Assembly: GCA_021824175.1 (NCBI GenBank) | Contig: JAKALP010000011.1 | Coordinates: 1 to 64,000 of the forward strand | DNA length: 64,000 bases | Source of the DNA: Deltaproteobacteria bacterium | GTDB lineage: Bacteria > Desulfobacterota > Desulfobacteria > Desulfobacterales > Desulfosarcinaceae | Direction of reading: 5' to 3' | Position numbers and translations under genes: made by a program | Shown: piece by piece, positions 1 to 64,000 of the stretch | How positions within the stretch are numbered: the stretch's first letter is position 1 | Layout: every line of letters starts with the position of its first letter | The notes under the pieces: model-generated | Seen by the model: only the letters and a program-made list of their open reading frames with translations | What the model was told of the DNA's origin: nothing | Database searches by the model: none

Positions 1-253
1 CGACCACGGCCGCGGGCCGGCCGTTGATGAAGACGCCATGGGCGCACCCCTCTTCGGTTACTTCCCAGGAGTTGGGTCCGCAGCACGAAGCGTGCTCACC
101 CTTATCGCCCACGCGCAGGGCGGGTTTGAAGTCGATGAAGACATCGGGCGAGGCGGTCACGGCCGGCCCTTCCACGTCATGTTTGCACCCCGGACAGCCA
201 TGGTCATCTTCGGGGCAATGGGCTTTGTCGCCCAGACGTGCGGCACCTGGCAT
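1..253 (-). CDS. PAAR-domain protein (C-terminal end outside window)
   Basis: The reverse strand reads from an ATG at 253 to the window edge without a stop (84 codons visible). The start is set by a good ribosome site, GGAG, about 7 bases upstream. The product opens with PGAARLGDKAHCPEDD and later has ALRVGDKGEHASCCGP. These are two halves of a PAAR-like fold: small-residue Pro/Ala/Arg turns, Gly-Asp pairs and Cys/His metal ligands. PAAR proteins cap the spike of type VI secretion and related contractile systems and often carry C-terminal toxins. Whether a toxin follows here cannot be seen. A copy of the long palindromic repeat sits just upstream of the ribosome site. The TssB-TssC-like gene lies 47 kb away, so a functional link is only possible. 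Confidence 0.75.
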   Translation of the reverse strand, partial: MPGAARLGDKAHCPEDDHGCPGCKHDVEGPAVTASPDVFIDFKPALRVGDKGEHASCCGPNSWEVTEEGCAHGVFINGRPAAVV

Positions 254-270
254 GGGAATCTCCTTTTCTT

Positions 271-436
271 GTGCTTGAACGAAAACCCCCTATTTTCCCA
301 ATTTCTGCGTTGGGGCAAAATTTTAATCCTCGAAATACTATGTGTATGTCTGCGGTTAAAATTTTGCCTCCGCCTTCCTGTCCCGTCGAACTTTGGCGGG
401 AGAACTTGAAAAAATATGGGCTTTTCGTTCAAGCAC
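271..436. repeat. Long palindromic repeat, family A, copy 1
   Basis: The outer arms at 271-296 and 411-436 are inverted copies; the outermost 15 bases (GTGCTTGAACGAAAA) match exactly. The inner core at 312-371 carries GGGGCAAAATTTTAA and, inverted, TTAAAATTTTGCCTCC around a centre reading CGAAATACTATGTGTATG. The core matches the copies at 1891 and 58251, but the outer arms are different in sequence. The left arm ends about 10 bases upstream of the ribosome site of the PAAR gene, so the element occupies that gene's promoter/leader region. Confidence 0.8.
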
Positions 437-628
437 TATCTACATGGTGGCGCAAACGGTGCAGCCCTTTAGGGGGGAATGTTTTGCCGTTGCGTTGCGC
501 GCCGTCGGCGCGCTATTAAGCGAAGGTGTTGGGATCAAACCCGGTTGGCTGCAACCGGTCGGAGCGGCGCATGGCCGCGTCAAATCGCCGTGAGTTCTAA
601 ACCAAGGCGGATGAGGAGTCAAGGGTGG

Positions 629-790
629 GTGTGAGTCAAGAGTGTTGCGCATCGGTGTTTTTCCAAATCGTACTCGTACGCGTACGCGTACTCGAAAAAC
701 TTTTTAAATCATTCGAGTACGAGTACGCGTACGAGTACGAGTACGACCCACACGAATGCATTAGGTATGCAACAGCCGTGACTTACACCC
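629..790. repeat. Hexamer hairpin unit 1 with inverted ends (family B)
   Basis: The end motif GTGAGTCAAGAGTGTTGC (631-648) is answered by its inverted relative starting GCAACAGCCGTGACTTACAC at 769. Between them, 668-696 and 712-746 form a long hairpin made of GAGTAC / GCGTAC hexamers in opposite orientations around an A/T loop. No coding signal is visible; open frames here are by-products of the simple repeats. Confidence 0.75.
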
Positions 791-799
791 GTGTGGGGG

Positions 800-914
800 A
801 GGGGTGAGTCACGACTGTTGCACGGCCTTGTTTGCGGCATCGGTATCGGAATCGGAATCGAAAGACTGCGATAGCGATACCGATGCCGATCTAAGCAACA
901 CTCCTGACTTACAC
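800..914. repeat. Hexamer hairpin unit 2 with inverted ends (family B)
   Basis: The same end motif as the previous unit (GTGAGTCACGACTGTTGC at 804-821) is paired with its inverse GCAACACTCCTGACTTACAC at 895-914. The interior hairpin (834-860 with 869-890) uses a different hexamer: GGTATC / GGAATC on the left, and GCGATA, CCGATG on the right. The two units lie head to tail only 10 bases apart. Confidence 0.75.
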
Positions 915-1001
915 TCGTCAAGGGTGTGGCCCAGGGTTTCCAGGGTGGTCACATATCTTTTAGATGAGAACCACACCCAAAAATAACAAGGTGTCTGTTT
1001 A

Positions 1002-1068
1002 TGTCGCCCCCGCGAATGCGGGGGGCCAGATTTGATTTTCCTGGATCCCCGCATTCGCGGGGAAGACT
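1002..1068. repeat. Inverted pair of GC-rich REP-like palindromes
   Basis: CCCCCGCGAATGCGGGGG (about 1007-1024) and CCCCGCATTCGCGGGG (1047-1062) are each palindromic and also inverted relative to each other, with flanking GTC..CCAG / CTGG..GAC. They resemble the widespread proteobacterial repeats with a CCCGCGAA(T/A)GCGGG core. The pair ends about 45 bases upstream of the GntR gene. Confidence 0.75.
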
Positions 1069-1112
1069 TAAACGATCACTGTGCTACTTTCTTAAATAAT
1101 AAGGAATCAGAT

Positions 1113-1859
1113 ATGCAAAACCCTGCCCCAAAAGAGGCTATTCCCCTTTACAGCCGGGTCGCCACCATGATTCGGCACAAAATTTTATCAGGTCAATATA
1201 GACCCGGCCAACGCCTGCCCACTGAGGATGAGCTGGTGGAATCTTATGGTGTCAGCAGAATCACCATCCGCGGCGCCATGGCCATATTGGAAACTAACGG
1301 CTTAATCAACCGAACCAGGGGAAGAGGCACATTTGTGGCCGAGGTTATCCCGGAAACCCCGATAACCATTCATACCAGCTTGAATGAGGTCATGCTCTCG
1401 ATTGCCGTCGGCCAGACCAAGCCTTTGGAGATCAAAACACTGCCGATCAGCGAAACCCGTATTCCAAAGGATATCCATAAATTTTTCGGCGCAGCCGATT
1501 CAGAAAAGATTTGTAGAATACGGCGTTTGTTCACCCATAAGAACATTTCATCCGTACTTGAAAACTACATGCCCCTGGACATCGCCAAACACATCACGAA
1601 GAAAGAGCTCGCGCAAAAAAAATCCGTCCAGATGATCTTAAAAGAAAAAATTGGTCTTAAAGTCACCAAGGGGGAGATGTACCTGCAGGCCATTGCCGCG
1701 GATCACGACCTATCCGATATTCTGCGCTGCCAAGCCTTTGAACCGCTAATTCAGATCCAAACCTTCTTCTGGTATGAATCCATGAAGCCCTTTGAAATTG
1801 TGAATCGGTACTACCGGGCCAGTAATTTTAAGTATAAGATGGATTTGGATATATCTTGA
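1113..1859 (+). CDS. GntR-family (HutC/UTRA) transcriptional regulator
   Basis: This is a 248-residue regulator. Residues about 10-75 form the GntR winged helix-turn-helix, with the typical LPTEDELVESYGVSRITIR signature. The rest matches a UTRA ligand-binding domain, which senses a small molecule. The ATG at 1113 follows AAGGA at a proper distance and gives a normal family length. An in-frame start further upstream would lie inside the REP-like palindromes and is unlikely. The gene stands alone: transketolase, convergent, is on the other side and repeats lie upstream. Its target and ligand cannot be told. HutC-type members usually control nearby catabolic or uptake genes, but no such neighbour is visible. 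Confidence 0.88.
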   Translation: MQNPAPKEAIPLYSRVATMIRHKILSGQYRPGQRLPTEDELVESYGVSRITIRGAMAILETNGLINRTRGRGTFVAEVIPETPITIHTSLNEVMLSIAVGQTKPLEIKTLPISETRIPKDIHKFFGAADSEKICRIRRLFTHKNISSVLENYMPLDIAKHITKKELAQKKSVQMILKEKIGLKVTKGEMYLQAIAADHDLSDILRCQAFEPLIQIQTFFWYESMKPFEIVNRYYRASNFKYKMDLDIS

Positions 1860-1890
1860 AAATAGAGCTTTCGCCGTCAACTATGTTTTT

Positions 1891-2036
1891 TACAAGCCAT
1901 CTCAAAATAAAGATTTTGGACCAAAATCGCGGCGGAGGCAAATTTTAAACCGCAGACATACTGAAGTATTTCGAGGATTTAAAATTTGCCTCCAACAAAG
2001 AGTCTGGGCCAAAAGATTATTTTGAGATGGCTTGTA
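1891..2036. repeat. Long palindromic repeat, family A, copy 2 (most complete)
   Basis: The outer arms TACAAGCCATCTCAAAATAA (1891-1910) and its exact inverse (2017-2036) enclose a core. The core has GGAGGCAAATTTTAAACC (1934-1951) facing GGATTTAAAATTTGCCTCC (1975-1993) across a small ATACTGAAGTAT centre. It lies between the 3' ends of two convergent genes. Confidence 0.9.
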
Positions 2037-2061
2037 GATGGAGAGTAATAACAATAAAAAG

Positions 2062-2090
2062 AAAAAGCGCCCCGCAAAGGGACGCTTTTT
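2062..2090 (-). terminator. Rho-independent terminator of transketolase
   Basis: Read on the reverse strand, the stem AAAAAGCGTCCC / GGGGCGCTTTTT (one G-U pair) with a 5-base loop is followed by a T-rich run. A-runs on both sides mean it may also stop rightward transcription. Confidence 0.8.
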
Positions 2091-2120
2091 CTGTGTATTG
2101 AGATTTGCCAACCAAGCTGG

Positions 2121-4145
2121 TTATTTGGTGGTTTTAACCATCTCTTCGGCCTGGGCTGCTACGTTCTCGGCCGTGAAGCCAAACTTGGCCAGTACAGTAT
2201 TTCCGGGGGCCGAGGCCCCAAAGCTAGTCATGCCAATCATGCGGCCCTTATCACCAATGTAGCGTTCCCAACCCATGGATACGCCGGCTTCAACTGCCAG
2301 ACGTGCTGTGACTTCGGGCAGCAGTACTTCCTTTTTGTAGTCATCGTCGTTTTGCTCGAACAATTCCCAACTGGGCATGTTGATGACGCGGACCGCAATC
2401 TTCTTCTCGGCCAATATCTTCTGGGCCTTGAGGGCCAGATGTACTTCGGCGCCAGTGCCGATAAGCAGTATATCGGGCTTGCCTTTGCAATCGGAAAGCA
2501 CATAACCGCCGCGCGCCAGACGGCCACCGGTCTGTTTGGGATCGAGCACGGGCAGGTTCTGGCGGCTCAGAGCCAAGATCACCGGGCTGTTGTTGGTGCG
2601 AATGGCTTGCAGCCAGGCATCCACGGTTTCATTGGCGTCGCAGGGTCGCAACACCGTGACATTGGGCATGGCGCGCAGGGAGGCCAGATGCTCCACCGGC
2701 TGATGGGTGGGGCCATCTTCGCCCACGGCAATGGAGTCGTGGGTAAACACGTAAACCAGCGGCAGTTTCATCAAGGCCGCCACGCGGATGGCCGGACGCA
2801 CGTAGTCGGCGAACACCAGGAAGGTGCCGCCAAAAGGCCGGATGCCGCCGTGCAAGAACAGGCCAGACATGACAGCGCCCATGGCATGTTCGCGCACGCC
2901 GAAACGGATGTTGCGACCGTCATAATGGCCTTTTTGGAACTCGGGCATCCCCTTGAGGAAAGTATTGTTGGACGGCGCCAGATCGGCGGAACCGCCCATC
3001 AGGGTCGGCACGCGCTGGGCCAGGGCATTCAGGGCCTTGCCCGAGGCGGCCCTGGTGGCCACGGCTCCGTCTTCGGGTTTGAAGACCAGCAGATCCTTAT
3101 CCCATCCACGGGGCAGAAAGCCGCTGATGGCGTTGACCCATTGATCCGCCAGTTGGGGATGAGCCTTGGCATATTCGTTATAGCGTTTTTGCCACACCTC
3201 CTCGAAGACTCGCCCTTTTTGAAGGGCTTGGCGAAAATGGTCCAATACCTCCTGCGGTACGCAGAACTTCTCGTCCCGATCACACCCCAGGAAATCCTTG
3301 GTGAGGCAAATTTCCTCTTCCCCTAAAGGAGAGCCATGGGCATCGGCCGAGTCCTGCTTGTTGGGACTGCCGTAGGCGATATGGGTTCGCAAAATAATCA
3401 GCGAGGGCCGGTCGCTCTCCGCTTGGGCGGCATGCAAGGCCTTTTCGATGGCAGCCAGATCGTTGCCGTCTTCGACAGTCTGCACATGCCAGTTGTAAGC
3501 GGCAAAACGCTGGCCCACGTTTTCGGTGAAGGTGATATCGGTGGAACCTTCGATGGAGATGCCGTTGTCATCGTAGAGACAGATCAGGCGTCCCAAACCT
3601 AGATGGCCGGCCAGGGAAAGGGCTTCGGCGGCCACGCCTTCCATCAAGTCGCCGTCGCCACATACGACATAAGTGTGATGGTCGACGATGGGGAAATGGG
3701 GCTGATTATAACGGGCGGCCAAATGGCGCTCGGCCATGGCCAGACCCACGGCATTGGCAATGCCCTGTCCCAGGGGGCCGGTGGTGGTCTCCACGCCAGG
3801 GGTGTGGCCGTACTCGGGATGGCCGGGTGTCTTGCTGCCCCACTGGCGGAAATTTTTAAGGTCATCCAGGGTCACATCATAACCGGTAAGGCAAAGCAGG
3901 CTGTACAACAGCATGGAAGCGTGGCCGCCGGAGAGCACGAATCGATCGCGGTCAGGCCAGGCTGGATTGGCGGGATTGTGCTTCATAACGCGGGTCCAGA
4001 GCACAAAACCGGCCGCGGCCAACCCCATGGGAGCGCCGGGATGGCCCGAATTGGCTTTCTGAATGGCATCCATTGCCAAGGTGCGGATGGTGTTGACGCA
4101 GCGTTGCTCCAGTTGAAGATGACTCTCGGAAGTCCGACATTCCAT
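2121..4145 (-). CDS. tkt: Transketolase
   Basis: This thiamine-diphosphate enzyme of the non-oxidative pentose phosphate pathway moves two-carbon ketol units between sugar phosphates. The 674 residues cover the full family length. The ThDP-binding half has the GHPGAPMG motif near residue 34 and GDGDLMEG near residue 160. The pyrimidine-binding domain has the FGVREHAMG and [16 protein letters not shown] motifs, and a C-terminal transketolase domain follows. The start at 4145 (MECRTSE) has GGAG nine bases upstream; an in-frame ATG 24 codons earlier would only add an unrelated extension. It is monocistronic, with a terminator just after it. Confidence 0.96.
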
Positions 4146-4224
4146 AATTAAAGTCTCCTTAGAGAATTGGGATTTTAAGACGGCCGGTTTGTTACAATGG
4201 ATTTTACCGACTTGCAAGGTTTTG

Positions 4225-4350
4225 GTTGGTTGGTTGATTGAGTAGGACTGTATTGGAACGTCCCATCATAAAAGCAGATCAACGAATGGAAGATTCAATT
4301 CAATCAAAAAAGGGCTTAACCAATTAACGAATCAACCAATCAATGAATCA
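4225..4350. repeat. Degenerate short-period repeat tract
   Basis: A run of imperfect AATCAACC / GGTTGGTTGATT-type units (GGTTGGTTGGTTGATTGA near 4221; AATCAACCAATCAATGAATC near 4331) fills the gap up to the stop codon of the radical SAM gene. A similar tract is at 23445-23515. Slippage-prone, non-coding. Confidence 0.55.
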
Positions 4351-4355
4351 ACGAA

Positions 4356-5225
4356 CTACAATCCCCTCATCCACTCTGGCTTCAGAGCCACCCGGCCCGC
4401 CAAAGCTTGATCGATCAAATTCAAAACCGCCGCGCGATCCTTGGGCAGCCGGGCGCGGATGGGAAGATAATTGGAGGCGTGGTTGGCGTGGAACAGCCCT
4501 TTGGATAGATGGGTATTGGCGAAAATGGTGCGCAGTTCACGCAGCATCTCTTCGGGGCCAAGCAGGGGAAAGCGGCCTTCGCAATAGTCGGCATACATGG
4601 GGGTATTGGGAACCAGCATCAGACTGAGCGCACCCACGTAATCGGGGTCGATTTCCGATAAGACTTTCCCGGTGGCCTCGGCATGCACCTGGGAACGTTC
4701 GCGGCCGGCCACGCCCAGAATCACGGTGATAGAGAGTTTGAAACCGGCTCTTTTTGCTTTGCGCCCCATGTCGATCATTTTGGCGGCCGTGGCGCCTTTG
4801 CTAATAGCCTTGAGGGTTTCGTCATCACCGGTTTCCAACCCCATATAAAGGATACCCAGTCCGTTATCGTGAAGAAGTTTCAGCTCTTCTTCGCTTTTCA
4901 TGGAGATGCTTTTGGTGTTGGCGTAGGCGCCGATGCGGGTCACCCAGGGCAATTGTTCGCGAATGGCTTGTAAAATGGCCAACAGCCTCTTCTGGGGAAT
5001 GATCAGGGCATCGCCATCACATAAAAAGACACGCCTCTGACGCTTGCAGTATTGAGCGGCAAAGGCGATGTCCTGCCAGATGATGTCGTCTGGTTTGATC
5101 CTGAAGCGCTCGCCCCGGTAGGTGCCGCAAAAAGCGCATTTGTTGTGGGAGCACCCCACGGTCACTTGCAGCAAAATAGAGTCGGCCTCGCTGGGCGGCC
5201 GGATGATGTTGCCTTCGTAATGCAT
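4356..5225 (-). CDS. Radical SAM protein
   Basis: A 289-residue radical S-adenosylmethionine enzyme of unassigned function. The [4Fe-4S] site is the cysteine triad in GCSHNKCAFC (Cys25, Cys30, Cys33). The spacing C-x4-C-x2-C differs from the usual C-x3-C-x2-C and is shared with oxygen-independent Elp3/HemN-like relatives. Further signatures are RRVFLCDGDAL (about 70-80) and the glycine-rich YMGLETGDDETLKAISKG region that binds SAM. No extra ferredoxin-type cluster or B12 domain is seen. The gene is downstream of transketolase on the same strand in map order but is read first; 210 bases with short repeats separate them. The substrate is unknown. Confidence 0.85.
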   Translation of the reverse strand: MHYEGNIIRPPSEADSILLQVTVGCSHNKCAFCGTYRGERFRIKPDDIIWQDIAFAAQYCKRQRRVFLCDGDALIIPQKRLLAILQAIREQLPWVTRIGAYANTKSISMKSEEELKLLHDNGLGILYMGLETGDDETLKAISKGATAAKMIDMGRKAKRAGFKLSITVILGVAGRERSQVHAEATGKVLSEIDPDYVGALSLMLVPNTPMYADYCEGRFPLLGPEEMLRELRTIFANTHLSKGLFHANHASNYLPIRARLPKDRAAVLNLIDQALAGRVALKPEWMRGL

Positions 5226-5391
5226 GGTTCCTTTATCCCCTCGAAATATAGTCGTTTCTCCAGTTCAAGTTACTGCTGGGATGGGTCAATCTAACGTCGA
5301 AATCCCTGAATTTCAACCCGCCTTCCATTACGCCATTCCGAGTCGAAGGACAATATGCCCTACCACCAACAATCTATCCCACATAAATATA

Positions 5392-5464
5392 AACGGGCCA
5401 ACGGGCCAACGGGGCCAACGGGCCAACGGGCCAACGGGCAAACGGGCTAACGGTCAAACGCCCC
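5392..5464. repeat. Tandem octamer array AACGGGCC
   Basis: Nine head-to-tail units of AACGGGCC, one of them nine bases long and the last ones diverging (CA, CT, TCA, CCCC endings), run to the base next to the stop codon of the C25 protease gene (5465). It is non-coding and has no spacer structure, so it is not CRISPR. Confidence 0.9.
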
Positions 5465-7087
5465 TCACTGTACCGGCATAGCAATCGTATGTGCATACGC
5501 TGCCGTTCCACCGATAGCCATTACCCTGATTTTGCTGCCATAGACCATCTGTTCATCCGTCAATGTGATCTCTGCTAGCCAGGTTGGCCCTTTTAGCAGC
5601 TGATTGGCTAACAGCCGCGGCGCCTGATTGGCCTCTTGGAAAAGTTGCCGGCGTTGTTCATCCGTGGCATCTGGCGGTGCTTGCACTTTTAGTCGATTCA
5701 GATCAAACTGCTCAATCCACAGATGATCCGCTTCCGGAGGAACAATGCCGCTGATGTGCAATTGATGTTCACCCACCATCGCCATTTGAACTCGCAGGGG
5801 CTTGGGCAAGTTGAGCGCCAGGCAAGGGTCTCCGAGCAGGTTGTATAGCAGACTCTCATTGCGTAGCAAATTTTTGATCTCGTAGAGATCCTGGTTGTCC
5901 TCCTGCGGTGGTCCCAGCAGCTCACGCGTCCGGGGATCGTGCGCCCTGATTTGCGCCAGAGTGTACTTGCCGATTTTGTATAGGATTTGACGGCTATCCA
6001 CCAACAAATCGCCGATTGTGGTGCTGCGCCCCTGGATATTGTGGGCAATACTTCCGGCCAGATAGAAATTGGTCAACACATTCAAGTTGCCGGCCGCGGC
6101 CACCACCGCCACCGGCCCGCCCGGATGGTTGAGGAAAGCTTCAGCCATACTCGGCCCTTGCGCGGTGGGCAGATTGTAGGTTCCGGCCTCACATGCCAAT
6201 AACAGCAAAGGACCAACCGCCGCCGTGGAAGGCAAGGCAGCCACGGAATCCACCATCATGCGAATCTCTTCGTGGTTGATTTCAGCGCAGCGCAGGTTGT
6301 TGTAGTCCCCATGCCCCACCACCATGCTGATGAACGCGGGTTGGGCGACAGCGTTGAGAAATTGAGAAGGCTGCTCGGTCAGCGGCCCGCTGCAGGCCGA
6401 ATCTGGATAGCTGGAAATCACATAGGGGTAGAGTCCATCCGGTAGCAGGTTTTCTACATATTGCAAGGTGGTTTGATACATGGGGTCATGGTGATCCTTG
6501 GCGCCGGTCCACAGTACCGCGCGGTAGTAGGAGGGAACCAGCGGACGCTCCTCATGTTCTACGATTTTGGCCAACTGGATGGCCAGTTGGGCTTCATTTC
6601 TCACCGGCAGGCGCCCTACGGCCACTTCCATTTGGCCATCATGATCAATATCGCCGAAGGGTGCATCGCTTTCCATGGGCCTCAAGGGCTTGTCTTTCTC
6701 ATAGGGATACCCCGTCGGCCCGATAAAGGTTGGCAGGTGCCAATCCGCGGCCTCTTCTCCAGGTCCGGCGCAATCGCCCACCAGCAGGATATAGCGGCAC
6801 TGGCCATGGGATTTCTTAATTTCCTGCTGAATCCACCGTTCGATATCGTTGACCTCGGGCGATGCGGACCAAGACCGGAACTTCACCTCAAAGCCTTGCC
6901 GTTCACGCCGGGCCCGCCAAGGTGCCAATCCATCCACAAACCGGTCCCGCGTGATGACCAGGTATTTCTTGGATTGCGTCCGCAGGACGGTCACTTTTTC
7001 CGCCTGAGACGGTTGCAGCCATAAGTAGGCCACGACCACGGCGGCCAATATCAGACCCAAAATCAGATAGATGTAAAATCGCTTCAT
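5465..7087 (-). CDS. Membrane-anchored gingipain-like (C25) cysteine protease
   Basis: 540 residues. An N-terminal hydrophobic segment (about 5-25) should anchor it or act as a signal. The body reads as a peptidase C25 domain: KYLVITRDRFVDGLAPWRAR at the start, then SDAPFGDIDHDGQMEVAVGR, which resembles the calcium-binding Asp-rich loop of gingipains. GHGD (His about 258) and LLACEAG (Cys about 299) follow, matching the catalytic His and Cys. The C-terminal 150 residues are probably an Ig-like or interaction domain. Gingipain-type enzymes are best known from Bacteroidota, where a C-terminal signal sends them out by type IX secretion. No such tail is obvious here, so a periplasmic membrane-bound enzyme is more likely. 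Substrate unknown. It stands alone, with an octamer array touching its stop codon. Confidence 0.75.
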   Translation of the reverse strand: MKRFYIYLILGLILAAVVVAYLWLQPSQAEKVTVLRTQSKKYLVITRDRFVDGLAPWRARRERQGFEVKFRSWSASPEVNDIERWIQQEIKKSHGQCRYILLVGDCAGPGEEAADWHLPTFIGPTGYPYEKDKPLRPMESDAPFGDIDHDGQMEVAVGRLPVRNEAQLAIQLAKIVEHEERPLVPSYYRAVLWTGAKDHHDPMYQTTLQYVENLLPDGLYPYVISSYPDSACSGPLTEQPSQFLNAVAQPAFISMVVGHGDYNNLRCAEINHEEIRMMVDSVAALPSTAAVGPLLLLACEAGTYNLPTAQGPSMAEAFLNHPGGPVAVVAAAGNLNVLTNFYLAGSIAHNIQGRSTTIGDLLVDSRQILYKIGKYTLAQIRAHDPRTRELLGPPQEDNQDLYEIKNLLRNESLLYNLLGDPCLALNLPKPLRVQMAMVGEHQLHISGIVPPEADHLWIEQFDLNRLKVQAPPDATDEQRRQLFQEANQAPRLLANQLLKGPTWLAEITLTDEQMVYGSKIRVMAIGGTAAYAHTIAMPVQ

Positions 7088-7340
7088 GCCCGGACCCGTT
7101 TGGTAATTGTTGAATCATTGAATTGCGGAATCGCCACCATAGTTTTTTCAAGCAGGGATTTTATCACTAGGGGAAATCTGAATTAAAATCACCCTAAATG
7201 TCAAATATTGGTTTCAATAATTTTACACCTTGAAAAAAAGCCTGACCCTTTTTATGCTGTATTCCACATTTGAAATTGATCTTCAGCCTGATTCCCATTG
7301 AAAGGCGCGGTTATCTCCAACTCAGAGACTGGTAGCGTTT
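7088..7340. other. Intergenic region upstream of usp and the C25 protease
   Basis: A/T-rich divergent spacer (384 bases in all). Apart from the sigma-54-like site at its right end I see no gene, repeat or clear sigma-70 promoter. Confidence 0.5.
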
Positions 7341-7357
7341 CCGGCATGAACATTGCG
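7341..7357 (+). promoter_or_regulatory. Possible sigma-54 (-24/-12) promoter
   Basis: CCGGCATGAACATTGCG has GG and GC separated by the required 10 bases and fits the YTGGCAYG-N4-TTGCW consensus except for two positions. It lies about 115 bases upstream of the universal stress protein start. No activator site was identified. Confidence 0.4.
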
Positions 7358-7471
7358 TTTCCGTTCCTTGAATCAGAGCGGTGATTTCAAAGTAAACCAG
7401 GATAGTGAAGCAAAGAGATCATAGGTGAGGAGCGTTCCCGGCCTCAAAACCAATCACCAAAGGAGAAAAAC

Positions 7472-7933
7472 ATGATCACCATGCAGCGCATTCTTTTCCC
7501 TGTGGACTTGACTGAAAATTCTGAAAAACTGGTTCAATACGTGAAGACCATGGCCGGCAAATTCGATGCCGAAGTCCATGTCTTGTTCGTGGTTCGCATT
7601 TTCCAGTACTTCACCGACATCTACGTGGCTCCGCCCTCTATCTCAATTTTTGAAAATGAACTGGTGGAAGGGGCTCGCAGGAAAATGGATGAATTTGTTC
7701 TATCCAACTTCAGCGGTCTTCCCCGCTGCCGGGGCGAAGTAGTGCTGGGTGATCCCTCCGATGCCATTATCAATTACATCGGAGAGCATGCCATCGACCT
7801 GGTCATCATGGGAACCCACGGCCGCAAAGGACTGGACCGCGTTCTCTTCGGATCGGTTGCCGAACGGGTTGTCAAAACTTCGAAGGTGCCTGTGCTGGTG
7901 GCTAATCCATTTCATGTGAAGCAAGGCGCCTAA
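7472..7933 (+). CDS. Universal stress protein (UspA family)
   Basis: A single-domain, 153-residue cytoplasmic Usp. It begins with MQRILFPVDLTENSEK (beta-1 strand and ATP-contacting Asp). Near the end it has the ATP-binding pattern G-x2-G-x9-G-S (GTHGRKGLDRVLFGS), so it is probably of the nucleotide-binding type. The start ATG follows AAGGAG by six bases. It is monocistronic, with a weak stem at about 8035-8065 that could end transcription. Usp proteins help cells through starvation and oxidative or energy stress; a specific partner is not indicated. Confidence 0.93.
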   Translation: MITMQRILFPVDLTENSEKLVQYVKTMAGKFDAEVHVLFVVRIFQYFTDIYVAPPSISIFENELVEGARRKMDEFVLSNFSGLPRCRGEVVLGDPSDAIINYIGEHAIDLVIMGTHGRKGLDRVLFGSVAERVVKTSKVPVLVANPFHVKQGA

Positions 7934-8087
7934 ATATTTCCGTCGGCATCGTCAAAAGCGATTCTTAACGGAAAACCGCGATGTGGATTGGAATTGGTCG
8001 AAGAGTACTTCAAGATCGATTCCTACAAAGTTTTAAGCCTAATCTTTTTTAAAAAGGCTTATATGTAAGATTTATGGGTGGAGAGTT

Positions 8088-10439
8088 TCAGTCCGCCTTG
8101 GAGCGGAAAAGTTTATACAATTTTGGATTTGTGCACACTTCGTAGTATTTGTGCGAAGAGATTTTGATCATCTTCAGAGTCTTGGCGTCCACTACCGGGA
8201 TCTGAGACTCTCGGATAATCAGCCGTTGATAACGCCCGCTTTTGGTGGGGAATCGGCCAGTATGTAGGGTGCAACTTCGGCCGTGAATATCTTTCAAGTC
8301 AGACTTGATTACCTGTAAATCAATTTCCTTGGAGAGCTTTTCAAAGCCTGCGCTGTTGAGCTCAATACCGTTGACATTGAAGCGTGTATAGAGATCGTCG
8401 GCCGTAGCCGCCATCTCTTCATCTGACTGCGTTTGAAATACAAAGAGATTGAACATCCCCTTTTTCGCGGCCAGCAGCCTGCGCCCGATTTTGGAGCAAC
8501 TCGACAATCGGTCGGCATGATTGATCGCGGGCGAGATCATGATGCGGTTGTTGCCATCAAAAAGGAATGTGGGAGCCTTGTCCCGGTAGCTGATACCGAC
8601 CCCTAGTTCCAAGATAGGCAGCAAATGCCGCCGGCTCTTCTCATTGTATCGTTGGATGATGATCAGCATGTTGAGGGCGATGCCGCAAGCCCGCGCCACG
8701 GCATACCAATCACTGGGGGCATTTTCTCTTTCAAAGATGGAAAGGATGATGGCATCGCCTTCAATAAAAATCTTGACCGCATCATATTCGGAAAGGATTT
8801 CGGAAATCGGATCAAAAAAATTCAAGCTGAAATAGGAGGCCGGATTCAAGCCGCGCTCATTCATCTGATGGGTGATGTCCGTGGAACCACGCACATCGGC
8901 CTTGATGACCACATGATTGATAATCGGTGTTTGGTCAGTGGTCTGTTCATTGGAAAGCAGATATTCAAAAAGGGTATTATTCTCCCGCGAAAGGGTAATG
9001 GCCTTTTCGTCAACGGAAAGATGCACCCGCTCCATGGCATCATTGATCACGTCGCAAATGCTTAAATCCCGGTGGTAACGGGCAAAGGCGTTCAAAAAAC
9101 GGATCAGGTAGGCCTTGCGCTTGGAAGAGGTGATCTGCTCCATGGACTTAATCTTCTTGTTCAAGGGGGCCAGATTGAAGGCTCGTCCGTAAACCTGGGA
9201 TAATCGCTTGAGACGACTTTTAATCAACCGTCGCGCGCGGATGGAGATCAAATACTGCATCACCTGCTGCGGTGCCAGCGGTGGGCAGTATTCAAGGTAT
9301 TCGGGCTGCATTTCATATGAGGCCGCGATGCGGTCAATGGCTCCTTTCTTCCGGAATTGATGATAGAAGAAATCGAGCACGGCTTTCTGGTGCCGGACCA
9401 ATTGCTTCAACCGCTCGATCTCCTTCGAGTCCCCTTTTTGCTTCTTCAACGCTTGCAGATCGGCCTTGGTGCGGCGCCAATTCAGCAAAGTATCGATATT
9501 GCCGATATGCCGCAAGTACCCATCAATTTTATCGATGTAGGCTTTTTGGCTGCTTTCCAACACCGGATTCTCATCCAACACCGGTGTTACTTTACGCTGG
9601 TCCACGGGCAACCCTTCGGCGGCAGGGTCCTGAAGATCGAGCTGGTTGATGAGATAACGAATAAAAAAGAGAAGATTTTCATACTTCTCCGGATCTTCAA
9701 TGCGACGCCCCAGGGACAGATCATACTCTTCGATCATAAACTGTTCATTATCGAAGTCCTTCATATGCAGAATGGATGTGCCGATCACATCCTCAAAAAA
9801 AGAGGAGCGGTTGCCGAAGATCGCCTCGCGCATCACCTGGATCTCTTTTTTTTCAATTTGGACCCAGAATCCACAGACTTCCTTACCAACCCGCTGCAAG
9901 ATCGTGGGGCGATCCTGGATGACCAGTTGTAATTTATCCTTGAGTTTGGGCGCCTCGGTCCAATCGTTGTGAACCGCCAAATCGGATTTGCGTACGGTTT
10001 TCTTCAGCCGTCCCACCAAATGGTCGTATTGGGTGCGGATCTCCTCCAGCAACATTTTGAGCACCGCGGCTTGCGCCAGATACTCGATCTGGGGTTCACG
10101 TCGCGCCTTGGCCTTGTTGAGCGCGTCGGTCATGATCTCTTTATAAAGCTGTTTGTGGGCGTCCACCTCCTTGACCCAACTGACCTGCCCGGCATCGCCG
10201 CCCCTTTTTTCGACCCCGGCATGTCGCGAGACAAGCTGGGAAATAATTTTGCGCAGAGAAAGCACAAAACCAGGACTTATCAACACATCATGGCGGATAT
10301 TGTCCACGCCAGGCACTAGACGGTCCAATGAGAAGTTTATTTTGTAGCTGTTTAGAAGAAAAGAGGTGAGCGGCGGCAGCTTTTTGGCGGATGAAAACAA
10401 ACCGAGCAGGCGCGGTATGCGATCGAACTTGAAGGGCAT
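8088..10439 (-). CDS. Large protein with C-terminal class III cyclase-like domain
   Basis: 783 residues. The first ~480 are mainly helical and charged and I do not recognise them. From about residue 505 the sequence fits a divergent class III adenylate/guanylate cyclase domain. It has VVIKADVRGST (Asp about 513, in the D-[IV]-x-G-[FS]-T metal motif), IEGDAIILS (second metal Asp, about 561), ELGVGISY, and then ISPAINHADRLSSC, which resembles the N-x-A-x-R-L segment that contacts the nucleotide. Both metal ligands are kept, so catalysis is possible. The base-recognition residues cannot be read with confidence. No transmembrane segment or receiver domain is apparent. The gene stands alone, and a short palindromic repeat lies just upstream. 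It could equally be an enzymatically dead binding domain. Confidence 0.6.
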   Translation of the reverse strand: MPFKFDRIPRLLGLFSSAKKLPPLTSFLLNSYKINFSLDRLVPGVDNIRHDVLISPGFVLSLRKIISQLVSRHAGVEKRGGDAGQVSWVKEVDAHKQLYKEIMTDALNKAKARREPQIEYLAQAAVLKMLLEEIRTQYDHLVGRLKKTVRKSDLAVHNDWTEAPKLKDKLQLVIQDRPTILQRVGKEVCGFWVQIEKKEIQVMREAIFGNRSSFFEDVIGTSILHMKDFDNEQFMIEEYDLSLGRRIEDPEKYENLLFFIRYLINQLDLQDPAAEGLPVDQRKVTPVLDENPVLESSQKAYIDKIDGYLRHIGNIDTLLNWRRTKADLQALKKQKGDSKEIERLKQLVRHQKAVLDFFYHQFRKKGAIDRIAASYEMQPEYLEYCPPLAPQQVMQYLISIRARRLIKSRLKRLSQVYGRAFNLAPLNKKIKSMEQITSSKRKAYLIRFLNAFARYHRDLSICDVINDAMERVHLSVDEKAITLSRENNTLFEYLLSNEQTTDQTPIINHVVIKADVRGSTDITHQMNERGLNPASYFSLNFFDPISEILSEYDAVKIFIEGDAIILSIFERENAPSDWYAVARACGIALNMLIIIQRYNEKSRRHLLPILELGVGISYRDKAPTFLFDGNNRIMISPAINHADRLSSCSKIGRRLLAAKKGMFNLFVFQTQSDEEMAATADDLYTRFNVNGIELNSAGFEKLSKEIDLQVIKSDLKDIHGRSCTLHTGRFPTKSGRYQRLIIRESQIPVVDAKTLKMIKISSHKYYEVCTNPKLYKLFRSKAD

Positions 10440-10468
10440 AGGGTCCTTATGATCACAGGATAGTTACT

Positions 10469-10516
10469 ACAAGCTGTCTCAAAATAATCTTCTGGCCCAA
10501 AATCCATTTTTGAGAT
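10469..10516. repeat. Long palindromic repeat, family A, core-deleted copy
   Basis: ACAAGCTGTCTCAAAATAA is followed within 25 bases by the near-inverse TTTTTGAGATGGCTT. Only the outer arms are present; the GGAGGCAAATTT core is missing. Confidence 0.7.
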
Positions 10517-10652
10517 GGCTTTTTAATCTCATAAACAACTTCCCCTACACGGTATCACAGAGATGAAAAAAAATCCATCATTTCGTTCTGTTACATACCG
10601 CGCCGACTAAACGGGCCATAATATATGTTTTTGAATTGCCAAACGGAATGAA

Positions 10653-11672
10653 TTACCGAAATTCGGGGAAGCGATTTTCGGACACCAACCGGATTAGGGT
10701 CGATACAACGGTGCTGTCGTAAAGAGCACCACTGTTGTCTTGCAGTTCGTCCAGGGCGCGCTGCAATCCCAGCGATGGTCGGTAAGGGCGGTGGGAAGCA
10801 ATGGTTTCAAACACATCGGCCACGGCAAGAATCCGTGCCTGGAGCAGTATATCTTTCTCCTTGAGACCTTGGGGGTATCCGCTGCCGTCCAAGCGTTCGT
10901 GATGCTGAAGGATAATCTCCGCCAGCGGCCAGGGAAACTCGATCTGCTTCAAAATATCATAACCGGCGCGCACGTGATTTTTGATCAACTCATACTCCAA
11001 GTCGGACAAGCGGCCCGGCTTGGCCAAAATTCCAGCAGGCACGGTAATTTTGCCCAGATCATGGATGACGGCAGCCATGCGCAAGCCATAAACATCATCG
11101 TCAGACAAACTCATTTCCTTAGCCACGGTGCAAGCCAGCTCAGCCACCCGCTGCTGGTGTCCGGCGGTATAAGGATCACGCATTTCGACCGCCACTGAAA
11201 TGGCCTGGACAATACCTTCCATGGCGCGCTGAAATTTATCCAGATTCAGTTTGAGGTCCGCCAGAGCTTTCAAACGTTCCTGTTTCGAATTTCTTTCGGA
11301 CAGCACCCGTTTTAGTCGTGCGATAAACTCGGCAATGCGCAAAGGTTTCTGTATAAAATCACTAGCCCCTTGCTGTACAATATCTTCGTAGTTGAAATCC
11401 CCCACATAGCCGGTCATCACGATGACATCGGCCTCATACTGGGTCTTGACGATCCGCCCCAATTCAATCCCGCTCATTTCTGGCATCTTGATATCGGTAA
11501 CGACCACATCCACGGGATAGGCTTGCAGGATCTTCAATGCTTCTCCGGGGCTTTCGGCCGCGAAGCAATTGAACCCGGACAACGTCAATCCCGATTTAAG
11601 CATGAGGCGCACCGACTCATCATCATCGACAACCAAGATAATGCTCTCATTGGGTTGGGGCATTGGGGCCAT
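10653..11672 (-). CDS. Response regulator with HD-GYP domain
   Basis: 339 residues. A receiver domain (about 10-125) has the acidic pocket VVDDDE and the phospho-acceptor Asp in VVVTDIKMPEMSG. A linker and an HD-GYP domain (about 155-335) follow, with HDLGK and HHERLDGSGYP. HD-GYP proteins break down cyclic di-GMP, so this is a likely phosphorylation-controlled c-di-GMP phosphodiesterase affecting motility, biofilm or secretion. The ATG at 11672 sits five bases after GGAAG; a GTG two codons earlier would overlap that site. It starts only 9 bases after the hisD stop, so the two genes are probably co-transcribed, an odd pairing. No sensor kinase is nearby. Confidence 0.93.
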   Translation of the reverse strand: MAPMPQPNESIILVVDDDESVRLMLKSGLTLSGFNCFAAESPGEALKILQAYPVDVVVTDIKMPEMSGIELGRIVKTQYEADVIVMTGYVGDFNYEDIVQQGASDFIQKPLRIAEFIARLKRVLSERNSKQERLKALADLKLNLDKFQRAMEGIVQAISVAVEMRDPYTAGHQQRVAELACTVAKEMSLSDDDVYGLRMAAVIHDLGKITVPAGILAKPGRLSDLEYELIKNHVRAGYDILKQIEFPWPLAEIILQHHERLDGSGYPQGLKEKDILLQARILAVADVFETIASHRPYRPSLGLQRALDELQDNSGALYDSTVVSTLIRLVSENRFPEFR

Positions 11673-11681
11673 AATCACTTC

Positions 11682-12986
11682 CTATCTCTTGGCCAAACGG
11701 ATTTCTACGGAGCGGGCATGGGCTTCCAATCCCTCCACCCGGGCCAGACAGATGATGTCTTGGGCCTCTTTTTGAAACGCTTCGGCCGTATAGTGGATAA
11801 TGCTCGTATTTTTTAAAAAATGATTTACGGACAACGCTGAAGAAAAACGCGCGGTTCCAGCCGTGGGCAACACGTGGTTGGGGCCAGCAACATAATCGCC
11901 TACCGGTTCCGGGGTATTTTTCCCTAAAAATACGGCACCTGCGTGCCGGATGCGGCCGACATACGCAAACGGATCTTGTACCTGGAGCTCTAAATGCTCC
12001 GGCGCCATGCGGTTGGCCAACTCAATGGCCATATTTATGTCCGGCACCACCAGCAAAGCGCCAAAGGATTTCAGCGATTCTTCAGCGATCTCGCGTCGGG
12101 GCAACTCGGCGACCTGGTTTACCAATGACTGCCGCACCGCTTGAGCCAGGGGCAAGGAATCGGTCATCAGGATACTCGACGCCTTGGGATCATGCTCTGC
12201 CTGGGAAAGAAGATCAGCGGCAATGCAGGCCGGGTCTGCGTGTTCATCGGCAATGATCAACACTTCGCTGGGTCCGGCGATCATATCGATCTGCACCATG
12301 CCCGCCACCAGCTTTTTGGCCAGGGTCACAAATACATTGCCCGGCCCAACAATTACATCCACTTTAGCAATGCTGGTGGTGCCAAAAGCCAACGCAGCTA
12401 TGGCCCAGGCGCTGCCGACTTTGTAAATTTCATCCACACCGGCAGCCTGGGCCGCAACCAGCAGATGGGGGCTGACATTACCATCGCGGGTGGGCGGCGT
12501 CACCATTACCACCCGCTTGACACCAGCGATCTTGGCGGGTATCGCGCCCATCAACACCGATGAAACCAATGGAGTTTGCCCCTGTCGGCCCCCTGGAACA
12601 TATACCCCAGCCGCATCTACCGGGTTGACCATCTGCCCTAAAAAAGTCCCGGGGCGCGATGTATCATTCCAGGAGCGAGACATCTGTTTTTGATGAAAAG
12701 CGGAAATCTGTTCAACGGCCCGGTTCAGGGCTTTTTTGAATTGGCGATCCACTTTTTTCGCGGCCGCTTTGATCTCAGTGGTCGAAACCTGTATCTGATC
12801 AATTTCCATCTGGGGTGCATCAAAACGGCGGGTGTATTCCAGCAGCGCTTGATCACCTTTTTTACGGACATCGGCCAGAATGCGTTCCACTGCCACCAGA
12901 TCCTTGCGTCCGAAGGCTAAATCTCTCTTTTCAATACGGTCTATGCGCTTAGCAGCCGATTCCGATGGGTAGTGCAAAATATTCAT
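11682..12986 (-). CDS. hisD: Histidinol dehydrogenase
   Basis: Catalyses the last two NAD-dependent steps of histidine synthesis, L-histidinol to L-histidine. At 434 residues it has the full family length. Signatures include PGGRQGQTPLVSS, the segment around IAGPSEVLIIADEHADP with zinc/NAD-site residues, LLSQAEHDP, and the C-terminal GPNHVLPT and FSSALSVNHFLK. The start at 12986 has AGGGA upstream. No other his gene is in the window. It heads an operon whose second gene is the HD-GYP regulator. A 10-G run lies about 190 bases upstream. Confidence 0.96.
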   Translation of the reverse strand: MNILHYPSESAAKRIDRIEKRDLAFGRKDLVAVERILADVRKKGDQALLEYTRRFDAPQMEIDQIQVSTTEIKAAAKKVDRQFKKALNRAVEQISAFHQKQMSRSWNDTSRPGTFLGQMVNPVDAAGVYVPGGRQGQTPLVSSVLMGAIPAKIAGVKRVVMVTPPTRDGNVSPHLLVAAQAAGVDEIYKVGSAWAIAALAFGTTSIAKVDVIVGPGNVFVTLAKKLVAGMVQIDMIAGPSEVLIIADEHADPACIAADLLSQAEHDPKASSILMTDSLPLAQAVRQSLVNQVAELPRREIAEESLKSFGALLVVPDINMAIELANRMAPEHLELQVQDPFAYVGRIRHAGAVFLGKNTPEPVGDYVAGPNHVLPTAGTARFSSALSVNHFLKNTSIIHYTAEAFQKEAQDIICLARVEGLEAHARSVEIRLAKR

Positions 12987-13444
12987 GCCGATAGTCCCTT
13001 TCTTTGAAGCGTCCAGATGCGTTGCGTGGTAGGTCCGGCGAGGTCCATTTCGAAGGCATATCTGATAGAGCTTTGAAATATGGGCAATTTGCGGCGCCGT
13101 GTCAAGCCGGATTTAATCGTTCCTTTTTTTTCATCGAAGCCAGCCACCGCTCTTTGGAGGATCACATTTTTCCCGCTGGGGGGGGGGCCACCAAGGATGC
13201 AATAAATCATACGCTGAATGTCTACTTTTGTATGTGACAATATCACGGAAGATGATACTCCTTCTCGAATCCCAAAAAGACATAAAAGATTTTATTCAAC
13301 TTTTTAAGCTTAAAGGTCATGGCATAGCCTTTGCTGATTTACCCATTTATGTTGCGCTTGATCGACCATAAGAAGCTCAATTGCCTTGCCCTGGACTTGT
13401 ACGGATCTCAATCCCTTTCACCCTTAATGAATGGAGTAGATTGC
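12987..13444. other. Intergenic region with a 10-G homopolymer
   Basis: Divergent spacer between hisD and the secreted protein. It contains ten consecutive G residues at 13178-13187. A reverse-strand open frame (12983-13246) overlapping the hisD start by ATGA spans this run but has no recognisable protein features. No repeat or terminator was found. Confidence 0.5.
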
Positions 13445-14131
13445 ATGACTGGCAAAAAATTATTCCCCCCCCTCGCAGCTATTTTTCTAGTTCTCATTTT
13501 GGCAGCCGGTGCTGCGGCGGCCCCCGGAGACTTCAACATTGGCCTCAACTGGGGAGGCCGAGCCCCCATTGCATCAGTGTATCTCTTCCCGCAAGATACG
13601 GATGTTAATGACGGGATTTTTAGATTTGATTCTTGGGGACTTTTGAGCTACCGCCTTTGGGGTCCACGTTTTCAATTCTCGCTCAATGGATTTAACCTCG
13701 AGCGCCGCAAGAGCTACACACTGATCTACTATCGAGGCAGCCAAAGCGCTCCTGAAATCATCTGCCTCGGCAGCAGCACCACCAACCGCAGAGGGTTCCT
13801 CAATATTACGGGACGTGCAGATGTATGCAGTATGCCGAGCACCACAGATCCTGATTATTTCCATGGAGCTCAAATTATGTTGGTGCCCTCAGACAGTGTA
13901 GTGTGTGCCCAGGGTGATTTTCTAACACCCGAAAGTGAGAAGAATCTGATCACCTATCATTCTATACGGTTTACCGATACTGATGGCTGCCCAGCGGAAA
14001 ATGAAGTAAACCCGCCCCCACCGGCTGATAATCAACCTCCAACCGGGGGCACGGGTACAGGGGATCCTGAACCATCTTCACCCCCAGCAGACTCGGGGGG
14101 CGGAAGCAGCGGTGAAGTACTACCATATTAG
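13445..14131 (+). CDS. Secreted hypothetical protein
   Basis: 228 residues, not recognised. The ATG at 13445 has GGAG eight bases upstream and gives a clean signal peptide: a KK n-region, the hydrophobic LAAIFLVLILAAG stretch, and an AAAAP cleavage zone near residue 25. The mature part looks like a small beta-rich domain (aromatic, Gly and Asn rich). It has four cysteines (in the segments IICLG, DVCSM, VVCAQ, DGCPA) that could form disulfides in the periplasm. The last 40 residues are a low-complexity Pro/Gly/Ser tail. A strong terminator follows, so it is monocistronic. Confidence 0.7.
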   Translation: MTGKKLFPPLAAIFLVLILAAGAAAAPGDFNIGLNWGGRAPIASVYLFPQDTDVNDGIFRFDSWGLLSYRLWGPRFQFSLNGFNLERRKSYTLIYYRGSQSAPEIICLGSSTTNRRGFLNITGRADVCSMPSTTDPDYFHGAQIMLVPSDSVVCAQGDFLTPESEKNLITYHSIRFTDTDGCPAENEVNPPPPADNQPPTGGTGTGDPEPSSPPADSGGGSSGEVLPY

Positions 14132-14167
14132 CTTTAGGGTAGCCTGACAAAACTAAAAATAACTCTA

Positions 14168-14207
14168 AAAAGGGCCTTTGGCTTACCAAAGGCCCTTTTG
14201 TGTTTCT
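14168..14207 (+). terminator. Rho-independent terminator
   Basis: A perfect 14-bp stem AAAAGGGCCTTTGG (14168-14181) with its inverse (14186-14199), a 4-base loop, then a T-rich tail. Confidence 0.9.
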
Positions 14208-14460
14208 GAGAAATGCTTCCCTTTAAGCTACGATGCTTAGGGTGCTTTTCGGCATCGCATTTCAACCCTCCGAGATTAGCCCAATACTCCACCAAAAAGA
14301 TAGGGATTCCGGCAACTTGAAGATTTATGGGCAAGAGTCTTGAGGTAGCGCTTTGCTATTGACTTGTTGTTACAATTCTAAGATAAACAGTCCTTTGTTT
14401 AACCTTCGAAACGCCAAAGCTGATTTTGTATCACTGTATCTATCCAATTGGAGGAATCAA

Positions 14461-15549
14461 ATGAGCCCGAAACGAATTTACAACTTCAACGCCGGACCAG
14501 CGGCCCTTCCCCAAACTGTACTGGAAGAGATTCAAAAGGATTTCCTGAATTTTAAAGGTTCGGGCATGTCCATTACCGAGGTCAGCCATCGTTCCAAATG
14601 GTTCGACGAGGTGATCAACGATGCGGTGGCGCGGGTCAAGCGCATCCTCAAGCTGGACGCTCGTTACCAGGTGCTGTTCCTGCAGGGCGGGGCCAGCATG
14701 CAGTTTGCTCAAATTCCTATGAATTTCCTGGACGACACCCGTACGGCCGACTATGTCAATACCGGCACATGGTCTACCAAAGCCATCAAGGAAGCCAAGT
14801 TGCTCGGTAAAAAAATCCAGGTGGTGGCCTCCTCTGAGGATCGCAACTTTGCCTATATCCCCAAAAACATAAAGTTTACGCCTGGCGCCACCTATGTGCA
14901 CATCACCTCTAACAACACCATTAAGGGCACCCAGTGGGCCAACTACCCTGACACAGGCGACGCGCCACTGGTTGCCGACATGTCTTCGGACATCTTCTCC
15001 CGCCCCTTTGATGCCAGCAAGTTCGGGTTGATTTATGCCGGCGCCCAGAAGAACATGGGTCCAGCCGGTGTCTGCCTGGTGGTGGTGCGCGATGACCTGC
15101 TCAAGCTGGAAGCCCAGAATCTGCCGACCATGCTGAAGTACTCCACCCATGCCAAAGAGAACTCCATGTACAATACGCCGCCGTGCTTCTCCGTTTATAC
15201 AGTACAACTGGTCCTCAAATGGCTCGAAGAAACAGTGGGTGGCCTGGACAAGATGGCGGCCATCAACCAGAAAAAAGCGGACCTGATTTACAATCTGCTC
15301 GACACCAGCGGTTTTTACCGCGGTACGGCCGACAAGGACAGCCGGTCCCAAATGAATGTCACTTTCAGACTGCCTACGGAAGATCTGGAGAAGAAATTCA
15401 TTGCTGAAGCCACGGCCAGTGATATGGGCGGACTTAAGGGCCACCGCTCCGTGGGCGGCTGCAGAGCATCCATCTACAATGCTACAGGCGTCAAAGCGGT
15501 GGAAGCGCTGGTGGATTTCATGAAGAGTTTTGAAAAGAAGAACGGATAG
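14461..15549 (+). CDS. serC: Phosphoserine aminotransferase
   Basis: A PLP enzyme converting 3-phosphohydroxypyruvate plus glutamate to O-phosphoserine (serine synthesis; also used in pyridoxal synthesis). 362 residues, the normal length. It begins with IYNFNAGPAALP and has the HRSKWFDEV segment. The PLP lysine lies in YAGAQKNMGPAG, and the C-terminal GHRSVGGCRASIYNA binds substrate. The ATG at 14461 follows GGAGG by six bases; longer in-frame starts upstream add nothing conserved. It is bounded by terminators on both sides and therefore an independent transcription unit. Confidence 0.97.
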   Translation: MSPKRIYNFNAGPAALPQTVLEEIQKDFLNFKGSGMSITEVSHRSKWFDEVINDAVARVKRILKLDARYQVLFLQGGASMQFAQIPMNFLDDTRTADYVNTGTWSTKAIKEAKLLGKKIQVVASSEDRNFAYIPKNIKFTPGATYVHITSNNTIKGTQWANYPDTGDAPLVADMSSDIFSRPFDASKFGLIYAGAQKNMGPAGVCLVVVRDDLLKLEAQNLPTMLKYSTHAKENSMYNTPPCFSVYTVQLVLKWLEETVGGLDKMAAINQKKADLIYNLLDTSGFYRGTADKDSRSQMNVTFRLPTEDLEKKFIAEATASDMGGLKGHRSVGGCRASIYNATGVKAVEALVDFMKSFEKKNG

Positions 15550-15576
15550 AGATCGCTCACTTTAAGAAACACATAT

Positions 15577-15618
15577 CACCCGGCCTGCCGCACGAATCCA
15601 TGTGCAGGCGGCCGGGTG
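15577..15618 (+). terminator. Terminator-like hairpin after serC
   Basis: CACCCGGCC (15577-15585) pairs with GGCCGGGTG (15610-15618), with a further GCAC/GTGC inner stem. The T-run after it is weak. Confidence 0.65.
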
Positions 15619-15996
15619 TTCATGTCTTTATTGCCTCACGCAATTGATCATCAGCGCAATGGGATCCCATTCTTTCAAGTTCCCCCCTCCCTATTTGTCC
15701 ATACCAAATAATAACCTAATCCATCTCGGTGTTATTCAGAGTGATGCTACCCCTGCAGGTCCCAAAGCACACTCTCAAAACAGACAAAATCATACTCTGG
15801 GATACCCTCCCGCGGCAACCGCAAGTGTTATTACTGGTTTTTATTTGACGTTTTTCTGAAATCCGAATACTTACAACTATGGATCATTTATAAATAAGCT
15901 ACCAATAAAGGCTTAAGCTTTTGAGGGGGATGAGCCTTTTGTCCAGCACTCAACGGCTAACCCATTTTCAAATAATCCCCAAATAGGAGGTATGGC
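15619..15996. other. Intergenic region upstream of aor
   Basis: A/T-rich spacer. AAAGGCT at 15907 and AGCCTTTT at 15933 could form a weak stem before aor. No gene with a ribosome site or family features was found. Confidence 0.45.
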
Positions 15997-17739
15997 ATGG
16001 ACAAAATACTTCGCATCAATATGAGTGGTACCAAGGGTCCAACGATCAAAACCGAACCTCTGGGTGACTATACTGGCTTGGGCGGTCGGGCCATGACTTC
16101 AACCATCGTGGCCAAGGAGGTTTCTCCGACCTGCCATGCCCTCAGTGCTGAAAATAAGTTAGTGATATCCCCTGGCATTCTCAGTGGAACGGCAGCAGCC
16201 ATGTCTGGTCGCATCTCCGTGGGCTGCAAAAGCCCCCTGACTGGTGGCATCAAGGAATCCAACTCCGGGGGACAGCCCAGCCAGATGCTGGCGCGCCTGG
16301 GGTATGCCGCCATCATTCTTGAGGGCAAGCCTGGCAATGATCACCTGTACAAAGTGGTTATAAATAAGGACGGCGCTACCATTGCCCCGGCCGACGAACT
16401 CAAAATGCTGGGCAATTATGATGTGGTTGAAAAAATGAAAGCAGCGCATGGCGAAAAAATCGCCTGCATTTCCATTGGGCCGGCCGGAGAGATGAAGATG
16501 GGTGCGGCTTCCATCGCTTTCACCGATATGGAGTTGCGGCCAACCCGTCATGCCGGCCGCGGTGGGGTGGGTGCAGTTATGGGTGCCAAAGGGGTCAAAG
16601 TAATCGTCGTTGACGACGCTGGCACTCAGATGCGCCAAGGCAAAAACCCTGAAAAATTCAAGGAGGCCAACAAGGCTTTTGTGGCCGGACTGCGCCAGCA
16701 CCCGGTAACGGGAAAAGGTATGGCAGCTTATGGCACCAATGTGTTGACCAATGTCATCAACGAAGCCGGCGGGTATCCCACACGGAATTTCAAAACCGGC
16801 CAGTTTGAAGGGGCCGCGAAAATCGGTGGCGAAGCCCTGGCCAAACTTGAAAATGAACGCGGCGGGGAAGGATCGGCCACTAATGGCTGTCATCGGGGTT
16901 GTGTCGTGCGTTGCTCGGGCACATTCTACGACAAGAATGGGCAGTACGTAACCAAACAGCCGGAATATGAAACGGTTTGGGCCCACGGCGGCCATTGCGG
17001 CATTGATGATCTAGATGCCATCGCCCAGATGGACCGCCTGGAAGACGATTTCGGCTTGGATACCATTGAGATGGGTGTCACCCTTGGTGTGGCCATGGAC
17101 GCTGGACTGGCCAAATTCGGCGACGCCAAGGCGGCAATTAAGTTAATTAAGGAAGTCGGCCAGGGCACGCCTTTGGGACGGATCCTGGGTAGCGGTGCGG
17201 CTGTCACCGGCAAAGTATTCGGCGTAGAGCGCGTGCCCGTGGTCAAGGGGCAGGCCATGCCGGCCTATGATCCCAGGGCGGTTAAGGGCATTGGTGTAAC
17301 CTATGCCACTTCCACCATGGGGGCGGACCACACCGCTGGCTACGCTGTGACCGCCAACGTGCTGGGAGTCGGCGGGACGGTCAATGCGTTGAAACCCGAG
17401 GGACAGGTGGAACTGTCGCGTAATCTGCAAGTGGCTACGGCTGCGGTGGATGCCACCGGCATGTGTATCTTTGTCACCTTTGCCACTCTCGATATCCCCG
17501 AGGCGTTCCAGGCCTTGCTGGACCTCATGGAGAGCTGTACCGGCCAACCCATGACCGCTGAAAAATTCATCGATTTCGGCAAGCGTATTCTTAAGCTGGA
17601 ACGGGAATTCAACATAGCGGCTGGTTTCACCAAGTCCCACGACCGGCTGCCCGAATACTTCAAGAAAGAGTCTTTGACACCACACAAAGTAGTATTTGAT
17701 GTGAAGGATCAGGAGTTAGATCAAGTTTTCAACTTTTAA
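15997..17739 (+). CDS. aor: Aldehyde:ferredoxin oxidoreductase (tungsten enzyme)
   Basis: Oxidises aldehydes to acids (or the reverse) with ferredoxin as electron carrier, using a tungsten- or molybdenum-bispterin cofactor and a [4Fe-4S] cluster. 580 residues, close to the usual ~600. The N-terminal domain has the LGGRAMTSTIVAKEV and GRISVGCKSPLTGG pterin-contact segments and ARLGYAAIILEGKP. Cluster cysteines are seen as NGCHRGCVVRC (about 298, 302, 306) plus a distal Cys near 490. The PTRHAGRGGVGAVMG motif is present. The start has GGAGG. A strong terminator follows at once. In anaerobes such enzymes serve amino-acid or fatty-acid metabolism. Confidence 0.95.
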   Translation: MDKILRINMSGTKGPTIKTEPLGDYTGLGGRAMTSTIVAKEVSPTCHALSAENKLVISPGILSGTAAAMSGRISVGCKSPLTGGIKESNSGGQPSQMLARLGYAAIILEGKPGNDHLYKVVINKDGATIAPADELKMLGNYDVVEKMKAAHGEKIACISIGPAGEMKMGAASIAFTDMELRPTRHAGRGGVGAVMGAKGVKVIVVDDAGTQMRQGKNPEKFKEANKAFVAGLRQHPVTGKGMAAYGTNVLTNVINEAGGYPTRNFKTGQFEGAAKIGGEALAKLENERGGEGSATNGCHRGCVVRCSGTFYDKNGQYVTKQPEYETVWAHGGHCGIDDLDAIAQMDRLEDDFGLDTIEMGVTLGVAMDAGLAKFGDAKAAIKLIKEVGQGTPLGRILGSGAAVTGKVFGVERVPVVKGQAMPAYDPRAVKGIGVTYATSTMGADHTAGYAVTANVLGVGGTVNALKPEGQVELSRNLQVATAAVDATGMCIFVTFATLDIPEAFQALLDLMESCTGQPMTAEKFIDFGKRILKLEREFNIAAGFTKSHDRLPEYFKKESLTPHKVVFDVKDQELDQVFNF

Positions 17740-17755
17740 TCTAAATGAGTTTTGA

Positions 17756-17790
17756 GGGCGTCACGTCATATGACTGGCGCCCCTTTTTTT
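17756..17790 (+). terminator. Rho-independent terminator after aor
   Basis: GGGCGTCA (17756-17763) pairs with TGGCGCCC (17775-17782), one G-U pair, followed by a run of seven T. It sits immediately before the next reading frame. Confidence 0.85.
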
Positions 17791-17794
17791 GACC

Positions 17795-18397
17795 ATGCAG
17801 CCTCAAGCTTCCCTTTGTTTGCGCTTATCACAAGTTGCCGTTGGACAACTTTGCTCCTTATTTCACATGGGTGTCGGGATAAAAACCTTTGCTGGTACCC
17901 CCCTGACCGCGCTCTTATGCGATCAGCTGGGTATCGCGATGAGTTATATCGAAGAGCGTGTCCAAACCGTATTTATTAATTACCGGGCTGTGGATAGGCT
18001 CGATGCAATCATCATCCAGCCTTCCATGATAATTGCCTTGTCAGCGGCTATGCCGGGTTTGGCGGGCGCCACCCTGCGCAAGGGAGGAATGCTGGCTGGA
18101 TTTCGCGAAGGCATCTCCCATGACCCCAAATCTTCGACTCCAGTGGATGGTGAGGAAGAAACCATCATCACTCTGAAACTGTTCAACCAGGTGGCCGAGG
18201 ATTTGACTCCGCATTTGTTGGAAGTCGGTATCTGGGTACAGGGAAGAATACTGCAGGAAGCATTGTTACATTCGGAATTGGTTGCCGAGATAGAAGAAGA
18301 TTCAATCCAATGGAATGCAAAGCATCTCACCATTGCCCAATTCAAGGAAATCCTTTGGCCAGCGGACTGGATTTTACTGCAGGTTACCTCTCGATAA
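17795..18397 (+). CDS. Conserved hypothetical protein beside aor
   Basis: About 200 residues, not firmly recognised. The central part has a ubiquitin/MoaD-like flavour: IKTFAGTPLTALLCDQLG, then VFINYRAVDRLDA, and the striking ALSAAMPGLAGATLRKGG ending in a Gly-Gly. MoaD-like sulfur carriers are often encoded next to tungsten oxidoreductases, so a cofactor or small-carrier role is a reasonable guess only. The start is uncertain: an ATG at 17795 lies just five bases beyond the T-run of the aor terminator and has no ribosome site; ATGs at 17868 or 17939 are alternatives. A strong terminator follows. Confidence 0.6.
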   Translation: MQPQASLCLRLSQVAVGQLCSLFHMGVGIKTFAGTPLTALLCDQLGIAMSYIEERVQTVFINYRAVDRLDAIIIQPSMIIALSAAMPGLAGATLRKGGMLAGFREGISHDPKSSTPVDGEEETIITLKLFNQVAEDLTPHLLEVGIWVQGRILQEALLHSELVAEIEEDSIQWNAKHLTIAQFKEILWPADWILLQVTSR

Positions 18398-18415
18398 ATC
18401 CAATAAACGTAAAAT

Positions 18416-18448
18416 AAGAAGGCCGGGGCATTTAGCCCCGGCCTTCTT
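18416..18448 (+). terminator. Strong bidirectional terminator
   Basis: AAGAAGGCCGGGGC (18416-18429) and its perfect inverse (18435-18448) with a 5-base loop. Confidence 0.9.
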
Positions 18449-18682
18449 CCCAACCAGATGGGAGTAAAATCCCCTACCCCGCCTTAAAGCCAATTTCATC
18501 GAGACGAACAGCCCCTATTAAAGCAAACGGCGTACCAATTCCAGCCAATAATTATCAATTAAAATTTTTAAAATGATATTAATATATTATAAAAATATAA
18601 CTACCATCGATTTATAATGCTGCCATTCCAAATGAGCCATACCCTGAAAAAAAAGTTATAGGTCTCAGGAAATAAAGTACAT
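18449..18682. other. A/T-rich convergent intergenic region
   Basis: Strongly A/T-rich (for example around 18550-18610) between two terminators of converging units. No gene or repeat seen. Confidence 0.5.
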
Positions 18683-18716
18683 AAAAAAGACCAAAGCCGC
18701 CTTTCGGCGGCTTTGG
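18683..18716 (-). terminator. Rho-independent terminator of fadN-fadA
   Basis: CCAAAGCCGCC (18691-18701) and GGCGGCTTTGG (18706-18716). Read on the reverse strand, the stem is followed by TCTTTTTTAT. Confidence 0.88.
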
Positions 18717-18767
18717 CTATGTAGGAAGGACAGATGATGCCAGGCTGGGCATCACGGCTTGGTATGG

Positions 18768-19970
18768 CTACTTACATAGTTCGAACAGGGCGGCCGCGCC
18801 CATGCCGCCGCCAATACACATCGATTCAACGCCGTATCTGACGCCGAGCCGCTTCATGTTGGCCAGCAAAGTGGCCAACAGCTTGGAGCCGGTGCAACCC
18901 AAGGGATGGCCCAGGGCAATGGCGCCGCCGTTGATGTTGATGATTTTATCCGGACTATCCGAAGCCCACAGTTTCTTGTCCCCGATACCGATCTGCTGGG
19001 CGCAGTATAGGGCTTGTGAGGCAAAAGCCTCGTTGAGCTCCCAAAGACCGATATCTTTGGCTTTCAATCCCGCCTTATCCAATAGCTTGGGTACCGCATA
19101 GGCCGGGCCGACGCCCATTTCATCGGATTTGCAGCCGGCTGTGGTGTAGCAGACAAGCTTGGCGATGGGCTTCACATTGTATTTTTTCACCGCATCCGCG
19201 CTCATGATAATGGACGCAGCGGCACCATCCGTGGTTTGGGAAGAGTTGCCAGCCGTCACCGATCCCATGGCCGCGAAAGCCGGTTTGAGTCCAGCCAGAC
19301 CTTCCAGGGTGGTTTCCCGGACACCATCATCGGTTTTCTGAACAAAAGTCTCGCGCACAATGGTGCCGTCCGCTTTTTCAACAAAGCGATCGGCAGTCGT
19401 GGGAATGATTTCGGTGAAAAAGCCGTTCTTCTGGGCGGCCGCTGCCTTTGCCTGGGAATGGAAGGCGAACTCATCCTGCATCTGCCGCGTGACGTTATAA
19501 CGTTTGGCCACATTTTCAGCGGTGATACCCATGGATATGTAAACATCCGGATTGACTTTGGCCCAATCCGCCATAGGTCTGGGCAGGTTTCCGCCCATGG
19601 GGACAATGGACATGGATTCTACACCGCCTGCCATCGTGACTTCGGACCAGCCGGACATCACGCGAAGCGCCGACTGGGCCACTGATTCCAACCCCGAGGC
19701 GCAGAACCGATTGACGGTGGCGCCGGTGATGCTATCCGGCAATTGGGCCATCTGCAAAGCGACCCGGCCGAGATTTAAGCCTTGTTCGGCTTCCGGGAAA
19801 GCGCATCCCAACATAAAGTCGTCGATAATGGCTGGATCGATACCGGCTCTTTCCACCGCGCCTTTAATGGCTTGAACAATGAGTTTTTCGGGACGCGTCT
19901 GAGCCAACGCACCTTTGCCTCTTCTACAACCTGGCGTCCTGACGGCGCTTACTATATATGCATCTCTCAT
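18768..19970 (-). CDS. fadA: Acetyl-CoA C-acyltransferase (3-ketoacyl-CoA thiolase)
   Basis: Last step of beta-oxidation: cleaves 3-ketoacyl-CoA with CoA to release acetyl-CoA. 400 residues. Active-site Cys lies in VNRFCASGLES (about 90). The C-terminal half has NGGAIALGHPLGCTGSK (catalytic His) and CIGGGMGAAALFE (second Cys). The start at 19970 is 25 bases after the fadN stop, with GGAGG just upstream, so both are translated from one message. The gene order fadN then fadA matches the Bacillus fadN-fadA operon. The pair is independent of any acyl-CoA dehydrogenase or ligase in this window. Confidence 0.95.
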   Translation of the reverse strand: MRDAYIVSAVRTPGCRRGKGALAQTRPEKLIVQAIKGAVERAGIDPAIIDDFMLGCAFPEAEQGLNLGRVALQMAQLPDSITGATVNRFCASGLESVAQSALRVMSGWSEVTMAGGVESMSIVPMGGNLPRPMADWAKVNPDVYISMGITAENVAKRYNVTRQMQDEFAFHSQAKAAAAQKNGFFTEIIPTTADRFVEKADGTIVRETFVQKTDDGVRETTLEGLAGLKPAFAAMGSVTAGNSSQTTDGAAASIIMSADAVKKYNVKPIAKLVCYTTAGCKSDEMGVGPAYAVPKLLDKAGLKAKDIGLWELNEAFASQALYCAQQIGIGDKKLWASDSPDKIININGGAIALGHPLGCTGSKLLATLLANMKRLGVRYGVESMCIGGGMGAAALFELCK

Positions 19971-19995
19971 GTAAGGTATCCTCCTGTAGTCTTCG

Positions 19996-22404
19996 TTAGA
20001 TAAACAACGGTTTGCCGGTTTTCATGATGTTCTCGGCCATCTTCTGTGTACTTTCGGTCTTCCACAGATCGACGAATGCTTCTCTTTCGAGCTTCATCAA
20101 ATATTCTTCCGACACCAGTTGCCCCTGCGTAGCTTCGCCGCCGGACATGCAGTAAATGGCTTTCTTGGCGATGAATTCCATATGGGGTGGAATATAGCCC
20201 CCATTTTTCATATCGTTCATCTGGGCCCAGACCATTCCTTGGGCCGCTTGCCCCATGACTGGGTATTTCTTCTTGGCCGGGGGTGTATAGCCATCTTCGG
20301 CCAAACGGAGTACCTCTTTCTTAGCCTCACCAATGAGGTTGTCTTTATTGAAGACAATCCGGTCCGACGGCCTGAGGAACCCCATTGCCCGAGCCTCCTG
20401 CGCGGACATGGAAGTTTTGGCCTGGGCCACATTCAGGAATGCCGGTACCAGGTAGGCGCCATAATCTTGAATGGTCGCGTTGGCCGGAACCGAATCCATG
20501 TAGCGCTGCCACAAGTGCATCATGCCGCAGCCGCCGGGCACCAGGCCCGCGCCGATTTCAACCAATCCCATCACCAAATCAGCATGGGCCACGATCCGGC
20601 TGGCGGCCAGACAGATCTCGCAACCTCCGCCGAGCGCCAATCCATAGGCCGCGGCTACGCTGGGAATGGGCGCATACTTCATCGTCATAATGCCTTCGTG
20701 AACCTTTTTGATAAAGGCATTGATCTCATCAAATTTTCCCGCTTTGGCCAGGCCCAGCATAAAATCGAGATCACCGCCGGCGGAAAATGTTCCCGGCATC
20801 CCTGGTGTTTGATTGCCGAAGACAATGCCAACACCATTTTTATAGACATACTCCGAAGCTTCGGCCATGAAATCAACGATGCTTCTATTCATGGCGTTCA
20901 TCTTGGTGTGGAACTCGATGTTGAAAACGCCGTCACCCAGATCAAAGAGAGAAGCCGAATCGCTGGTCTTAACCACCTTGCCGGCGGCCCGCAGATCGGA
21001 TAGAATGATGTTTTCTTTGCTGGTCTTGATCTCTTTGTAGGATTTGGAAGCAAAGTCGTAATAAAGGCGCTTGCCGTTCTGCAGCTTGTAGAAGGTCTCA
21101 TTGCCCGCGGCCAGCATGCTCTTTATTTTTTCCGGCACTTTGAAACCATCTTGTTCCATCTTCTTCACGGATTCTTTAAGGCCGATGGCATCCCAGGACT
21201 CAAAAGGCCCCATCTCGAAGCCGTAGCCCCACTTCATGGCGTTGTCGATTTCCACGATGGTATCGGCGATTTCCGGAATCCGATTGGTGGAATAAATGAG
21301 CTGACTGGCGGTGCATTTCCAGGCGAATTTGGCGCCTTTGTCATCGCCGTATGTTACTGCCTTGAGCTTCTCCGGCAGAGTTTTGGCTTTTTTGGCGGCC
21401 TCAATGCAAGGAAAACTCACCTTATCATAGGTCTCATAGGCGCCAGTCTTAGGGTTAATAACCTTGCGGATGGTCTTCCACTCGGGGGTCAGCTCCTTGG
21501 TGTAAAAGCCGGCCTTGGTTTTGTTGCCTAATTTGCCATCGGCGATCAATTTCTTCATGAAGTCCGGAAGAATAAAAGCATCGCGTTCCTCGTCATTGGT
21601 GACCAGGTTGTAAGTATTGGTGGCCACGTGGGCGGCCGTATCCAATCCGACCAAGTCTGAGGTCTTGAAAACGGCGGTTTTTGGTCTTCCGATGGCCGGT
21701 CCGAAGAGTGCATCCACTTCCGGAATGGTCAGGCCATCTTCCAACATATACTGCATGGTCCGGCAGCTGCCGTAAACGCCGATGCGGTTGCCGATGAAAT
21801 TGGGTGTATCTTTGGCCCACACGATACCTTTGCCCAGTTTCTTTTCACCGAAAGCGGCCATGAACTCTAAGATCTCCCGGTCCGTTTCCTGGCCGGGGAT
21901 GATCTCGAGAAGATGCATCCAACGAACTGGATTAAAAAAATGGGTGCCGAGGAAATGCTTTTTGAAACCTGCGCTCAAGCCCTGGGACATCTCCTTGAGC
22001 GGAATACCGGAGGTGTTTGAAGAGACGATGGTATTTTCCGAACGAATGGCATCAATGCGTTTAAACAGTTGCTGTTTGATCTTCAAATTTTCAACCACCA
22101 CTTCGACGATCCAGTCACATTCCTTAAGCTTATCGAAATCATCTTCAAGGTTTCCAGTGGAGATGAGCGCCGGATCATTCTTTTTGTCCAGAAACAACGG
22201 CGGCTTGGCTTTTAAGGCCGCCTCCATCCCCGCGGTAACGATCTTGTTGCGGGCCTTGGGATTTTTCTTTTCTTCTTCTTTGAGATCAAAAGGAACGATA
22301 TCGAGCAAAAGGGTTTTGATGCCGGCCCCTGCCAATAACGCGGCGATACCGCCTCCCATGATCCCGGACCCGATGACCGCTGCCTGTTTTATTCTTCTAA
22401 CCAT
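19996..22404 (-). CDS. fadN: FadN-type 3-hydroxyacyl-CoA dehydrogenase / enoyl-CoA hydratase
   Basis: 802-residue bifunctional beta-oxidation enzyme. The domain order is dehydrogenase first: AVIGSGIMGGGIAALLAG (NAD-binding, about 9-26), the catalytic HFFNPVRWMHLLEIIPG region, and two C-terminal dehydrogenase domains. An enoyl-CoA hydratase (crotonase) part follows from about residue 480, with FSAGGDLDFMLG (oxyanion hole), GLALGGGCEICLA and GLVEIGAGLVPGGCG carrying the two catalytic Glu. This is the FadN arrangement, the reverse of FadB/FadJ of enterobacteria, where the hydratase comes first. The start has GGAGG. A palindromic operator lies 90 bases upstream. The enzyme serves fatty-acid degradation or, in syntrophs, reversible acyl-CoA metabolism. 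Confidence 0.93.
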   Translation of the reverse strand: MVRRIKQAAVIGSGIMGGGIAALLAGAGIKTLLLDIVPFDLKEEEKKNPKARNKIVTAGMEAALKAKPPLFLDKKNDPALISTGNLEDDFDKLKECDWIVEVVVENLKIKQQLFKRIDAIRSENTIVSSNTSGIPLKEMSQGLSAGFKKHFLGTHFFNPVRWMHLLEIIPGQETDREILEFMAAFGEKKLGKGIVWAKDTPNFIGNRIGVYGSCRTMQYMLEDGLTIPEVDALFGPAIGRPKTAVFKTSDLVGLDTAAHVATNTYNLVTNDEERDAFILPDFMKKLIADGKLGNKTKAGFYTKELTPEWKTIRKVINPKTGAYETYDKVSFPCIEAAKKAKTLPEKLKAVTYGDDKGAKFAWKCTASQLIYSTNRIPEIADTIVEIDNAMKWGYGFEMGPFESWDAIGLKESVKKMEQDGFKVPEKIKSMLAAGNETFYKLQNGKRLYYDFASKSYKEIKTSKENIILSDLRAAGKVVKTSDSASLFDLGDGVFNIEFHTKMNAMNRSIVDFMAEASEYVYKNGVGIVFGNQTPGMPGTFSAGGDLDFMLGLAKAGKFDEINAFIKKVHEGIMTMKYAPIPSVAAAYGLALGGGCEICLAASRIVAHADLVMGLVEIGAGLVPGGCGMMHLWQRYMDSVPANATIQDYGAYLVPAFLNVAQAKTSMSAQEARAMGFLRPSDRIVFNKDNLIGEAKKEVLRLAEDGYTPPAKKKYPVMGQAAQGMVWAQMNDMKNGGYIPPHMEFIAKKAIYCMSGGEATQGQLVSEEYLMKLEREAFVDLWKTESTQKMAENIMKTGKPLFI

Positions 22405-22494
22405 GACACCTCCTCATACCATTAAGCTTTTATTTTGCCAGATCAGCTGGATAGCTGAACCAGCGTCAATGGAAACCATTTTCTTGGCCAAATA

Positions 22495-22512
22495 TGAATG
22501 AGCGTTCATTCA
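22495..22512. promoter_or_regulatory. FadR-like (TetR-type) operator of fadN-fadA
   Basis: TGAATGAGCGTTCATTCA is a perfect palindrome of TGAATGA-N4-TCATTCA. As I recall it, this is the box bound by the TetR-type FadR of Bacillus, which releases DNA when long-chain acyl-CoA is present. It lies about 90 bases upstream of fadN. The regulator itself is not in the window. Confidence 0.7.
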
Positions 22513-22688
22513 GTTATCGCAGGATCAGGCGCATGTCAAGAGAAATCCCAGACATTCTGCAATTACGACGCGCATTTTTATAATTTGGTAGTTGCAATAA
22601 AATGCTGCCGCCGATTAATATTTAACGCGATCAAAGCGATATGATTTTTTCCTCCTTTTCCAATAGGAAAGAACGAACCCCGAATATA

Positions 22689-23441
22689 ATGACCATGACC
22701 ACCGTTGATCATAACACCAACAAACTGGCCAAGTTTCTGGAATATGTGCTTGGTCGCCGACCCGATGAATTCGGTTTGATCCCGGATTCCCAAGGATATG
22801 TGAAAATCAAGACCCTCCTCCAAGCGCTGCACGAGGATCCCGAGTGGCGGCATGTACGCCAAGGCCAGCTCAATACCCTTCTTCTACTGGAACGTCCGGC
22901 CCCGATTGAAATTGATGGGGCAATGATACGAGCCCGCCTGAGGGATAAACTGCCGGCCCTTATCACACCCAAGCAATGGCCCAAACTGCTTTACACCTGT
23001 GTCCGGCGCAGAGCTTATCCTATTGTTCTCGAAAAAGGCCTGCAATCCGGCGGTTGGCCGGCTATTCTGCTATCGGCCGAAGTGACCATGGCTCAACGTT
23101 TGGGGCACCGCATGGATAACGATCCAGTATTACTGACCGTGCAGGTCTCCCAGGCCCAAGGCGCCGGCATTCAATTCCAGCAATATGGCGAGCACCTTTT
23201 TATAACGGATTTTATCCCTGTGGGGAACTTCAGTGGCCCTCCCTTGCCCAAAGAAAAGATAGGGGCCGCCGATTCCAAGAAACCGCCCCTGCCTAAAACG
23301 CCAGGGAGCTTTTTCCCGGATTTGGCGGCCACGGATCAGCATGGCGCAGCTCCCCACCAACGCCCCAAGCGCAATGAAATCGAATGGAAAAAAGATCGTC
23401 GGCAGGCACGAAGGGAAAAGCAGCGCCGGGGGTTTGGTTGA
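22689..23441 (+). CDS. KptA/Tpt1-like RNA 2'-phosphotransferase fold, degenerate
   Basis: About 250 residues. The first 190 follow the KptA/Tpt1 family: KLAKFLEYVLGRRPDEFGL at the start, GYVKIKTLLQAL, an IRAR segment, YPIVLEKGLQSGG, MAQRLGHRMDNDPVLLTV, and a final strand with HLFITDFIPVGNF. True enzymes remove a 2'-phosphate from RNA with NAD, using an Arg-His pair in LRH, a QGHS loop, HGT and a later Arg. Here LRH is LGR, QGHS is absent, and HGT is TCV; only the IRA and VG-x-R arginines seem kept. Activity is doubtful. The last 45 residues are a basic Lys/Arg-rich tail, unusual for the family, perhaps RNA-binding. The start is chosen at 22689; 22641 is possible. Confidence 0.7.
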   Translation: MTMTTVDHNTNKLAKFLEYVLGRRPDEFGLIPDSQGYVKIKTLLQALHEDPEWRHVRQGQLNTLLLLERPAPIEIDGAMIRARLRDKLPALITPKQWPKLLYTCVRRRAYPIVLEKGLQSGGWPAILLSAEVTMAQRLGHRMDNDPVLLTVQVSQAQGAGIQFQQYGEHLFITDFIPVGNFSGPPLPKEKIGAADSKKPPLPKTPGSFFPDLAATDQHGAAPHQRPKRNEIEWKKDRRQARREKQRRGFG

Positions 23442-23444
23442 TGT

Positions 23445-23515
23445 TGAATGGTTGGGTGGTCAAAAATTGTTAATCCCAATCAACTAATCAACCAAATTAA
23501 CCAATTAACCATTTG
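23445..23515. repeat. Degenerate AATCAACC-type repeat tract
   Basis: AATCAACTAATCAACC is followed by AAATTAACCAATTAACC and a mirrored GGTTGGGTGG start; the same kind of tract is at 4225-4350. It follows the stop of the KptA-like gene directly. Confidence 0.5.
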
Positions 23516-23556
23516 ACAAGCCCTAACAGACTTGCTATCTGAACGTTTTTTCAAAT

Positions 23557-23633
23557 GGGCCGTTAGCTCAACCAGGCAGAGCACCTGACTCTTAATCAGT
23601 AGGTTGTTGGTTCGATTCCAACACGGCCCACCA
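23557..23633 (+). tRNA. tRNA-Lys (anticodon CTT)
   Basis: Acceptor stem GGGCCGT / ACGGCCC, D-arm TAGCTCAACCAGGCAGAGCA, anticodon loop CTCTTAA (anticodon CTT, 23591-23593), T-arm with GGTTCGATTCC, encoded CCA at the 3' end. It lies upstream of the rpsF operon. Confidence 0.96.
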
Positions 23634-23733
23634 CCTCAAAATTAAAGGGGAATTTTCACCCGCAAGTAAAAATCAGATCGTCTATCCTTGCTCCGGCCCA
23701 GTGTCGGGGCTCTATCATCCATAAGGAGGCCAA

Positions 23734-24189
23734 ATGAGACGGTACGAAACCATTGTTATTATTGACCCTGATCTTTCGGAAGAAGATCGCACCTCCCTTC
23801 TAAACCGCGCCAAAGAGATTATCCCGCAGCAGCAAGGAGTTTTCATTCAGGAAGACCTCTGGGGTGTCCGCAAGCTGGCTTATGAAATCAATAAGAAGCC
23901 GCGCGGATTTTACGCCTTGTTGGATTATTGCGGAACTGGCAAGGCTGTAGATGAATTAGAGCGGCTTTTTCGCATCGATGATCGGGCCATGAAATTCATC
24001 ACGGTTCAGCTCGCCGCGGAAGCCGACCCCGAAAAGATTAAAGCGGACATCGCGGCCGCCAAAGCCAACGCCCAGCAGGCGGCATCAGCCACCGAGCAAG
24101 CGGCCCCATCCATCCAACCAATGGAAACTCAAGATGATGACTCATCGATGGAAGAAACCGGTGAGGGCGAAACCACCCCAGAGCGATAG
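23734..24189 (+). CDS. rpsF: 30S ribosomal protein S6
   Basis: Small-subunit protein that binds 16S rRNA together with S18. It starts with [18 protein letters not shown] and has the conserved [20 protein letters not shown] and [16 protein letters not shown]. It is 151 residues; the acidic, Gln/Ala/Glu-rich tail after about residue 105 is longer than in E. coli. GGAGG precedes the ATG. First gene of rpsF-rpsR-rplI-dnaB. Confidence 0.96.
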
Positions 24190-24200
24190 AGGAGCAATCA

Positions 24201-24470
24201 ATGAACAGTCGAAATTCAAATGCGAAACCCGCACCCCGTCGTAAGCGCAGAGTATATCATCGCCGCAAGGTCTGCCGGTTTTGCGCGGATAGCAAAATTA
24301 TTATCGATTACAAGGATTCAAAAACCTTACGATATTTCATCACCGAACGAGGCAAGATCATTCCGCGCCGTATCACCGGTACTTGCGCGAGCCATCAACG
24401 AACACTGACCCTGGCCATCAAGCGAGCCCGTGCCATCGCCTTGCTGCCGTTTGTGGGCAGCATGGATTAA
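24201..24470 (+). CDS. rpsR: 30S ribosomal protein S18
   Basis: 89 residues: a basic N-terminus, then [35 protein letters not shown] and the closing [11 protein letters not shown]. The CRFC pair and one further Cys form a possible zinc site, as in C+ type S18. It starts 11 bases after rpsF, with GGAG. Confidence 0.97.
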
Positions 24471-24570
24471 ACGAATTCCGCCGGCGGCTAACTCGTATCG
24501 TGTCCATGAGGCAACGCGTTCAACGCATTGATCCAAATGGTACCACCGTCCGCGCGGCATTGGAGGTTAA

Positions 24571-25014
24571 ATGAAAGTCATACTTAAAGAAACCATCGAC
24601 TCTTTGGGTATCATAGGCAGCGAAGTCAAAGTGGCGGACGGCTATGCCCGCAATTATCTCTTACCCCAGGGCAAGGCGGTACCGGCTACACCCCAATATC
24701 GCAAAATCCTTGAGCATGAACGGGCCAAATTCGAACTGCAGATCGCCAAGGAAAAAGAGATCGCCCAGCAAATGGCCCAACGCCTTGAGGGCGTGGCCTG
24801 CCAAGTGGCCGCCAAGGTCCATGAAGGCGACCGTCTGTACGGTTCGGTGACTGTACGTGATATTGTCGCGGCCCTCGCGAAAAACGATATCCAAGTAGAA
24901 AAACGGATGGTTCTGCTCAGTGAACCCATTAAAAACCTGGGAACTTTCCAGGTACCCATTCGCGTGTACAAAGATGTTGAGCCCAAAATCACGGTAAACG
25001 TGGTACCTGAATAG
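24571..25014 (+). CDS. rplI: 50S ribosomal protein L9
   Basis: 147 residues. The N-terminal domain begins MKVILKETIDSLGIIGSEVKV, with DGYARNYLLPQGKAVPAT; a long connecting helix rich in Lys/Glu and the C-terminal domain (LYGSVTVRDI) follow. GGAGG sits six bases before the ATG. A 100-base gap after rpsR has no gene. It precedes dnaB, as in many bacteria. Confidence 0.97.
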   Translation: MKVILKETIDSLGIIGSEVKVADGYARNYLLPQGKAVPATPQYRKILEHERAKFELQIAKEKEIAQQMAQRLEGVACQVAAKVHEGDRLYGSVTVRDIVAALAKNDIQVEKRMVLLSEPIKNLGTFQVPIRVYKDVEPKITVNVVPE

Positions 25015-25090
25015 TCTTTTTGGCCACGCCGGGGTGCGGATGACCCTAACTCGCACCTCGGCGGACTCCTCCTCTCTTTGCGGCGCTGCC

Positions 25091-26437
25091 ATGGTGGCTA
25101 ACCCAAAAGATCCCTCCCTGCAAAAACTTCCGCCCCAAAGTATCGAGGCCGAAGAGTCGATTCTCAGCGCTGTTCTTCTGGACAATACTACTTTATTGGA
25201 TGTATTGGAGATTCTCACCTCCGAAGATTTTTATCGCACCGCTCACCAGAAGATATTCGCCACAATTGAAGCACTCTACGCCAAATCTGAACCCGTGGAC
25301 CTTATCACCCTGACCAACGCCCTGCGTGAAAAAAATCTGCTGGAAGAGATCGGCGGAGCCGCCTATTTAGCGAGGATCGTAGACACGGTGCCTTCGGCCA
25401 TCAATGTCGCCCACTACGCCCGCATCGTCCGAGAGAAGTCAACATTGCGGCGCCTGATCGCCAAGGCCGGCGAAATCACCCAGCGCTGTTATGAAGAGGC
25501 CAATGAATTTGATCTGGTGCTGGACTTTTCCGAAAGCGCCATTTTCGAAATCTCCCAAAATAAACACCGCGCCGCCTTTCACCCCTTGAGCAAAATCATC
25601 GATGTCAATATCGATGCTTTGGAAAAGCGCCAAGCCCATCGCGCCCTGGTGACTGGAATCCCCACCGGCTTTACCCAATTGGACACTTATACCTCCGGGT
25701 TGCAAGGCTCGGACCTCATTATCCTCGCGGCTCGCCCGGCCATGGGCAAAACTGCTTTGGCCCTCAACATTGCCCGTAATGCGGCCATGGAAGCCAATGT
25801 GCCCGTGGCCATTTTCTCTCTGGAAATGTCCAAGGAGCAGCTCTCCATGCGTATGCTGTGCGCAGAAGCGCGCGTGGACTCATCGCGCCTGCGCAGCGGT
25901 TTTCTAAATCCCGATGACTGGAGCAATATCATTGAAGCTGCCGGTGTTCTGACCGAAGCGCCCATCTATATCGACGACTCACCGGACATTTCCGCCACTT
26001 CCATTCGCACCAAGTCCCGCCGGCTGCGGATGGACAAGGATTTGGGGTTGATCATCGTCGACTACCTACAACTCATGCGGGGTAGTCATAACATCGAACG
26101 TCGTGACTTGGAGATTTCCGAAATCTCTCGCTCCCTCAAGCTGTTGGCCAAAGAGCTCAATGTGCCGGTGCTGGCCCTTTCTCAGCTCAACCGCAAACTG
26201 GAAGAACGCAGCGACAAACGCCCCCAGCTCTCCGATTTGCGGGAATCGGGCGCCCTGGAGCAAGATGCCGACGTCGTCGCCTTCATCTACCGTGACGAAG
26301 TATATAACAAAGAAGAAAACAATCCCAACCGCGGCATAGCGGAAGTAATTCTGGCCAAACAGCGCAATGGCCCCACCGGCATCGTGCCGCTCACGTTTTT
26401 AGGCCAATATACGCGCTTTGAGAACCTGACGCGATGA
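25091..26437 (+). CDS. dnaB: Replicative DNA helicase DnaB
   Basis: Hexameric 5'-3' helicase that opens the replication fork and recruits DnaG. 448 residues from the ATG at 25091. The N-terminal DnaB domain begins LPPQSIEAEESILSAVLLD. The RecA-like domain has the Walker A motif AARPAMGKTALALN (about 215), FSLEMSKEQL, and the Walker B region LGLIIVDYLQLM. LRESGALEQDADVV and the C-terminal KQRNGPTG arginine-finger loop follow. No intein interrupts it. The start has no strong ribosome site and a frame 19 codons longer also exists. It overlaps hflX by four bases (ATGA), indicating coupled translation. Confidence 0.95.
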   Translation: MVANPKDPSLQKLPPQSIEAEESILSAVLLDNTTLLDVLEILTSEDFYRTAHQKIFATIEALYAKSEPVDLITLTNALREKNLLEEIGGAAYLARIVDTVPSAINVAHYARIVREKSTLRRLIAKAGEITQRCYEEANEFDLVLDFSESAIFEISQNKHRAAFHPLSKIIDVNIDALEKRQAHRALVTGIPTGFTQLDTYTSGLQGSDLIILAARPAMGKTALALNIARNAAMEANVPVAIFSLEMSKEQLSMRMLCAEARVDSSRLRSGFLNPDDWSNIIEAAGVLTEAPIYIDDSPDISATSIRTKSRRLRMDKDLGLIIVDYLQLMRGSHNIERRDLEISEISRSLKLLAKELNVPVLALSQLNRKLEERSDKRPQLSDLRESGALEQDADVVAFIYRDEVYNKEENNPNRGIAEVILAKQRNGPTGIVPLTFLGQYTRFENLTR

Positions 26438-28071
26438 AACAAATTTGGGGCCAGACCAAGGGGCTTAAAGCCAGCCAGCTCAACCGTTTGGAAAAGCTTT
26501 ACCGCCGCCGGGTGCCTCCTGAATTCCTGATCACCCCAGAGGTGGCCAAGGAGTTGGCTGAGCTTTCCTTCGAGATCCAGTGCCAGATCGGCCTTATCAT
26601 CAACCGCGCCGGCAAGATCGAATACGTCCTCGTGGGGGACCACCAGAGCATTCTTATCCCCGAACTCTCGGACTACCGTTCCGGTCCAGGCCGCCTGCGG
26701 GGCGTTCGCTGCATTCATACCCATCTGGACGGCGAGCCCCTCAATCAAGACGATTTCACTGATCTTTCGCTGCTGCGCCTGGATCTGATGGCTGCAATCG
26801 GCATTAACGCCCAAGGCCTGCCTCAGGAGGTTCACTGGGCTCATATTCTTCCAAAGGCCGTTGCTGGCCAAACACCGTATGAAATTCAAGCCTCTCTGGC
26901 CCCCCATCAGCTGGCCATCCAGTGTGATGAAATTATTCGCGCCCTGGAACAGGAAATGGGGCAGTTTCGCACGCCACGCCATCGCGAAGGCGTCGAACGG
27001 GCCCTGCTGATCAGTGTGACCAACGCGCCGCGCAAAAAAGCGTTAAACTCCCTGGCCGAGCTTGACGAGCTGTGCATTTCGGGTGGCATCGAAGTGGTGG
27101 ATTCAGTACTACAACTCCGCAAAGAAATTGATCCGCGCACCCTCATCGGCAGCGGTAAACTGCAAGAGCTGGCCATCCGGGCCTTGCAGCAAGAGGTTTC
27201 CCTGATAGTGTTCGACCAGGATCTCAATCCTTCCCAGATTCGCTCCATTGCCGATCAGATCGCTCTTAAAGTCATCGATCGCACCCAGTTGATTCTGGAT
27301 ATCTTCGCCCAGCGCGCCCGAAGCAAAGAGGGCAAATTGCAGGTAGAATTGGCCCAATTGAAGTATTTACTGCCCCGCCTGGTCACCAAGAATACCGCCA
27401 TGTCGCGCCTGACCGGCGGCATCGGCGGCCGCGGACCTGGCGAAACCAAATTGGAGATCAACCGCCGTCGGGTGCGCGACCGAATCCATCGGTTGGAAAA
27501 AGAACTGGAGCAAGTCCAGAAACACCGCCAGACCCGGCGACGCCAGCGGGAACAGAAAGGCGTCCCAATCATCTCCATCATCGGTTACACCAATGCCGGC
27601 AAATCCACACTGCTCAACACCTTAACCCATAGCCGGGTGTTGGCTGAAAGCCGCATGTTCGCCACCCTGGACCCCTCCAGCCGCCGGCTGCGTTTTCCCA
27701 GAGACATGGAAGTCTTGATTACGGACACGGTCGGATTTATTCGTGACCTGCCCAAGGACCTAGTAGTCGCCTTCCGAGCCACCCTGGAAGAATTGGAAAG
27801 CGCCGATCTGCTGTTGCATGTGATCGACATCAGCAACCCGCGCCATGATGAGCAAATCCAGGCCGTTGAGGCCATTTTAGAAGATTTGGATTTGGATGGC
27901 ATCCCCCGGTTGCGGGCCTTGAACAAGAAAGATCTTCTGCCCCCGGATATGATCTCACAATTTGCTGAGCGCCTGGAGGGCGTAGCGATTTGCGCCCGCG
28001 ATCGCAGCACCTTGACGCCGCTCATCGAGCGCATGGCCCACTTGATTGAACGCACCGGAAGCAATCAATAA
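26434..28071 (+). CDS. hflX: Ribosome-associated GTPase HflX (long form)
   Basis: 545 residues. The GTPase domain has G1 GYTNAGKST (about 388), G3 DTVGFIRDLP and G4 NKKD. The HflX signature GGIGGRGPGETKLEINRRRV precedes it, after a coiled segment. HflX splits stalled or stress-damaged 70S ribosomes. About 180 residues precede the usual HflX N-domain (which begins near DELCISGGIEVVDS); this extra block, with VLVGDHQSILIPEL and GVRCIHTHLDGEPL, is found in a subset of HflX proteins and may form an additional regulatory domain. Its ATG overlaps the dnaB stop. Confidence 0.94.
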   Translation: MKQIWGQTKGLKASQLNRLEKLYRRRVPPEFLITPEVAKELAELSFEIQCQIGLIINRAGKIEYVLVGDHQSILIPELSDYRSGPGRLRGVRCIHTHLDGEPLNQDDFTDLSLLRLDLMAAIGINAQGLPQEVHWAHILPKAVAGQTPYEIQASLAPHQLAIQCDEIIRALEQEMGQFRTPRHREGVERALLISVTNAPRKKALNSLAELDELCISGGIEVVDSVLQLRKEIDPRTLIGSGKLQELAIRALQQEVSLIVFDQDLNPSQIRSIADQIALKVIDRTQLILDIFAQRARSKEGKLQVELAQLKYLLPRLVTKNTAMSRLTGGIGGRGPGETKLEINRRRVRDRIHRLEKELEQVQKHRQTRRRQREQKGVPIISIIGYTNAGKSTLLNTLTHSRVLAESRMFATLDPSSRRLRFPRDMEVLITDTVGFIRDLPKDLVVAFRATLEELESADLLLHVIDISNPRHDEQIQAVEAILEDLDLDGIPRLRALNKKDLLPPDMISQFAERLEGVAICARDRSTLTPLIERMAHLIERTGSNQ

Positions 28072-28198
28072 GTTGCCCCCACCTTAGTTGCAACAACGAA
28101 AAAAGAGCTTGAATTCTGGTACAATTCCCGGCTAAACAAGAAAGTGACAGAGCATCAGCGATGCCCTGTGTTTACTGAAAGCAAGCGGAGAATTATTT

Positions 28199-28336
28199 AT
28201 GAATGGCCCGGACGGCAGCAATATTTGCCACAACTTGATAAAAGAATCGTTATCAGACGAATCCGAGGACCCTGGATCAAAGCGTTTTCGGCTCGCGGCT
28301 GAAAATGTGAACCATAGGCGCTGCGCTCGCGCGTAA
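28199..28336 (+). CDS. Candidate mgtA leader peptide
   Basis: A 45-codon frame from ATG 28199 to TAA 28334 begins MNGPDGSNICHNLIKESLSD. GGAG lies eight bases upstream of its ATG. It is followed 6 bases later by a long hairpin and then by mgtA, 132 bases downstream. Leader peptides coupled to hairpins control mgtA in enterobacteria (MgtL). This one has no sequence likeness that I can see, so the role is inferred from position only. It may simply be a chance frame. Confidence 0.4.
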   Translation: MNGPDGSNICHNLIKESLSDESEDPGSKRFRLAAENVNHRRCARA

Positions 28337-28342
28337 CCTGCC

Positions 28343-28394
28343 GGTTTGCCTCCGGCTGCGCCATCTTCCGCCGCAGCCGAAATTGAGGCAAACC
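28343..28394 (+). promoter_or_regulatory. Leader hairpin upstream of mgtA
   Basis: GGTTTGCCTC (28343) + CGGCTGCG (28353) pair with CGCAGCCG (28372) + GAGGCAAACC (28385); the only interruption is an AAATT bulge. There is no T-run, so it is a regulatory or RNA-stability structure rather than a plain terminator. I do not find the conserved blocks of the M-box riboswitch. Confidence 0.6.
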
Positions 28395-28468
28395 ATGAAC
28401 TACCCTAAAAGCCCTCAGCATATAAACTCCAAACGGCATGCATTACCCATGATCGGGAGGGCCGTGGC

Positions 28469-31132
28469 ATGAGCAAACGTTTGCTCCACAGGCACACGGC
28501 CAGCGTGGATGCACCCGCGGCCAGCCAGCGAGGCTCAAGCGAACACCAGCGGCGGCTGGTCAAACTGTGCACGGTGACCATTCAAGATGCCTTGGACGAG
28601 CTCCAAACCACCCGCCAGGGATTGGATGCCAAACAGGCCGAGGAACGTCTGGACGAGTTCGGGCCCAATGAACTTTCCCATGGCAAGCGCCTGGGGTTCT
28701 GGGCCGACATGGTCGACCGCGTCAAAAGCCCGCTGGTGGTTCAACTGCTTGTTATCGCGCTGGTATCGACCATTATCGGAGAGTTGAAGTCCGCGGTCAT
28801 CGTCAGCGCCATGGTCCTGCTTAGCGTGGGGTTGAGCCATATTCTCGACCGGCGCTCCAACCAAGCGGTCGAAACGCTGGGCAAACGCGTCCAATCACGT
28901 ACGTTCGTATTAAGAGACGGGGCCGAACTAGAGGTGCGAATTTCAGAAATCGTGCCTGGCGATATTGTTCTGCTTCAAGCCGGCTCCATCATTCCGGCCG
29001 ATCTGCGTTTGATCGCGGCCAAAGATTTCTTTGTCAGCGAATCCGCCTTGACCGGCGAATCCATGCCCGTGGAAAAGGTGGCCGCCCCCTCCGGTAGCTC
29101 CGCATCATCGGACTTCACTCCCATCCAACTGCCCAATGCCTGTTTGCTCGGTACTTCCGTCACCAGTGGCACCGCGCGCGGGGTGGTGGTCAACACCGGC
29201 ATTCGAACCTTGTTCGGCGCCATTTCAGAACGCCTGGCCCAAAAGCGGGAAGAAACCAATTTTGACCAAGGCGTGCGTTCCTTTACCTGGCTCATGATCC
29301 GGTTCATGGTCGTCATGGTTTGCGTCGTCTTCTTCCTTGTGGGCTTGACCAAAGGCAACTGGATTGAAGCACTGTTGTTTGCGCTCTCCATCGCGGTCGG
29401 TCTGACTCCGGAAATGCTTCCCATGATCGTCACAGTGAACTTGGCCAAAGGCGCTTTGACCATGGCCAAGAAAAAAGTCATCGTCAAACGGCTGCCGTCG
29501 ATCCAAAATTTCGGAGCCATGGATATCCTGTGCACGGATAAAACCGGAACCCTGACCCAGGACCGTGTAGTATTGGAACAGCATGTGGATATTCTGGGCA
29601 ATGTCAGCGAAGAAGTCCTCAACTATGCCTATCTCAATAGCTATTTTCAAACGGGTTTGCGCAATCTGATCGACCGCGCCGTCATCGAATTTGCCGACCT
29701 GGATACCGGGGGGTGCCACCTGGTAGATGAACTTCCCTTTGATTTTCAGCGCCGGCGCATGTCCGTGGTAGTAGAGTATGAAGGCGACCATGTTTTGATC
29801 TGCAAAGGCGCGGTGGAGGAGATTTACTCCTGCTGCAATCGCTATCAAATTGATGACGAGGTCTATCCCCTCATTGACATGATCCGCAGCGATATCTTCG
29901 AAGAGGTGGAAAGACTTAACCGCGATGGGTTCCGGGTTCTTGGAATCGCGTACCGCGAATTTCCCTCAAACAAAAACGTATTCTCCATCCAAGATGAGTC
30001 CCAGCTCATATTGCTGGGGTATATTGCTTTCTTCGATCCGCCCAAGGTATCCGCCATGGATGCCATCAAACTGCTCTCCAGCGCGGGCGTACAAGTCAAA
30101 GTGCTGACCGGCGATAACGGCCTGGTCACTGAAAAAGTCTGCCATGATGTGGGCTTGGAAGTACAGCGGATGATTACGGGCAGCGAGTTGGCGAGGTTTT
30201 CAGCCGAAGAATTCTCCAAGGCGGTTCAGGAAAGCAATGTCTTTGTCAAAATCTCTCCCATGCAAAAGGAGCAAATCGTAAAAGACCTGCGCCAACGAGG
30301 ATATGTCGTGGGCTTTATGGGTGACGGCATCAATGACGCTCCGGCGCTCAAGGCCGCTGATGTTGGCATCTCGGTGGATTCCGCCGTGGATGTGGCTAAG
30401 GAGGCCGCCGATATCGTATTACTGGAGAAAAGCCTGCTGGTCCTGGAAGAAGGCATCCTGGAAGGCCGCAGGGTCTTTGCCAACATCATCAAATATATCC
30501 GCATGGGCGCAAGTTCTAATTTCGGCAACATGTTCAGCGTGGTGGGCGCGAGTTATCTGCTGCCGTTTCTGCCCATGCAACCGGTGCAAATACTGACCAA
30601 CAATCTGCTCTATGACTTCTCCCAAACCGGAATCCCCACGGACAATGTGGATGAAGAGCTTATCACCAAGGCCCTCAAGTGGAACATCAAGCATCTCAAA
30701 AAGTTCATGATCTTCATTGGCCCCATCAGCTCTATATTCGATTACGCCACGTTTGCCCTGATGTGGTTTTTCTTCCATTGCAGCGCCTTTCTCGATCCCG
30801 CCACCTCTCCCGCGCAAAAAGAGTCGCTGGCCAAACTTTTTCAAACCGGCTGGTTTGTGGAATCGCTGTTGACGCAAACCCTGATCGTCCACATCATCCG
30901 GACCCGACGTGTGCCTTTTTCAGGCAGCCGGGCCTCGACCCACATGATCCTGACCACCCTTGGAATCATGGCCCTGGGAGCATGGTTGCCCTACTCCCCC
31001 TTTGCCGCCAACCTGGGGATGGTTGCGCTGCCTGCGGTTTACTGGGTTTGGATCGCGCTCTTCCTGATCACATACGCCATCATCACGCATGGGGTGAAGA
31101 GTTGGTTTTTCAAGCGTTACGGAGGTGATTGA
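28469..31132 (+). CDS. mgtA: Magnesium-importing P-type ATPase
   Basis: 887-residue P3B-type ATPase in the inner membrane that moves Mg2+ into the cell. The actuator domain has SALTGESMPVEK. The phosphorylation site is LCTDKTGTLTQD (Asp about 354). The nucleotide and hinge motifs are ICKGAVEEI, KVLTGDNGLVTEKV and FMGDGINDAPALKAADVG. Ten membrane helices are expected, with the cation-site helix near ALSIAVGLTPEMLPMI. GGGAGG lies eight bases upstream. The next gene begins two bases after the stop. The leader with hairpin and possible peptide suggests Mg-responsive attenuation. Confidence 0.94.
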   Translation: MSKRLLHRHTASVDAPAASQRGSSEHQRRLVKLCTVTIQDALDELQTTRQGLDAKQAEERLDEFGPNELSHGKRLGFWADMVDRVKSPLVVQLLVIALVSTIIGELKSAVIVSAMVLLSVGLSHILDRRSNQAVETLGKRVQSRTFVLRDGAELEVRISEIVPGDIVLLQAGSIIPADLRLIAAKDFFVSESALTGESMPVEKVAAPSGSSASSDFTPIQLPNACLLGTSVTSGTARGVVVNTGIRTLFGAISERLAQKREETNFDQGVRSFTWLMIRFMVVMVCVVFFLVGLTKGNWIEALLFALSIAVGLTPEMLPMIVTVNLAKGALTMAKKKVIVKRLPSIQNFGAMDILCTDKTGTLTQDRVVLEQHVDILGNVSEEVLNYAYLNSYFQTGLRNLIDRAVIEFADLDTGGCHLVDELPFDFQRRRMSVVVEYEGDHVLICKGAVEEIYSCCNRYQIDDEVYPLIDMIRSDIFEEVERLNRDGFRVLGIAYREFPSNKNVFSIQDESQLILLGYIAFFDPPKVSAMDAIKLLSSAGVQVKVLTGDNGLVTEKVCHDVGLEVQRMITGSELARFSAEEFSKAVQESNVFVKISPMQKEQIVKDLRQRGYVVGFMGDGINDAPALKAADVGISVDSAVDVAKEAADIVLLEKSLLVLEEGILEGRRVFANIIKYIRMGASSNFGNMFSVVGASYLLPFLPMQPVQILTNNLLYDFSQTGIPTDNVDEELITKALKWNIKHLKKFMIFIGPISSIFDYATFALMWFFFHCSAFLDPATSPAQKESLAKLFQTGWFVESLLTQTLIVHIIRTRRVPFSGSRASTHMILTTLGIMALGAWLPYSPFAANLGMVALPAVYWVWIALFLITYAIITHGVKSWFFKRYGGD

Positions 31133-31134
31133 GC

Positions 31135-31941
31135 ATGGATACCCTATTGGATGCCCTGCAAGAAGGCCGGCTCTTTGAGCTGCCCGAAAATGACAAATTG
31201 GATGCCCTCCAATTCCTGGCCCATATCATTGAAGCCTTTCCCGAGGTCCCGGCCGGAACCGATGTGGTCGGACATGTGCTGAAGAGGGAACAATCGACCA
31301 ACACCGCTCTGGGCATGGGCTGGGCCTGCCCCCATGCCCGCGTGCCATTCGATGAGGATCTGATGTGCGTCATCGGCTGGAGCCCCACAGGGATCAACTA
31401 TGGCGCTCCTGATGGCAAACCCGTTGTCCTGGTGGTCATGTACCTGGTCCCCGGAAACCAGCGCAATCACTACCTGCGGGAAATCTCCATGCTCGCCAAG
31501 GCGCTTCAAACCTATCCCAACCTTGATAGCCTGCGCGGTGCCAAGGACTTGGATGGCGTGCGAAACTACCTCTTGGATTTGATCGATGTAACCAAGGAGA
31601 CCGCGGGGCCTGATGTGCGCGCCCGAATGATCCGATTGCAAGCCAAACCTGCCGCTATTGGTGCAGTGCCGTTTAAAGACCTGACCAATCTGATCGTGGA
31701 GCCCGTGACCATTGTATCGGGCCCAGGGATCAAACCTGTGGCGCTCTCCCAGAACCCCAACCTCGTCGAGTGGCTCGATACCCTCAGCGATCTGATTGAG
31801 AAGATGGATGCCTCGGGGGTCTACCAGAATAGCAATTGGCGCATTTTGCGCCGGGGTGTGGTGAACTACCAGGGCGGGCGGGTTGTTCACGATTGTCTGG
31901 CGATCCGCGTGGCCCAGAACAATCTCGCCAAAACGAAGTAA
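31135..31941 (+). CDS. PTS EIIA (type 2 / PtsN-like) domain protein
   Basis: 268 residues. The first ~150 form a PTS EIIA type-2 fold: LLDALQEGRLFELP, DVVGHVLKREQSTNTALGMG, and the phosphorylated His in GWACPHARV (His67), then VVLVVMYLVPGNQRNHYLR. The remaining ~115 residues are not recognised (no CBS, TrkA or other domain seen). PtsN-like proteins regulate K+ and other ion systems according to phosphorylation. Since GGAGG is inside the end of mgtA and only two bases separate the genes, this one is likely a regulator of the Mg2+ pump or of its expression. No EIIB/EIIC or HPr is nearby. Confidence 0.8.
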   Translation: MDTLLDALQEGRLFELPENDKLDALQFLAHIIEAFPEVPAGTDVVGHVLKREQSTNTALGMGWACPHARVPFDEDLMCVIGWSPTGINYGAPDGKPVVLVVMYLVPGNQRNHYLREISMLAKALQTYPNLDSLRGAKDLDGVRNYLLDLIDVTKETAGPDVRARMIRLQAKPAAIGAVPFKDLTNLIVEPVTIVSGPGIKPVALSQNPNLVEWLDTLSDLIEKMDASGVYQNSNWRILRRGVVNYQGGRVVHDCLAIRVAQNNLAKTK

Positions 31942-32025
31942 AGCGCATCTCTTCTTCTCAGAATCACGCCTCTTCGTATTGCGGTCTTTACCCACAAATT
32001 GACCATACCGATTTTCAATCCATTA

Positions 32026-32110
32026 CCAGCCTTCTCAAAAAAGGATTTTGGCCAAATTACTTTTTGGAGATGGTTTGATGAAGTATTTCTGAAATTTAGA
32101 TTTTGCCCCA
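32026..32110. repeat. Long palindromic repeat, family A, decayed copy
   Basis: CCAGCCTTCTCAAAAAAGGA faces TTACTTTTTGGAGATGG. After that comes AAGTATTTCTGAAATTTAGA and TTTTGCCCC, which copies half of the family core (AAGTATTTCGAGGATTTAAA). Arms and core are rearranged. Confidence 0.55.
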
Positions 32111-32153
32111 TCCGGCGCTGAAATCAGGAAGGCAGGGGTCTTCCGGTCATACC

Positions 32154-33329
32154 CTATGCATCTATCACCGCCGGCCGCAGATGGGCCGGGCACTGGAGCA
32201 GAAAATAGCGGTCGGTCATGCCGGCGATGAAATCGCGCACGATTTCGGCGGGTTTGTGGCTGGAAGTGTAATCAGCGGACATGTCGGATAGATAATTGGT
32301 GAAGATTTTGGAATACTGCCGGCCGGTTTGCAGGTCCTCGAGATAGGTTTCAAACAGCAGTTCAAATAAGGCGCGGATGGCATTGGAGTGCTTCTTGATC
32401 ATGGGGTTCAAGTAAATGCGATCCAGGTTGAACTCCTTCAGCTTCTTGAGCGCTTTGGATACGCGGTCGCTGAAGGCGATGTACTCCTGTTGATGGCTGC
32501 AGTGGATGATGTCGGTCACCAGATTGTAGACGATTGTGCCATTGCTGTTGCCCAGAACCGCGACTACTTCTTTGGGAATTTCCGAACGCTGGATCACATT
32601 GAGCCGGATGGCGTCTTCCAGATCACGGCCGATATAAGCCACGGTGTCGGCCATGCGCACCACGCATCCTTCCATGGTCATGGGCCTAAGGGCATGCTGG
32701 GCGTCGATCTTTTTCAAGGCGATCTCCTGGGCCAGGGTATCGAAATTCTTCTCGCGGTTGGGTTTGAGCTCTTGATTGTGGATCTCGCCGTCATGGCAAA
32801 GGATGCCGTCTAAGGTTTGCAGGCACAGGTTCCAGCCCCGGCCTTTGCGTTCCACCTGATCCAAAAATTGGATGCTCTGAACATTATGTAGAAAATTGCC
32901 GATGCCGGCGGATTGGCAGAGTTGGGCCAGGTAGCGCTCACCGTCATGGCCAAAGGGAGTGTGGCCGATGTCGTGGCCCAGGGCGATGGCCTCGATCAGA
33001 TCTTCGTTGAGATGCAAAAAACGGCCGATGGTGCGGGCGATCTTGGAGACCAGCTGGACATGCAGTACGCGATGGGTGATGTGGTCGTTGCGGATCAGGT
33101 AGAAAACCTGGGTTTTGTCGATATAGCGCGCATAGGCCATGGAGTGCAAGATGCGGTCTGTATCCAGGGCATACTCTTGGCGGTAACCGGATTGAATGTT
33201 CTCTTCGGGCCGGCGCCGCAGCCCATTTTCACTCCGGGCCGCAAAGGGGGAAAACATGGCGTTTTCCCGGTTATGCAGGTCGTGTTTCAGGGTGGCCATG
33301 GTGGTGAGGATATCGTCGTTTGCTTCCAT
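32154..33329 (-). CDS. dgt: Deoxyguanosinetriphosphate triphosphohydrolase family protein
   Basis: 391-residue HD-domain enzyme that hydrolyses dGTP/dNTPs to nucleoside and tripolyphosphate. Metal residues appear in HRVLHVQLVSKIAR (His) and GHDIGHTPFGHDGE (His-Asp, the HD motif). ARYIDKTQVF and LDGILCHDGE are also typical of dGTPases. The ATG at 33329 has a GGAAG site; a 19-residue extension from an upstream start is unlikely. Monocistronic, or co-transcribed with the Mrp gene upstream (about 130 bases). Confidence 0.9.
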   Translation of the reverse strand: MEANDDILTTMATLKHDLHNRENAMFSPFAARSENGLRRRPEENIQSGYRQEYALDTDRILHSMAYARYIDKTQVFYLIRNDHITHRVLHVQLVSKIARTIGRFLHLNEDLIEAIALGHDIGHTPFGHDGERYLAQLCQSAGIGNFLHNVQSIQFLDQVERKGRGWNLCLQTLDGILCHDGEIHNQELKPNREKNFDTLAQEIALKKIDAQHALRPMTMEGCVVRMADTVAYIGRDLEDAIRLNVIQRSEIPKEVVAVLGNSNGTIVYNLVTDIIHCSHQQEYIAFSDRVSKALKKLKEFNLDRIYLNPMIKKHSNAIRALFELLFETYLEDLQTGRQYSKIFTNYLSDMSADYTSSHKPAEIVRDFIAGMTDRYFLLQCPAHLRPAVIDA

Positions 33330-33458
33330 ATTGATTGATCTTCCCTCAATAACGCGGAGTGGGGCTTGAGCGGATCTGGCCCTCACCCCGGCTTTTTCTC
33401 CCCAAGGGGAGATAGTGCGCCTATACGGGGGTCAAGGCGCATAGGCCATGCGGTGTTC

Positions 33459-34328
33459 TTATTCTTCCACCCCGCTAACGATTTTTTCCACGGCTGCTTC
33501 CAGGGCTTTGACAAAAGCAGGCGCGGCAGCAAAGAGTTCCAGGGGCAATCCGTCATCAAAGGTTTTGACTACTTTGGGATCAAAAGGCAGCGTGCCCAGG
33601 AAAGGTACTTCCATCTGGGCAGCAGTGGCCTGACCCCCATTGCTTTTAAACAGGGATATGGGTTTCCCACAGCAGGGGCAGGCAAAGGGGCCCATATTTT
33701 CGATCAGCCCCAACATGTCCAGATGAATCGCGCGGCAGAAGTTGATGGATTTGCGCACATCGGCCAGGGCCACCTCCTGGGGGGTGGTAACGATCACGGC
33801 CTTGGCTTCGGGGATGGTCTGGGCCACGCTCAGGGGTTCGTCGCCGGTACCCGGCGGCGCGTCGATGATTAAGAAATCGAGCCGGCCCCACTGGGCTTCG
33901 CCAATAAACTGCCGGATCACGCCGCTCTTGGCCGGGCCGCGCCAGATCACGGCCTGATCCTTGTTCTGCATGAGCGATTGCATGGAGATGACTTTGAGGT
34001 AGGGGGTCACGGTTTTGGGCAGCACTTTCTGATCGGTGGTCAGATCGAGCAGTCCTTTGACGCCCATCATGCCGGCCAGGCTGGGGCCGTGAATATCCAC
34101 ATCCAACAGGCCGACCTGATAGCCCCTGGAGGCCAGGACCAGGGCCAAGGCGGCGGATATGCTGGATTTGCCCACCCCGCCTTTACCGCTCATCACCAGC
34201 AGCTTATGCCGGATCTGGCCCAAGGTCTGAGTGATCTTTTCATCGACGCCGGGGCCTGTGGCGCCGCTATGGTCATGGGCACATCCTTTGGATTTGCCGC
34301 AAGTGGTATTGTCTTTCTTTGAGGTCAT
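33459..34328 (-). CDS. mrp: Mrp/NBP35-family iron-sulfur carrier ATPase
   Basis: 289-residue P-loop ATPase that carries and delivers Fe-S clusters. The deviant Walker A is SGKGGVGKSS (about residue 46); LLDVDIHGPSLAGMMG, IIDAPPGTGDEPLS, and a ACPCCGKPI pair (CxxC, the cluster site at the dimer interface) follow. An N-terminal cysteine segment, CGKSKGCAHDH, adds further ligands, as in Nbp35-type members. It has no N-terminal DUF59 domain. It sits between dgt and the Mut7-C gene on the same strand but with spaces of 90-130 bases. Confidence 0.92.
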   Translation of the reverse strand: MTSKKDNTTCGKSKGCAHDHSGATGPGVDEKITQTLGQIRHKLLVMSGKGGVGKSSISAALALVLASRGYQVGLLDVDIHGPSLAGMMGVKGLLDLTTDQKVLPKTVTPYLKVISMQSLMQNKDQAVIWRGPAKSGVIRQFIGEAQWGRLDFLIIDAPPGTGDEPLSVAQTIPEAKAVIVTTPQEVALADVRKSINFCRAIHLDMLGLIENMGPFACPCCGKPISLFKSNGGQATAAQMEVPFLGTLPFDPKVVKTFDDGLPLELFAAAPAFVKALEAAVEKIVSGVEE

Positions 34329-34417
34329 GGATTGTTCTCCCTATCAATATCAATTGTAATCTCGACAATCACCGCATCTATTTCACGCGACTGAATATAA
34401 GATGACCCGGCATCGGT

Positions 34418-34915
34418 TCAAGTCCCAAGTTCATGGGAGCTCTCAAACCAGCTGGTCATGCGCTCCAGCCAGCGCTGGGTATGACTGCCAGGCCAATAGA
34501 TTCGGCGGCATTGGGCACAGGTTTTAAAAACGCGGTGTTGCTGCCAGACATACTCCGGCACCCGGCCGAATGCCTCCTCACGCATCAAGCCGACCAATAG
34601 CTGATTGCATTGGATGCAACGCGTAAAAGGGTGCAGGTCGCGGCGCTTGATATGCAACTGCGCCATAACCTGGCGGGCCTGCGCCAATGGTTGATCATGG
34701 TCAATAAACATCAGCGGCTGGGAAACCAGGGCGCGTCGGACTTTGGTGCTGCGGGTCAGCACGATGCGATTAGGACCGGAAAGCCTGGACAAGCGATCGG
34801 CATTGGGTGGATGGGGATCGATTAAGGTGTCAAAGCCCGCCAGCCGCAGTTGCTTGGCCAGCCGCCCCAGGCTGCTGTCCGCCACAAACGCGGGATTTGT
34901 CGCGCTCTTTTCCAT
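34418..34915 (-). CDS. Mut7-C RNase-domain protein
   Basis: 165 residues. FVADSSLGRLAKQLRLAGFDT is the Mut7-C start: a PIN-like nuclease fold with Asp and the LxKWLR-type helix. NRIVLTRSTKV follows. A C-terminal zinc ribbon comes next, with Cys pairs C-x2-C (IQCNQ region) and C-x2-C (TCAQCRRIYWPG). Proteins of this kind are thought to be RNases or RNA-binding; substrates are unknown. The ATG overlaps the stop codon of the LolB-like gene (TAATG), so the two are translationally coupled. An alternative start 20 codons upstream lies inside that gene. Confidence 0.85.
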   Translation of the reverse strand: MEKSATNPAFVADSSLGRLAKQLRLAGFDTLIDPHPPNADRLSRLSGPNRIVLTRSTKVRRALVSQPLMFIDHDQPLAQARQVMAQLHIKRRDLHPFTRCIQCNQLLVGLMREEAFGRVPEYVWQQHRVFKTCAQCRRIYWPGSHTQRWLERMTSWFESSHELGT

Positions 34916-35715
34916 TACGGCCCCTGTGGAGGCTCCAATACAAAGGTCTGGGGCGGCAGCTCCACATTGGTCCATAACCGCTCCATGGACCAGGTGACCG
35001 CATCACCATCGGGTGATTTGACTTGCACCTGAACCGGCAGATCATATCCTTGAATCGAGCGCCACTCCTGCCAATGAGCTTCGTATTCTATTTTATGGTC
35101 CGGATCAAATCGCCGCAGGCATTGGATGCGGCCACTGTCATCAGCCTGAAGATCGGCCAGTGGGTTGTTCCAGCGGTCCTTCAAAATCACCGCCTTGGTC
35201 CCATTATCCCCTTGGGCCCAGCGGACGACCGTAAAATCGGGCAAAGCCGGACGGCCGCAAAGGGTCTCCAGCAGGGCTTCAACGCCAATGGGGATATGGA
35301 TAAAGGGCTCCAAGGCCGTGGGGGATTGCTTAACATGGTAGTATTTGCGGTCCTCCATTGAAACGATGGAAATCTGCGCTCCATCGCTGGCCAGACTCGA
35401 CAACGGCTGCCCCAAAGGGTTGAGCAGTTCGACCCGCAGGCGGTCGGGCAGCGCCGCGGCCAAGGCCGCGCGCAGATTCAAGGTCTGGTCCTTGGTCTGA
35501 ATCCGGATGCGGAATATTCCTTTAAAACGCGTCAGCTCCTTGTTTTGGCCGCGCCACTGAGCCACCAGTTGGGCCGCGGATTCATCGCTGGCCGGCGGTT
35601 GGAAGAATCCGGCGCAACCGTTCAAGCACAGGGCCATCAGCAATAGTAGAAGTAAAAGGACAAAGGCCGTGGATCGGCCACGGAGGAGGATGATTGGGGC
35701 GTAATAGAGATTCAT
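34915..35715 (-). CDS. LolB-like outer-membrane lipoprotein
   Basis: 266 residues. A long hydrophobic signal with the lipobox LNGC (Cys about 34) marks a lipoprotein. The mature part is a beta-rich LolB/DUF4292-type fold: LTRFKGIFRIRI, then RVELLNPLGQPLSSLASDG, and SIQGYDLPVQVQV. LolB inserts lipoproteins into the outer membrane. An exact LolB assignment is uncertain, since the family is broad. A LolC-type permease is encoded at 57 kb. It lies 15 bases downstream of the TPR lipoprotein, so the two form one operon with the Mut7-C gene. Confidence 0.75.
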   Translation of the reverse strand: MNLYYAPIILLRGRSTAFVLLLLLLLMALCLNGCAGFFQPPASDESAAQLVAQWRGQNKELTRFKGIFRIRIQTKDQTLNLRAALAAALPDRLRVELLNPLGQPLSSLASDGAQISIVSMEDRKYYHVKQSPTALEPFIHIPIGVEALLETLCGRPALPDFTVVRWAQGDNGTKAVILKDRWNNPLADLQADDSGRIQCLRRFDPDHKIEYEAHWQEWRSIQGYDLPVQVQVKSPDGDAVTWSMERLWTNVELPPQTFVLEPPQGP

Positions 35716-35730
35716 GGGGTAATGGATATT

Positions 35731-37470
35731 CTACGGCTTGCCATTTAGCGCGCGGATCTTTTCTTCCAACTGGGTACGATCCTTTTTTTGGACTTCCAAC
35801 GAGTGCCGGTAGTATTTCAGGGCTTTTTCCTTTTGATCCAGCTTCAGATGGGCGTCGCCCGCATGTTCGAGGATGATGGGGTCCTCGGGCACCAGACTGA
35901 TGGCCCGATTCAACCATTTGAGGGCCTCTTCGTAATTGCCCTGCTTGTAGTAAACCCATCCCAGACTATCGGCGATATAGCCGTCATCCGGTTTTTTAGA
36001 CAAAGCCCTTTGAATCAACGCTTCGGCTTCATCCAGATGGATGCCGAGATCGGCATAGGTGTATCCCAAAAAATTCAAGGCCTCCACATCATCGGGTTCA
36101 AGCTTCAGCACGCGTTTCATGGCATCAATGGCCGCTTGCTTGTTGCCTGCTTTATCCTGCACCACGCCCAGGCGGAAGAAAATGCGATAATTCTGTTCAT
36201 CTATGCCCGCGCCCTTCTCCAGGGTGGCTATGGCGTCGTCATAACGCCCAAGCTCTTCGTAAAAAGAGCCGAGATAAAGGTAGTAGTCCGCAGTGTCCGG
36301 ATCGGCCACCAGGGCTTGCTCAATAACGGCGATGGATTGGTCGATCTGCCCCTTATCACGATACAGGACGGCCCGATGCACCACGGCGTTCTCATAAAAC
36401 CGTGAAGTCGGTTCGACCTTGGCCAGATGGTCCAGTGCTTTTTGAGTCTCCTTTTGACCGTCATAAGCAACCCCGGCCAGGTAGTGCAGCTCAGAACTTT
36501 GGGGTGCGCCCTTGAGCATGCCTTCCACGGCCCAGGTCGCCTTTTCATACTGTTTGGGCTCCAGGTAATTTTCCAATACATAGGTCAGGACGGCCGTATC
36601 CTGTGTGCTGCGCTCGCCCAGCGATTGGAGCAGGGCCGCGGCCCGGTCCTTACGCCCCAGTTTGTTATACTCAACGGCCAACTCAAAGGCGGCGGCTGTA
36701 TTGTCAGGGCTGTAGACAAGAATCTCTTCGTAGGTTTGAATCACCTTGGCGGTTTGCTTCCGGGCGCGATAGATGTTGATGAGCTCGAATCGGGCTTCAT
36801 CCAAAGAGGGTTCCAAGGCCAAGGATTTATTAAAGGCGGCGATGGCTGGCTCGTATTTGCCCTGGGCCGAGAGAACTTTGCCACTGAAAAAGTAGGCCGC
36901 ATAGGAACTCGGGAAGTTGTCTACCATAACCTGGAATACCCGCTCGGCATTGGTAAGATCATTTTCATTCCAGTAAATTCTTCCCAGTTGCAGATAAACG
37001 TTGGGATCGGCGGGATTCTGCGCCAGGGCGCGTTCGAAAAGCACCTTGGCTTCTTTGACCTCGCCCCGTTGCAAATGAATACGACCGGCCAGCAACAGAG
37101 CCTCGACATTGTTTGGATCGGTGCTCAGGACTTGCTGAACCAATGCCAGAGCGTCATCCGGCTTTTGCCGCATGACAAACAAATTGGCCAGCTCCAGTTT
37201 GATGACGGCCGATTGGGGATCATACTGGCCAGCTTTTTCCAGATAGTATTGGGCTTCGCTGGCCTGTCCCTGTTTGAGCTTCATCTGGGCGACGGTGAAG
37301 TAATAGTAGGCGGGGGCACTGCTATCGGTCCGTTGCGCAGCTGGGGCGGTTGTCACCTCGGTCCCGGTTTGGCCATCGGTTTTGATCATCCGGCCCGGAC
37401 AACCGGCCAGCAAGCCGCTCCAACTCGCCAGGATCAGAAAAAACGCAATTTTTTTTCGCATGGTATCCAT
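35731..37470 (-). CDS. TPR-repeat lipoprotein
   Basis: 579 residues. Signal peptide with lipobox LLAGC (Cys about 24). Some fourteen or more tetratricopeptide repeats cover residues 55-560, with the typical A-x-x-x-x-G-x-x-x-x-A spacing, for example NAERVFQVMVDNFPSSYAAY and ALKWLNRAISLVPEDP. Such proteins act as assembly scaffolds in the periplasm, often for envelope biogenesis or secretion machinery. A start three codons later (37461) is equally possible. It is first in the operon with the LolB-like and Mut7-C genes; the 5' side carries a decayed palindromic repeat. Confidence 0.85.
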   Translation of the reverse strand: MDTMRKKIAFFLILASWSGLLAGCPGRMIKTDGQTGTEVTTAPAAQRTDSSAPAYYYFTVAQMKLKQGQASEAQYYLEKAGQYDPQSAVIKLELANLFVMRQKPDDALALVQQVLSTDPNNVEALLLAGRIHLQRGEVKEAKVLFERALAQNPADPNVYLQLGRIYWNENDLTNAERVFQVMVDNFPSSYAAYFFSGKVLSAQGKYEPAIAAFNKSLALEPSLDEARFELINIYRARKQTAKVIQTYEEILVYSPDNTAAAFELAVEYNKLGRKDRAAALLQSLGERSTQDTAVLTYVLENYLEPKQYEKATWAVEGMLKGAPQSSELHYLAGVAYDGQKETQKALDHLAKVEPTSRFYENAVVHRAVLYRDKGQIDQSIAVIEQALVADPDTADYYLYLGSFYEELGRYDDAIATLEKGAGIDEQNYRIFFRLGVVQDKAGNKQAAIDAMKRVLKLEPDDVEALNFLGYTYADLGIHLDEAEALIQRALSKKPDDGYIADSLGWVYYKQGNYEEALKWLNRAISLVPEDPIILEHAGDAHLKLDQKEKALKYYRHSLEVQKKDRTQLEEKIRALNGKP

Positions 37471-37548
37471 CCCAAGGGTATACCCAATTATCGGTCCCCT
37501 CGGCAGAGAACTTCATGAAAAATCAGGCGTGGCTGAACAAGGGGTTCA

Positions 37549-37605
37549 TACAAGCCATCTCAAAATAGAATTTTAGGCCAAAGAGCTATTTTGAGATGGC
37601 GTGCA
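37549..37605. repeat. Long palindromic repeat, family A, core-deleted copy
   Basis: TACAAGCCATCTCAAAATAG (37549-37568) and its near-inverse CTATTTTGAGATGGCGTGCA (37586-37605) have only 17 bases between them. It abuts the rpoH stop codon and could act as its transcript end. Confidence 0.8.
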
Positions 37606-37606
37606 G

Positions 37607-38575
<969 letters not shown>

Positions 38576-38701
38576 TTGTTTGGCTTTCAAATTCTTGAAT
38601 TGCACGCACTGCAAGATTCTTGTTTTTTGACAAAACGCTTCAGCCGGGGATGGACTTTGCGGTGTTCCTATGGTATTTCCCCGTCAATTCGTCACCACTC
38701 A

Positions 38702-38778
<77 letters not shown>

Positions 38779-39066
38779 CCTTTGATCATCTGATCCAGCC
38801 CGTTCTGCACTCGACGTCCTTTTTTTCATCACTGGATTACCCCCGATGAAAACCGGTTGAACGCCAAAAAGTGATAAATTAGCACACTGTCCATTGGTTT
38901 TCAAAAGCTAAAACGCACGAGCGGCCCTCCTGCTGCGCGGGCTACACCCATGCGCAACCGGTTTTTCAAGATCGGTACCTGTTTCGAAACGCCGTCGTGC
39001 CGATGCCCATCCCGGCTTAGACAACGCTTTGATCTTGCGTTCGTCCACTGCCGCCGTCCCAATGGA
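38779..39066. other. Intergenic region after tRNA-Arg
   Basis: Convergent spacer toward the redoxin/TPR gene. The only open frame is short and has no ribosome site or family features; no repeat seen. Confidence 0.45.
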
Positions 39067-41040
39067 TCACCACGTTTTTTGCTCGTCATCCTGGACCTGC
39101 CGCGCGCTTTCCCTGAGTTTGTCCTCGGCTACAATGGGACGCCGCTGCTCCTTGATTTGGGCGTAAGCGAACTCCTTTTCCACCCGTACCACCTCCAACG
39201 TGGCCATGACCACGGGCTCGGGCTGAAACTGTTTGCCTTTGTATTCCACAGGCGGCTTCTCCTCCACCACATCAAATAAGGCACCGGTCACCACACCCTG
39301 ATTAGCGCCGATATTCATCAGGACCTGGGCGCCGGTCACTTCGACCACAAAGGCCTGCAACGGATGGTGGGCGATAATGGTGGTCAAAATCTCACGATTG
39401 AGCCAGTGCAGATCCTTCTGGAGGGTCACCGCGGACGCGAACTGCCGCTGGATCTCCTGGGGTGCGGCCTGCTGGGCGCGCATATCCGCCAGCTGGTATT
39501 TGAGCAGGGTGCCTTCGGACAGGTGAAACAAAGTCCCCTTACCCACTATGGTCGCACCGCAGGCCACGGCCAGCCGCTTGAGGGAATCGGTATTGGCAAG
39601 CTCCTTTTGGGTCAACCCCAGCTTTTCGATTACCATTTCCAGGATATAAGGCTCCATGACGCTCACCCGACCCGAGGTGTTGAGCTGATCGGCCAGGTTT
39701 AAGATCAATACCCTGGCAAAACCGTCCCTGGACGCGAGGCCACCGGTTTCCACAGGTTCCAAGAGGATGAGCATGGTGGCTTGGCTGCTCCAGGTGTCCT
39801 GGAGATTTTCCTTGGCGGTGCGAACGCCATCCTTGTAATTTTGCACGTAGCGGGTTACCTGGGCGTCCACTTCCCGCCGCTTTTCGGCATCCTTTTCCAG
39901 CAGAAGCATCTTTTGGGCATTGGCCGCCAGGGTGGTGGCAAAGGGGTCGCTGTGATTGATGGTCTGGGCCTTGTGGTACGACTCCAAGGCCTTATCCCAT
40001 TCGCCCTGACGCTCAAAGGTCATGCCTTTATTGGAGGTGGCCTCCACATAGTAAGGGTCCAAGGCAACGGCCTGGTCGTACATGCTCAGCGACTTTTGGT
40101 ACTCGCCACGGCCGGTGTAGATCCGACCCAATTGGTTATAGGCCATGGCGCGATGGCTGGGATTGCCACCCGCCTTATCAATGGCTTTGCGATATTCGGC
40201 TTCCGCCTCCTGGGGTTTATTCTGGCTGTAAAGCAAATCACCCCTGACCACATGGGTATAGGCGCGTTCGCCGGCTTTCTGCTCCACCTCCTTGGCCATG
40301 GACATGGCTTTTTCAGGTTGGCCCTGTCTGGCATACACCTGGGAAAGGCCTTCTTTGCCCACGATCTCCCCTTCGCCCTGATTGGTGGAAAGAGTATAAA
40401 AGGTCTTCTCGGCGGTTTTCAGGTCACCCTCTTTTAAGGCCGCGTACCCTTGGACGCTTTTGGCGCGGACATTGGCAGGGTCCTTTTTAACCACTTCCTG
40501 GCTCAGAACCTTGGCGATTTCGGGTTGCCGGTTCTGCAGCTTACGCTCCGCCAAAGCAATCAGAAGATTCTCGGTGGTCTTGCCGCCGCCCTGAATATAA
40601 TCGAGCAATGTCAAATCCGGCCCCACGATGCACACGGTGGGAAGTACCAGCCGCGCGGCATAAAGATCGGACACCGCGCCGCTGTCCACTAAAATGGAGA
40701 AATTGAGTTTGCTTTGAGCCAGGAAGCCATTGACCTTGTCAGCCGGCGCGCGGGTGATGCCCCAGACCACGAGATCGGCGTTTTTATACTTTTTGGCCAG
40801 ACCATCCAACGACAGCAACCCTTCTTGACTGGATTTGGAATCCACGTCAAAGAAGTAAAGGATCAGCATGGGTTGTTCTTTCATGCCGGCCAGTTCGAAC
40901 GTTTTTCCCTTAGGGTCCTTCAGAGTGAACAAAGGCGCGGGTTGACCGGCCTTGAGCTGTCCGTATCCATTGCCGCTGATGGCCAGCACGAGAACGACCA
41001 TAACGACCGCAATGCTGATCCAGCGAGTCAAGGACTGCAT
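39067..41040 (-). CDS. Redoxin-like / TPR / CsgG-like exported protein
   Basis: 657 residues. An N-terminal signal or anchor (about 8-25) leads into a TlpA/AhpC-like redoxin domain (about 27-160: PAPLFTLKDPKGKTFEL, MLILYFFDVDSKS). The redox Cys normally following the WxxC site is absent (YFFDVDSKSS), so it should not be redox-active. TPRs occupy about 170-380. Residues about 395-530 fit a CsgG/TolB-like domain (RVSVMEPYILEMVIEKLGL, ATIVGKGTLF), and a small C-terminal beta domain follows. It is the last gene of the leftward PP2C-protease-kinase operon (41 bases after the kinase stop). It probably works at the periplasmic side of the signalling complex. Confidence 0.7.
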   Translation of the reverse strand: MQSLTRWISIAVVMVVLVLAISGNGYGQLKAGQPAPLFTLKDPKGKTFELAGMKEQPMLILYFFDVDSKSSQEGLLSLDGLAKKYKNADLVVWGITRAPADKVNGFLAQSKLNFSILVDSGAVSDLYAARLVLPTVCIVGPDLTLLDYIQGGGKTTENLLIALAERKLQNRQPEIAKVLSQEVVKKDPANVRAKSVQGYAALKEGDLKTAEKTFYTLSTNQGEGEIVGKEGLSQVYARQGQPEKAMSMAKEVEQKAGERAYTHVVRGDLLYSQNKPQEAEAEYRKAIDKAGGNPSHRAMAYNQLGRIYTGRGEYQKSLSMYDQAVALDPYYVEATSNKGMTFERQGEWDKALESYHKAQTINHSDPFATTLAANAQKMLLLEKDAEKRREVDAQVTRYVQNYKDGVRTAKENLQDTWSSQATMLILLEPVETGGLASRDGFARVLILNLADQLNTSGRVSVMEPYILEMVIEKLGLTQKELANTDSLKRLAVACGATIVGKGTLFHLSEGTLLKYQLADMRAQQAAPQEIQRQFASAVTLQKDLHWLNREILTTIIAHHPLQAFVVEVTGAQVLMNIGANQGVVTGALFDVVEEKPPVEYKGKQFQPEPVVMATLEVVRVEKEFAYAQIKEQRRPIVAEDKLRESARQVQDDEQKTW

Positions 41041-41081
41041 GGCGACCTCCTTATTTGCGGAGTAATAAAATTATCTATAGT

Positions 41082-42347
41082 CTATTCGATGCGCCGCATG
41101 GCAACGCTGACCGGCGTTTCTCCCGCCTCCAGTTCGACTTGTGCTTCCCACTCCAGATAACCGGTAAGATTCAACCGCAATTCATATTTGCCCAGGGGCA
41201 AGGGCACCACCAAAGGCGTAAGTCCTTTAAGACCGTTATTCACAAAAACTTTAGCACCTTGGGGTTCGCTGCTGATCTTCAGCAGCGCCAACTGTTCCGG
41301 AGTCACTTGCGTTACGGGGTGGGTGGCTGTGTTGTCCGTCGCGGCCGCGCCGCCGGCATTGTCTGGCGCCGGAGTGGCTTCCGTAGCCGTCCCTCCGGCC
41401 GTGTGGCTGGCCGGACGCGGCCAGAAGAGGTAACCACCGGTCAAGGCAATGACGATCAAAACCAGCGTCGCCACGGCCAGGACGATCTTCTTGTTTGGCG
41501 CCCGGCCGATCGCTTTAACGGTTTTGTCTTCAACCGCGGGAAGAATGGAAGTCAGAGCCTCGGCCATCTCGCGGCCGGTTTGAAATCGAGCTTCGGGTTG
41601 CTTGGCTAAACTCTTGAGGATCAGATCGGAAAGCATTTTGGGAATAAACGGATCGGCCGTGGCTGGGGATTCGGGATTATCATTGGTGATGGCCCTGAAA
41701 ATGGCGGCGATATTGCTGCCCGCAAATGGCCGGCGGCCCACCACGATCTCATAGAGAATGACTCCCAAGGAGAAGAGATCCGAGCGGCCGTCCACGCCCT
41801 GGCCCATAACCTGCTCAGGCGCCATGTAAACGGGCGTACCAAGAATTTCACCAGCCTGCGTCTGATGGCCGGCCCCGGTGTCTTCAATGCGCGCGATGCC
41901 GAAGTCGGTCAGCTTGACCTGCTTTTCTTCGGTAAAAATAATGTTGGAGGGTTTTATATCGCGGTGCACGATACCTTGCCGATGGGCATAGTCCAAGGTC
42001 AGAGCCACTTGTCGCGCAATATCGATACACATCGGCAACGGCAGCCGTTGCGAGCGTACGACGTCGTTGAAAGGCTCGCCCTTCAAATACTCCATGGCGA
42101 TGTAGATCGTGCCTTGATCTTCGCCCACGTCATAGATGGTGACGATGTTGGGGTGGGACAAGCGTCCGATGGCGCGGGCTTCCTTGAGGAAGCGGGCTAC
42201 GAATGCTTCGCTGGTGACCCGGTCCGGTCGAAGTACTTTTAATGCCACCATGCGATCGATCTGGGGGTCGTGGGCCTGGAAGACCACGCCCATGGTGCCT
42301 TTGCCCAACTCTTTGATGATGCGGTATCGGCCGTATTGAGCAGTCAT
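41082..42347 (-). CDS. Transmembrane Ser/Thr protein kinase with PEGA domain
   Basis: 421 residues. Eukaryotic-type kinase domain (about 5-270): GKGTMGVVF, Lys in ALKVL, catalytic HRDIKPSN, DFG motif (LTDFGIAR), GTPVYMAPEQV, DLFSLGVILYEIVVG. A transmembrane helix follows at about 290-312, then an Ala/Thr-rich linker and a C-terminal PEGA domain (ISSEPQGAKVFVNN...LPLGKYELRL) in the periplasm. The ATG at 42347 is right after the protease stop. With the PP2C phosphatase and the FHA protein across the divergent spacer it forms a phospho-threonine switch, the same set of roles as PpkA-PppA-Fha in type VI secretion. Confidence 0.92.
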   Translation of the reverse strand: MTAQYGRYRIIKELGKGTMGVVFQAHDPQIDRMVALKVLRPDRVTSEAFVARFLKEARAIGRLSHPNIVTIYDVGEDQGTIYIAMEYLKGEPFNDVVRSQRLPLPMCIDIARQVALTLDYAHRQGIVHRDIKPSNIIFTEEKQVKLTDFGIARIEDTGAGHQTQAGEILGTPVYMAPEQVMGQGVDGRSDLFSLGVILYEIVVGRRPFAGSNIAAIFRAITNDNPESPATADPFIPKMLSDLILKSLAKQPEARFQTGREMAEALTSILPAVEDKTVKAIGRAPNKKIVLAVATLVLIVIALTGGYLFWPRPASHTAGGTATEATPAPDNAGGAAATDNTATHPVTQVTPEQLALLKISSEPQGAKVFVNNGLKGLTPLVVPLPLGKYELRLNLTGYLEWEAQVELEAGETPVSVAMRRIE

Positions 42348-42352
42348 GGTCA

Positions 42353-43285
42353 CTATCTTCCCAAAAATTGCAGCACAGTATCAAAGGGTATGACAAATCC
42401 AATCATATTGGTGCCCCGAAAACGACCTTTGACCACTCCGGTCAGACGCCCGTGATCATCGAGAATAGGGCTGCCGCTGCTGCCCGGCTCAATGTGCAGG
42501 CGCACTTGCAAGAGCACGGTGCCCTCTACCCGTCGCGGCGGACCATCCAGCATCCCGCTTTGAATCTCAGCCATTTTGCCTTGGGCGCATGACAAGGCGA
42601 ACAATTTTTCTTTTTCACCGGTGAGATAGCGACCATGGTCCAGGGAAACCACCTGATCCAACCTGCCCTTCATCTGGATGAGGCACAAATCGAGGTCCGC
42701 ATCGAGCTTGATCACTCGGCCTTCTTTTTCATGGCCATTATGCAATCGCACGCTGACCGCGTGCCCCATCTTGAGGTCATGGGCGGTGGTCAGAATCAGG
42801 CCGCTGCGATCCAGGGCAAAACCGCTCACTTGAAGCGGTGCGCCGTTTCGGTCAGAGTAAATGCAGACAACGGCATTGAGCTGGTTGCGCACCTCATTGG
42901 GAACCACAGCCGTGACCACGGCTGCACCGCTATCCGGTATCTTCACATATCCATCCAGATACTCCCAGAAAGCGTTTAGCAGTGGGCTGTTCTCCCCCCG
43001 CAGGGGATCAACGATGATCCGGGTGGCCAATGGAGAATGGGCTTTCAGCGAAATGAGCCAATGCTGGTTCTGGGTCTCGGCATCCAGCTGTACCTGCATG
43101 CCCTCTTGGGTGGCTCGGGACAGCTCAAATCCATTGTTTTCCAACCAAGGCCGGATAACCTCTTCAGTCTCAAAGATCGGCATGGAGAAGATGCGCTCGT
43201 GGTTTTCGGTGCCGGCAACGGCCGGAGAAACCAGCAGCACCAAATAATAGAGGATTGCCACGCAGCATGCGCCAACGAATTTCAT
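42353..43285 (-). CDS. Secreted trypsin-like serine protease
   Basis: 310 residues with signal peptide (about 1-24). A N-terminal ~110-residue region of unknown type precedes a chymotrypsin-fold domain. The triad is readable: His169 (TTAHDL), Asp199 (DADLDLCL), Ser270 (EPGSSGSPIL). No PDZ domain. Overlaps the PP2C stop by ATGA and is directly followed by the kinase, so all are coupled. The sandwiching between phosphatase and kinase suggests a periplasmic partner of the signalling system, maybe processing an envelope target. The substrate is unknown. Confidence 0.88.
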   Translation of the reverse strand: MKFVGACCVAILYYLVLLVSPAVAGTENHERIFSMPIFETEEVIRPWLENNGFELSRATQEGMQVQLDAETQNQHWLISLKAHSPLATRIIVDPLRGENSPLLNAFWEYLDGYVKIPDSGAAVVTAVVPNEVRNQLNAVVCIYSDRNGAPLQVSGFALDRSGLILTTAHDLKMGHAVSVRLHNGHEKEGRVIKLDADLDLCLIQMKGRLDQVVSLDHGRYLTGEKEKLFALSCAQGKMAEIQSGMLDGPPRRVEGTVLLQVRLHIEPGSSGSPILDDHGRLTGVVKGRFRGTNMIGFVIPFDTVLQFLGR

Positions 43286-44010
43286 GTCACCTTGGCCAAC
43301 ACAACGGTCACATTGTCCTTGCCGCCTGCTTCATTGGCCAGCGCGATGAGATGTTCCGCCTTGAAGACCAGATCCCCATTGCCTTCTAACACGCGGATAA
43401 TATCATCGTCTTCCACCAAATCGGTCAAGCCGTCCGAGCAAAGCAAAAACAGATCGCCATTAAAAATGGGACCGCGCAAGGTGTCCAGGGCCGGCGAAGG
43501 CCGGACGCCCACGGCTCTTAGAATAATGTTGCGCATCCGGTGGGATCGGGCTTGTTCAGCCGTGATCAGGCCTTGATCAAGCTGATCCTGCACCAGGGAA
43601 TGATCTTTGGTAAGTTGTTTAAGGTTGCCTTGGCGCAGTCGGTAGGTTCTGCTGTCTCCCATGTGGCCGATGACAAATCCCGTGGCGGTAAAGGCCAGCA
43701 ATTCCGCGGTGCACCCCATACCCTTATGTTCAGGGTGTTTGTCGGCATGGTCCAAGATCCGGTCATTGGCTTCCTGAAAGGTGGATTGCACCCGTTCAAC
43801 CAGGTCTTGTTCCGATGAAGTCGCCCCGCTTTGAAAAAGTTCGACCGCGGTTTGGGCGAATATCTGACTGGCCATTTCACCGGCCGCCGCGCCGCCCATG
43901 CCATCCGCCACCAGGCAGTAACCCACCTCGGGATTGATCATGAAGGCATCTTCATTATTGGAACGTATGCGTCCTACATCGGTCAAGCCGATGAATTCAA
44001 TTTTATGCAT
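43282..44010 (-). CDS. PP2C-type Ser/Thr phosphatase
   Basis: 242 residues, the minimal bacterial PP2C (Stp1/PppA type). Metal/active-site motifs: RSNNEDAF, VADGMGGAAAGE, GHMGDSRTYRL, LFLLCSDGLTDLVEDDDI, and GGKDNVTVVL near the end. It dephosphorylates Ser/Thr targets of the kinase two genes downstream. It is the first gene of the leftward operon, starting in the divergent spacer opposite the deacetylase. ATGA overlap with the protease. Confidence 0.95.
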   Translation of the reverse strand: MHKIEFIGLTDVGRIRSNNEDAFMINPEVGYCLVADGMGGAAAGEMASQIFAQTAVELFQSGATSSEQDLVERVQSTFQEANDRILDHADKHPEHKGMGCTAELLAFTATGFVIGHMGDSRTYRLRQGNLKQLTKDHSLVQDQLDQGLITAEQARSHRMRNIILRAVGVRPSPALDTLRGPIFNGDLFLLCSDGLTDLVEDDDIIRVLEGNGDLVFKAEHLIALANEAGGKDNVTVVLAKVT

Positions 44011-44379
44011 AATTCAATGTCGTCAGCATGAAGTTGGTAAGATCAAACGCTTCGTAAGGCATTTGGGCTATTGGCTCACTGGCAACTGTCATTGATGAAT
44101 TTTTTTACTATGATATCCGATTATTGTCAATATTGTTCCCAATGCGCCGCGCAAATCACCTCCCTGAACTTACGGCCAACCCGCCTGACCGCCCCGCCGT
44201 GGCGATGCGCACCACCCATGCCGCAAGCCACTCCTCCTCTTTGCGCCGCGGTTCCCGGCAGGTCTTAATGATATCGGCCTAAAGTGATGATCGCTGAAGC
44301 CGACATTACAAGAAGATTGCGCCCCAAGAGGGGCTGTGGTATTCATTGATTAACAAACTTCTGATTTAATAGCATTATT
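44011..44379. other. Divergent intergenic region of the kinase/sheath locus
   Basis: 369 bases that must hold the promoters for the two divergent gene sets. The part near 44140-44260 is GC-rich, the flanks A/T-rich. No repeat, hairpin or plausible small gene was identified. A short frame at 44071 has unusual composition and no family features. Confidence 0.5.
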
Positions 44380-45384
44380 ATGAAAATTAAGCCCATATTC
44401 CCCCGCTTCCCCAACGCGATATTGGCCGCGGCGGCATGCATTTTAATGCTCGCTGGCTGGGCAGCGGCTTCCGATCCCCCATCGATGTTTCGTTCGGACG
44501 AATATGTGGTGTACAAAATGGGTGTTGAAGACACGCCGTCCACCATGGCTCGAGATTTTCTCGGCGCGGCGGAGCTCGGTTGGCGCATTGAGGAGGCAAA
44601 CACGCCTAAGGATTTGCGGCCGGGCCAATATGTCGTAATCCCCCTCAAAGCCAATAACAAAGCGGGAATTTTATACAACGGAGTCCAGCAGGTCCCTATT
44701 TTATGCTATCACCGCTTCGGCGCGGACGGCGATTCCCCCCTGAGCATTCCCGGCGACATTTTTGAGCAGCAAATGAGCTATCTCAAAGAGAATGGTTTTA
44801 CGGTCATCACGCCGGAACAGTTGTCGGAATTTTTGGAATACCGCGCGCCCCTGCCCAAGAAATCGGTGTTGATCACCGTGGATGATGGCTACAGTTCGTT
44901 CTTCAGCGTAGCCTTTCCGATCCTGAAAAAGTATGGTTTTTCGGCCACGATCTTCGTTTACGTCAATTATATCGGAGTATCCAGCAAAGCCCTGAGCTGG
45001 GACCAATTGCGAACATTAAAGGCCGAAGGGGTCACTATAGGCTCCCACACCATCATGCACTCTGATCTGTCGAAACAGGGGCAAGGGGAAAGCGATCAGG
45101 CTTACTTAAAGCGACTGGAGCATGAGATCGTGGATTCTAAAAAGAAGATTGACGCCCGGCTCGAACAGGACACCCTGTATTTTGCTTATCCATTTGGCCG
45201 AGCCAACGATAAAGCCATGGCCGTGACCCAAAAGGCGGGCTACAAGCTGGCCATGACCGTCCATCACGGCAGCAATCCATTTTACGCCAATGCCTTTGCA
45301 TTGCAGCGGGACCAAGTACTTCAAAGGGATTTGATTTCATTCCAGACCCATCTCAAAACCTTTCAGGCGATGCCGTTGAGGTGA
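44380..45384 (+). CDS. Polysaccharide deacetylase (NodB, CE4) with LysM-like N-terminus
   Basis: 334 residues with a signal peptide (about 10-30). Residues 40-90 resemble a LysM module (YVVYKMGVEDTPSTMARDF...LRPGQYVVIPL), which binds glycan. The CE4 domain follows: VPILCYHRFG, the metal Asp pair in ITVDDGYSS, ATIFVYVNY, SHTIMHSDL (His-x4-His) and YFAYPFGRAND. It is expected to deacetylate peptidoglycan or a related glycan in the periplasm. First gene of the rightward set; only 4 bases separate it from the next gene. In a sheath-like system a wall-modifying enzyme could clear a path through the wall. Confidence 0.9.
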   Translation: MKIKPIFPRFPNAILAAAACILMLAGWAAASDPPSMFRSDEYVVYKMGVEDTPSTMARDFLGAAELGWRIEEANTPKDLRPGQYVVIPLKANNKAGILYNGVQQVPILCYHRFGADGDSPLSIPGDIFEQQMSYLKENGFTVITPEQLSEFLEYRAPLPKKSVLITVDDGYSSFFSVAFPILKKYGFSATIFVYVNYIGVSSKALSWDQLRTLKAEGVTIGSHTIMHSDLSKQGQGESDQAYLKRLEHEIVDSKKKIDARLEQDTLYFAYPFGRANDKAMAVTQKAGYKLAMTVHHGSNPFYANAFALQRDQVLQRDLISFQTHLKTFQAMPLR

Positions 45385-45388
45385 CCGC

Positions 45389-46546
45389 ATGCCAAAGATC
45401 ACAGTTTGTATTGGTTTCATTTTGCTGATCTTGGGGTGCATCGGCGCTGCCTCCGGCGTTGCTTGGGCGGAGCAGACCCAAAGCCGGCTGTGTACCCAAT
45501 TCCTGAGCAACGCCCGAAGCCTTGAAGAGCGGGGCGATTTCCCCGCGGCCCTGGAGAAGTATAAAATCGCGCTCACGGTCGACCCTTCCAGTAGCGCGGC
45601 TGAGAAAGGCCGGGCGCGGGTAAGCCGGATATTGTCTCAATCAGCGGATCATTACTACCAGTTGGGATGGCAGTACTACGAGCAAGGCAAATACGGTTTG
45701 ACCCTGAATGCTTTCTTGACCGCATTGAAATACCAACCGGACAACCCGCAGGCTTCCAAAATCCTGATATCCAGACCACTGCCCGACGGGTACGTCGACA
45801 TTGTGCATGTCATGCAGCCTGGTGAAACGCTCTCCACCATTGCCAAGGAATATTATGGGGATTACAAAAAATTTGATGTGCTCGCCCATTATAATCATAT
45901 CGATGATGCCGCCATGGTGCCAGTGGGCCAGCAAATCAGCGTGCCACAACTCTCCAGCCTGTCGCTTAGCCTGCTCATCGGCAAAGAAATTCCTTGGCCA
46001 TTGGAAGCTGCCGCCGTGGCCCAGGCCTCATGGCCGACAGAAGAGAAGCAGCGCCTTTCAGGACCCGTAACTGGGAGTCAAGACGCGGCTGATGAGCAGA
46101 TATTGGCCTATCGCAAGAGCGGCATCGATTTGTTTAAGCAGGGCAAATATACCGATGCGGTTTTTGAACTCAATAAAGTCGTTCAGGCAGCTCCCAAAGA
46201 CGCCTTGGCCCGCAACTACCTGGCCAAGGCTTATTATCAACAAGCCATGGCGGATGAAAACAACGGCAATTATCTGAAGGCCAATAAGAGTTATGAAGCC
46301 GCCCTGCGATGTGATCCGGAGTGTACCCAATGCGCTGAAAATGCCAAGCGCAGCATGGACAGATTCAAAGAGACCCACTACACTAAGGGCAATGTCCATT
46401 TCACCAAGGGAGAGCTGGCCGATGCCATGATGGAGTGGCAGATGGTGTATGATGCTGATCCCAAGTACCAAGAGGTGGAGCAAAACTTGACCAAGGCCAA
46501 ATCTCTGCTTGAAAAAATGGGAAAAATCAAGAACACAGAGGAGTAA
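45389..46546 (+). CDS. Exported TPR/LysM protein
   Basis: 385 residues. Signal peptide (about 5-27, ending VAWA-EQ). TPR-like helices at 35-125, a LysM module at about 133-180 (VHVMQPGETLSTIAKEYYG), and further TPRs from about 240 to 370 (IDLFKQGKYTDAVFELNKVV). A periplasmic glycan-bound scaffold is likely. It begins four bases after the deacetylase stop, so they are coupled; a 126-base gap separates it from the FHA gene. Confidence 0.88.
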   Translation: MPKITVCIGFILLILGCIGAASGVAWAEQTQSRLCTQFLSNARSLEERGDFPAALEKYKIALTVDPSSSAAEKGRARVSRILSQSADHYYQLGWQYYEQGKYGLTLNAFLTALKYQPDNPQASKILISRPLPDGYVDIVHVMQPGETLSTIAKEYYGDYKKFDVLAHYNHIDDAAMVPVGQQISVPQLSSLSLSLLIGKEIPWPLEAAAVAQASWPTEEKQRLSGPVTGSQDAADEQILAYRKSGIDLFKQGKYTDAVFELNKVVQAAPKDALARNYLAKAYYQQAMADENNGNYLKANKSYEAALRCDPECTQCAENAKRSMDRFKETHYTKGNVHFTKGELADAMMEWQMVYDADPKYQEVEQNLTKAKSLLEKMGKIKNTEE

Positions 46547-46672
46547 CGGCAGACCGACAATCGGGTGGGACCTGCCGGATCTCATCCTGCCCGCTGAACT
46601 GATGCGTCCATGCGCCCACTGCACTGTGCGCGGATTGGATGTGTCCTCAACCCATCAAAGGTTCAATGCCCC

Positions 46673-47620
46673 ATGACCGCTACGCCATTTATCTCCGTCC
46701 AACTGGTTCACCTCCAAGGGCCTTCCAAAGGCGAGATCCAGGATTTGGGTGACAGTGAAATCCGCATCGGCCGGCATCCCGACTGCCAGGTGAACTTTCC
46801 CAAAGATTTGACCACCCTTTCCAGAGTGCACGCCCGGATTATACGGGAAGGCAATCGCTTCAAACTGATTGACCAGAGCACCAACGGCACCTTTGTCAAT
46901 GGCCAGCGGGTGACGGAGGCCTATCTTAAAGATGGAGATGTATTGATGTTCTCCGATGGCGGGCCCAAGGTGAGCTTTCTGACCCAAACCAGCACAGCGG
47001 CGCCTGTTTCATCTAAACCGGCGCCGCCCACTGCCCGACCCGAACCCGCTGCCTCGCCGGCATTTCAGGCCCGCGCAACGACCGGCCTCGGATTTGGCGC
47101 CCCGCCGCCCACGCCCAAGCCGGCCCCAATGACGCCGCCGTCCCATGCCGCCACTCAGCCGATTTCCAGGCCAGTGCCGCCGGCGCCCGAAACCGTCAAA
47201 GCGCCCCTGGCCATTCAGTATGGGCCGGCCCTGAAATCGTTTCAAACCCTGCCCATTGTCATTGGCAGCGCGCCGGGCTGCGATTTCATCATCAGCCACC
47301 CCAATGTGGGGGATCACCACGCCCAAATCTTTTTTGCCGCCAATCAATATTGGATCAAAGATTTGACCGGCCGGGGCACCATCCTGATCAACAGCCAGCC
47401 CATCCCCGGCCAAGCAGCCCTGACTCCGGATATGCAGTTGGCCCTGAGCGACCGTGGCCCGAAATTCCGCTTTATGGCCGGCGGCCGGCTGGCGGAAATT
47501 GACGAGCCGCTGCCGGCCACACCCGCACCGTCTGCTCCGCCGCAAGCGGACCGAGCCTCTAAGGGGCCGGGCGCGACCGACTCTAAAAAAGGGAACTTCT
47601 TCAAGAAATTCTTTTCATAG
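46673..47620 (+). CDS. Double-FHA-domain protein
   Basis: 315 residues, no signal. FHA domain 1 (about 8-105) has the complete phosphothreonine-binding set: IRIGRHPDCQV, LSRVHARI, STNGTFVNG. A Pro/Ala-rich linker (about 115-190) follows. A second FHA domain (about 195-275) has lost key residues: IGSAPGCDF instead of IGR, and VGDHHAQI instead of S-x-x-H, so it probably does not bind phosphate. The tail ends basic and aromatic (KKGNFFKKFFS). FHA proteins read the phosphothreonines made by the kinase across the spacer. The 21-residue longer start is less likely. It is 46 bases upstream of the TssB-TssC-like gene. Confidence 0.9.
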   Translation: MTATPFISVQLVHLQGPSKGEIQDLGDSEIRIGRHPDCQVNFPKDLTTLSRVHARIIREGNRFKLIDQSTNGTFVNGQRVTEAYLKDGDVLMFSDGGPKVSFLTQTSTAAPVSSKPAPPTARPEPAASPAFQARATTGLGFGAPPPTPKPAPMTPPSHAATQPISRPVPPAPETVKAPLAIQYGPALKSFQTLPIVIGSAPGCDFIISHPNVGDHHAQIFFAANQYWIKDLTGRGTILINSQPIPGQAALTPDMQLALSDRGPKFRFMAGGRLAEIDEPLPATPAPSAPPQADRASKGPGATDSKKGNFFKKFFS

Positions 47621-47666
47621 TACTCCATAAGATATCTTCGACTTTCAACCCTTCCTGGAGTCTGTC

Positions 47667-49238
47667 ATGCCGATTCAGCCGCCACCCTTCAAAATACTTT
47701 GCCTGGCGCCCTTTCATCCCGACCCTGAACGGATCTGGCAAGGTCCGCCGCTGCCGGTGGATCGCTTCAACATCGATGAGGTGATCGATCAATTGCAGAT
47801 CCGCTTTTTTCTTCCATTGGATCAGCACCTGTGCCCGGCGGGTGGCATCGCGCTTCGCTTCGATACTCTCAAGTCCATGCATCCCGATGGACTGGCCAAA
47901 TCCAACGCCTACCTAAGCCGGCTGCTGCAATTGAAAGAGTATTTGAAAAATGCCCGCCGCCAAGGGGTGGGTGCGGCGCGCATCCGCGAAGAGCTGCGGC
48001 AATGGCCCGATATGCCTCCCATCGCCATCTTGGAAGATCGCCCCGCCGGCAAAGCCGCCGCGGCGGCCGGCGCCCTGGATAATCTTCTGAGCATGGTGGA
48101 TCTGCCGGGCAGTCCATCAACGCCCGCCGAAGCAATACGAGATGAGGTTCACCAAATCGATGTCATTGTCCAGCAAATCCTGGACACCGTGTTTCGCAAC
48201 CCCGGCTTCAGCCAGATGGAGCGCGCCTGGGGCGGTCTGCGATTGCTGCTGCAGCAAAGTACTTCTCAGGCGGATAGCCGAGTTTCCGCGGCTGCGATGC
48301 AGGCCGATTCCATGGAGCAGTCTCTGGAGTCCCTCACCGCCCATGTCATCAATGATCTGCCCAATGTCGTGCTGTTAGATCTGCCCTTTGACCACAGCCC
48401 CTTGGCCATGCAGCGCTTGAGCGCCGCGGCCCAATGGGCCGCCACCTTGATGGTGCCGATGGTGGCCTGGGTTCCGGTTGATTTCTTCCAGATCCAGTCG
48501 TGGCGGCAGCTCACGACCCTGCCCTTTTTGCCCCATCATTTAGACACGCCGCTGTATGCCAAGTTTTCCAAGCTCAAAGCCTCTGATGAAGGGCAGTGGC
48601 TCTGTCTGACATGCAACCGGATATTAGCCCGCTTCCCCTATGGCAAAGATAACCCACCGCGCCAAGTCGTCTTTAAAGAAAATGAAAAACCTTGGATCTC
48701 CCCGGTTTGGGCGCTGGGTGCGCTTATCACCCAAAGCGCGGAACAAACCGGGTGGCCGACTCGCTTCACTGATATCCAGCAATTCCAGCTTCTAAATCTG
48801 GCTTTGCATACACCAGATGATTCGGACCCCGCCGCCACCGAAGTACTTCTGGCCCGCGACCGGCTGGATCAGCTGTCACGCGCCGGGTTCACGCCCCTGT
48901 CTTCTGAACAGGGGCGCGATTTAGCCTTTTGCCCCAAAGCGGTCACCATCAACGGCAATTCTTTGGCGTTTCAACTGCTGCTCAGCCTGACTACCCAGTT
49001 TATATTATGGTGCAAAGATCATCTGCCAGCGCAGCTCGGCCCCGATGAGTTGCGACATCAACTGGAAGAAGCTCTGAGGCAGTTCAGCGCCCGGAGCAAG
49101 CCCCCGGGATTTGAAAAGATTGCGGTGAGCACCGATGTTGCCAACCCCGAGGGAAGAATTCCGGTACACTTTGTCTTAACACCGCATCCATCCGTGCTGC
49201 CTGGCAATCAGGTGATTGAATTGCGGATGGACTGGTAA
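47667..49238 (+). CDS. TssB-TssC-like fused contractile sheath protein
   Basis: 523 residues from an ATG with GGAG nine bases upstream. Residues about 5-110 look like TssB/VipA: PFKILCLAPFHPDPERIW, the FNIDEVIDQLQIRFFL segment, LRFDTLKSMHPDGLAKSNAY and LLQLKEYL. From about 165 it reads like TssC/VipB: VQQILDTVFRNPGFSQMERA WGGLR; then a shortened core with PMVAWVPVDFF; ILARFPYG; VWALGALITQS; EVLLARDRLDQLSRAGFTPL; and a terminal domain with FVLTPH. In ordinary type VI systems these are two genes (about 165 and 500 residues) forming the contractile sheath. The fusion is compact and I know of no described example. No other sheath-system gene is in the window. Its tail overlaps the next gene, convergent, by 31 bases. 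Confidence 0.78.
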   Translation: MPIQPPPFKILCLAPFHPDPERIWQGPPLPVDRFNIDEVIDQLQIRFFLPLDQHLCPAGGIALRFDTLKSMHPDGLAKSNAYLSRLLQLKEYLKNARRQGVGAARIREELRQWPDMPPIAILEDRPAGKAAAAAGALDNLLSMVDLPGSPSTPAEAIRDEVHQIDVIVQQILDTVFRNPGFSQMERAWGGLRLLLQQSTSQADSRVSAAAMQADSMEQSLESLTAHVINDLPNVVLLDLPFDHSPLAMQRLSAAAQWAATLMVPMVAWVPVDFFQIQSWRQLTTLPFLPHHLDTPLYAKFSKLKASDEGQWLCLTCNRILARFPYGKDNPPRQVVFKENEKPWISPVWALGALITQSAEQTGWPTRFTDIQQFQLLNLALHTPDDSDPAATEVLLARDRLDQLSRAGFTPLSSEQGRDLAFCPKAVTINGNSLAFQLLLSLTTQFILWCKDHLPAQLGPDELRHQLEEALRQFSARSKPPGFEKIAVSTDVANPEGRIPVHFVLTPHPSVLPGNQVIELRMDW

Positions 49239-50464
49239 TCGCACTCACGGGCATTGACACGCATCGTAAGCTCTTCCTCGATCTGACTGCCATCGGCGTA
49301 CAATACTTCCGCCAAGGTCCGCACGGCCATAGTAAGATGTTCTTCATCCGCCATGGTGAAATTCAAACGCATGGTTTCCAGTCCGTGTCCGGGTTGGGCG
49401 AAGAAGAATTTGCCCGGCACAAAGGCCACCTTGCGTTTCACTGCCCGGCAGTAAATTTCTTCCATATCAGTGCCCATCCGGCCCCGCAGCCAGATAAACA
49501 TCCCCCCCTCGGGCTTTGACCAGCCGCACTCCGCCGGCATGTAGCGGGCCAAGGCATCGAGCATGGCGTCCCGCCGGGGGCGATAGAGGGATAGAATTCG
49601 GGGCAAATGGTCGGCCATGTGCCCGCCGCTAATATACTCCGCGGCCATAGCCTGATTGAAAGTACTGGTATGCAGGTCGATGCCCTGCTTGGCCACCACC
49701 AGCCAATCTTGAATCGGCTTGGGCGCCACGCAATACCCGATGCGCAAGCCTGGCGCGAACACTTTGGACAGGGTGCCGACATAGATGACGTGCTCTGGTG
49801 CCATGCTCTTTATCGACGGGACTGACTCGCCGTCATACCGCAAAGCGCTGTAAGGATCATCTTCCACGAGAAGAACATCATACTTCTGGATTAAATGCGC
49901 GATGGCGCGTCGGCGGTGCTCGAGGATGGTCCGACCAGTTGGATTTTGAAAGGTCGGCACCAGGTAGAGAAACTGGATTGGCTGCCGGCGTAGCAGATCT
50001 TCCAACGCCTCGGGGATCAAACCCTGGTCGTCTGTCGGCACGCAGACCCATCGCGGCTCATAGGGCCGAAAGGCCTGCAATGCGCCCACATAGGTCGGGG
50101 CCTCCACCGCCACTCCATCTCCTTTGGAAATCAGCACCAGACCAAGGGCATCCAGCGCGCCCTGGGAGCCGCTGGTGATCAAAATATGGCTGGCCGAAGC
50201 TTGAATTCCCTGCATGGCGAGGTGATCCGCCAGAGCCTGGCGCAACGGCCCAAAACCTTCGGTGGCATCGTACTGCAAGGCCGCGGCGCCGTATTTGGTG
50301 AGCACGCTATCGGTCAATTGCCGCACAATGGTCAGGGGGAAACTCTGAGGCGCGGGGATGCCGCCGGCCAGCGACACCATGCCGGGTTGTGAGACCACTT
50401 TCAAGATTTCGCGTATGGCGTTAACGCCCATCTGCCGAGTTCTTCCAGCAAAAACGGTGTGCAT
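49208..50464 (-). CDS. PLP-dependent aminotransferase (class I, LysN/2-aminoadipate type)
   Basis: 418 residues. Fold type I, with MVSLAGGIPAPQSFP, LITSGSQGALD, VPTFQNPTGRTI (substrate Asn-Pro), VEDDPYSALRYDG, and the PLP Lys in GTLSKVFAPGLRIGY, matching the 2-aminoadipate / aromatic aminotransferase subfamily. It probably interconverts an amino acid and its 2-oxo acid, using 2-oxoglutarate. The last ~20 residues extend beyond the common length; the 3' end overlaps the TssB-TssC-like gene tail to tail. It is divergently transcribed from the MocR regulator. Confidence 0.9.
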   Translation of the reverse strand: MHTVFAGRTRQMGVNAIREILKVVSQPGMVSLAGGIPAPQSFPLTIVRQLTDSVLTKYGAAALQYDATEGFGPLRQALADHLAMQGIQASASHILITSGSQGALDALGLVLISKGDGVAVEAPTYVGALQAFRPYEPRWVCVPTDDQGLIPEALEDLLRRQPIQFLYLVPTFQNPTGRTILEHRRRAIAHLIQKYDVLLVEDDPYSALRYDGESVPSIKSMAPEHVIYVGTLSKVFAPGLRIGYCVAPKPIQDWLVVAKQGIDLHTSTFNQAMAAEYISGGHMADHLPRILSLYRPRRDAMLDALARYMPAECGWSKPEGGMFIWLRGRMGTDMEEIYCRAVKRKVAFVPGKFFFAQPGHGLETMRLNFTMADEEHLTMAVRTLAEVLYADGSQIEEELTMRVNARECDYQSIRNSIT

Positions 50465-50605
50465 AGGTCACCCTCAATTCCAGGTTTCAGGTTCGGATTG
50501 CACGAGCGATCCACGTGTGATCCATTGCTTGATGTTAACAACTTTGATAAATAATAACAGATACAGAATTTAGAATTTTTTTGCATAACAGATGAGGTCT
50601 AACCA
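50465..50605. promoter_or_regulatory. Divergent promoter region between aminotransferase and MocR
   Basis: A 141-base A/T-rich spacer between the two start codons. The direct repeat GCGATCCACGTGTGATCCA (about 50506-50524) is a candidate MocR site, since MocR proteins usually bind direct repeats beside their own gene. Confidence 0.4.
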
Positions 50606-52054
50606 TTGGTCGCCCTGCAACCGATACCCGCCAGCGAAGGATTTCGTTATCTGGCCCTGGCGCAAACGCTCGAAAGCAGTATTCGCGACGGCACTTTCCG
50701 CGCCGGCGAACGACTGCCTTCCATCCGTGAGCTGCACCACAAGACCCGTCTGAGCATATCTACTGTTTACCAGGCACTGATCGAGCTTGAAAAACGGGGA
50801 CTGATCGATCCACGTCCCAAATCCGGTTATTATGTCAAACCGTTGCTTGAAAATATCCTGCCCTCGCCCCAAACCCGGTCCCCGCGCGTCACGCCCAGCA
50901 AGGTCACCATCAACAACCTGGCTTTCGCCGTACTGGAGGCCATGGGCGATCCAGACATCCTTCAGCTTGGCGGGTCGGTCATGGCACCGGGATTGATGCC
51001 CGTTAAAGCGCTGGCCCAGAGCCTCAAAACCACAGCCATGGAGAAACTGGCCGCCTTGATGGCAGTATATGAACACCCCATGGGTCATATCGGGTTGCGC
51101 CGTCAGATCGCCCAGCGGCACATGGAAGTATTAAAGGACGTTAGCGCGGAAGATATATTGACCACCAACGGTTGTTTCGAAGCCGTCGCCATGGGCTTGC
51201 AGGCTGTGGCCGCCAAGGGGGATATTATTGTGGTGGAGTCTCCGACCTTCCCTTGGTATCTGCAATTGATCGAAGACTTGGGCATGCTGGCATTGGAAAT
51301 TCCCACCGATCCAAAAGAGGGGATCGACTTGGACGCGTTACAGCAAGCCTTGGCGCGCAATCCCGTCAAGGCCTGCATCTTCAACACCAATTTCCAAAAT
51401 CCGCTGGGTTTTCTGCCCAGCGACGAAAAAAAGCGGGCCTTGGTGAAACTGCTCAACGCCAAAGAGATCCCGGTGATCGAAGATGATATCTACGCTGAAC
51501 TCTACTTCGGCCGCTCACGCCCGATTCCGTTGAAAGCATTTGACACCAAGGGGTTGGTGCTTTACTGCGGTTCCTTTTCAAAGACCGTGTCGCCGGGGTT
51601 ACGCGTGGGCTGGTGCATGCCGGGAATTTTTATTGAAAAAGTCAAACGGTTAAAACTCTATGTCTCTATCTCTTCCCCTACCCTTACCCAGGAAGTATTG
51701 AGCCAATACATGCAAAAGGGCAATTTTGATCGTCATCTACGCAAGCTGCGCACCACGCTGCAGCGCCAGATGGCGGATATGACCCTGGCCATTGCCCGCT
51801 ATTTCCCCGAGGGTACGCGCATGTCAACCCCCCAGGGAGGATTGACCCTCTGGGTGCAACTCAAGGAAGGCGTGGACAGCCTCGAACTGTTCCGCCGGGC
51901 GCTGGAGGCCAAGATTGCAGTGTTTCCAGGCGTCATCTGCGCCAACAGCGATGCGTATCGCCACTGTATTCGAATCAGCTGCGGCTTACCTTATGATCAT
52001 AGACTGGACCAAGGCTTACAAACCCTGGCTCGAATTGTACGTTCATTTTACTAG
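50606..52054 (+). CDS. MocR-family regulator (GntR HTH + aminotransferase domain)
   Basis: 482 residues. The N-terminal GntR winged helix (about 12-80: ESSIRDGTFRAGERLPSIRE, LSISTVYQALIELEKRGL) is fused to a class I aminotransferase-like domain (ILTTNGCFEAV, TNFQNPLGFLP, VIEDDIYAELYFG, and the PLP-Lys motif CGSFSKTVSPGLRVGW). MocR proteins sense PLP or amino acids and control a divergent gene, here most likely the aminotransferase. The start is a TTG at 50606, with GAGGT about 8 bases upstream; the nearby ATG (50592) is out of frame. Family length agrees. Confidence 0.9.
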   Translation: MVALQPIPASEGFRYLALAQTLESSIRDGTFRAGERLPSIRELHHKTRLSISTVYQALIELEKRGLIDPRPKSGYYVKPLLENILPSPQTRSPRVTPSKVTINNLAFAVLEAMGDPDILQLGGSVMAPGLMPVKALAQSLKTTAMEKLAALMAVYEHPMGHIGLRRQIAQRHMEVLKDVSAEDILTTNGCFEAVAMGLQAVAAKGDIIVVESPTFPWYLQLIEDLGMLALEIPTDPKEGIDLDALQQALARNPVKACIFNTNFQNPLGFLPSDEKKRALVKLLNAKEIPVIEDDIYAELYFGRSRPIPLKAFDTKGLVLYCGSFSKTVSPGLRVGWCMPGIFIEKVKRLKLYVSISSPTLTQEVLSQYMQKGNFDRHLRKLRTTLQRQMADMTLAIARYFPEGTRMSTPQGGLTLWVQLKEGVDSLELFRRALEAKIAVFPGVICANSDAYRHCIRISCGLPYDHRLDQGLQTLARIVRSFY

Positions 52055-52079
52055 TACAATTAGAAAAGAAGGCACCCAT

Positions 52080-53060
52080 ATGAAGATCAGTGAAATCGGA
52101 GGAGAATTTGCCCTCATTGAACGCTTGGCCGCCATTGCACCCGGTCAAGGTCCGGAAGTAATCAAAGGAATCGGCGATGATGCGGCGGTGCTGCGCGTTG
52201 GGCCGGAGCCTGCGCCCTATTTGCTGGTCACTACCGATATTCTGGTGGAGGATCAGCATTTCAAACGGGCATGGTCAACCCCATATCAAATCGGGCGCAA
52301 GGCCGCTGAATGCAACGTCAGCGACATTGCCGCCATGGGCGGGCGGCCCCAATGGATGTTTGTCTCCATCGTGCTGCCCCATGATGCTCAAGTGGAGTGG
52401 GTCGAAGATCTCTACCGCGGCATGGGCGATTCGTGCCAAACGCATAATATCCTCTTACTGGGCGGTGACACCACCCAGGGCGCGTCGGCCGCCATTAACA
52501 TTACCTTGATTGGCTGGGCCACCCCCGACCAACTTTGCATGCGCGCTGACGCCCAGCCCGGCGATATGCTGGTGGTCACCGGCCCCTTGGGCGCATCCGC
52601 GGCTGCCTTGGCCCTGCTCAACAGCGGCGAGAAACCGTCGGATTATCTTCTTCAAAAGCATTTGACGCCCAACTGCCGCCTGGATATATCCAGCCAAATC
52701 GCGCCCCTGGCCAACGCCATGATCGATATCAGCGATGGCCTGGGCTCGGAAGTGCGCCACATCTGCAAGCAAAGTCAGGTAGGCGCCCAAATTAATGCCG
52801 CAGCCATCCCTATCCATGACGATGTGCGAGCCACGGCCCGCAAGCTGGGAGTTGATCCTTTGCAATGGGCCCTTAGCGGCGGTGAAGACTTCGAAATACT
52901 CTTTTCTATTTCGCCCGCGAATTGGGAAGAATTAAAGAAGAAGCAATTGGTCTGCTATCCGGTAGGAATGGTGACCAGCCATTCTGGCACGATTGTGTTG
53001 CAATCCGCTGAAGGAAAAATCTTGCCTTTGCCCGGCGGCTTTGACCACTTCAGGGAATAA
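52080..53060 (+). CDS. thiL: Thiamine-monophosphate kinase
   Basis: Phosphorylates thiamine monophosphate to the active diphosphate with ATP. 326 residues. Signatures: SEIGGEFALIERL, GIGDDAAVL (metal Asp), VTTDILVEDQHF, AAECNVSDIAAMGGRP, LLGGDTTQG, and the closing ISDGLGSEVRHI and LSGGEDFEILF. The ATG at 52080 follows AAGAAGG. It is 25 bases after the MocR stop, so it may be in that operon, and it feeds the ThDP needed by transketolase elsewhere in the window. Confidence 0.96.
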   Translation: MKISEIGGEFALIERLAAIAPGQGPEVIKGIGDDAAVLRVGPEPAPYLLVTTDILVEDQHFKRAWSTPYQIGRKAAECNVSDIAAMGGRPQWMFVSIVLPHDAQVEWVEDLYRGMGDSCQTHNILLLGGDTTQGASAAINITLIGWATPDQLCMRADAQPGDMLVVTGPLGASAAALALLNSGEKPSDYLLQKHLTPNCRLDISSQIAPLANAMIDISDGLGSEVRHICKQSQVGAQINAAAIPIHDDVRATARKLGVDPLQWALSGGEDFEILFSISPANWEELKKKQLVCYPVGMVTSHSGTIVLQSAEGKILPLPGGFDHFRE

Positions 53061-53098
53061 TCTTACTTCGATTAAAAAGTATTTCAAATTTGTAGAGC

Positions 53099-53128
53099 AA
53101 AAAAATGAAAGCCTACATCGTCAGGCTT
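53099..53128 (-). terminator. Rho-independent terminator of the DEAD-box helicase
   Basis: On the reverse strand AAGCCT (53123-53128) pairs with AGGCTT (53109-53114), followed by TCATTTTTTT. The stem includes the stop codon region of the gene. Confidence 0.65.
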
Positions 53129-54791
53129 CGCTCTTCTGGCCTTGGTTTGCGCTCTCCTTGGGCGGCCGCTTGCTCCGGCCGCGCGGCGGTCTCTTACGCT
53201 CGGATGGTCCGCTCTTTGGCCGCTCCGAGCCGCTGCCGCGTTTAGTGCGCGGTGCGCCTGAACGCGAGTGGGGGCGGCGCTTCTTGTCCGTGCCTTCGGC
53301 GCCGGTGCTTTCCGTGGCACGCGGTTTACGTTTGGCGGGTGGGGGTGGCGGCGGTGGCGTCATCCACTCCTCTTCGGGCTGCACACAGGCGAGTTTGCGG
53401 CCGATAAAGGTTTCGATATTGGGAATATAAAAGCTGTCCTCTTCGTCGGCGAAGCTGATGGATGTTCCAGTGGCGCCGGCGCGGCCGGTGCGGCCGATAC
53501 GGTGCACGTAATCTTCGGCATCTCTGGGCAGTGTGTAGTTGATGACATGAGCCATGCCTTCAATATGAATGCCCCGCCCAGCCACATCGGTGGCTACCAG
53601 CACTCTGATTTTGCCGGCTTTGAAATCTTCCAGCGTGCGGATGCGGGCCCGCTGGCGGACATCACCGGACAACACGGCGCAATCAATCTGATAACGGGTG
53701 AAGAGATCGGCCAGCTTGCGGGTTTCATCCTTACGGTTGCAGAATACCAGCACACGCTCAAGGTTGCTCCGGGTGATGATGTTATAGAGTAAAATATACT
53801 TCTCTTCGCGTGTGACGATATATATGATCTGCTCCACGGTATCCACCGCCACCTGCTTGGGCTGAATTTCTACCGTGATGGGATCGGTGGTCCATTGGGA
53901 AGCCAGACGGGTCACCTCGGGCGTCAAGGTAGCGCTGAAAAGCAAAGTCTGACGCTTGGTCTTGTGGGGCGTGGCCAATACGATCTTGCGCACGTCGGGG
54001 ATAAATCCCATATCGAGCATGCGGTCGGCTTCGTCGATGATCAGGATCTCCACGTTTCCCAGGCGCACGTCGCCCTGGCGTTTGAAATCCAGCAGTCGTC
54101 CGGGCGTGGCCACCACGATATCAATTTTAGACTGCGCCAAAAGCCGACGCTGTTTTTCGTAGTCCATGCCGCCGAAGACGCTCACAATAGTCAACTGGGT
54201 GTATTTGGACAGCAGGCGCGCCTCTTCGGCGATCTGAAGCACCAATTCGCGGGTTGGCGCCAGCACCAGCACACGCGGCTCGCCTTTGGAAGATTTCTCC
54301 ACCAGCGGTTTGCCGAGCAAGTGGGTGATGACCGTGATCAAAAAAGCCGCGGTCTTGCCGGTGCCGGTTTGAGCCCGGCCGGTGGCATCTTTGCCCTTCA
54401 AGGTACTGGGAAGAATTTCGGCTTGAATGGGCGTGCAGTATTGGAATCCCAAATCAGAAATCGCATGCATGACCGGTATGGGCAGATCGAAATCATGGAA
54501 TCTAACCTGGCCCTCAACCGGCGCCACGTCAAAGAGGGCGGGATCCCACGATGGGACTTGGGGTTGAGCCGCGGCGATCTGGTTGCCCCCTTCTCTATCC
54601 GTGGCGCGCCGACGGCGACGGTTGCGGTTGTTGCCTTCAGCACGTTCAGCCGGCGGGAGGGATTCGCTTTTCTCGGAAGCCGGCCGATCGAGCGGATCGC
54701 CGGAGCACTGACTCTCAGGAGTCGATTGTGGAATACTTCTTTTTTGAAAAAAACCGATTTTGTTTAATAACGACTTAATTAATTGTATCAA
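53121..54791 (-). CDS. DEAD-box ATP-dependent RNA helicase (RhlB/RhlE type)
   Basis: 556 residues. N-terminal ~95 residues are low-complexity and Arg-rich. The two RecA domains follow: Q motif [19 protein letters not shown], Walker [22 protein letters not shown] (DEAD box), SAT in [10 protein letters not shown], and [10 protein letters not shown]. The tail (about 475-556) is a strongly basic Lys/Arg/Pro/Ser region for RNA binding. It unwinds RNA duplexes, and probably aids ribosome assembly or mRNA decay at low temperature. Whether it is RhlB, RhlE or another paralogue cannot be settled by eye. Confidence 0.93.
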
Positions 54792-54853
54792 CGTCCGCTT
54801 CTTTCTCTGTCGATCTTTGCAAACCCTTTTGGATATAGCAAAACCATTAGTTG

Positions 54854-55573
54854 TTAACTCTTCTCACCGTGATCCGCCCACCCGAGGTAAGGCACGAACA
54901 GATGCCGAATCTCCTCCAAGGACTCCTCGATGGCGGTGGGCATCGATTTAGCGAACATATCCAGCAAAATAATGGCATTGACCATGGAGTCCTGCTGGCA
55001 GGCCGAGCGCAGTCTCTTTGCAAAGGCATGGTTGACGATTTGAATTTGGGCGTAGGTTTGGCTGAGCCTTTCAAAGATCAAATCGGGCGGATGCCCTTCA
55101 CGGCAAATAAAATATTGAGACAGCAAGTAGGTGGAGGTCGCGCGCCAAATCGTCTCCGCCATACTGGCAAAGGGCAGATGGAACCTTGCCATGGGCTTGA
55201 AGAAGGCTGTCAGCGGGCATCCGCTGGTGGCCATCAGCAGCCCCATCAATGAACACACCGCCCGTTGGACCGTAGTGGTGGTTGAAATGAGCCGTTCGGC
55301 CGTCACCACGACCACGGTCACTTCGTCATAAGACAGCAGCTGATCAAAATGCTCCACCAGACGCACCATGTTCACCGCGGCCGGGCAATGGGGCACTGAT
55401 GCGATATCCAACGGGCAATTGGGGCACTGCTTGACGCCCAGGCCAGCCCAGGCGGGCAGCATATCTGGTGGAGCATCCGTGGATTGCAAGGTCTTGGCGT
55501 CCAACATCACCTTGTGGGCATGGTTTTGCTCGCCTTCAATTTGAAAACGGTATTCAATTTCAATGGCAGCCAT
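54854..55573 (-). CDS. Hypothetical protein with conserved cysteines (paralogue 1)
   Basis: 239 residues, not recognised. It is a clear paralogue of the next gene upstream. Both share a Cys cluster, C-x2-C-x9-CP-x-AVN (here [20 protein letters not shown]), a fourth Cys in LMATSGCP, and the invariant [12 protein letters not shown]. Their N-terminus is a short beta-rich domain (IEYRFQIEG). The four Cys suggest a zinc or Fe-S site. No signal peptide or transmembrane segment. Arrangement in tandem with ~100 bases between. Confidence 0.75.
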
Positions 55574-55675
55574 TTGAAAGGATGGATCTCCCCATTACCC
55601 CTACCTTCTCACCCCAAGGGCGAGAGGGCGCGCTTGTTCAGGTGCATCGCGCCGTCCGGACAAACCCTGCTGCTC

Positions 55676-56386
55676 TTAATCCGCAAAACGTCCGGCAAAG
55701 ATATACTCCAGCCCACTGAGACTGTAATCGATCTCCATGGATAAAAACTGTGACAACGAGTGCAATGTTACAATGGCATTCTTATCGGCGTCTTCACTGC
55801 TGACGCTGTTGATGCGCGCCAGCAGTCCCTCATTGACCATCTGCACCTTGCGGTAGTGATTTTCCAGCGTCTTGAAATCAAACTTCATGCCTGGCTGGTC
55901 TTTGTACTTGAAGTACTGCGCCAGCAGGTACATGGATGCCGTACGCACGGTGGTTTCCTCGATGGTGGCGAAGGGCAGATGAAATCGCGCCATGGGTTTT
56001 AAGAATTCCATCACCGGGCAGTCGCTGGTGGCCATGATTACGCCGAAAATGGCCGACAACCCCTCCATCACCGATGTCTTCTTGAGATAGGTTCGTTCAG
56101 CGGTTTCACAAACCACGGTGCAGTCATGATAAGAAAATACGGTCTTGAAGGTTTGCACCAGCTCCATGATATTCACGGCAATGGGACAATTGGCGTTGTG
56201 GTCCGGCTGTAAAGGGCACTCACGGCACTGTTTGTGTTGCAACCGCACCCACTCCGGCGTGTCAGACAACTCCTCCGCTGGGATCAAGCTCAAGGTATCC
56301 GGATTCAAGGAAATCTTGTAATCCTTGACTGGGCCGTTCACAAACTGGAAATGGTAGTGAAATTGAAACGGACTCCGTTTAATCAT
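55676..56386 (-). CDS. Hypothetical protein with conserved cysteines (paralogue 2)
   Basis: 236 residues. Same architecture as its neighbour: HYHFQFVNGPVKDYKISLN, then KQCRECPLQPDHNANCPIAV, MATSDCPVMEF and [16 protein letters not shown]. The ATG at 56386 has AAGGAA five bases upstream; a start five codons earlier has none. The two proteins have diverged clearly and seem to be an old duplication. No recognised function. Confidence 0.8.
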   Translation of the reverse strand: MIKRSPFQFHYHFQFVNGPVKDYKISLNPDTLSLIPAEELSDTPEWVRLQHKQCRECPLQPDHNANCPIAVNIMELVQTFKTVFSYHDCTVVCETAERTYLKKTSVMEGLSAIFGVIMATSDCPVMEFLKPMARFHLPFATIEETTVRTASMYLLAQYFKYKDQPGMKFDFKTLENHYRKVQMVNEGLLARINSVSSEDADKNAIVTLHSLSQFLSMEIDYSLSGLEYIFAGRFAD

Positions 56387-56462
56387 AGCAGTTCCTTTCA
56401 TTCAGTACCTTGCCGGTAAGCGAGTTATCCGGGCATGTTCGGCTTTTCCCCATCATAAACTA

Positions 56463-56909
56463 TTATCGCTTCTGCTTGACCGCCTGCATCAAATTGCTGA
56501 CCGTCTCTTTGAGCTTCAGGTTCTGTTCCTTTAATGCCTTGATCTGCTCAATGTAACCGGCCTTGATCCCTTCCATCTCATCGCGGATCTTTTTTTCCTT
56601 CTCGACAAATTGGGCTTCCAATCTGACCTGCAGCTGCTCCAAAGCTCCCTGTTTGCGCTGGGCCGCGGCTTCCGCTTCGGCTATCACTTGTTGAGAGCGC
56701 CGATACCTTTGGGAAGCCTCTACTTTGCGTCGAAAGCCCCAGGAAGTAAATACTGCAATAATCAAGCCAGTAAGTGCCACCAGCCGTAAATAGAGGGCCA
56801 CGTTCAGACCTTCCAACCAACCAGGGAATTTTACCCGATCGGCTAAGGCCGCGAACACCACCAGCACCATAAGTGCCGTATAGCAAAGGATTTTGAAAAA
56901 TTTTCCCAT
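56463..56909 (-). CDS. Membrane protein with C-terminal coiled coil
   Basis: 148 residues, unknown. Two transmembrane helices (about 7-24 and 38-56) precede a cytoplasmic coiled coil of about 85 residues rich in Glu, Lys, Gln and Arg (EASQRYRRSQQVIAEAEAAA onward). Short and simple; possibly an anchor or spacer protein. It lies 38 bases downstream of the LolC-type gene, so likely in the same operon. Confidence 0.7.
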   Translation of the reverse strand: MGKFFKILCYTALMVLVVFAALADRVKFPGWLEGLNVALYLRLVALTGLIIAVFTSWGFRRKVEASQRYRRSQQVIAEAEAAAQRKQGALEQLQVRLEAQFVEKEKKIRDEMEGIKAGYIEQIKALKEQNLKLKETVSNLMQAVKQKR

Positions 56910-56946
56910 AGCCCCTTAGCCTATTGACTTAAATGCTCAGAAAGCA

Positions 56947-58173
56947 TCATCCATAGCGAATGCCATCCACCGGCTTCATTTTGGCGGCCTTGGAGGCCGG
57001 ATAAAATGAAGCCAAGATGCAAATACCCAGTGTCCCCAGAAAAATCACCGCCAAATCCACCACGGTGATTTTCACCGGCAGGCTGGTCAAGAAATACACA
57101 TTTCCCGGCAACTCGATAAATGGATATTTTGCCAATATCAAACAGACAAAGAACCCGCCACACGCCCCCAGACCAATGCCCACCAAGCCAATCACCATGC
57201 CTTTTTGCAAAAAAATGGACCGGATGCTGCGTTGGCTGGCGCCCATGACCCGCAAAATGGCGATGTCCTTGACCTTCTCCTTGATCATGATGATCAGGGC
57301 GCTGGCGATGTTAAAGGCCGCCACGACAATAATCAATGTCAGGATCACATACATCATGAGTTTTTGCAGCCGCAGCATGGAGAAGAGGTTGTAGTGCATC
57401 TGCTTCCAATTTCTGGCCCAATATTGAAGCCCCAGGGTCCCCAGAATCTCGCCGCTGACCGTCTCCACATCATCGACGTTTTGGACTTTTACTTCGATCC
57501 CGGTGGCTAAGTCGCCGCACCCCACCATCTGTTGCAGCCGATGGATATTCATAAACCCCATGACGCCATCATATTGATGCATGCCCGTATCGTATAGCCC
57601 GACCACCTTCAGCCGCCACATCTTGGGAACCATTCGGGCATCGGCGCTCTCCGATCCCACCACCATGATCATCAAACCTTCGCCGACTTTGGCATGGACC
57701 TTTTCAGCCAAAACTCGGCCCAGGACAATGCCAGCTTCCTGTTGGGCGCTGGAATCATCGGTGAGAAGTTGCCCAAGACTGCGCTTACCCTCAAGATTCA
57801 CCTGCACGGTGCTGCGCTGCGGATCAATTCCCTTGAGCACAATGGCCGACAACCCCGCGGGTGAACGCACCATGCCCTGGGCATTTACATAGGGCGCGGC
57901 CGAAGTCACCCCAGGAACCTTTTCAATCAACTTGATATCTTTTTGGTAGTCACTGATCCATTCATTGAACCGCATGACCACGATATGCGCTTCGATGCCC
58001 AGAATGCGCCGTTTCAGTTCAGATTGAAAACCGGTCATCACGGCAATTACTACAATCAGAACCATCACCCCGACAGCGACGCCCAGGGTGGCCAGTACCG
58101 TGATCAGGGGGACCAATTTGCGCTGGCTCTTGATCTTCAAAAACCGCTGCGCCACAAAACTTTCAAAAGACAT
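56947..58173 (-). CDS. lolC: LolC/LolE-type lipoprotein-releasing permease
   Basis: 408 residues. An N-terminal TM segment (about 25-50: LVPLITVLATLGVAVGVMVL) is followed by a large periplasmic MacB-like region (FNEWISDYQKDIKLIEKVPG), then three C-terminal TM helices (MMYVILTLIIVVAAFNIASA; and two more to the end). It fits the FtsX-like permease of the LolCDE complex, which lifts mature lipoproteins off the inner membrane. The ATPase LolD is not in the window. The LolC/LolE distinction is not resolved. Confidence 0.88.
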   Translation of the reverse strand: MSFESFVAQRFLKIKSQRKLVPLITVLATLGVAVGVMVLIVVIAVMTGFQSELKRRILGIEAHIVVMRFNEWISDYQKDIKLIEKVPGVTSAAPYVNAQGMVRSPAGLSAIVLKGIDPQRSTVQVNLEGKRSLGQLLTDDSSAQQEAGIVLGRVLAEKVHAKVGEGLMIMVVGSESADARMVPKMWRLKVVGLYDTGMHQYDGVMGFMNIHRLQQMVGCGDLATGIEVKVQNVDDVETVSGEILGTLGLQYWARNWKQMHYNLFSMLRLQKLMMYVILTLIIVVAAFNIASALIIMIKEKVKDIAILRVMGASQRSIRSIFLQKGMVIGLVGIGLGACGGFFVCLILAKYPFIELPGNVYFLTSLPVKITVVDLAVIFLGTLGICILASFYPASKAAKMKPVDGIRYG

Positions 58174-58250
58174 AATTACTTTTCCAACTCAAATTCGCTA
58201 CAAAAGCTGCGCCAGCAGCTTGTCGTCATGGGCATTTAAGACAAGGCGAC

Positions 58251-58389
58251 AAGCTACCTCAAATAAAAATTTTGGGTCAAAATCGAGTTGGAGGCGAATT
58301 TCGAACCGCAGACATACTCATGTATTTCGAGGATTTAAAATTTGCCTCCAACAAAGAGTTTAGGCCAAAAGCTTATTTTGAGGTAGCTC
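58251..58389. repeat. Long palindromic repeat, family A, full copy with changed arms
   Basis: AGCTACCTCAAATAA (58252-58266) faces the inverse TTATTTTGAGGTAGCT (about 58373-58388). The core GGAGGCGAATTTCGAACC and its partner GGATTTAAAATTTGCCTCC match copy 2. The arms differ from copy 2 (GCTACCTC instead of GCCATCTC) but both arms changed together, so the palindrome is preserved. Confidence 0.9.
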
Positions 58390-58419
58390 ACAATAAAGTG
58401 CAATACCATGCCGTCGCGC

Positions 58420-58890
58420 TTACTTCAGCCTCGGCGGGTAGGGTCCGGGTTTGGACCCGGCGATTTCCACGGCGCCGGCTGCTTTTTCAAAAAATACAGG
58501 AGAACCCGCGTCTCCAACAATCGCATACATATATCCCGAGTGCCGCAAATCATCCAGGGCTGATCTGAGCAATGCTCGCCCCACACCTTGGCCTCGCCAA
58601 GGATCGACCACACCAATAGGCCCCACAAAATTCTTAAAGGTACAGTTGACGCAGCAAAAACCAGCCAGACCCCCCTCGTGAACAGCCACATAACAACCGA
58701 TAGGGTGCTGTCCAAAGGCTGCGGCGCACTCCTGTGCCCACATGGGATTGAAGCAGGCTGCAATCCATTGCGTGACTTGATTCTGCTCATAGGCCATGGG
58801 CCTGCGGATGATGATGTCGAGAGCTCCAAGGTGTTGGATCTCTATCTGCCGATGCGGCAGCGCATACAGTTTGATCAGCATATCGGCCAT
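58420..58890 (-). CDS. GNAT-family N-acetyltransferase
   Basis: 156 residues. Acyl-CoA motif A is VVDPWRGQGVGRALLRSAL, preceded by the beta-4 strand VAVHEGGLAGFCCV. An acetyltransferase of unknown substrate. The ATG at 58890 has GAGGGAA upstream; a longer frame begins 11 codons before. The N-terminal ~30 residues are unlike typical GNATs. Alone on this strand, with the family-A repeat downstream. Confidence 0.85.
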   Translation of the reverse strand: MADMLIKLYALPHRQIEIQHLGALDIIIRRPMAYEQNQVTQWIAACFNPMWAQECAAAFGQHPIGCYVAVHEGGLAGFCCVNCTFKNFVGPIGVVDPWRGQGVGRALLRSALDDLRHSGYMYAIVGDAGSPVFFEKAAGAVEIAGSKPGPYPPRLK

Positions 58891-59175
58891 GGTAATTCCC
58901 TCTTCAATGTAACTTATTAACAATAAATGATTTTTGGCACAAGGGCGAATTCACGGCGCTGTTGTCGGATCATGCTGGAAATCGATACCGGTCAATCGCC
59001 AGGGTCTGCCATCCCACCTGGTGCCATCAAAGAAAGAGCGTGGATTTTTCGGATCATGAGTTGCATGCGCTACACGTTATGGCATTGACAATCGGAGCAA
59101 TCTGGCGCACAAGTTTCAATAGCGTTACCGGTAACCCGCAAGCCAATCCAACTCATCAAGCGAGGTCCACGGCTT

Positions 59176-59409
59176 ATGGCCACACTCAAAGAACGTCGCC
59201 GCACTGACAAAGAGCGCCAAAAACGATGGCGTCTGCGCCAGCGCGAAAAGGGCAAAAAGCAGATCTCGGCCATGTTGAGCCTCAAGGCCCAAATCATCCT
59301 AAACCGTGAAAAACGGCGCACCCATTCCACGACTTCGGATGTCATCGAGCGAGCGGTTCTTCAGTTGGCCGAGGCACCCAAAGACGCCAAGCCCCAAGAG
59401 CCAGCATAA
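59176..59409 (+). CDS. Small basic protein, possible ribbon-helix-helix
   Basis: 77 residues. A very basic N-terminus (KERRRTDKERQKRWRLRQRE) precedes a KQISAMLSLKAQIILNREKR strand-helix and a second helix (HSTTSDVIERAVLQL), resembling a ribbon-helix-helix DNA-binding unit. A plausible AGGT site is upstream. Too small to be sure; could be an antitoxin-like repressor, but no toxin is adjacent. Confidence 0.5.
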   Translation: MATLKERRRTDKERQKRWRLRQREKGKKQISAMLSLKAQIILNREKRRTHSTTSDVIERAVLQLAEAPKDAKPQEPA

Positions 59410-59539
59410 GCACACAGCGAAACAACTTCGATAGGAAACTATTCGAACAGCCATTTTCACTTCGACCGCACCTTTACATTCAAGGGGCTTTATGCCATCA
59501 TTGCACCCGTTGTTGGCGCAGCCCCAGGAATTTAAAGCC

Positions 59540-59863
59540 ATGGCCGATATCAATGACATTGTATTGATTTATGTAGAAGATAAGCCCCAGGCGTTTGCCC
59601 GTATTGAGGATATTGAGCCTGACATCAAAAAGGGATGGTATCACGTCCATTTGCTTCTGCTTCAAATCCCGCTGGTGGCCGTCACCTGGATTTTACGGGA
59701 TGCCTACATCAATGGCGAAACATTCACCATGGAAGGCAAGCCCATGCGCCTGGAGCGCGTGGAAAGCCCCAAGCCCAAGGCCAAACCCCAAGACAAAACA
59801 TCCCCGAATAACAGCCCCAAACAGGGCAAGGTGATCTCCCTCACCGATCTGAAAAAGAAGTAA
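59540..59863 (+). CDS. Conserved small hypothetical protein
   Basis: 107 residues. The body (ADINDIVLIYVEDKPQAFAR, DIKKGWYHVHLLLLQIPLVA, VTWILRDAYINGETFTMEG) looks like a small beta barrel; the tail is Pro/Lys-rich. The ATG at 59540 has AGGA upstream. Its stop codon TAA is followed at once by the ATG of the DUF1848 gene, so translation is probably coupled. No function is assigned. Confidence 0.75.
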   Translation: MADINDIVLIYVEDKPQAFARIEDIEPDIKKGWYHVHLLLLQIPLVAVTWILRDAYINGETFTMEGKPMRLERVESPKPKAKPQDKTSPNNSPKQGKVISLTDLKKK

Positions 59864-60736
59864 ATGCCAAGGATTGTCTTATCGGCCTCACGACGTACCG
59901 ATATCCCCGCGTTTTATATGCCCTGGTTCATGGCTCAGCTCGAAAAGGGCCATTTTGAAATGGTGAACCCCTATACCCACCAAATCACCTGTCTACCGGC
60001 GCAGCCGGATGGCATTCACACCATCGTGTTTTGGTCCAAGAATTTTGGCCCTTTCCTGGATGGCGCGTACGGCCGACGTTTGACTCAAATGGGGTACCAT
60101 CTTTTTTTCAACTTCACCATCAACTCACCTCACGCAATCCTGGAACCAGGGGTCCCGCCGTTGACGGCGCGGTTGGAACAGTTGCACCGTTTGGCTCACT
60201 CCTTCGGCCCGGCAGCCGTGCAGTGGCGTCTGGACCCGATCTGCTACTTCGAAGTCGCAACGGGCCAATCCCAAGACAATCTGGCGCATTTTGAGGTCAT
60301 TGCCGAACACGCGGCCAAAGCGGGAGTTACCCTCTGCATCACAAGCTTCGTGGACCTTTACAGCAAAGTACGGCGCCGCGCGGCAGGATCAGATCTGCGC
60401 TGGATCGATCCGCCGATGCCGGAAAAAATTGAACGGATTGAACGCTTGGCCCATCATCTGGGCATCCTGGGAATTCAACTGCACTTGTGTTGCGAAAAGG
60501 AGTTGCTGGCGGCACTGCCCAAGGAGAGCAAGGTGCGAGGCGCGGCCTGCATACCCAACCACCGCCTGGCCGAGCTATACGGGCCGGATATTTCCCTGGC
60601 CAGGGATACCGGCCAACGTGCGGCCGCCGGTTGTGGCTGTCGTATATCCAAAGACATCGGCAATTATCGGTTGCACCCCTGCCACCACAATTGCCTCTTT
60701 TGCTACGCCAATCCGCAAGCGGATCACCTGTCATGA
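59864..60736 (+). CDS. DUF1848 family protein
   Basis: 290 residues. The DUF1848 signature ISASRRTDIPAFY-type start (here LSASRRTDIPAFYMPWFMAQ) and TIVFWSKNFGPFL are clear. The C-terminal end carries a cysteine cluster, CGCRISKDIGNY, HPCHHNCLFCYAN, consistent with an Fe-S site. A SAM-radical-like TIM barrel has been suggested for the family. Start directly after the preceding stop; the following dus gene overlaps by ATGA. The coupling with a tRNA-modifying enzyme hints at an RNA-related role, but this is inference. Confidence 0.88.
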   Translation: MPRIVLSASRRTDIPAFYMPWFMAQLEKGHFEMVNPYTHQITCLPAQPDGIHTIVFWSKNFGPFLDGAYGRRLTQMGYHLFFNFTINSPHAILEPGVPPLTARLEQLHRLAHSFGPAAVQWRLDPICYFEVATGQSQDNLAHFEVIAEHAAKAGVTLCITSFVDLYSKVRRRAAGSDLRWIDPPMPEKIERIERLAHHLGILGIQLHLCCEKELLAALPKESKVRGAACIPNHRLAELYGPDISLARDTGQRAAAGCGCRISKDIGNYRLHPCHHNCLFCYANPQADHLS

Positions 60737-61710
60737 AAATCGGCCCCATCGAGTTGAGCAATCCCACGGTATTCGCTCCCCTGGCCGGCATCACCAACCT
60801 GCCCATGCGTCTGCTGGCCAAAGCCGCGGGTTGCGCTCTGGTTTACTCCGAGATGGTCAGCGCCAATGGTTTGGCCCATGGCGCGGCCAAGACGCGGCAA
60901 CTGTTGGCCAGCACCCCTGCTGAAAAGCCGCTCAATATCCAGATCTTCGGCAGCGATCCGGCCATGATGGCCGAGGCCGCCCGTCAGGTCGAAGCCAGCG
61001 GCGCGCAGATGGTGGATATTAATTGTGGGTGCGCGGTCAAAAAGATTCTGAAATGCAATTCGGGCGTGGCGCTCATGCGCGAACCGCGCCAGGCCGAAGC
61101 CGTCATCCGCGCGGTACGGGCCGCAATCAAAATTCCTTTGACCATCAAAATCCGGACTGGCTGGGACCCCTCGGGAAATGAGGCCCTGGAAATGGCGCGT
61201 ATCGCCCAGGATAATGGCGTGAACGCCATTGCCGTGCACCCCCGCACGGCCAAACAGGCATTTACCGGCCACGCCGATTGGACGTTGATCGGCCGGATAA
61301 AAACGCTGGTCCGCATCCCGGTCATCGGCAACGGCGACATCGCCCGCGCCTCCGATGCCCTGCGCATGCTGACCGAAACCGGCTGCGACGCGGTGATGGT
61401 GGGCCGTGCGGCCGTGGGCAACCCATTTATCTTTGCTCAAATTATTGACGTGCTGGCGGACCGGACACCCCGCGAAGCCAGCATTCCCGAGCGTTTAGTA
61501 GTCATGGAAGAATATATCAATGCCACGGTGGCGTATTTGGGGGAAAAAGCGGCCTGCTTTATGCTGCGCAGCCGCCTGGGCTGGTTTGCCAAAGGACTGC
61601 CCCAGGCCAGTCAGTTCCGCAACGCCATTCGGCAGGTCCGTTCCAAGGAAGAGTGCCTGGGATTGCTGGAGAAATTTCGCCAAGCAATCGTGGAGAAGTA
61701 CGAAAGCTGA
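60733..61710 (+). CDS. dusB: tRNA-dihydrouridine synthase (DusB type)
   Basis: Reduces uridine to dihydrouridine in the tRNA D-loop with FMN and NADPH. 325 residues. Begins LSNPTVFAPLAGITNLPMRL; the catalytic Cys is in DINCGCAVKKI (Cys about 98). FMN/substrate positions include IKIRTGWDPS, VHPRTAKQAF, IPVIGNGDIA and AVMVGRAAVGNPF. ATGA overlap with DUF1848. The frame could be extended far upstream but only within the preceding gene. Confidence 0.95.
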   Translation: MKIGPIELSNPTVFAPLAGITNLPMRLLAKAAGCALVYSEMVSANGLAHGAAKTRQLLASTPAEKPLNIQIFGSDPAMMAEAARQVEASGAQMVDINCGCAVKKILKCNSGVALMREPRQAEAVIRAVRAAIKIPLTIKIRTGWDPSGNEALEMARIAQDNGVNAIAVHPRTAKQAFTGHADWTLIGRIKTLVRIPVIGNGDIARASDALRMLTETGCDAVMVGRAAVGNPFIFAQIIDVLADRTPREASIPERLVVMEEYINATVAYLGEKAACFMLRSRLGWFAKGLPQASQFRNAIRQVRSKEECLGLLEKFRQAIVEKYES

Positions 61711-61724
61711 AGATTTACACCTTT

Positions 61725-62582
61725 TTATGATTTTGGCCGGATGGCGTAACGAATAAAATACTCGCTACGATGTTTCAAGGGAATGACAGCCACGCGCGCG
61801 ATTAAATCTTTCAAGCTGGCCGTTTGACCATCATAGAGACCGAATATGGCTTCGTCCATATTGGTGCCAGCTTCCATCTGCTCCTGGAATAATGCCAGCG
61901 CAAAAATGGTCTCGGTAGTCGACTTTCCTTCCGCGGCCACATGGGCCCGCAGCCGAATGCCTTTGGCCATTTCATCTTTGCTGGGGAAGACAATCATCTC
62001 ATTGGTCCTCAGCGCATTGTCGTTTTTCAGCCGGCTGGGGATTAAGCGGGCCACGCCCAAATCTTCCGTAATAATGTACACCGCGATACGGCAGTCATGG
62101 CTGGACCGTATCTGAAGCCGCATCTCTTCGCCGTCGGCATACACAGACTTGTCCAGGGATAGTGAAAGCTTCATATTCGCTTCTGGGTCGCTCACGGTTT
62201 GGCAAACGGCCGCTTTTGCTTTCACGGTGTACACAGGTTGTTTGGTGGTTTCTCCATCCTTGCTCCCATTGGTCATATTTTCTTCCAAAATATCGATAGT
62301 CTCGATTTTAACAAAGGGAATGGTATTCGAAGCTCCTCCATTCAAATGAAAGCCCGCCAGCAATGTATCCAATGTCCATTGTTCCAACGATTGGCTGACG
62401 GCCGCCAATCCCGCGGCTTTGACTGCGGTATCGCGGGCCTTGGCCCGGTCATCGCCCACAACGAAAGCGGCCCCCTCTCCCTTGAACCAATTGGTTTCGC
62501 AAGCATAACCGCTACCATGGTTCCAGGCCAATATCAGTAGTACGAAGCAAAGGACAACCGCCAGAAGAGTTTTAGGATTCAT
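61725..62582 (-). CDS. Secreted DUF4384 domain protein
   Basis: 285 residues with a signal peptide (about 5-26). The C-terminal half is a DUF4384 domain (LSLDKSVYADGEEMRLQIRS, CRIAVYIITEDLGVARLIPS, NEMIVFPSKDEMAKGIRLRA), a beta-sandwich often seen in envelope proteins next to kinases or peptidases. The N-terminal ~120 residues resemble LPP20/flagellar-assembly-type lipoproteins (AVKAAGLAAVSQSLEQWTLD). Convergent with dusB, 14 bases apart. Confidence 0.8.
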   Translation of the reverse strand: MNPKTLLAVVLCFVLLILAWNHGSGYACETNWFKGEGAAFVVGDDRAKARDTAVKAAGLAAVSQSLEQWTLDTLLAGFHLNGGASNTIPFVKIETIDILEENMTNGSKDGETTKQPVYTVKAKAAVCQTVSDPEANMKLSLSLDKSVYADGEEMRLQIRSSHDCRIAVYIITEDLGVARLIPSRLKNDNALRTNEMIVFPSKDEMAKGIRLRAHVAAEGKSTTETIFALALFQEQMEAGTNMDEAIFGLYDGQTASLKDLIARVAVIPLKHRSEYFIRYAIRPKS

Positions 62583-62656
62583 ATAATTTCAGCCGACCAC
62601 CCGTTTTTCTTTGATCCCGGTGAATGTCTATAAACACCGCCAATTGGGTTTGAAAT

Positions 62657-63868
62657 TCATAAATTAGTTGAAGCATTTTGCCGTTGCCCCTTCAGATACA
62701 TGGCTTGAATTTGGGGCAATTCAAGAAGTGCTTCCCCTGGACTGCCGGGGATCACGATAAAATCAGCCACCTGGCCGGGAAGTAATTCGCCGCTGCGATT
62801 CAGCCTCATTAAATTGGCGACATTGGCCGTAGCACAATGTATGGCAACTTCCAGGGGCAAACCGGCCGCCATCAACAGCTTGAGTTCCTGCCAGGCGCTA
62901 ACGCCGTGATCAACTCCCAAACCACCAGCATCCGTGCCCAAGGCAATGGTAACGCCCCACTGATGCGCCTTGCTGATCTGGTCCACCTGATGTTCCAGGG
63001 TGCGGTGGGCGACGTCGCGCTGGGCAGCGGTCAAGCCGGGCGCCTGGGCAAAAGCCTCCATGGGCATGACGGTGGGGACCCATACCGTACCGTGATCAGC
63101 CATGCGCTTCAAATTATCATGGCCCATAAAATAGCCGTGCTCGATGGAATCGCAACCCGCTTCAACGGCCAGGCGCACCGCGGCCTCGCCGTTGGCATGC
63201 ACCATGACCGGAAGCATTTGGTCATGGGCCCATGCCACCAGTGCTTGAAGTTCTTCCCGGCCAAATTGAGGGCGGCTTTGCTCTCCAAACCGATCAATGC
63301 TGTTGATACCCGATTGCATCAGCTTGACATGATCGATGCCTTCTCGACGCAAGCTCAATGCCTGCGCGGGCGAGACATTGTCCGGCAGGGCGCGGCCAAC
63401 GATTTTGCCGTAGCGGCCTTTGACATGCCAGGCCCAGCAGGTTGCGGCCACATGCACCGGCGCGACAGCGGATAAGAATTTATGCTGCTTGCATCGCAAC
63501 ACAGCCCCATCGCGGTCGCCGCCGTCGCGCACGGCCGCAACGCCATAGCGCCAGTGCTGCTCCAAATGTTTTATAATGACGGCTTGGGCTTGAACAGAGC
63601 TTTGCTCCAATTGGGCTGAACGGACATTGGGATCTACACTGCCTGAAAACACCAGATGCACATGGGCATCCATTAACGGCGGCAACACGGTGGCGTTGGA
63701 GAAATCCAAGGCCATGGATTGAGCGGGGTGCCACGGTTCAATGGAAGCAATACGGTCGGCACGGATCACAAGAACCATATCCTTTTGGGCGGGTCCACCC
63801 AGCCCATCGATGAGCCAGCCAACCCGAACCCGCTGTTCTCCATCTGCATTCATGAATGATGACGGCAT
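62657..63868 (-). CDS. Amidohydrolase family protein
   Basis: 403 residues, metal-dependent hydrolase of the imidazolonepropionase-like/prolidase group. Metal ligands: His-x-His in MDAHVHLVFSG, a Lys in DHVKLMQSG (bridging candidate), MVHANGEAAV, SIEHGYFMG, and ALGTDAGGLG (Asp). Acts on a cyclic amide or dipeptide; the actual substrate is unknown. The ATG at 63868 follows GGAAG; a GTG four codons upstream is possible. Only 34 bases separate it from the next gene upstream on the same strand. Confidence 0.88.
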   Translation of the reverse strand: MPSSFMNADGEQRVRVGWLIDGLGGPAQKDMVLVIRADRIASIEPWHPAQSMALDFSNATVLPPLMDAHVHLVFSGSVDPNVRSAQLEQSSVQAQAVIIKHLEQHWRYGVAAVRDGGDRDGAVLRCKQHKFLSAVAPVHVAATCWAWHVKGRYGKIVGRALPDNVSPAQALSLRREGIDHVKLMQSGINSIDRFGEQSRPQFGREELQALVAWAHDQMLPVMVHANGEAAVRLAVEAGCDSIEHGYFMGHDNLKRMADHGTVWVPTVMPMEAFAQAPGLTAAQRDVAHRTLEHQVDQISKAHQWGVTIALGTDAGGLGVDHGVSAWQELKLLMAAGLPLEVAIHCATANVANLMRLNRSGELLPGQVADFIVIPGSPGEALLELPQIQAMYLKGQRQNASTNL

Positions 63869-63902
63869 CTTTACTTCCACTTTCCGCCTTTTACCATATG
63901 CC

Positions 63903-64000
63903 TTATACCTTTTCAGTCAAATAGCGCCGCAGGAAATCCAGAGCCATCATGGCGAACAATTGCTTATTCATTTGGCGCTGACCAAAAGAAAGTGCGAAGC
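63903..64000 (-). CDS. Partial protein, 3' end only
   Basis: On the reverse strand the window opens inside a frame ending QLFAMMALDFLRRYLTEKV with TAA at 63905-63903. Thirty-one codons are visible, with good coding composition and no stop. The family cannot be told. It would be upstream of and co-directional with the amidohydrolase gene. Confidence 0.5.
   Translation of the reverse strand, partial: FALSFGQRQMNKQLFAMMALDFLRRYLTEKV

What the first reader, a model, noticed from the sequence alone, without database searches (positions are those of the whole stretch)
39067..49238. Possible minimal sheath system: TssB-TssC fusion with kinase, phosphatase, FHA and wall enzymes
Seen: two divergent gene sets. 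Leftward are PP2C, trypsin-like protease, PEGA kinase and redoxin/TPR protein, with ATGA overlaps or short spacers. Rightward are NodB deacetylase, LysM/TPR protein, double-FHA protein and a 523-residue TssB-TssC-like protein. Known: in type VI secretion the PpkA kinase, PppA phosphatase and Fha protein control assembly of the TssBC sheath. Not seen: TssA, E, F, G, J, K, L, M, Hcp, VgrG or ClpV anywhere in the window. Inference: a reduced or new phospho-controlled contractile or sheath-like device, or a sheath relative used only for signalling/scaffolding.
Basis: partly seen in the sequence, partly recalled or inferred. Interest (0 to 1): 0.85.

Follow-up and report, generated by a model that had tools for sequence, protein, structure and literature searches.

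The report
Fused sheath paralogue with T6SS phospho-module
A desulfobacterial gene fuses the two sheath proteins of a bacterial harpoon (the type VI secretion system) into one shortened protein and sits beside a kinase-phosphatase-FHA control set; relatives show that both belong to ordinary harpoons, probably as an undescribed accessory part rather than a separate minimal device.

Summary
The genes are real and correctly placed. The 523-residue product is a true TssB-TssC fusion: Pfam VipA plus VipB, profile alignment to both, and a predicted fold whose nine significant Foldseek matches are all T6SS sheaths. The same genome has a complete ordinary T6SS with separate tssB and tssC on another contig, and in several relatives the window's genes lie inside or beside ordinary T6SS clusters: the fusion between clpV and vgrG, or next to tssJ; the PP2C-protease-kinase-redoxin/TPR operon and FHA gene beside a full cluster. 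The fusion is within 80 kb of canonical tssC in 9 of 28 genomes (about 1 expected). So this is a T6SS threonine-phosphorylation arm plus a fused sheath paralogue that usually coexists with the real sheath. The FHA gene is directly upstream of the fusion in 23 of 32 loci. The fusion lacks the TssB N-terminal arm that ties sheath rings together but keeps a gp25-like C-terminal domain. A T6SS-cluster protein with a repeated threonine-motif tail co-occurs with the FHA protein and is a candidate phospho-ligand. Best guess: a phospho-recruited end-ring or adaptor subunit of the sheath; that role is inferred, not shown.

The parts
47667..49238 (+). TssB-TssC fusion, 523 aa; TssB part ~5-112, TssC core ~154-420, gp25-like C-terminal domain ~432-523
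   Evidence: Pfam VipA 5e-7 and VipB 6.7e-32; hhalign 5-96 = TssB 29-126 (E 5.5e-14) and 154-480 = TssC 66-441 (E 1.7e-32); Foldseek: 9 of 9 hits with E<=0.001 are T6SS sheath; C-terminal domain Z 9.5 to TssE, 9.1 to T4 gp25
46610..47620 (+). double-FHA protein (probable start 46673); FHA-1 canonical, FHA-2 degenerate; directly upstream of the fusion
   Evidence: Pfam FHA 2e-30; TIGR03354 T6SS TagH 5.3e-23 but under cut-off; adjacent to the fusion in 23 of 32 loci
45389..46546 (+). LysM/TPR protein with an N-terminal hydrophobic segment (export inferred by eye)
   Evidence: Pfam LysM 1.3e-5, TPRs
44380..45384 (+). polysaccharide (PgaB-like) deacetylase with an N-terminal hydrophobic segment (export inferred by eye)
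   Evidence: Pfam PF01522 9.2e-26; NCBIfam PgaB 4.8e-32, under cut-off
43282..44010 (-). PP2C phosphatase
   Evidence: Pfam 9.1e-17; NCBIfam NF033484 over cut-off
42353..43285 (-). trypsin/HtrA-like serine protease, export inferred by eye
   Evidence: Pfam Trypsin_2 3.5e-17; motifs present
41082..42353 (-). Ser/Thr kinase with C-terminal PEGA domain
   Evidence: Pfam Pkinase 1.2e-55, PEGA 4.6e-13
39067..41040 (-). redoxin-like/TPR protein with FlgT_C-like end; no CxxC
   Evidence: Pfam; cysteines

Best explanation
The window holds the unlinked signalling arm of an ordinary T6SS plus a specialised, covalently fused sheath paralogue. Supported by genome context: these genes are T6SS accessories. 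Inferred mechanism: the PEGA kinase, reading the envelope with its PEGA domain and with the protease and redoxin/TPR proteins, phosphorylates threonines, plausibly those in the repeated [E/D/A/Q]-T-[V/I] motifs of the T6SS-cluster protein at C32:115804-118239; PP2C reverses this; FHA-1 of the FHA protein binds the phosphothreonine and brings or switches its neighbour, the fusion. The fusion is a sheath protomer in one chain that has lost the TssB N-terminal arm, one of the two strands tying each subunit to the ring nearer the baseplate, but keeps a TssC-like C-terminal domain and end. It therefore most likely forms a special ring at one sheath end, more likely the baseplate side because it often sits with VgrG/DUF2169/PAAR genes, that attaches by one arm only and gates sheath nucleation or contraction. 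The deacetylase and LysM/TPR proteins would prepare or sense the wall.
For: T6SS membership by context: fusion inside a complete T6SS cluster in G165 (WTSL-fusion-TssJ); between clpV and vgrG in G298 (Hcp end-TssE-F-G-ClpV-fusion-VgrG); 3-4 kb from tssC and divergent from tssA in G066; T6SS core or spike genes within 20 kb in 10 of 32 loci. Distance to canonical tssC <=80 kb in 9 of 28 genomes with both, 1.09 expected, P 6e-7 (G305 and G447 share a genus, so not fully independent). G012: PP2C-protease-kinase-redoxin/TPR and FHA adjoin a full T6SS, no fusion. The FHA protein is in 33 of 116 genomes, 29 of them with TssF (Fisher 5e-10). FHA and the tail protein co-occur in 27 genomes (33 and 30 of 116; within the 50 TssF+ genomes 26 both, P 7e-8). 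Tail motifs: 6, 4, 6, 4 in the C-terminal halves of four homologues against means of 0.1-0.3 (maximum 2-3) in 2000 shuffles. Arm loss: Pfam VipA matched from position 27 against 3 in canonical TssB; fusion residue 5 aligns to TssB 29; of 19 fusions tested, 17 could be scored and 13 of these leave at most 19 residues of open frame before the FKIL motif, against about 31 in canonical TssB. Arms: PMC5813253 and PMC5797969 (passages). C-terminal fold.
Against: No direct evidence for an end ring or for any contact between fusion, FHA and tail protein. In 22 of 32 loci no T6SS core or spike gene was seen in the flank at hand (often short). Of the 28 genomes with both genes, 16 (the window's included) have fusion and tssC on different contigs and 3 (G094, G118, G120) have them >1 Mb apart. 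Fusions occur without an FHA neighbour in G042, G066, G094, G125, G165 and G298, and the FHA gene occurs in 27 of 116 genomes without the fusion. The fold model is modest (mean pLDDT 65, 162 residues <50). The helix at ~136-142 resembles the ClpV-binding LLDEII motif of TssC (PMC4239648 passages), which would fit an ordinary recyclable subunit as well. Four scored fusions leave room for 25-46 residues before the core. The tail protein was not shown to be phosphorylated. All Fisher values ignore shared ancestry.
Confidence: 0.45

Rival explanations
1. The fusion is a soluble, non-polymerising sheath-like scaffold: FHA-linked, it senses or sequesters TssE, ClpV or free TssB/TssC and is never built into a sheath.
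For: FHA gene adjacent in 23 of 32 loci; kept alongside canonical sheath genes; arm missing; other T6SS clusters carry fused paralogues in which the VipB_2 domain is not detected and which so seem unfit to polymerise.
Against: The C-terminal gp25-like domain and the terminal strand ending in W are conserved, more than a mere scaffold would need.
Confidence: 0.27
2. The fusion is the sheath of a second, variant T6SS: either of the sheath-less cluster on C14 (TssE-F-G-K-L-M-VgrG) or of clusters such as G298.
For: C14 has no TssB, TssC, Hcp or ClpV homologue within 40 kb and G002 has a like cluster; G298, 99% complete, shows no canonical TssC.
Against: TssF of the C14 span and score occurs in six same-genus genomes without a strong fusion hit (G003, G005, G006, G007, G008, G010; G007 and G008 are 73% and 64% complete). 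Of 19 fusion genomes searched for TssF, 9 have one, 5 two and 5 none; in 7 of the 9 it lies close to a canonical TssC. The G298 contig starts inside hcp, so tssB/tssC may simply be unassembled.
Confidence: 0.1
3. A stand-alone phospho-controlled minimal sheath device unrelated to T6SS secretion.
For: The module is unlinked to T6SS core genes in the window and in G118 and G120; six of 34 fusion genomes gave no canonical TssC.
Against: Embedding in, and linkage to, ordinary T6SS clusters; canonical TssC found in 28 of 34 fusion genomes; the six without are incomplete, of unknown completeness or cut at the T6SS (G298).
Confidence: 0.05
4. A decaying sheath relic carried along by linkage.
For: Broken copy in G462; patchy spread (8 of 116 relatives; 18 of 395 in the phylum).
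Against: Full-length open frames at 31-46% identity to the window's, with 48 invariant columns among 13 sequences.
Confidence: 0.05

Closest known systems
T6SS sheath TssB/TssC (VipA/VipB)
   Same: Both domain families, order of folds, TssC core motifs, gp25-like C-terminal domain
   Different: One chain; TssB N-terminal arm missing; ~25-30 residues lost between the possible ClpV-motif helix and the TssC core (by eye); in 28 of 34 genomes it exists beside canonical TssC
T6SS threonine phosphorylation pathway (PpkA-PppA-Fha)
   Same: Ser/Thr kinase, PP2C and FHA protein associated with T6SS; FHA hit to TagH model; Fha-phosphothreonine switch known for TssL in A. tumefaciens (PMC3953482, abstract)
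   Different: PEGA kinase, trypsin-like protease, TPR/redoxin, deacetylase and LysM proteins as companions; the candidate phospho-ligand is an unnamed repeat-tail protein; FHA paired with a fused sheath paralogue
Single-chain sheaths of eCIS and phages (AFP, PVC, pyocin)
   Same: Single chain whose fold order matches along 4-506; VIA Z 11.8 (AFP) and 11.3 (PVC) nearly tie with the T6SS rows at 11.1-12.7
   Different: Significant Foldseek hits are only T6SS sheaths; sequence families are T6SS; one scan found no relative in viral contigs
ImpD / TssC40-type extra TssC proteins
   Same: Additional TssC-family protein in a T6SS locus (impC and impD both COG3517 in PMC2660368, passages)
   Different: Those are TssC only as far as I recall; here TssB is fused on

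Membership tests
T6SS sheath (TssB/TssC) | TssB and TssC domain homology | tested here: met
   Pfam over cut-off for both; hhalign; Foldseek
T6SS sheath (TssB/TssC) | TssB N-terminal arm and linker | tested here: not met
T6SS sheath (TssB/TssC) | TssC C-terminal gp25-like domain and end strand | tested here: met
   By fold only: match to TssE/gp25 over 87 residues; PF18945 itself not detected, profile match to the TssC end weak (E 5e-4)
T6SS sheath (TssB/TssC) | ClpV-binding N-terminal helix of TssC | tested here: inconclusive
   conserved [VIL]-D-x-[IL]-L resembles LLDEII; second hhalign match not significant
T6SS sheath (TssB/TssC) | Polymerises and contracts | not testable with these tools
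   -
T6SS sheath (TssB/TssC) | Encoded in a T6SS cluster | tested here: inconclusive
   met in relatives G165, G298, G066, near one in G117; not met in the window's own genome
T6SS threonine phosphorylation pathway | Kinase, PP2C and FHA genes associated with T6SS | tested here: met
   by context in G012, G026, G117 and FHA co-occurrence; not linked in the window's own genome
T6SS threonine phosphorylation pathway | FHA protein over the TagH/Fha family cut-off | tested here: not met
   TIGR03354 82.5 bits against 120.25
T6SS threonine phosphorylation pathway | Threonine phosphorylation changes T6SS activity | not testable with these tools
   -
Minimal stand-alone contractile system | No complete T6SS in the genome | tested here: not met
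   complete T6SS on C32
Phage/eCIS sheath | Closer to phage/eCIS than to T6SS sheath | tested here: not met
   Foldseek E<=0.001 only T6SS; Pfam T6SS families; VIA Z values nearly tie; one viral scan empty

The most novel reading that the evidence does not exclude
A family of one-armed, single-chain sheath subunits forms a dedicated, phospho-gated ring of the T6SS: recruited by an FHA protein bound to a multi-threonine tail, it controls where the sheath starts or whether contraction passes through, a control point that I know from no model T6SS.
Probability: 0.3. Interest if true: 0.82.

Novelty: new variant of a known kind. Interest (0 to 1): 0.6.

Why it matters
Model T6SSs build the sheath from TssB and TssC chains; what caps or starts it and how phosphorylation reaches it are open points (the protein composition of the distal end is called unclear in PMC5813253). 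A natural subunit lacking the arm whose lengthening blocks contraction in V. cholerae (PMC5797969), encoded next to an FHA reader, gives a testable handle on both.

Tried and rejected
Stand-alone device: rejected on the genome's complete T6SS and on context in relatives. Fusion as the sheath of the sheath-less C14 cluster: disfavoured by co-occurrence. Phage origin: one scan of viral contigs with two short patterns gave 32 pattern matches and no relative. C-terminal domain as TssE rather than TssC: profile comparison undecided (TssC E 5e-4, TssE E 2.5e-3). Sigma-54-like promoter in the divergent gap 44011-44379: none by a simple scan. WTSL fold: model too poor to search (pLDDT 55). Literature: searches (listings seen) showed me no paper on a TssB-TssC fusion; open-licence library only. 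PMC2660368, PMC4239648, PMC5797969 and PMC5813253 seen as passages, PMC3953482 as abstract and outline.
Full report
OBSERVATION. The 523-residue product hits both T6SS sheath families over Pfam's cut-offs. phmmer against solved structures gives TssC chains (best 5.5e-17) and a weak TssB (0.013). Profile alignment maps residues 5-96 to TssB 29-126 and 154-480 to TssC 66-441. The AlphaFold model (mean pLDDT 65) matches only T6SS sheath chains at E<=0.001 (9 of 9); its last domain superposes on T6SS TssE (Z 9.5, 2.4 A, 87 residues) and T4 gp25 (Z 9.1). Phage and eCIS sheaths come close in Z (AFP 11.8, PVC 11.3, against 11.1-12.7 for most T6SS rows). It is a genuine fusion with a C-terminal domain of the kind that canonical TssC also has (PF18945).

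THE GENOME HAS ORDINARY T6SS. PF05943 finds a canonical TssC at C32:104785-105684 (444.7 bits). The surrounding cluster holds TssB, A, E, G, ClpV-type AAA protein, Hcp, VgrG, M, L, K, J and F. A second cluster on C14 has TssE, G, K, L, M and VgrG and F, but within 40 kb no TssB, TssC, Hcp or ClpV homologue better than E 0.15. Hence 'no other tss genes' holds for the window only.

DISTRIBUTION. Strong fusion homologues (E<=1e-87) are in 8 of 116 genomes of the genus, family and order, own genome included, and in 18 of 395 sampled genomes of the phylum at E<=1e-60, own included (at most three candidates per genome were scored). A genome-collection scan gave 13 loci, whose record titles name Desulfobacteraceae, Desulfobacterales, Syntrophaceae, Deltaproteobacteria or just Proteobacteria. 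One scan of viral contigs gave none.

NEIGHBOURHOOD. Of 34 fusion loci scanned, 2 could not be resolved (contig-end or partial: G004, G126). In the other 32 the FHA gene lies on the same strand within 600 bases in 23; three of the nine misses (G119, G427, G217) have the fusion at the contig start. Within 20 kb: PP2C 19, PEGA kinase 17, WTSL (a 258-residue family without Pfam or NCBIfam match) 15, protease 11, redoxin/TPR 10, deacetylase 10, T6SS core or spike genes 10 (all; best-hit labels, flanks often short). All eight families of the window are within 20 kb in 3 of 32 (G000, G170, G375), in the last two with the deacetylase/LysM pair placed differently. FHA-fusion is the constant pair; the other genes come and go.

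LINK TO T6SS. G165: complete cluster TssA-B-C-Hcp-E-F-G-ClpV-VgrG-DUF2169-pentapeptide-DUF3540-PAAR-WTSL, fusion, TssJ-K-L-M. G298: Hcp end, TssE-F-G-ClpV-fusion-VgrG. G066: fusion divergent from TssA. G117: the FHA gene is about 6 kb from the PAAR gene and the fusion about 15 kb from clpV of a T6SS cluster. G012: redoxin/TPR-kinase-protease-PP2C and FHA adjoin a full cluster without a fusion. G026: FHA-LysM/TPR-deacetylase and kinase-PP2C-kinase beside VgrG, DUF2169 and a TssC paralogue. FHA genes also lie 18-31 kb from tssC in G022, G028 and G029, genomes of one or two contigs, but ~400 kb away in single-contig G023. Among genomes with both, the fusion is within 80 kb of canonical tssC in 9 of 28 (expected 1.09, P 6e-7) and within 30 kb in 7 (expected 0.41, P 1e-7) (genomes with the genes on different contigs counted as far). 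Against: in 16 of the 28 (the window's genome too) they are on different contigs and in G094, G118 and G120 more than 1 Mb apart. Canonical TssC was not found in 6 of 34: G088, G116, G119, G122/G435, G123 and G298; G088 is 80% and G435 86% complete, no completeness is given for G116, G119 and G123, and G298 (99%) has its contig break inside hcp.

CO-OCCURRENCE in 116 relatives: FHA with TssF 29 of 33 (P 5e-10); FHA with the tail protein 27 (33 and 30; P 2e-17; inside TssF+ genomes 26, P 7e-8); WTSL in 8 of 8 fusion genomes and 11 of 108 others (P 1e-7). The fusion itself is only loosely tied to FHA presence here (6 of 8, P 0.007) and to TssF (7 of 8, P 0.011). Relatedness is not corrected for.

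MECHANISM (inferred). [quoted passage not shown] The fusion starts about where that linker ends. Of 19 fusions tested (34 loci at hand) 17 could be scored; 13 leave at most 19 residues for an arm and four leave 25-46. So most of those scored can attach downward by one arm only. With spike genes (VgrG, DUF2169, PAAR or their companions) near it in nine loci, I favour a baseplate-side ring, with a distal cap or a soluble scaffold as alternatives. The phospho-input is a reasonable guess: the cluster protein C32:115804-118239 carries six [E/D/A/Q]-T-[V/I] motifs in its C-terminal half, and three homologues 4-6, against means of 0.1-0.3 in shuffles; FHA-1 is canonical, FHA-2 degenerate.

VERDICT. 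Ordinary T6SS signalling arm plus an undescribed (by the searches) fused, one-armed sheath paralogue: a new variant of a known kind. Accessory status is well supported by context; the role is open.

Noticed in passing
G000 contig C14, 209.7-225.7 kb (L058): Second T6SS cluster TssE-F-G-K-L-M-VgrG-DUF2169/pentapeptide with no TssB, TssC, Hcp or ClpV found in 40 kb; G002 C1 has a like one, and TssF of similar score and span occurs in six other same-genus genomes. It presumably borrows the main system's sheath.
   Followed up: partly
L073:13631-14407 (WTSL) and homologues; G000 C43:47520-48296: 258-aa family without Pfam/NCBIfam match, single copy in 19 of 116 genomes, 17 of them TssF+, often in or next to T6SS spike-gene islands.
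   Followed up: partly
L073:12755-13525 (KDL) and homologues: 256-aa family without Pfam/NCBIfam match, near the fusion in several loci and often beside WTSL.
   Followed up: no
G000 C32:115804-118239 (L006:5904-8339): 811-aa protein without Pfam match at the end of the T6SS cluster; tail with repeated [E/D/A/Q]-T-[V/I] motifs; in 30 of 116 genomes, 29 TssF+.
   Followed up: partly
L048:15766-17421, L050:16983-18557, L051:14828-16393, L053:3419-4990: Another fused TssB-TssC paralogue type in T6SS clusters, downstream of clpV, with no VipB_2 domain detected.
   Followed up: partly
L049:1907-3655, L052:3918-5639: Full single-chain sheath fusions (VipA+VipB+VipB_2) directly after TssM in T6SS clusters.
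   Followed up: no
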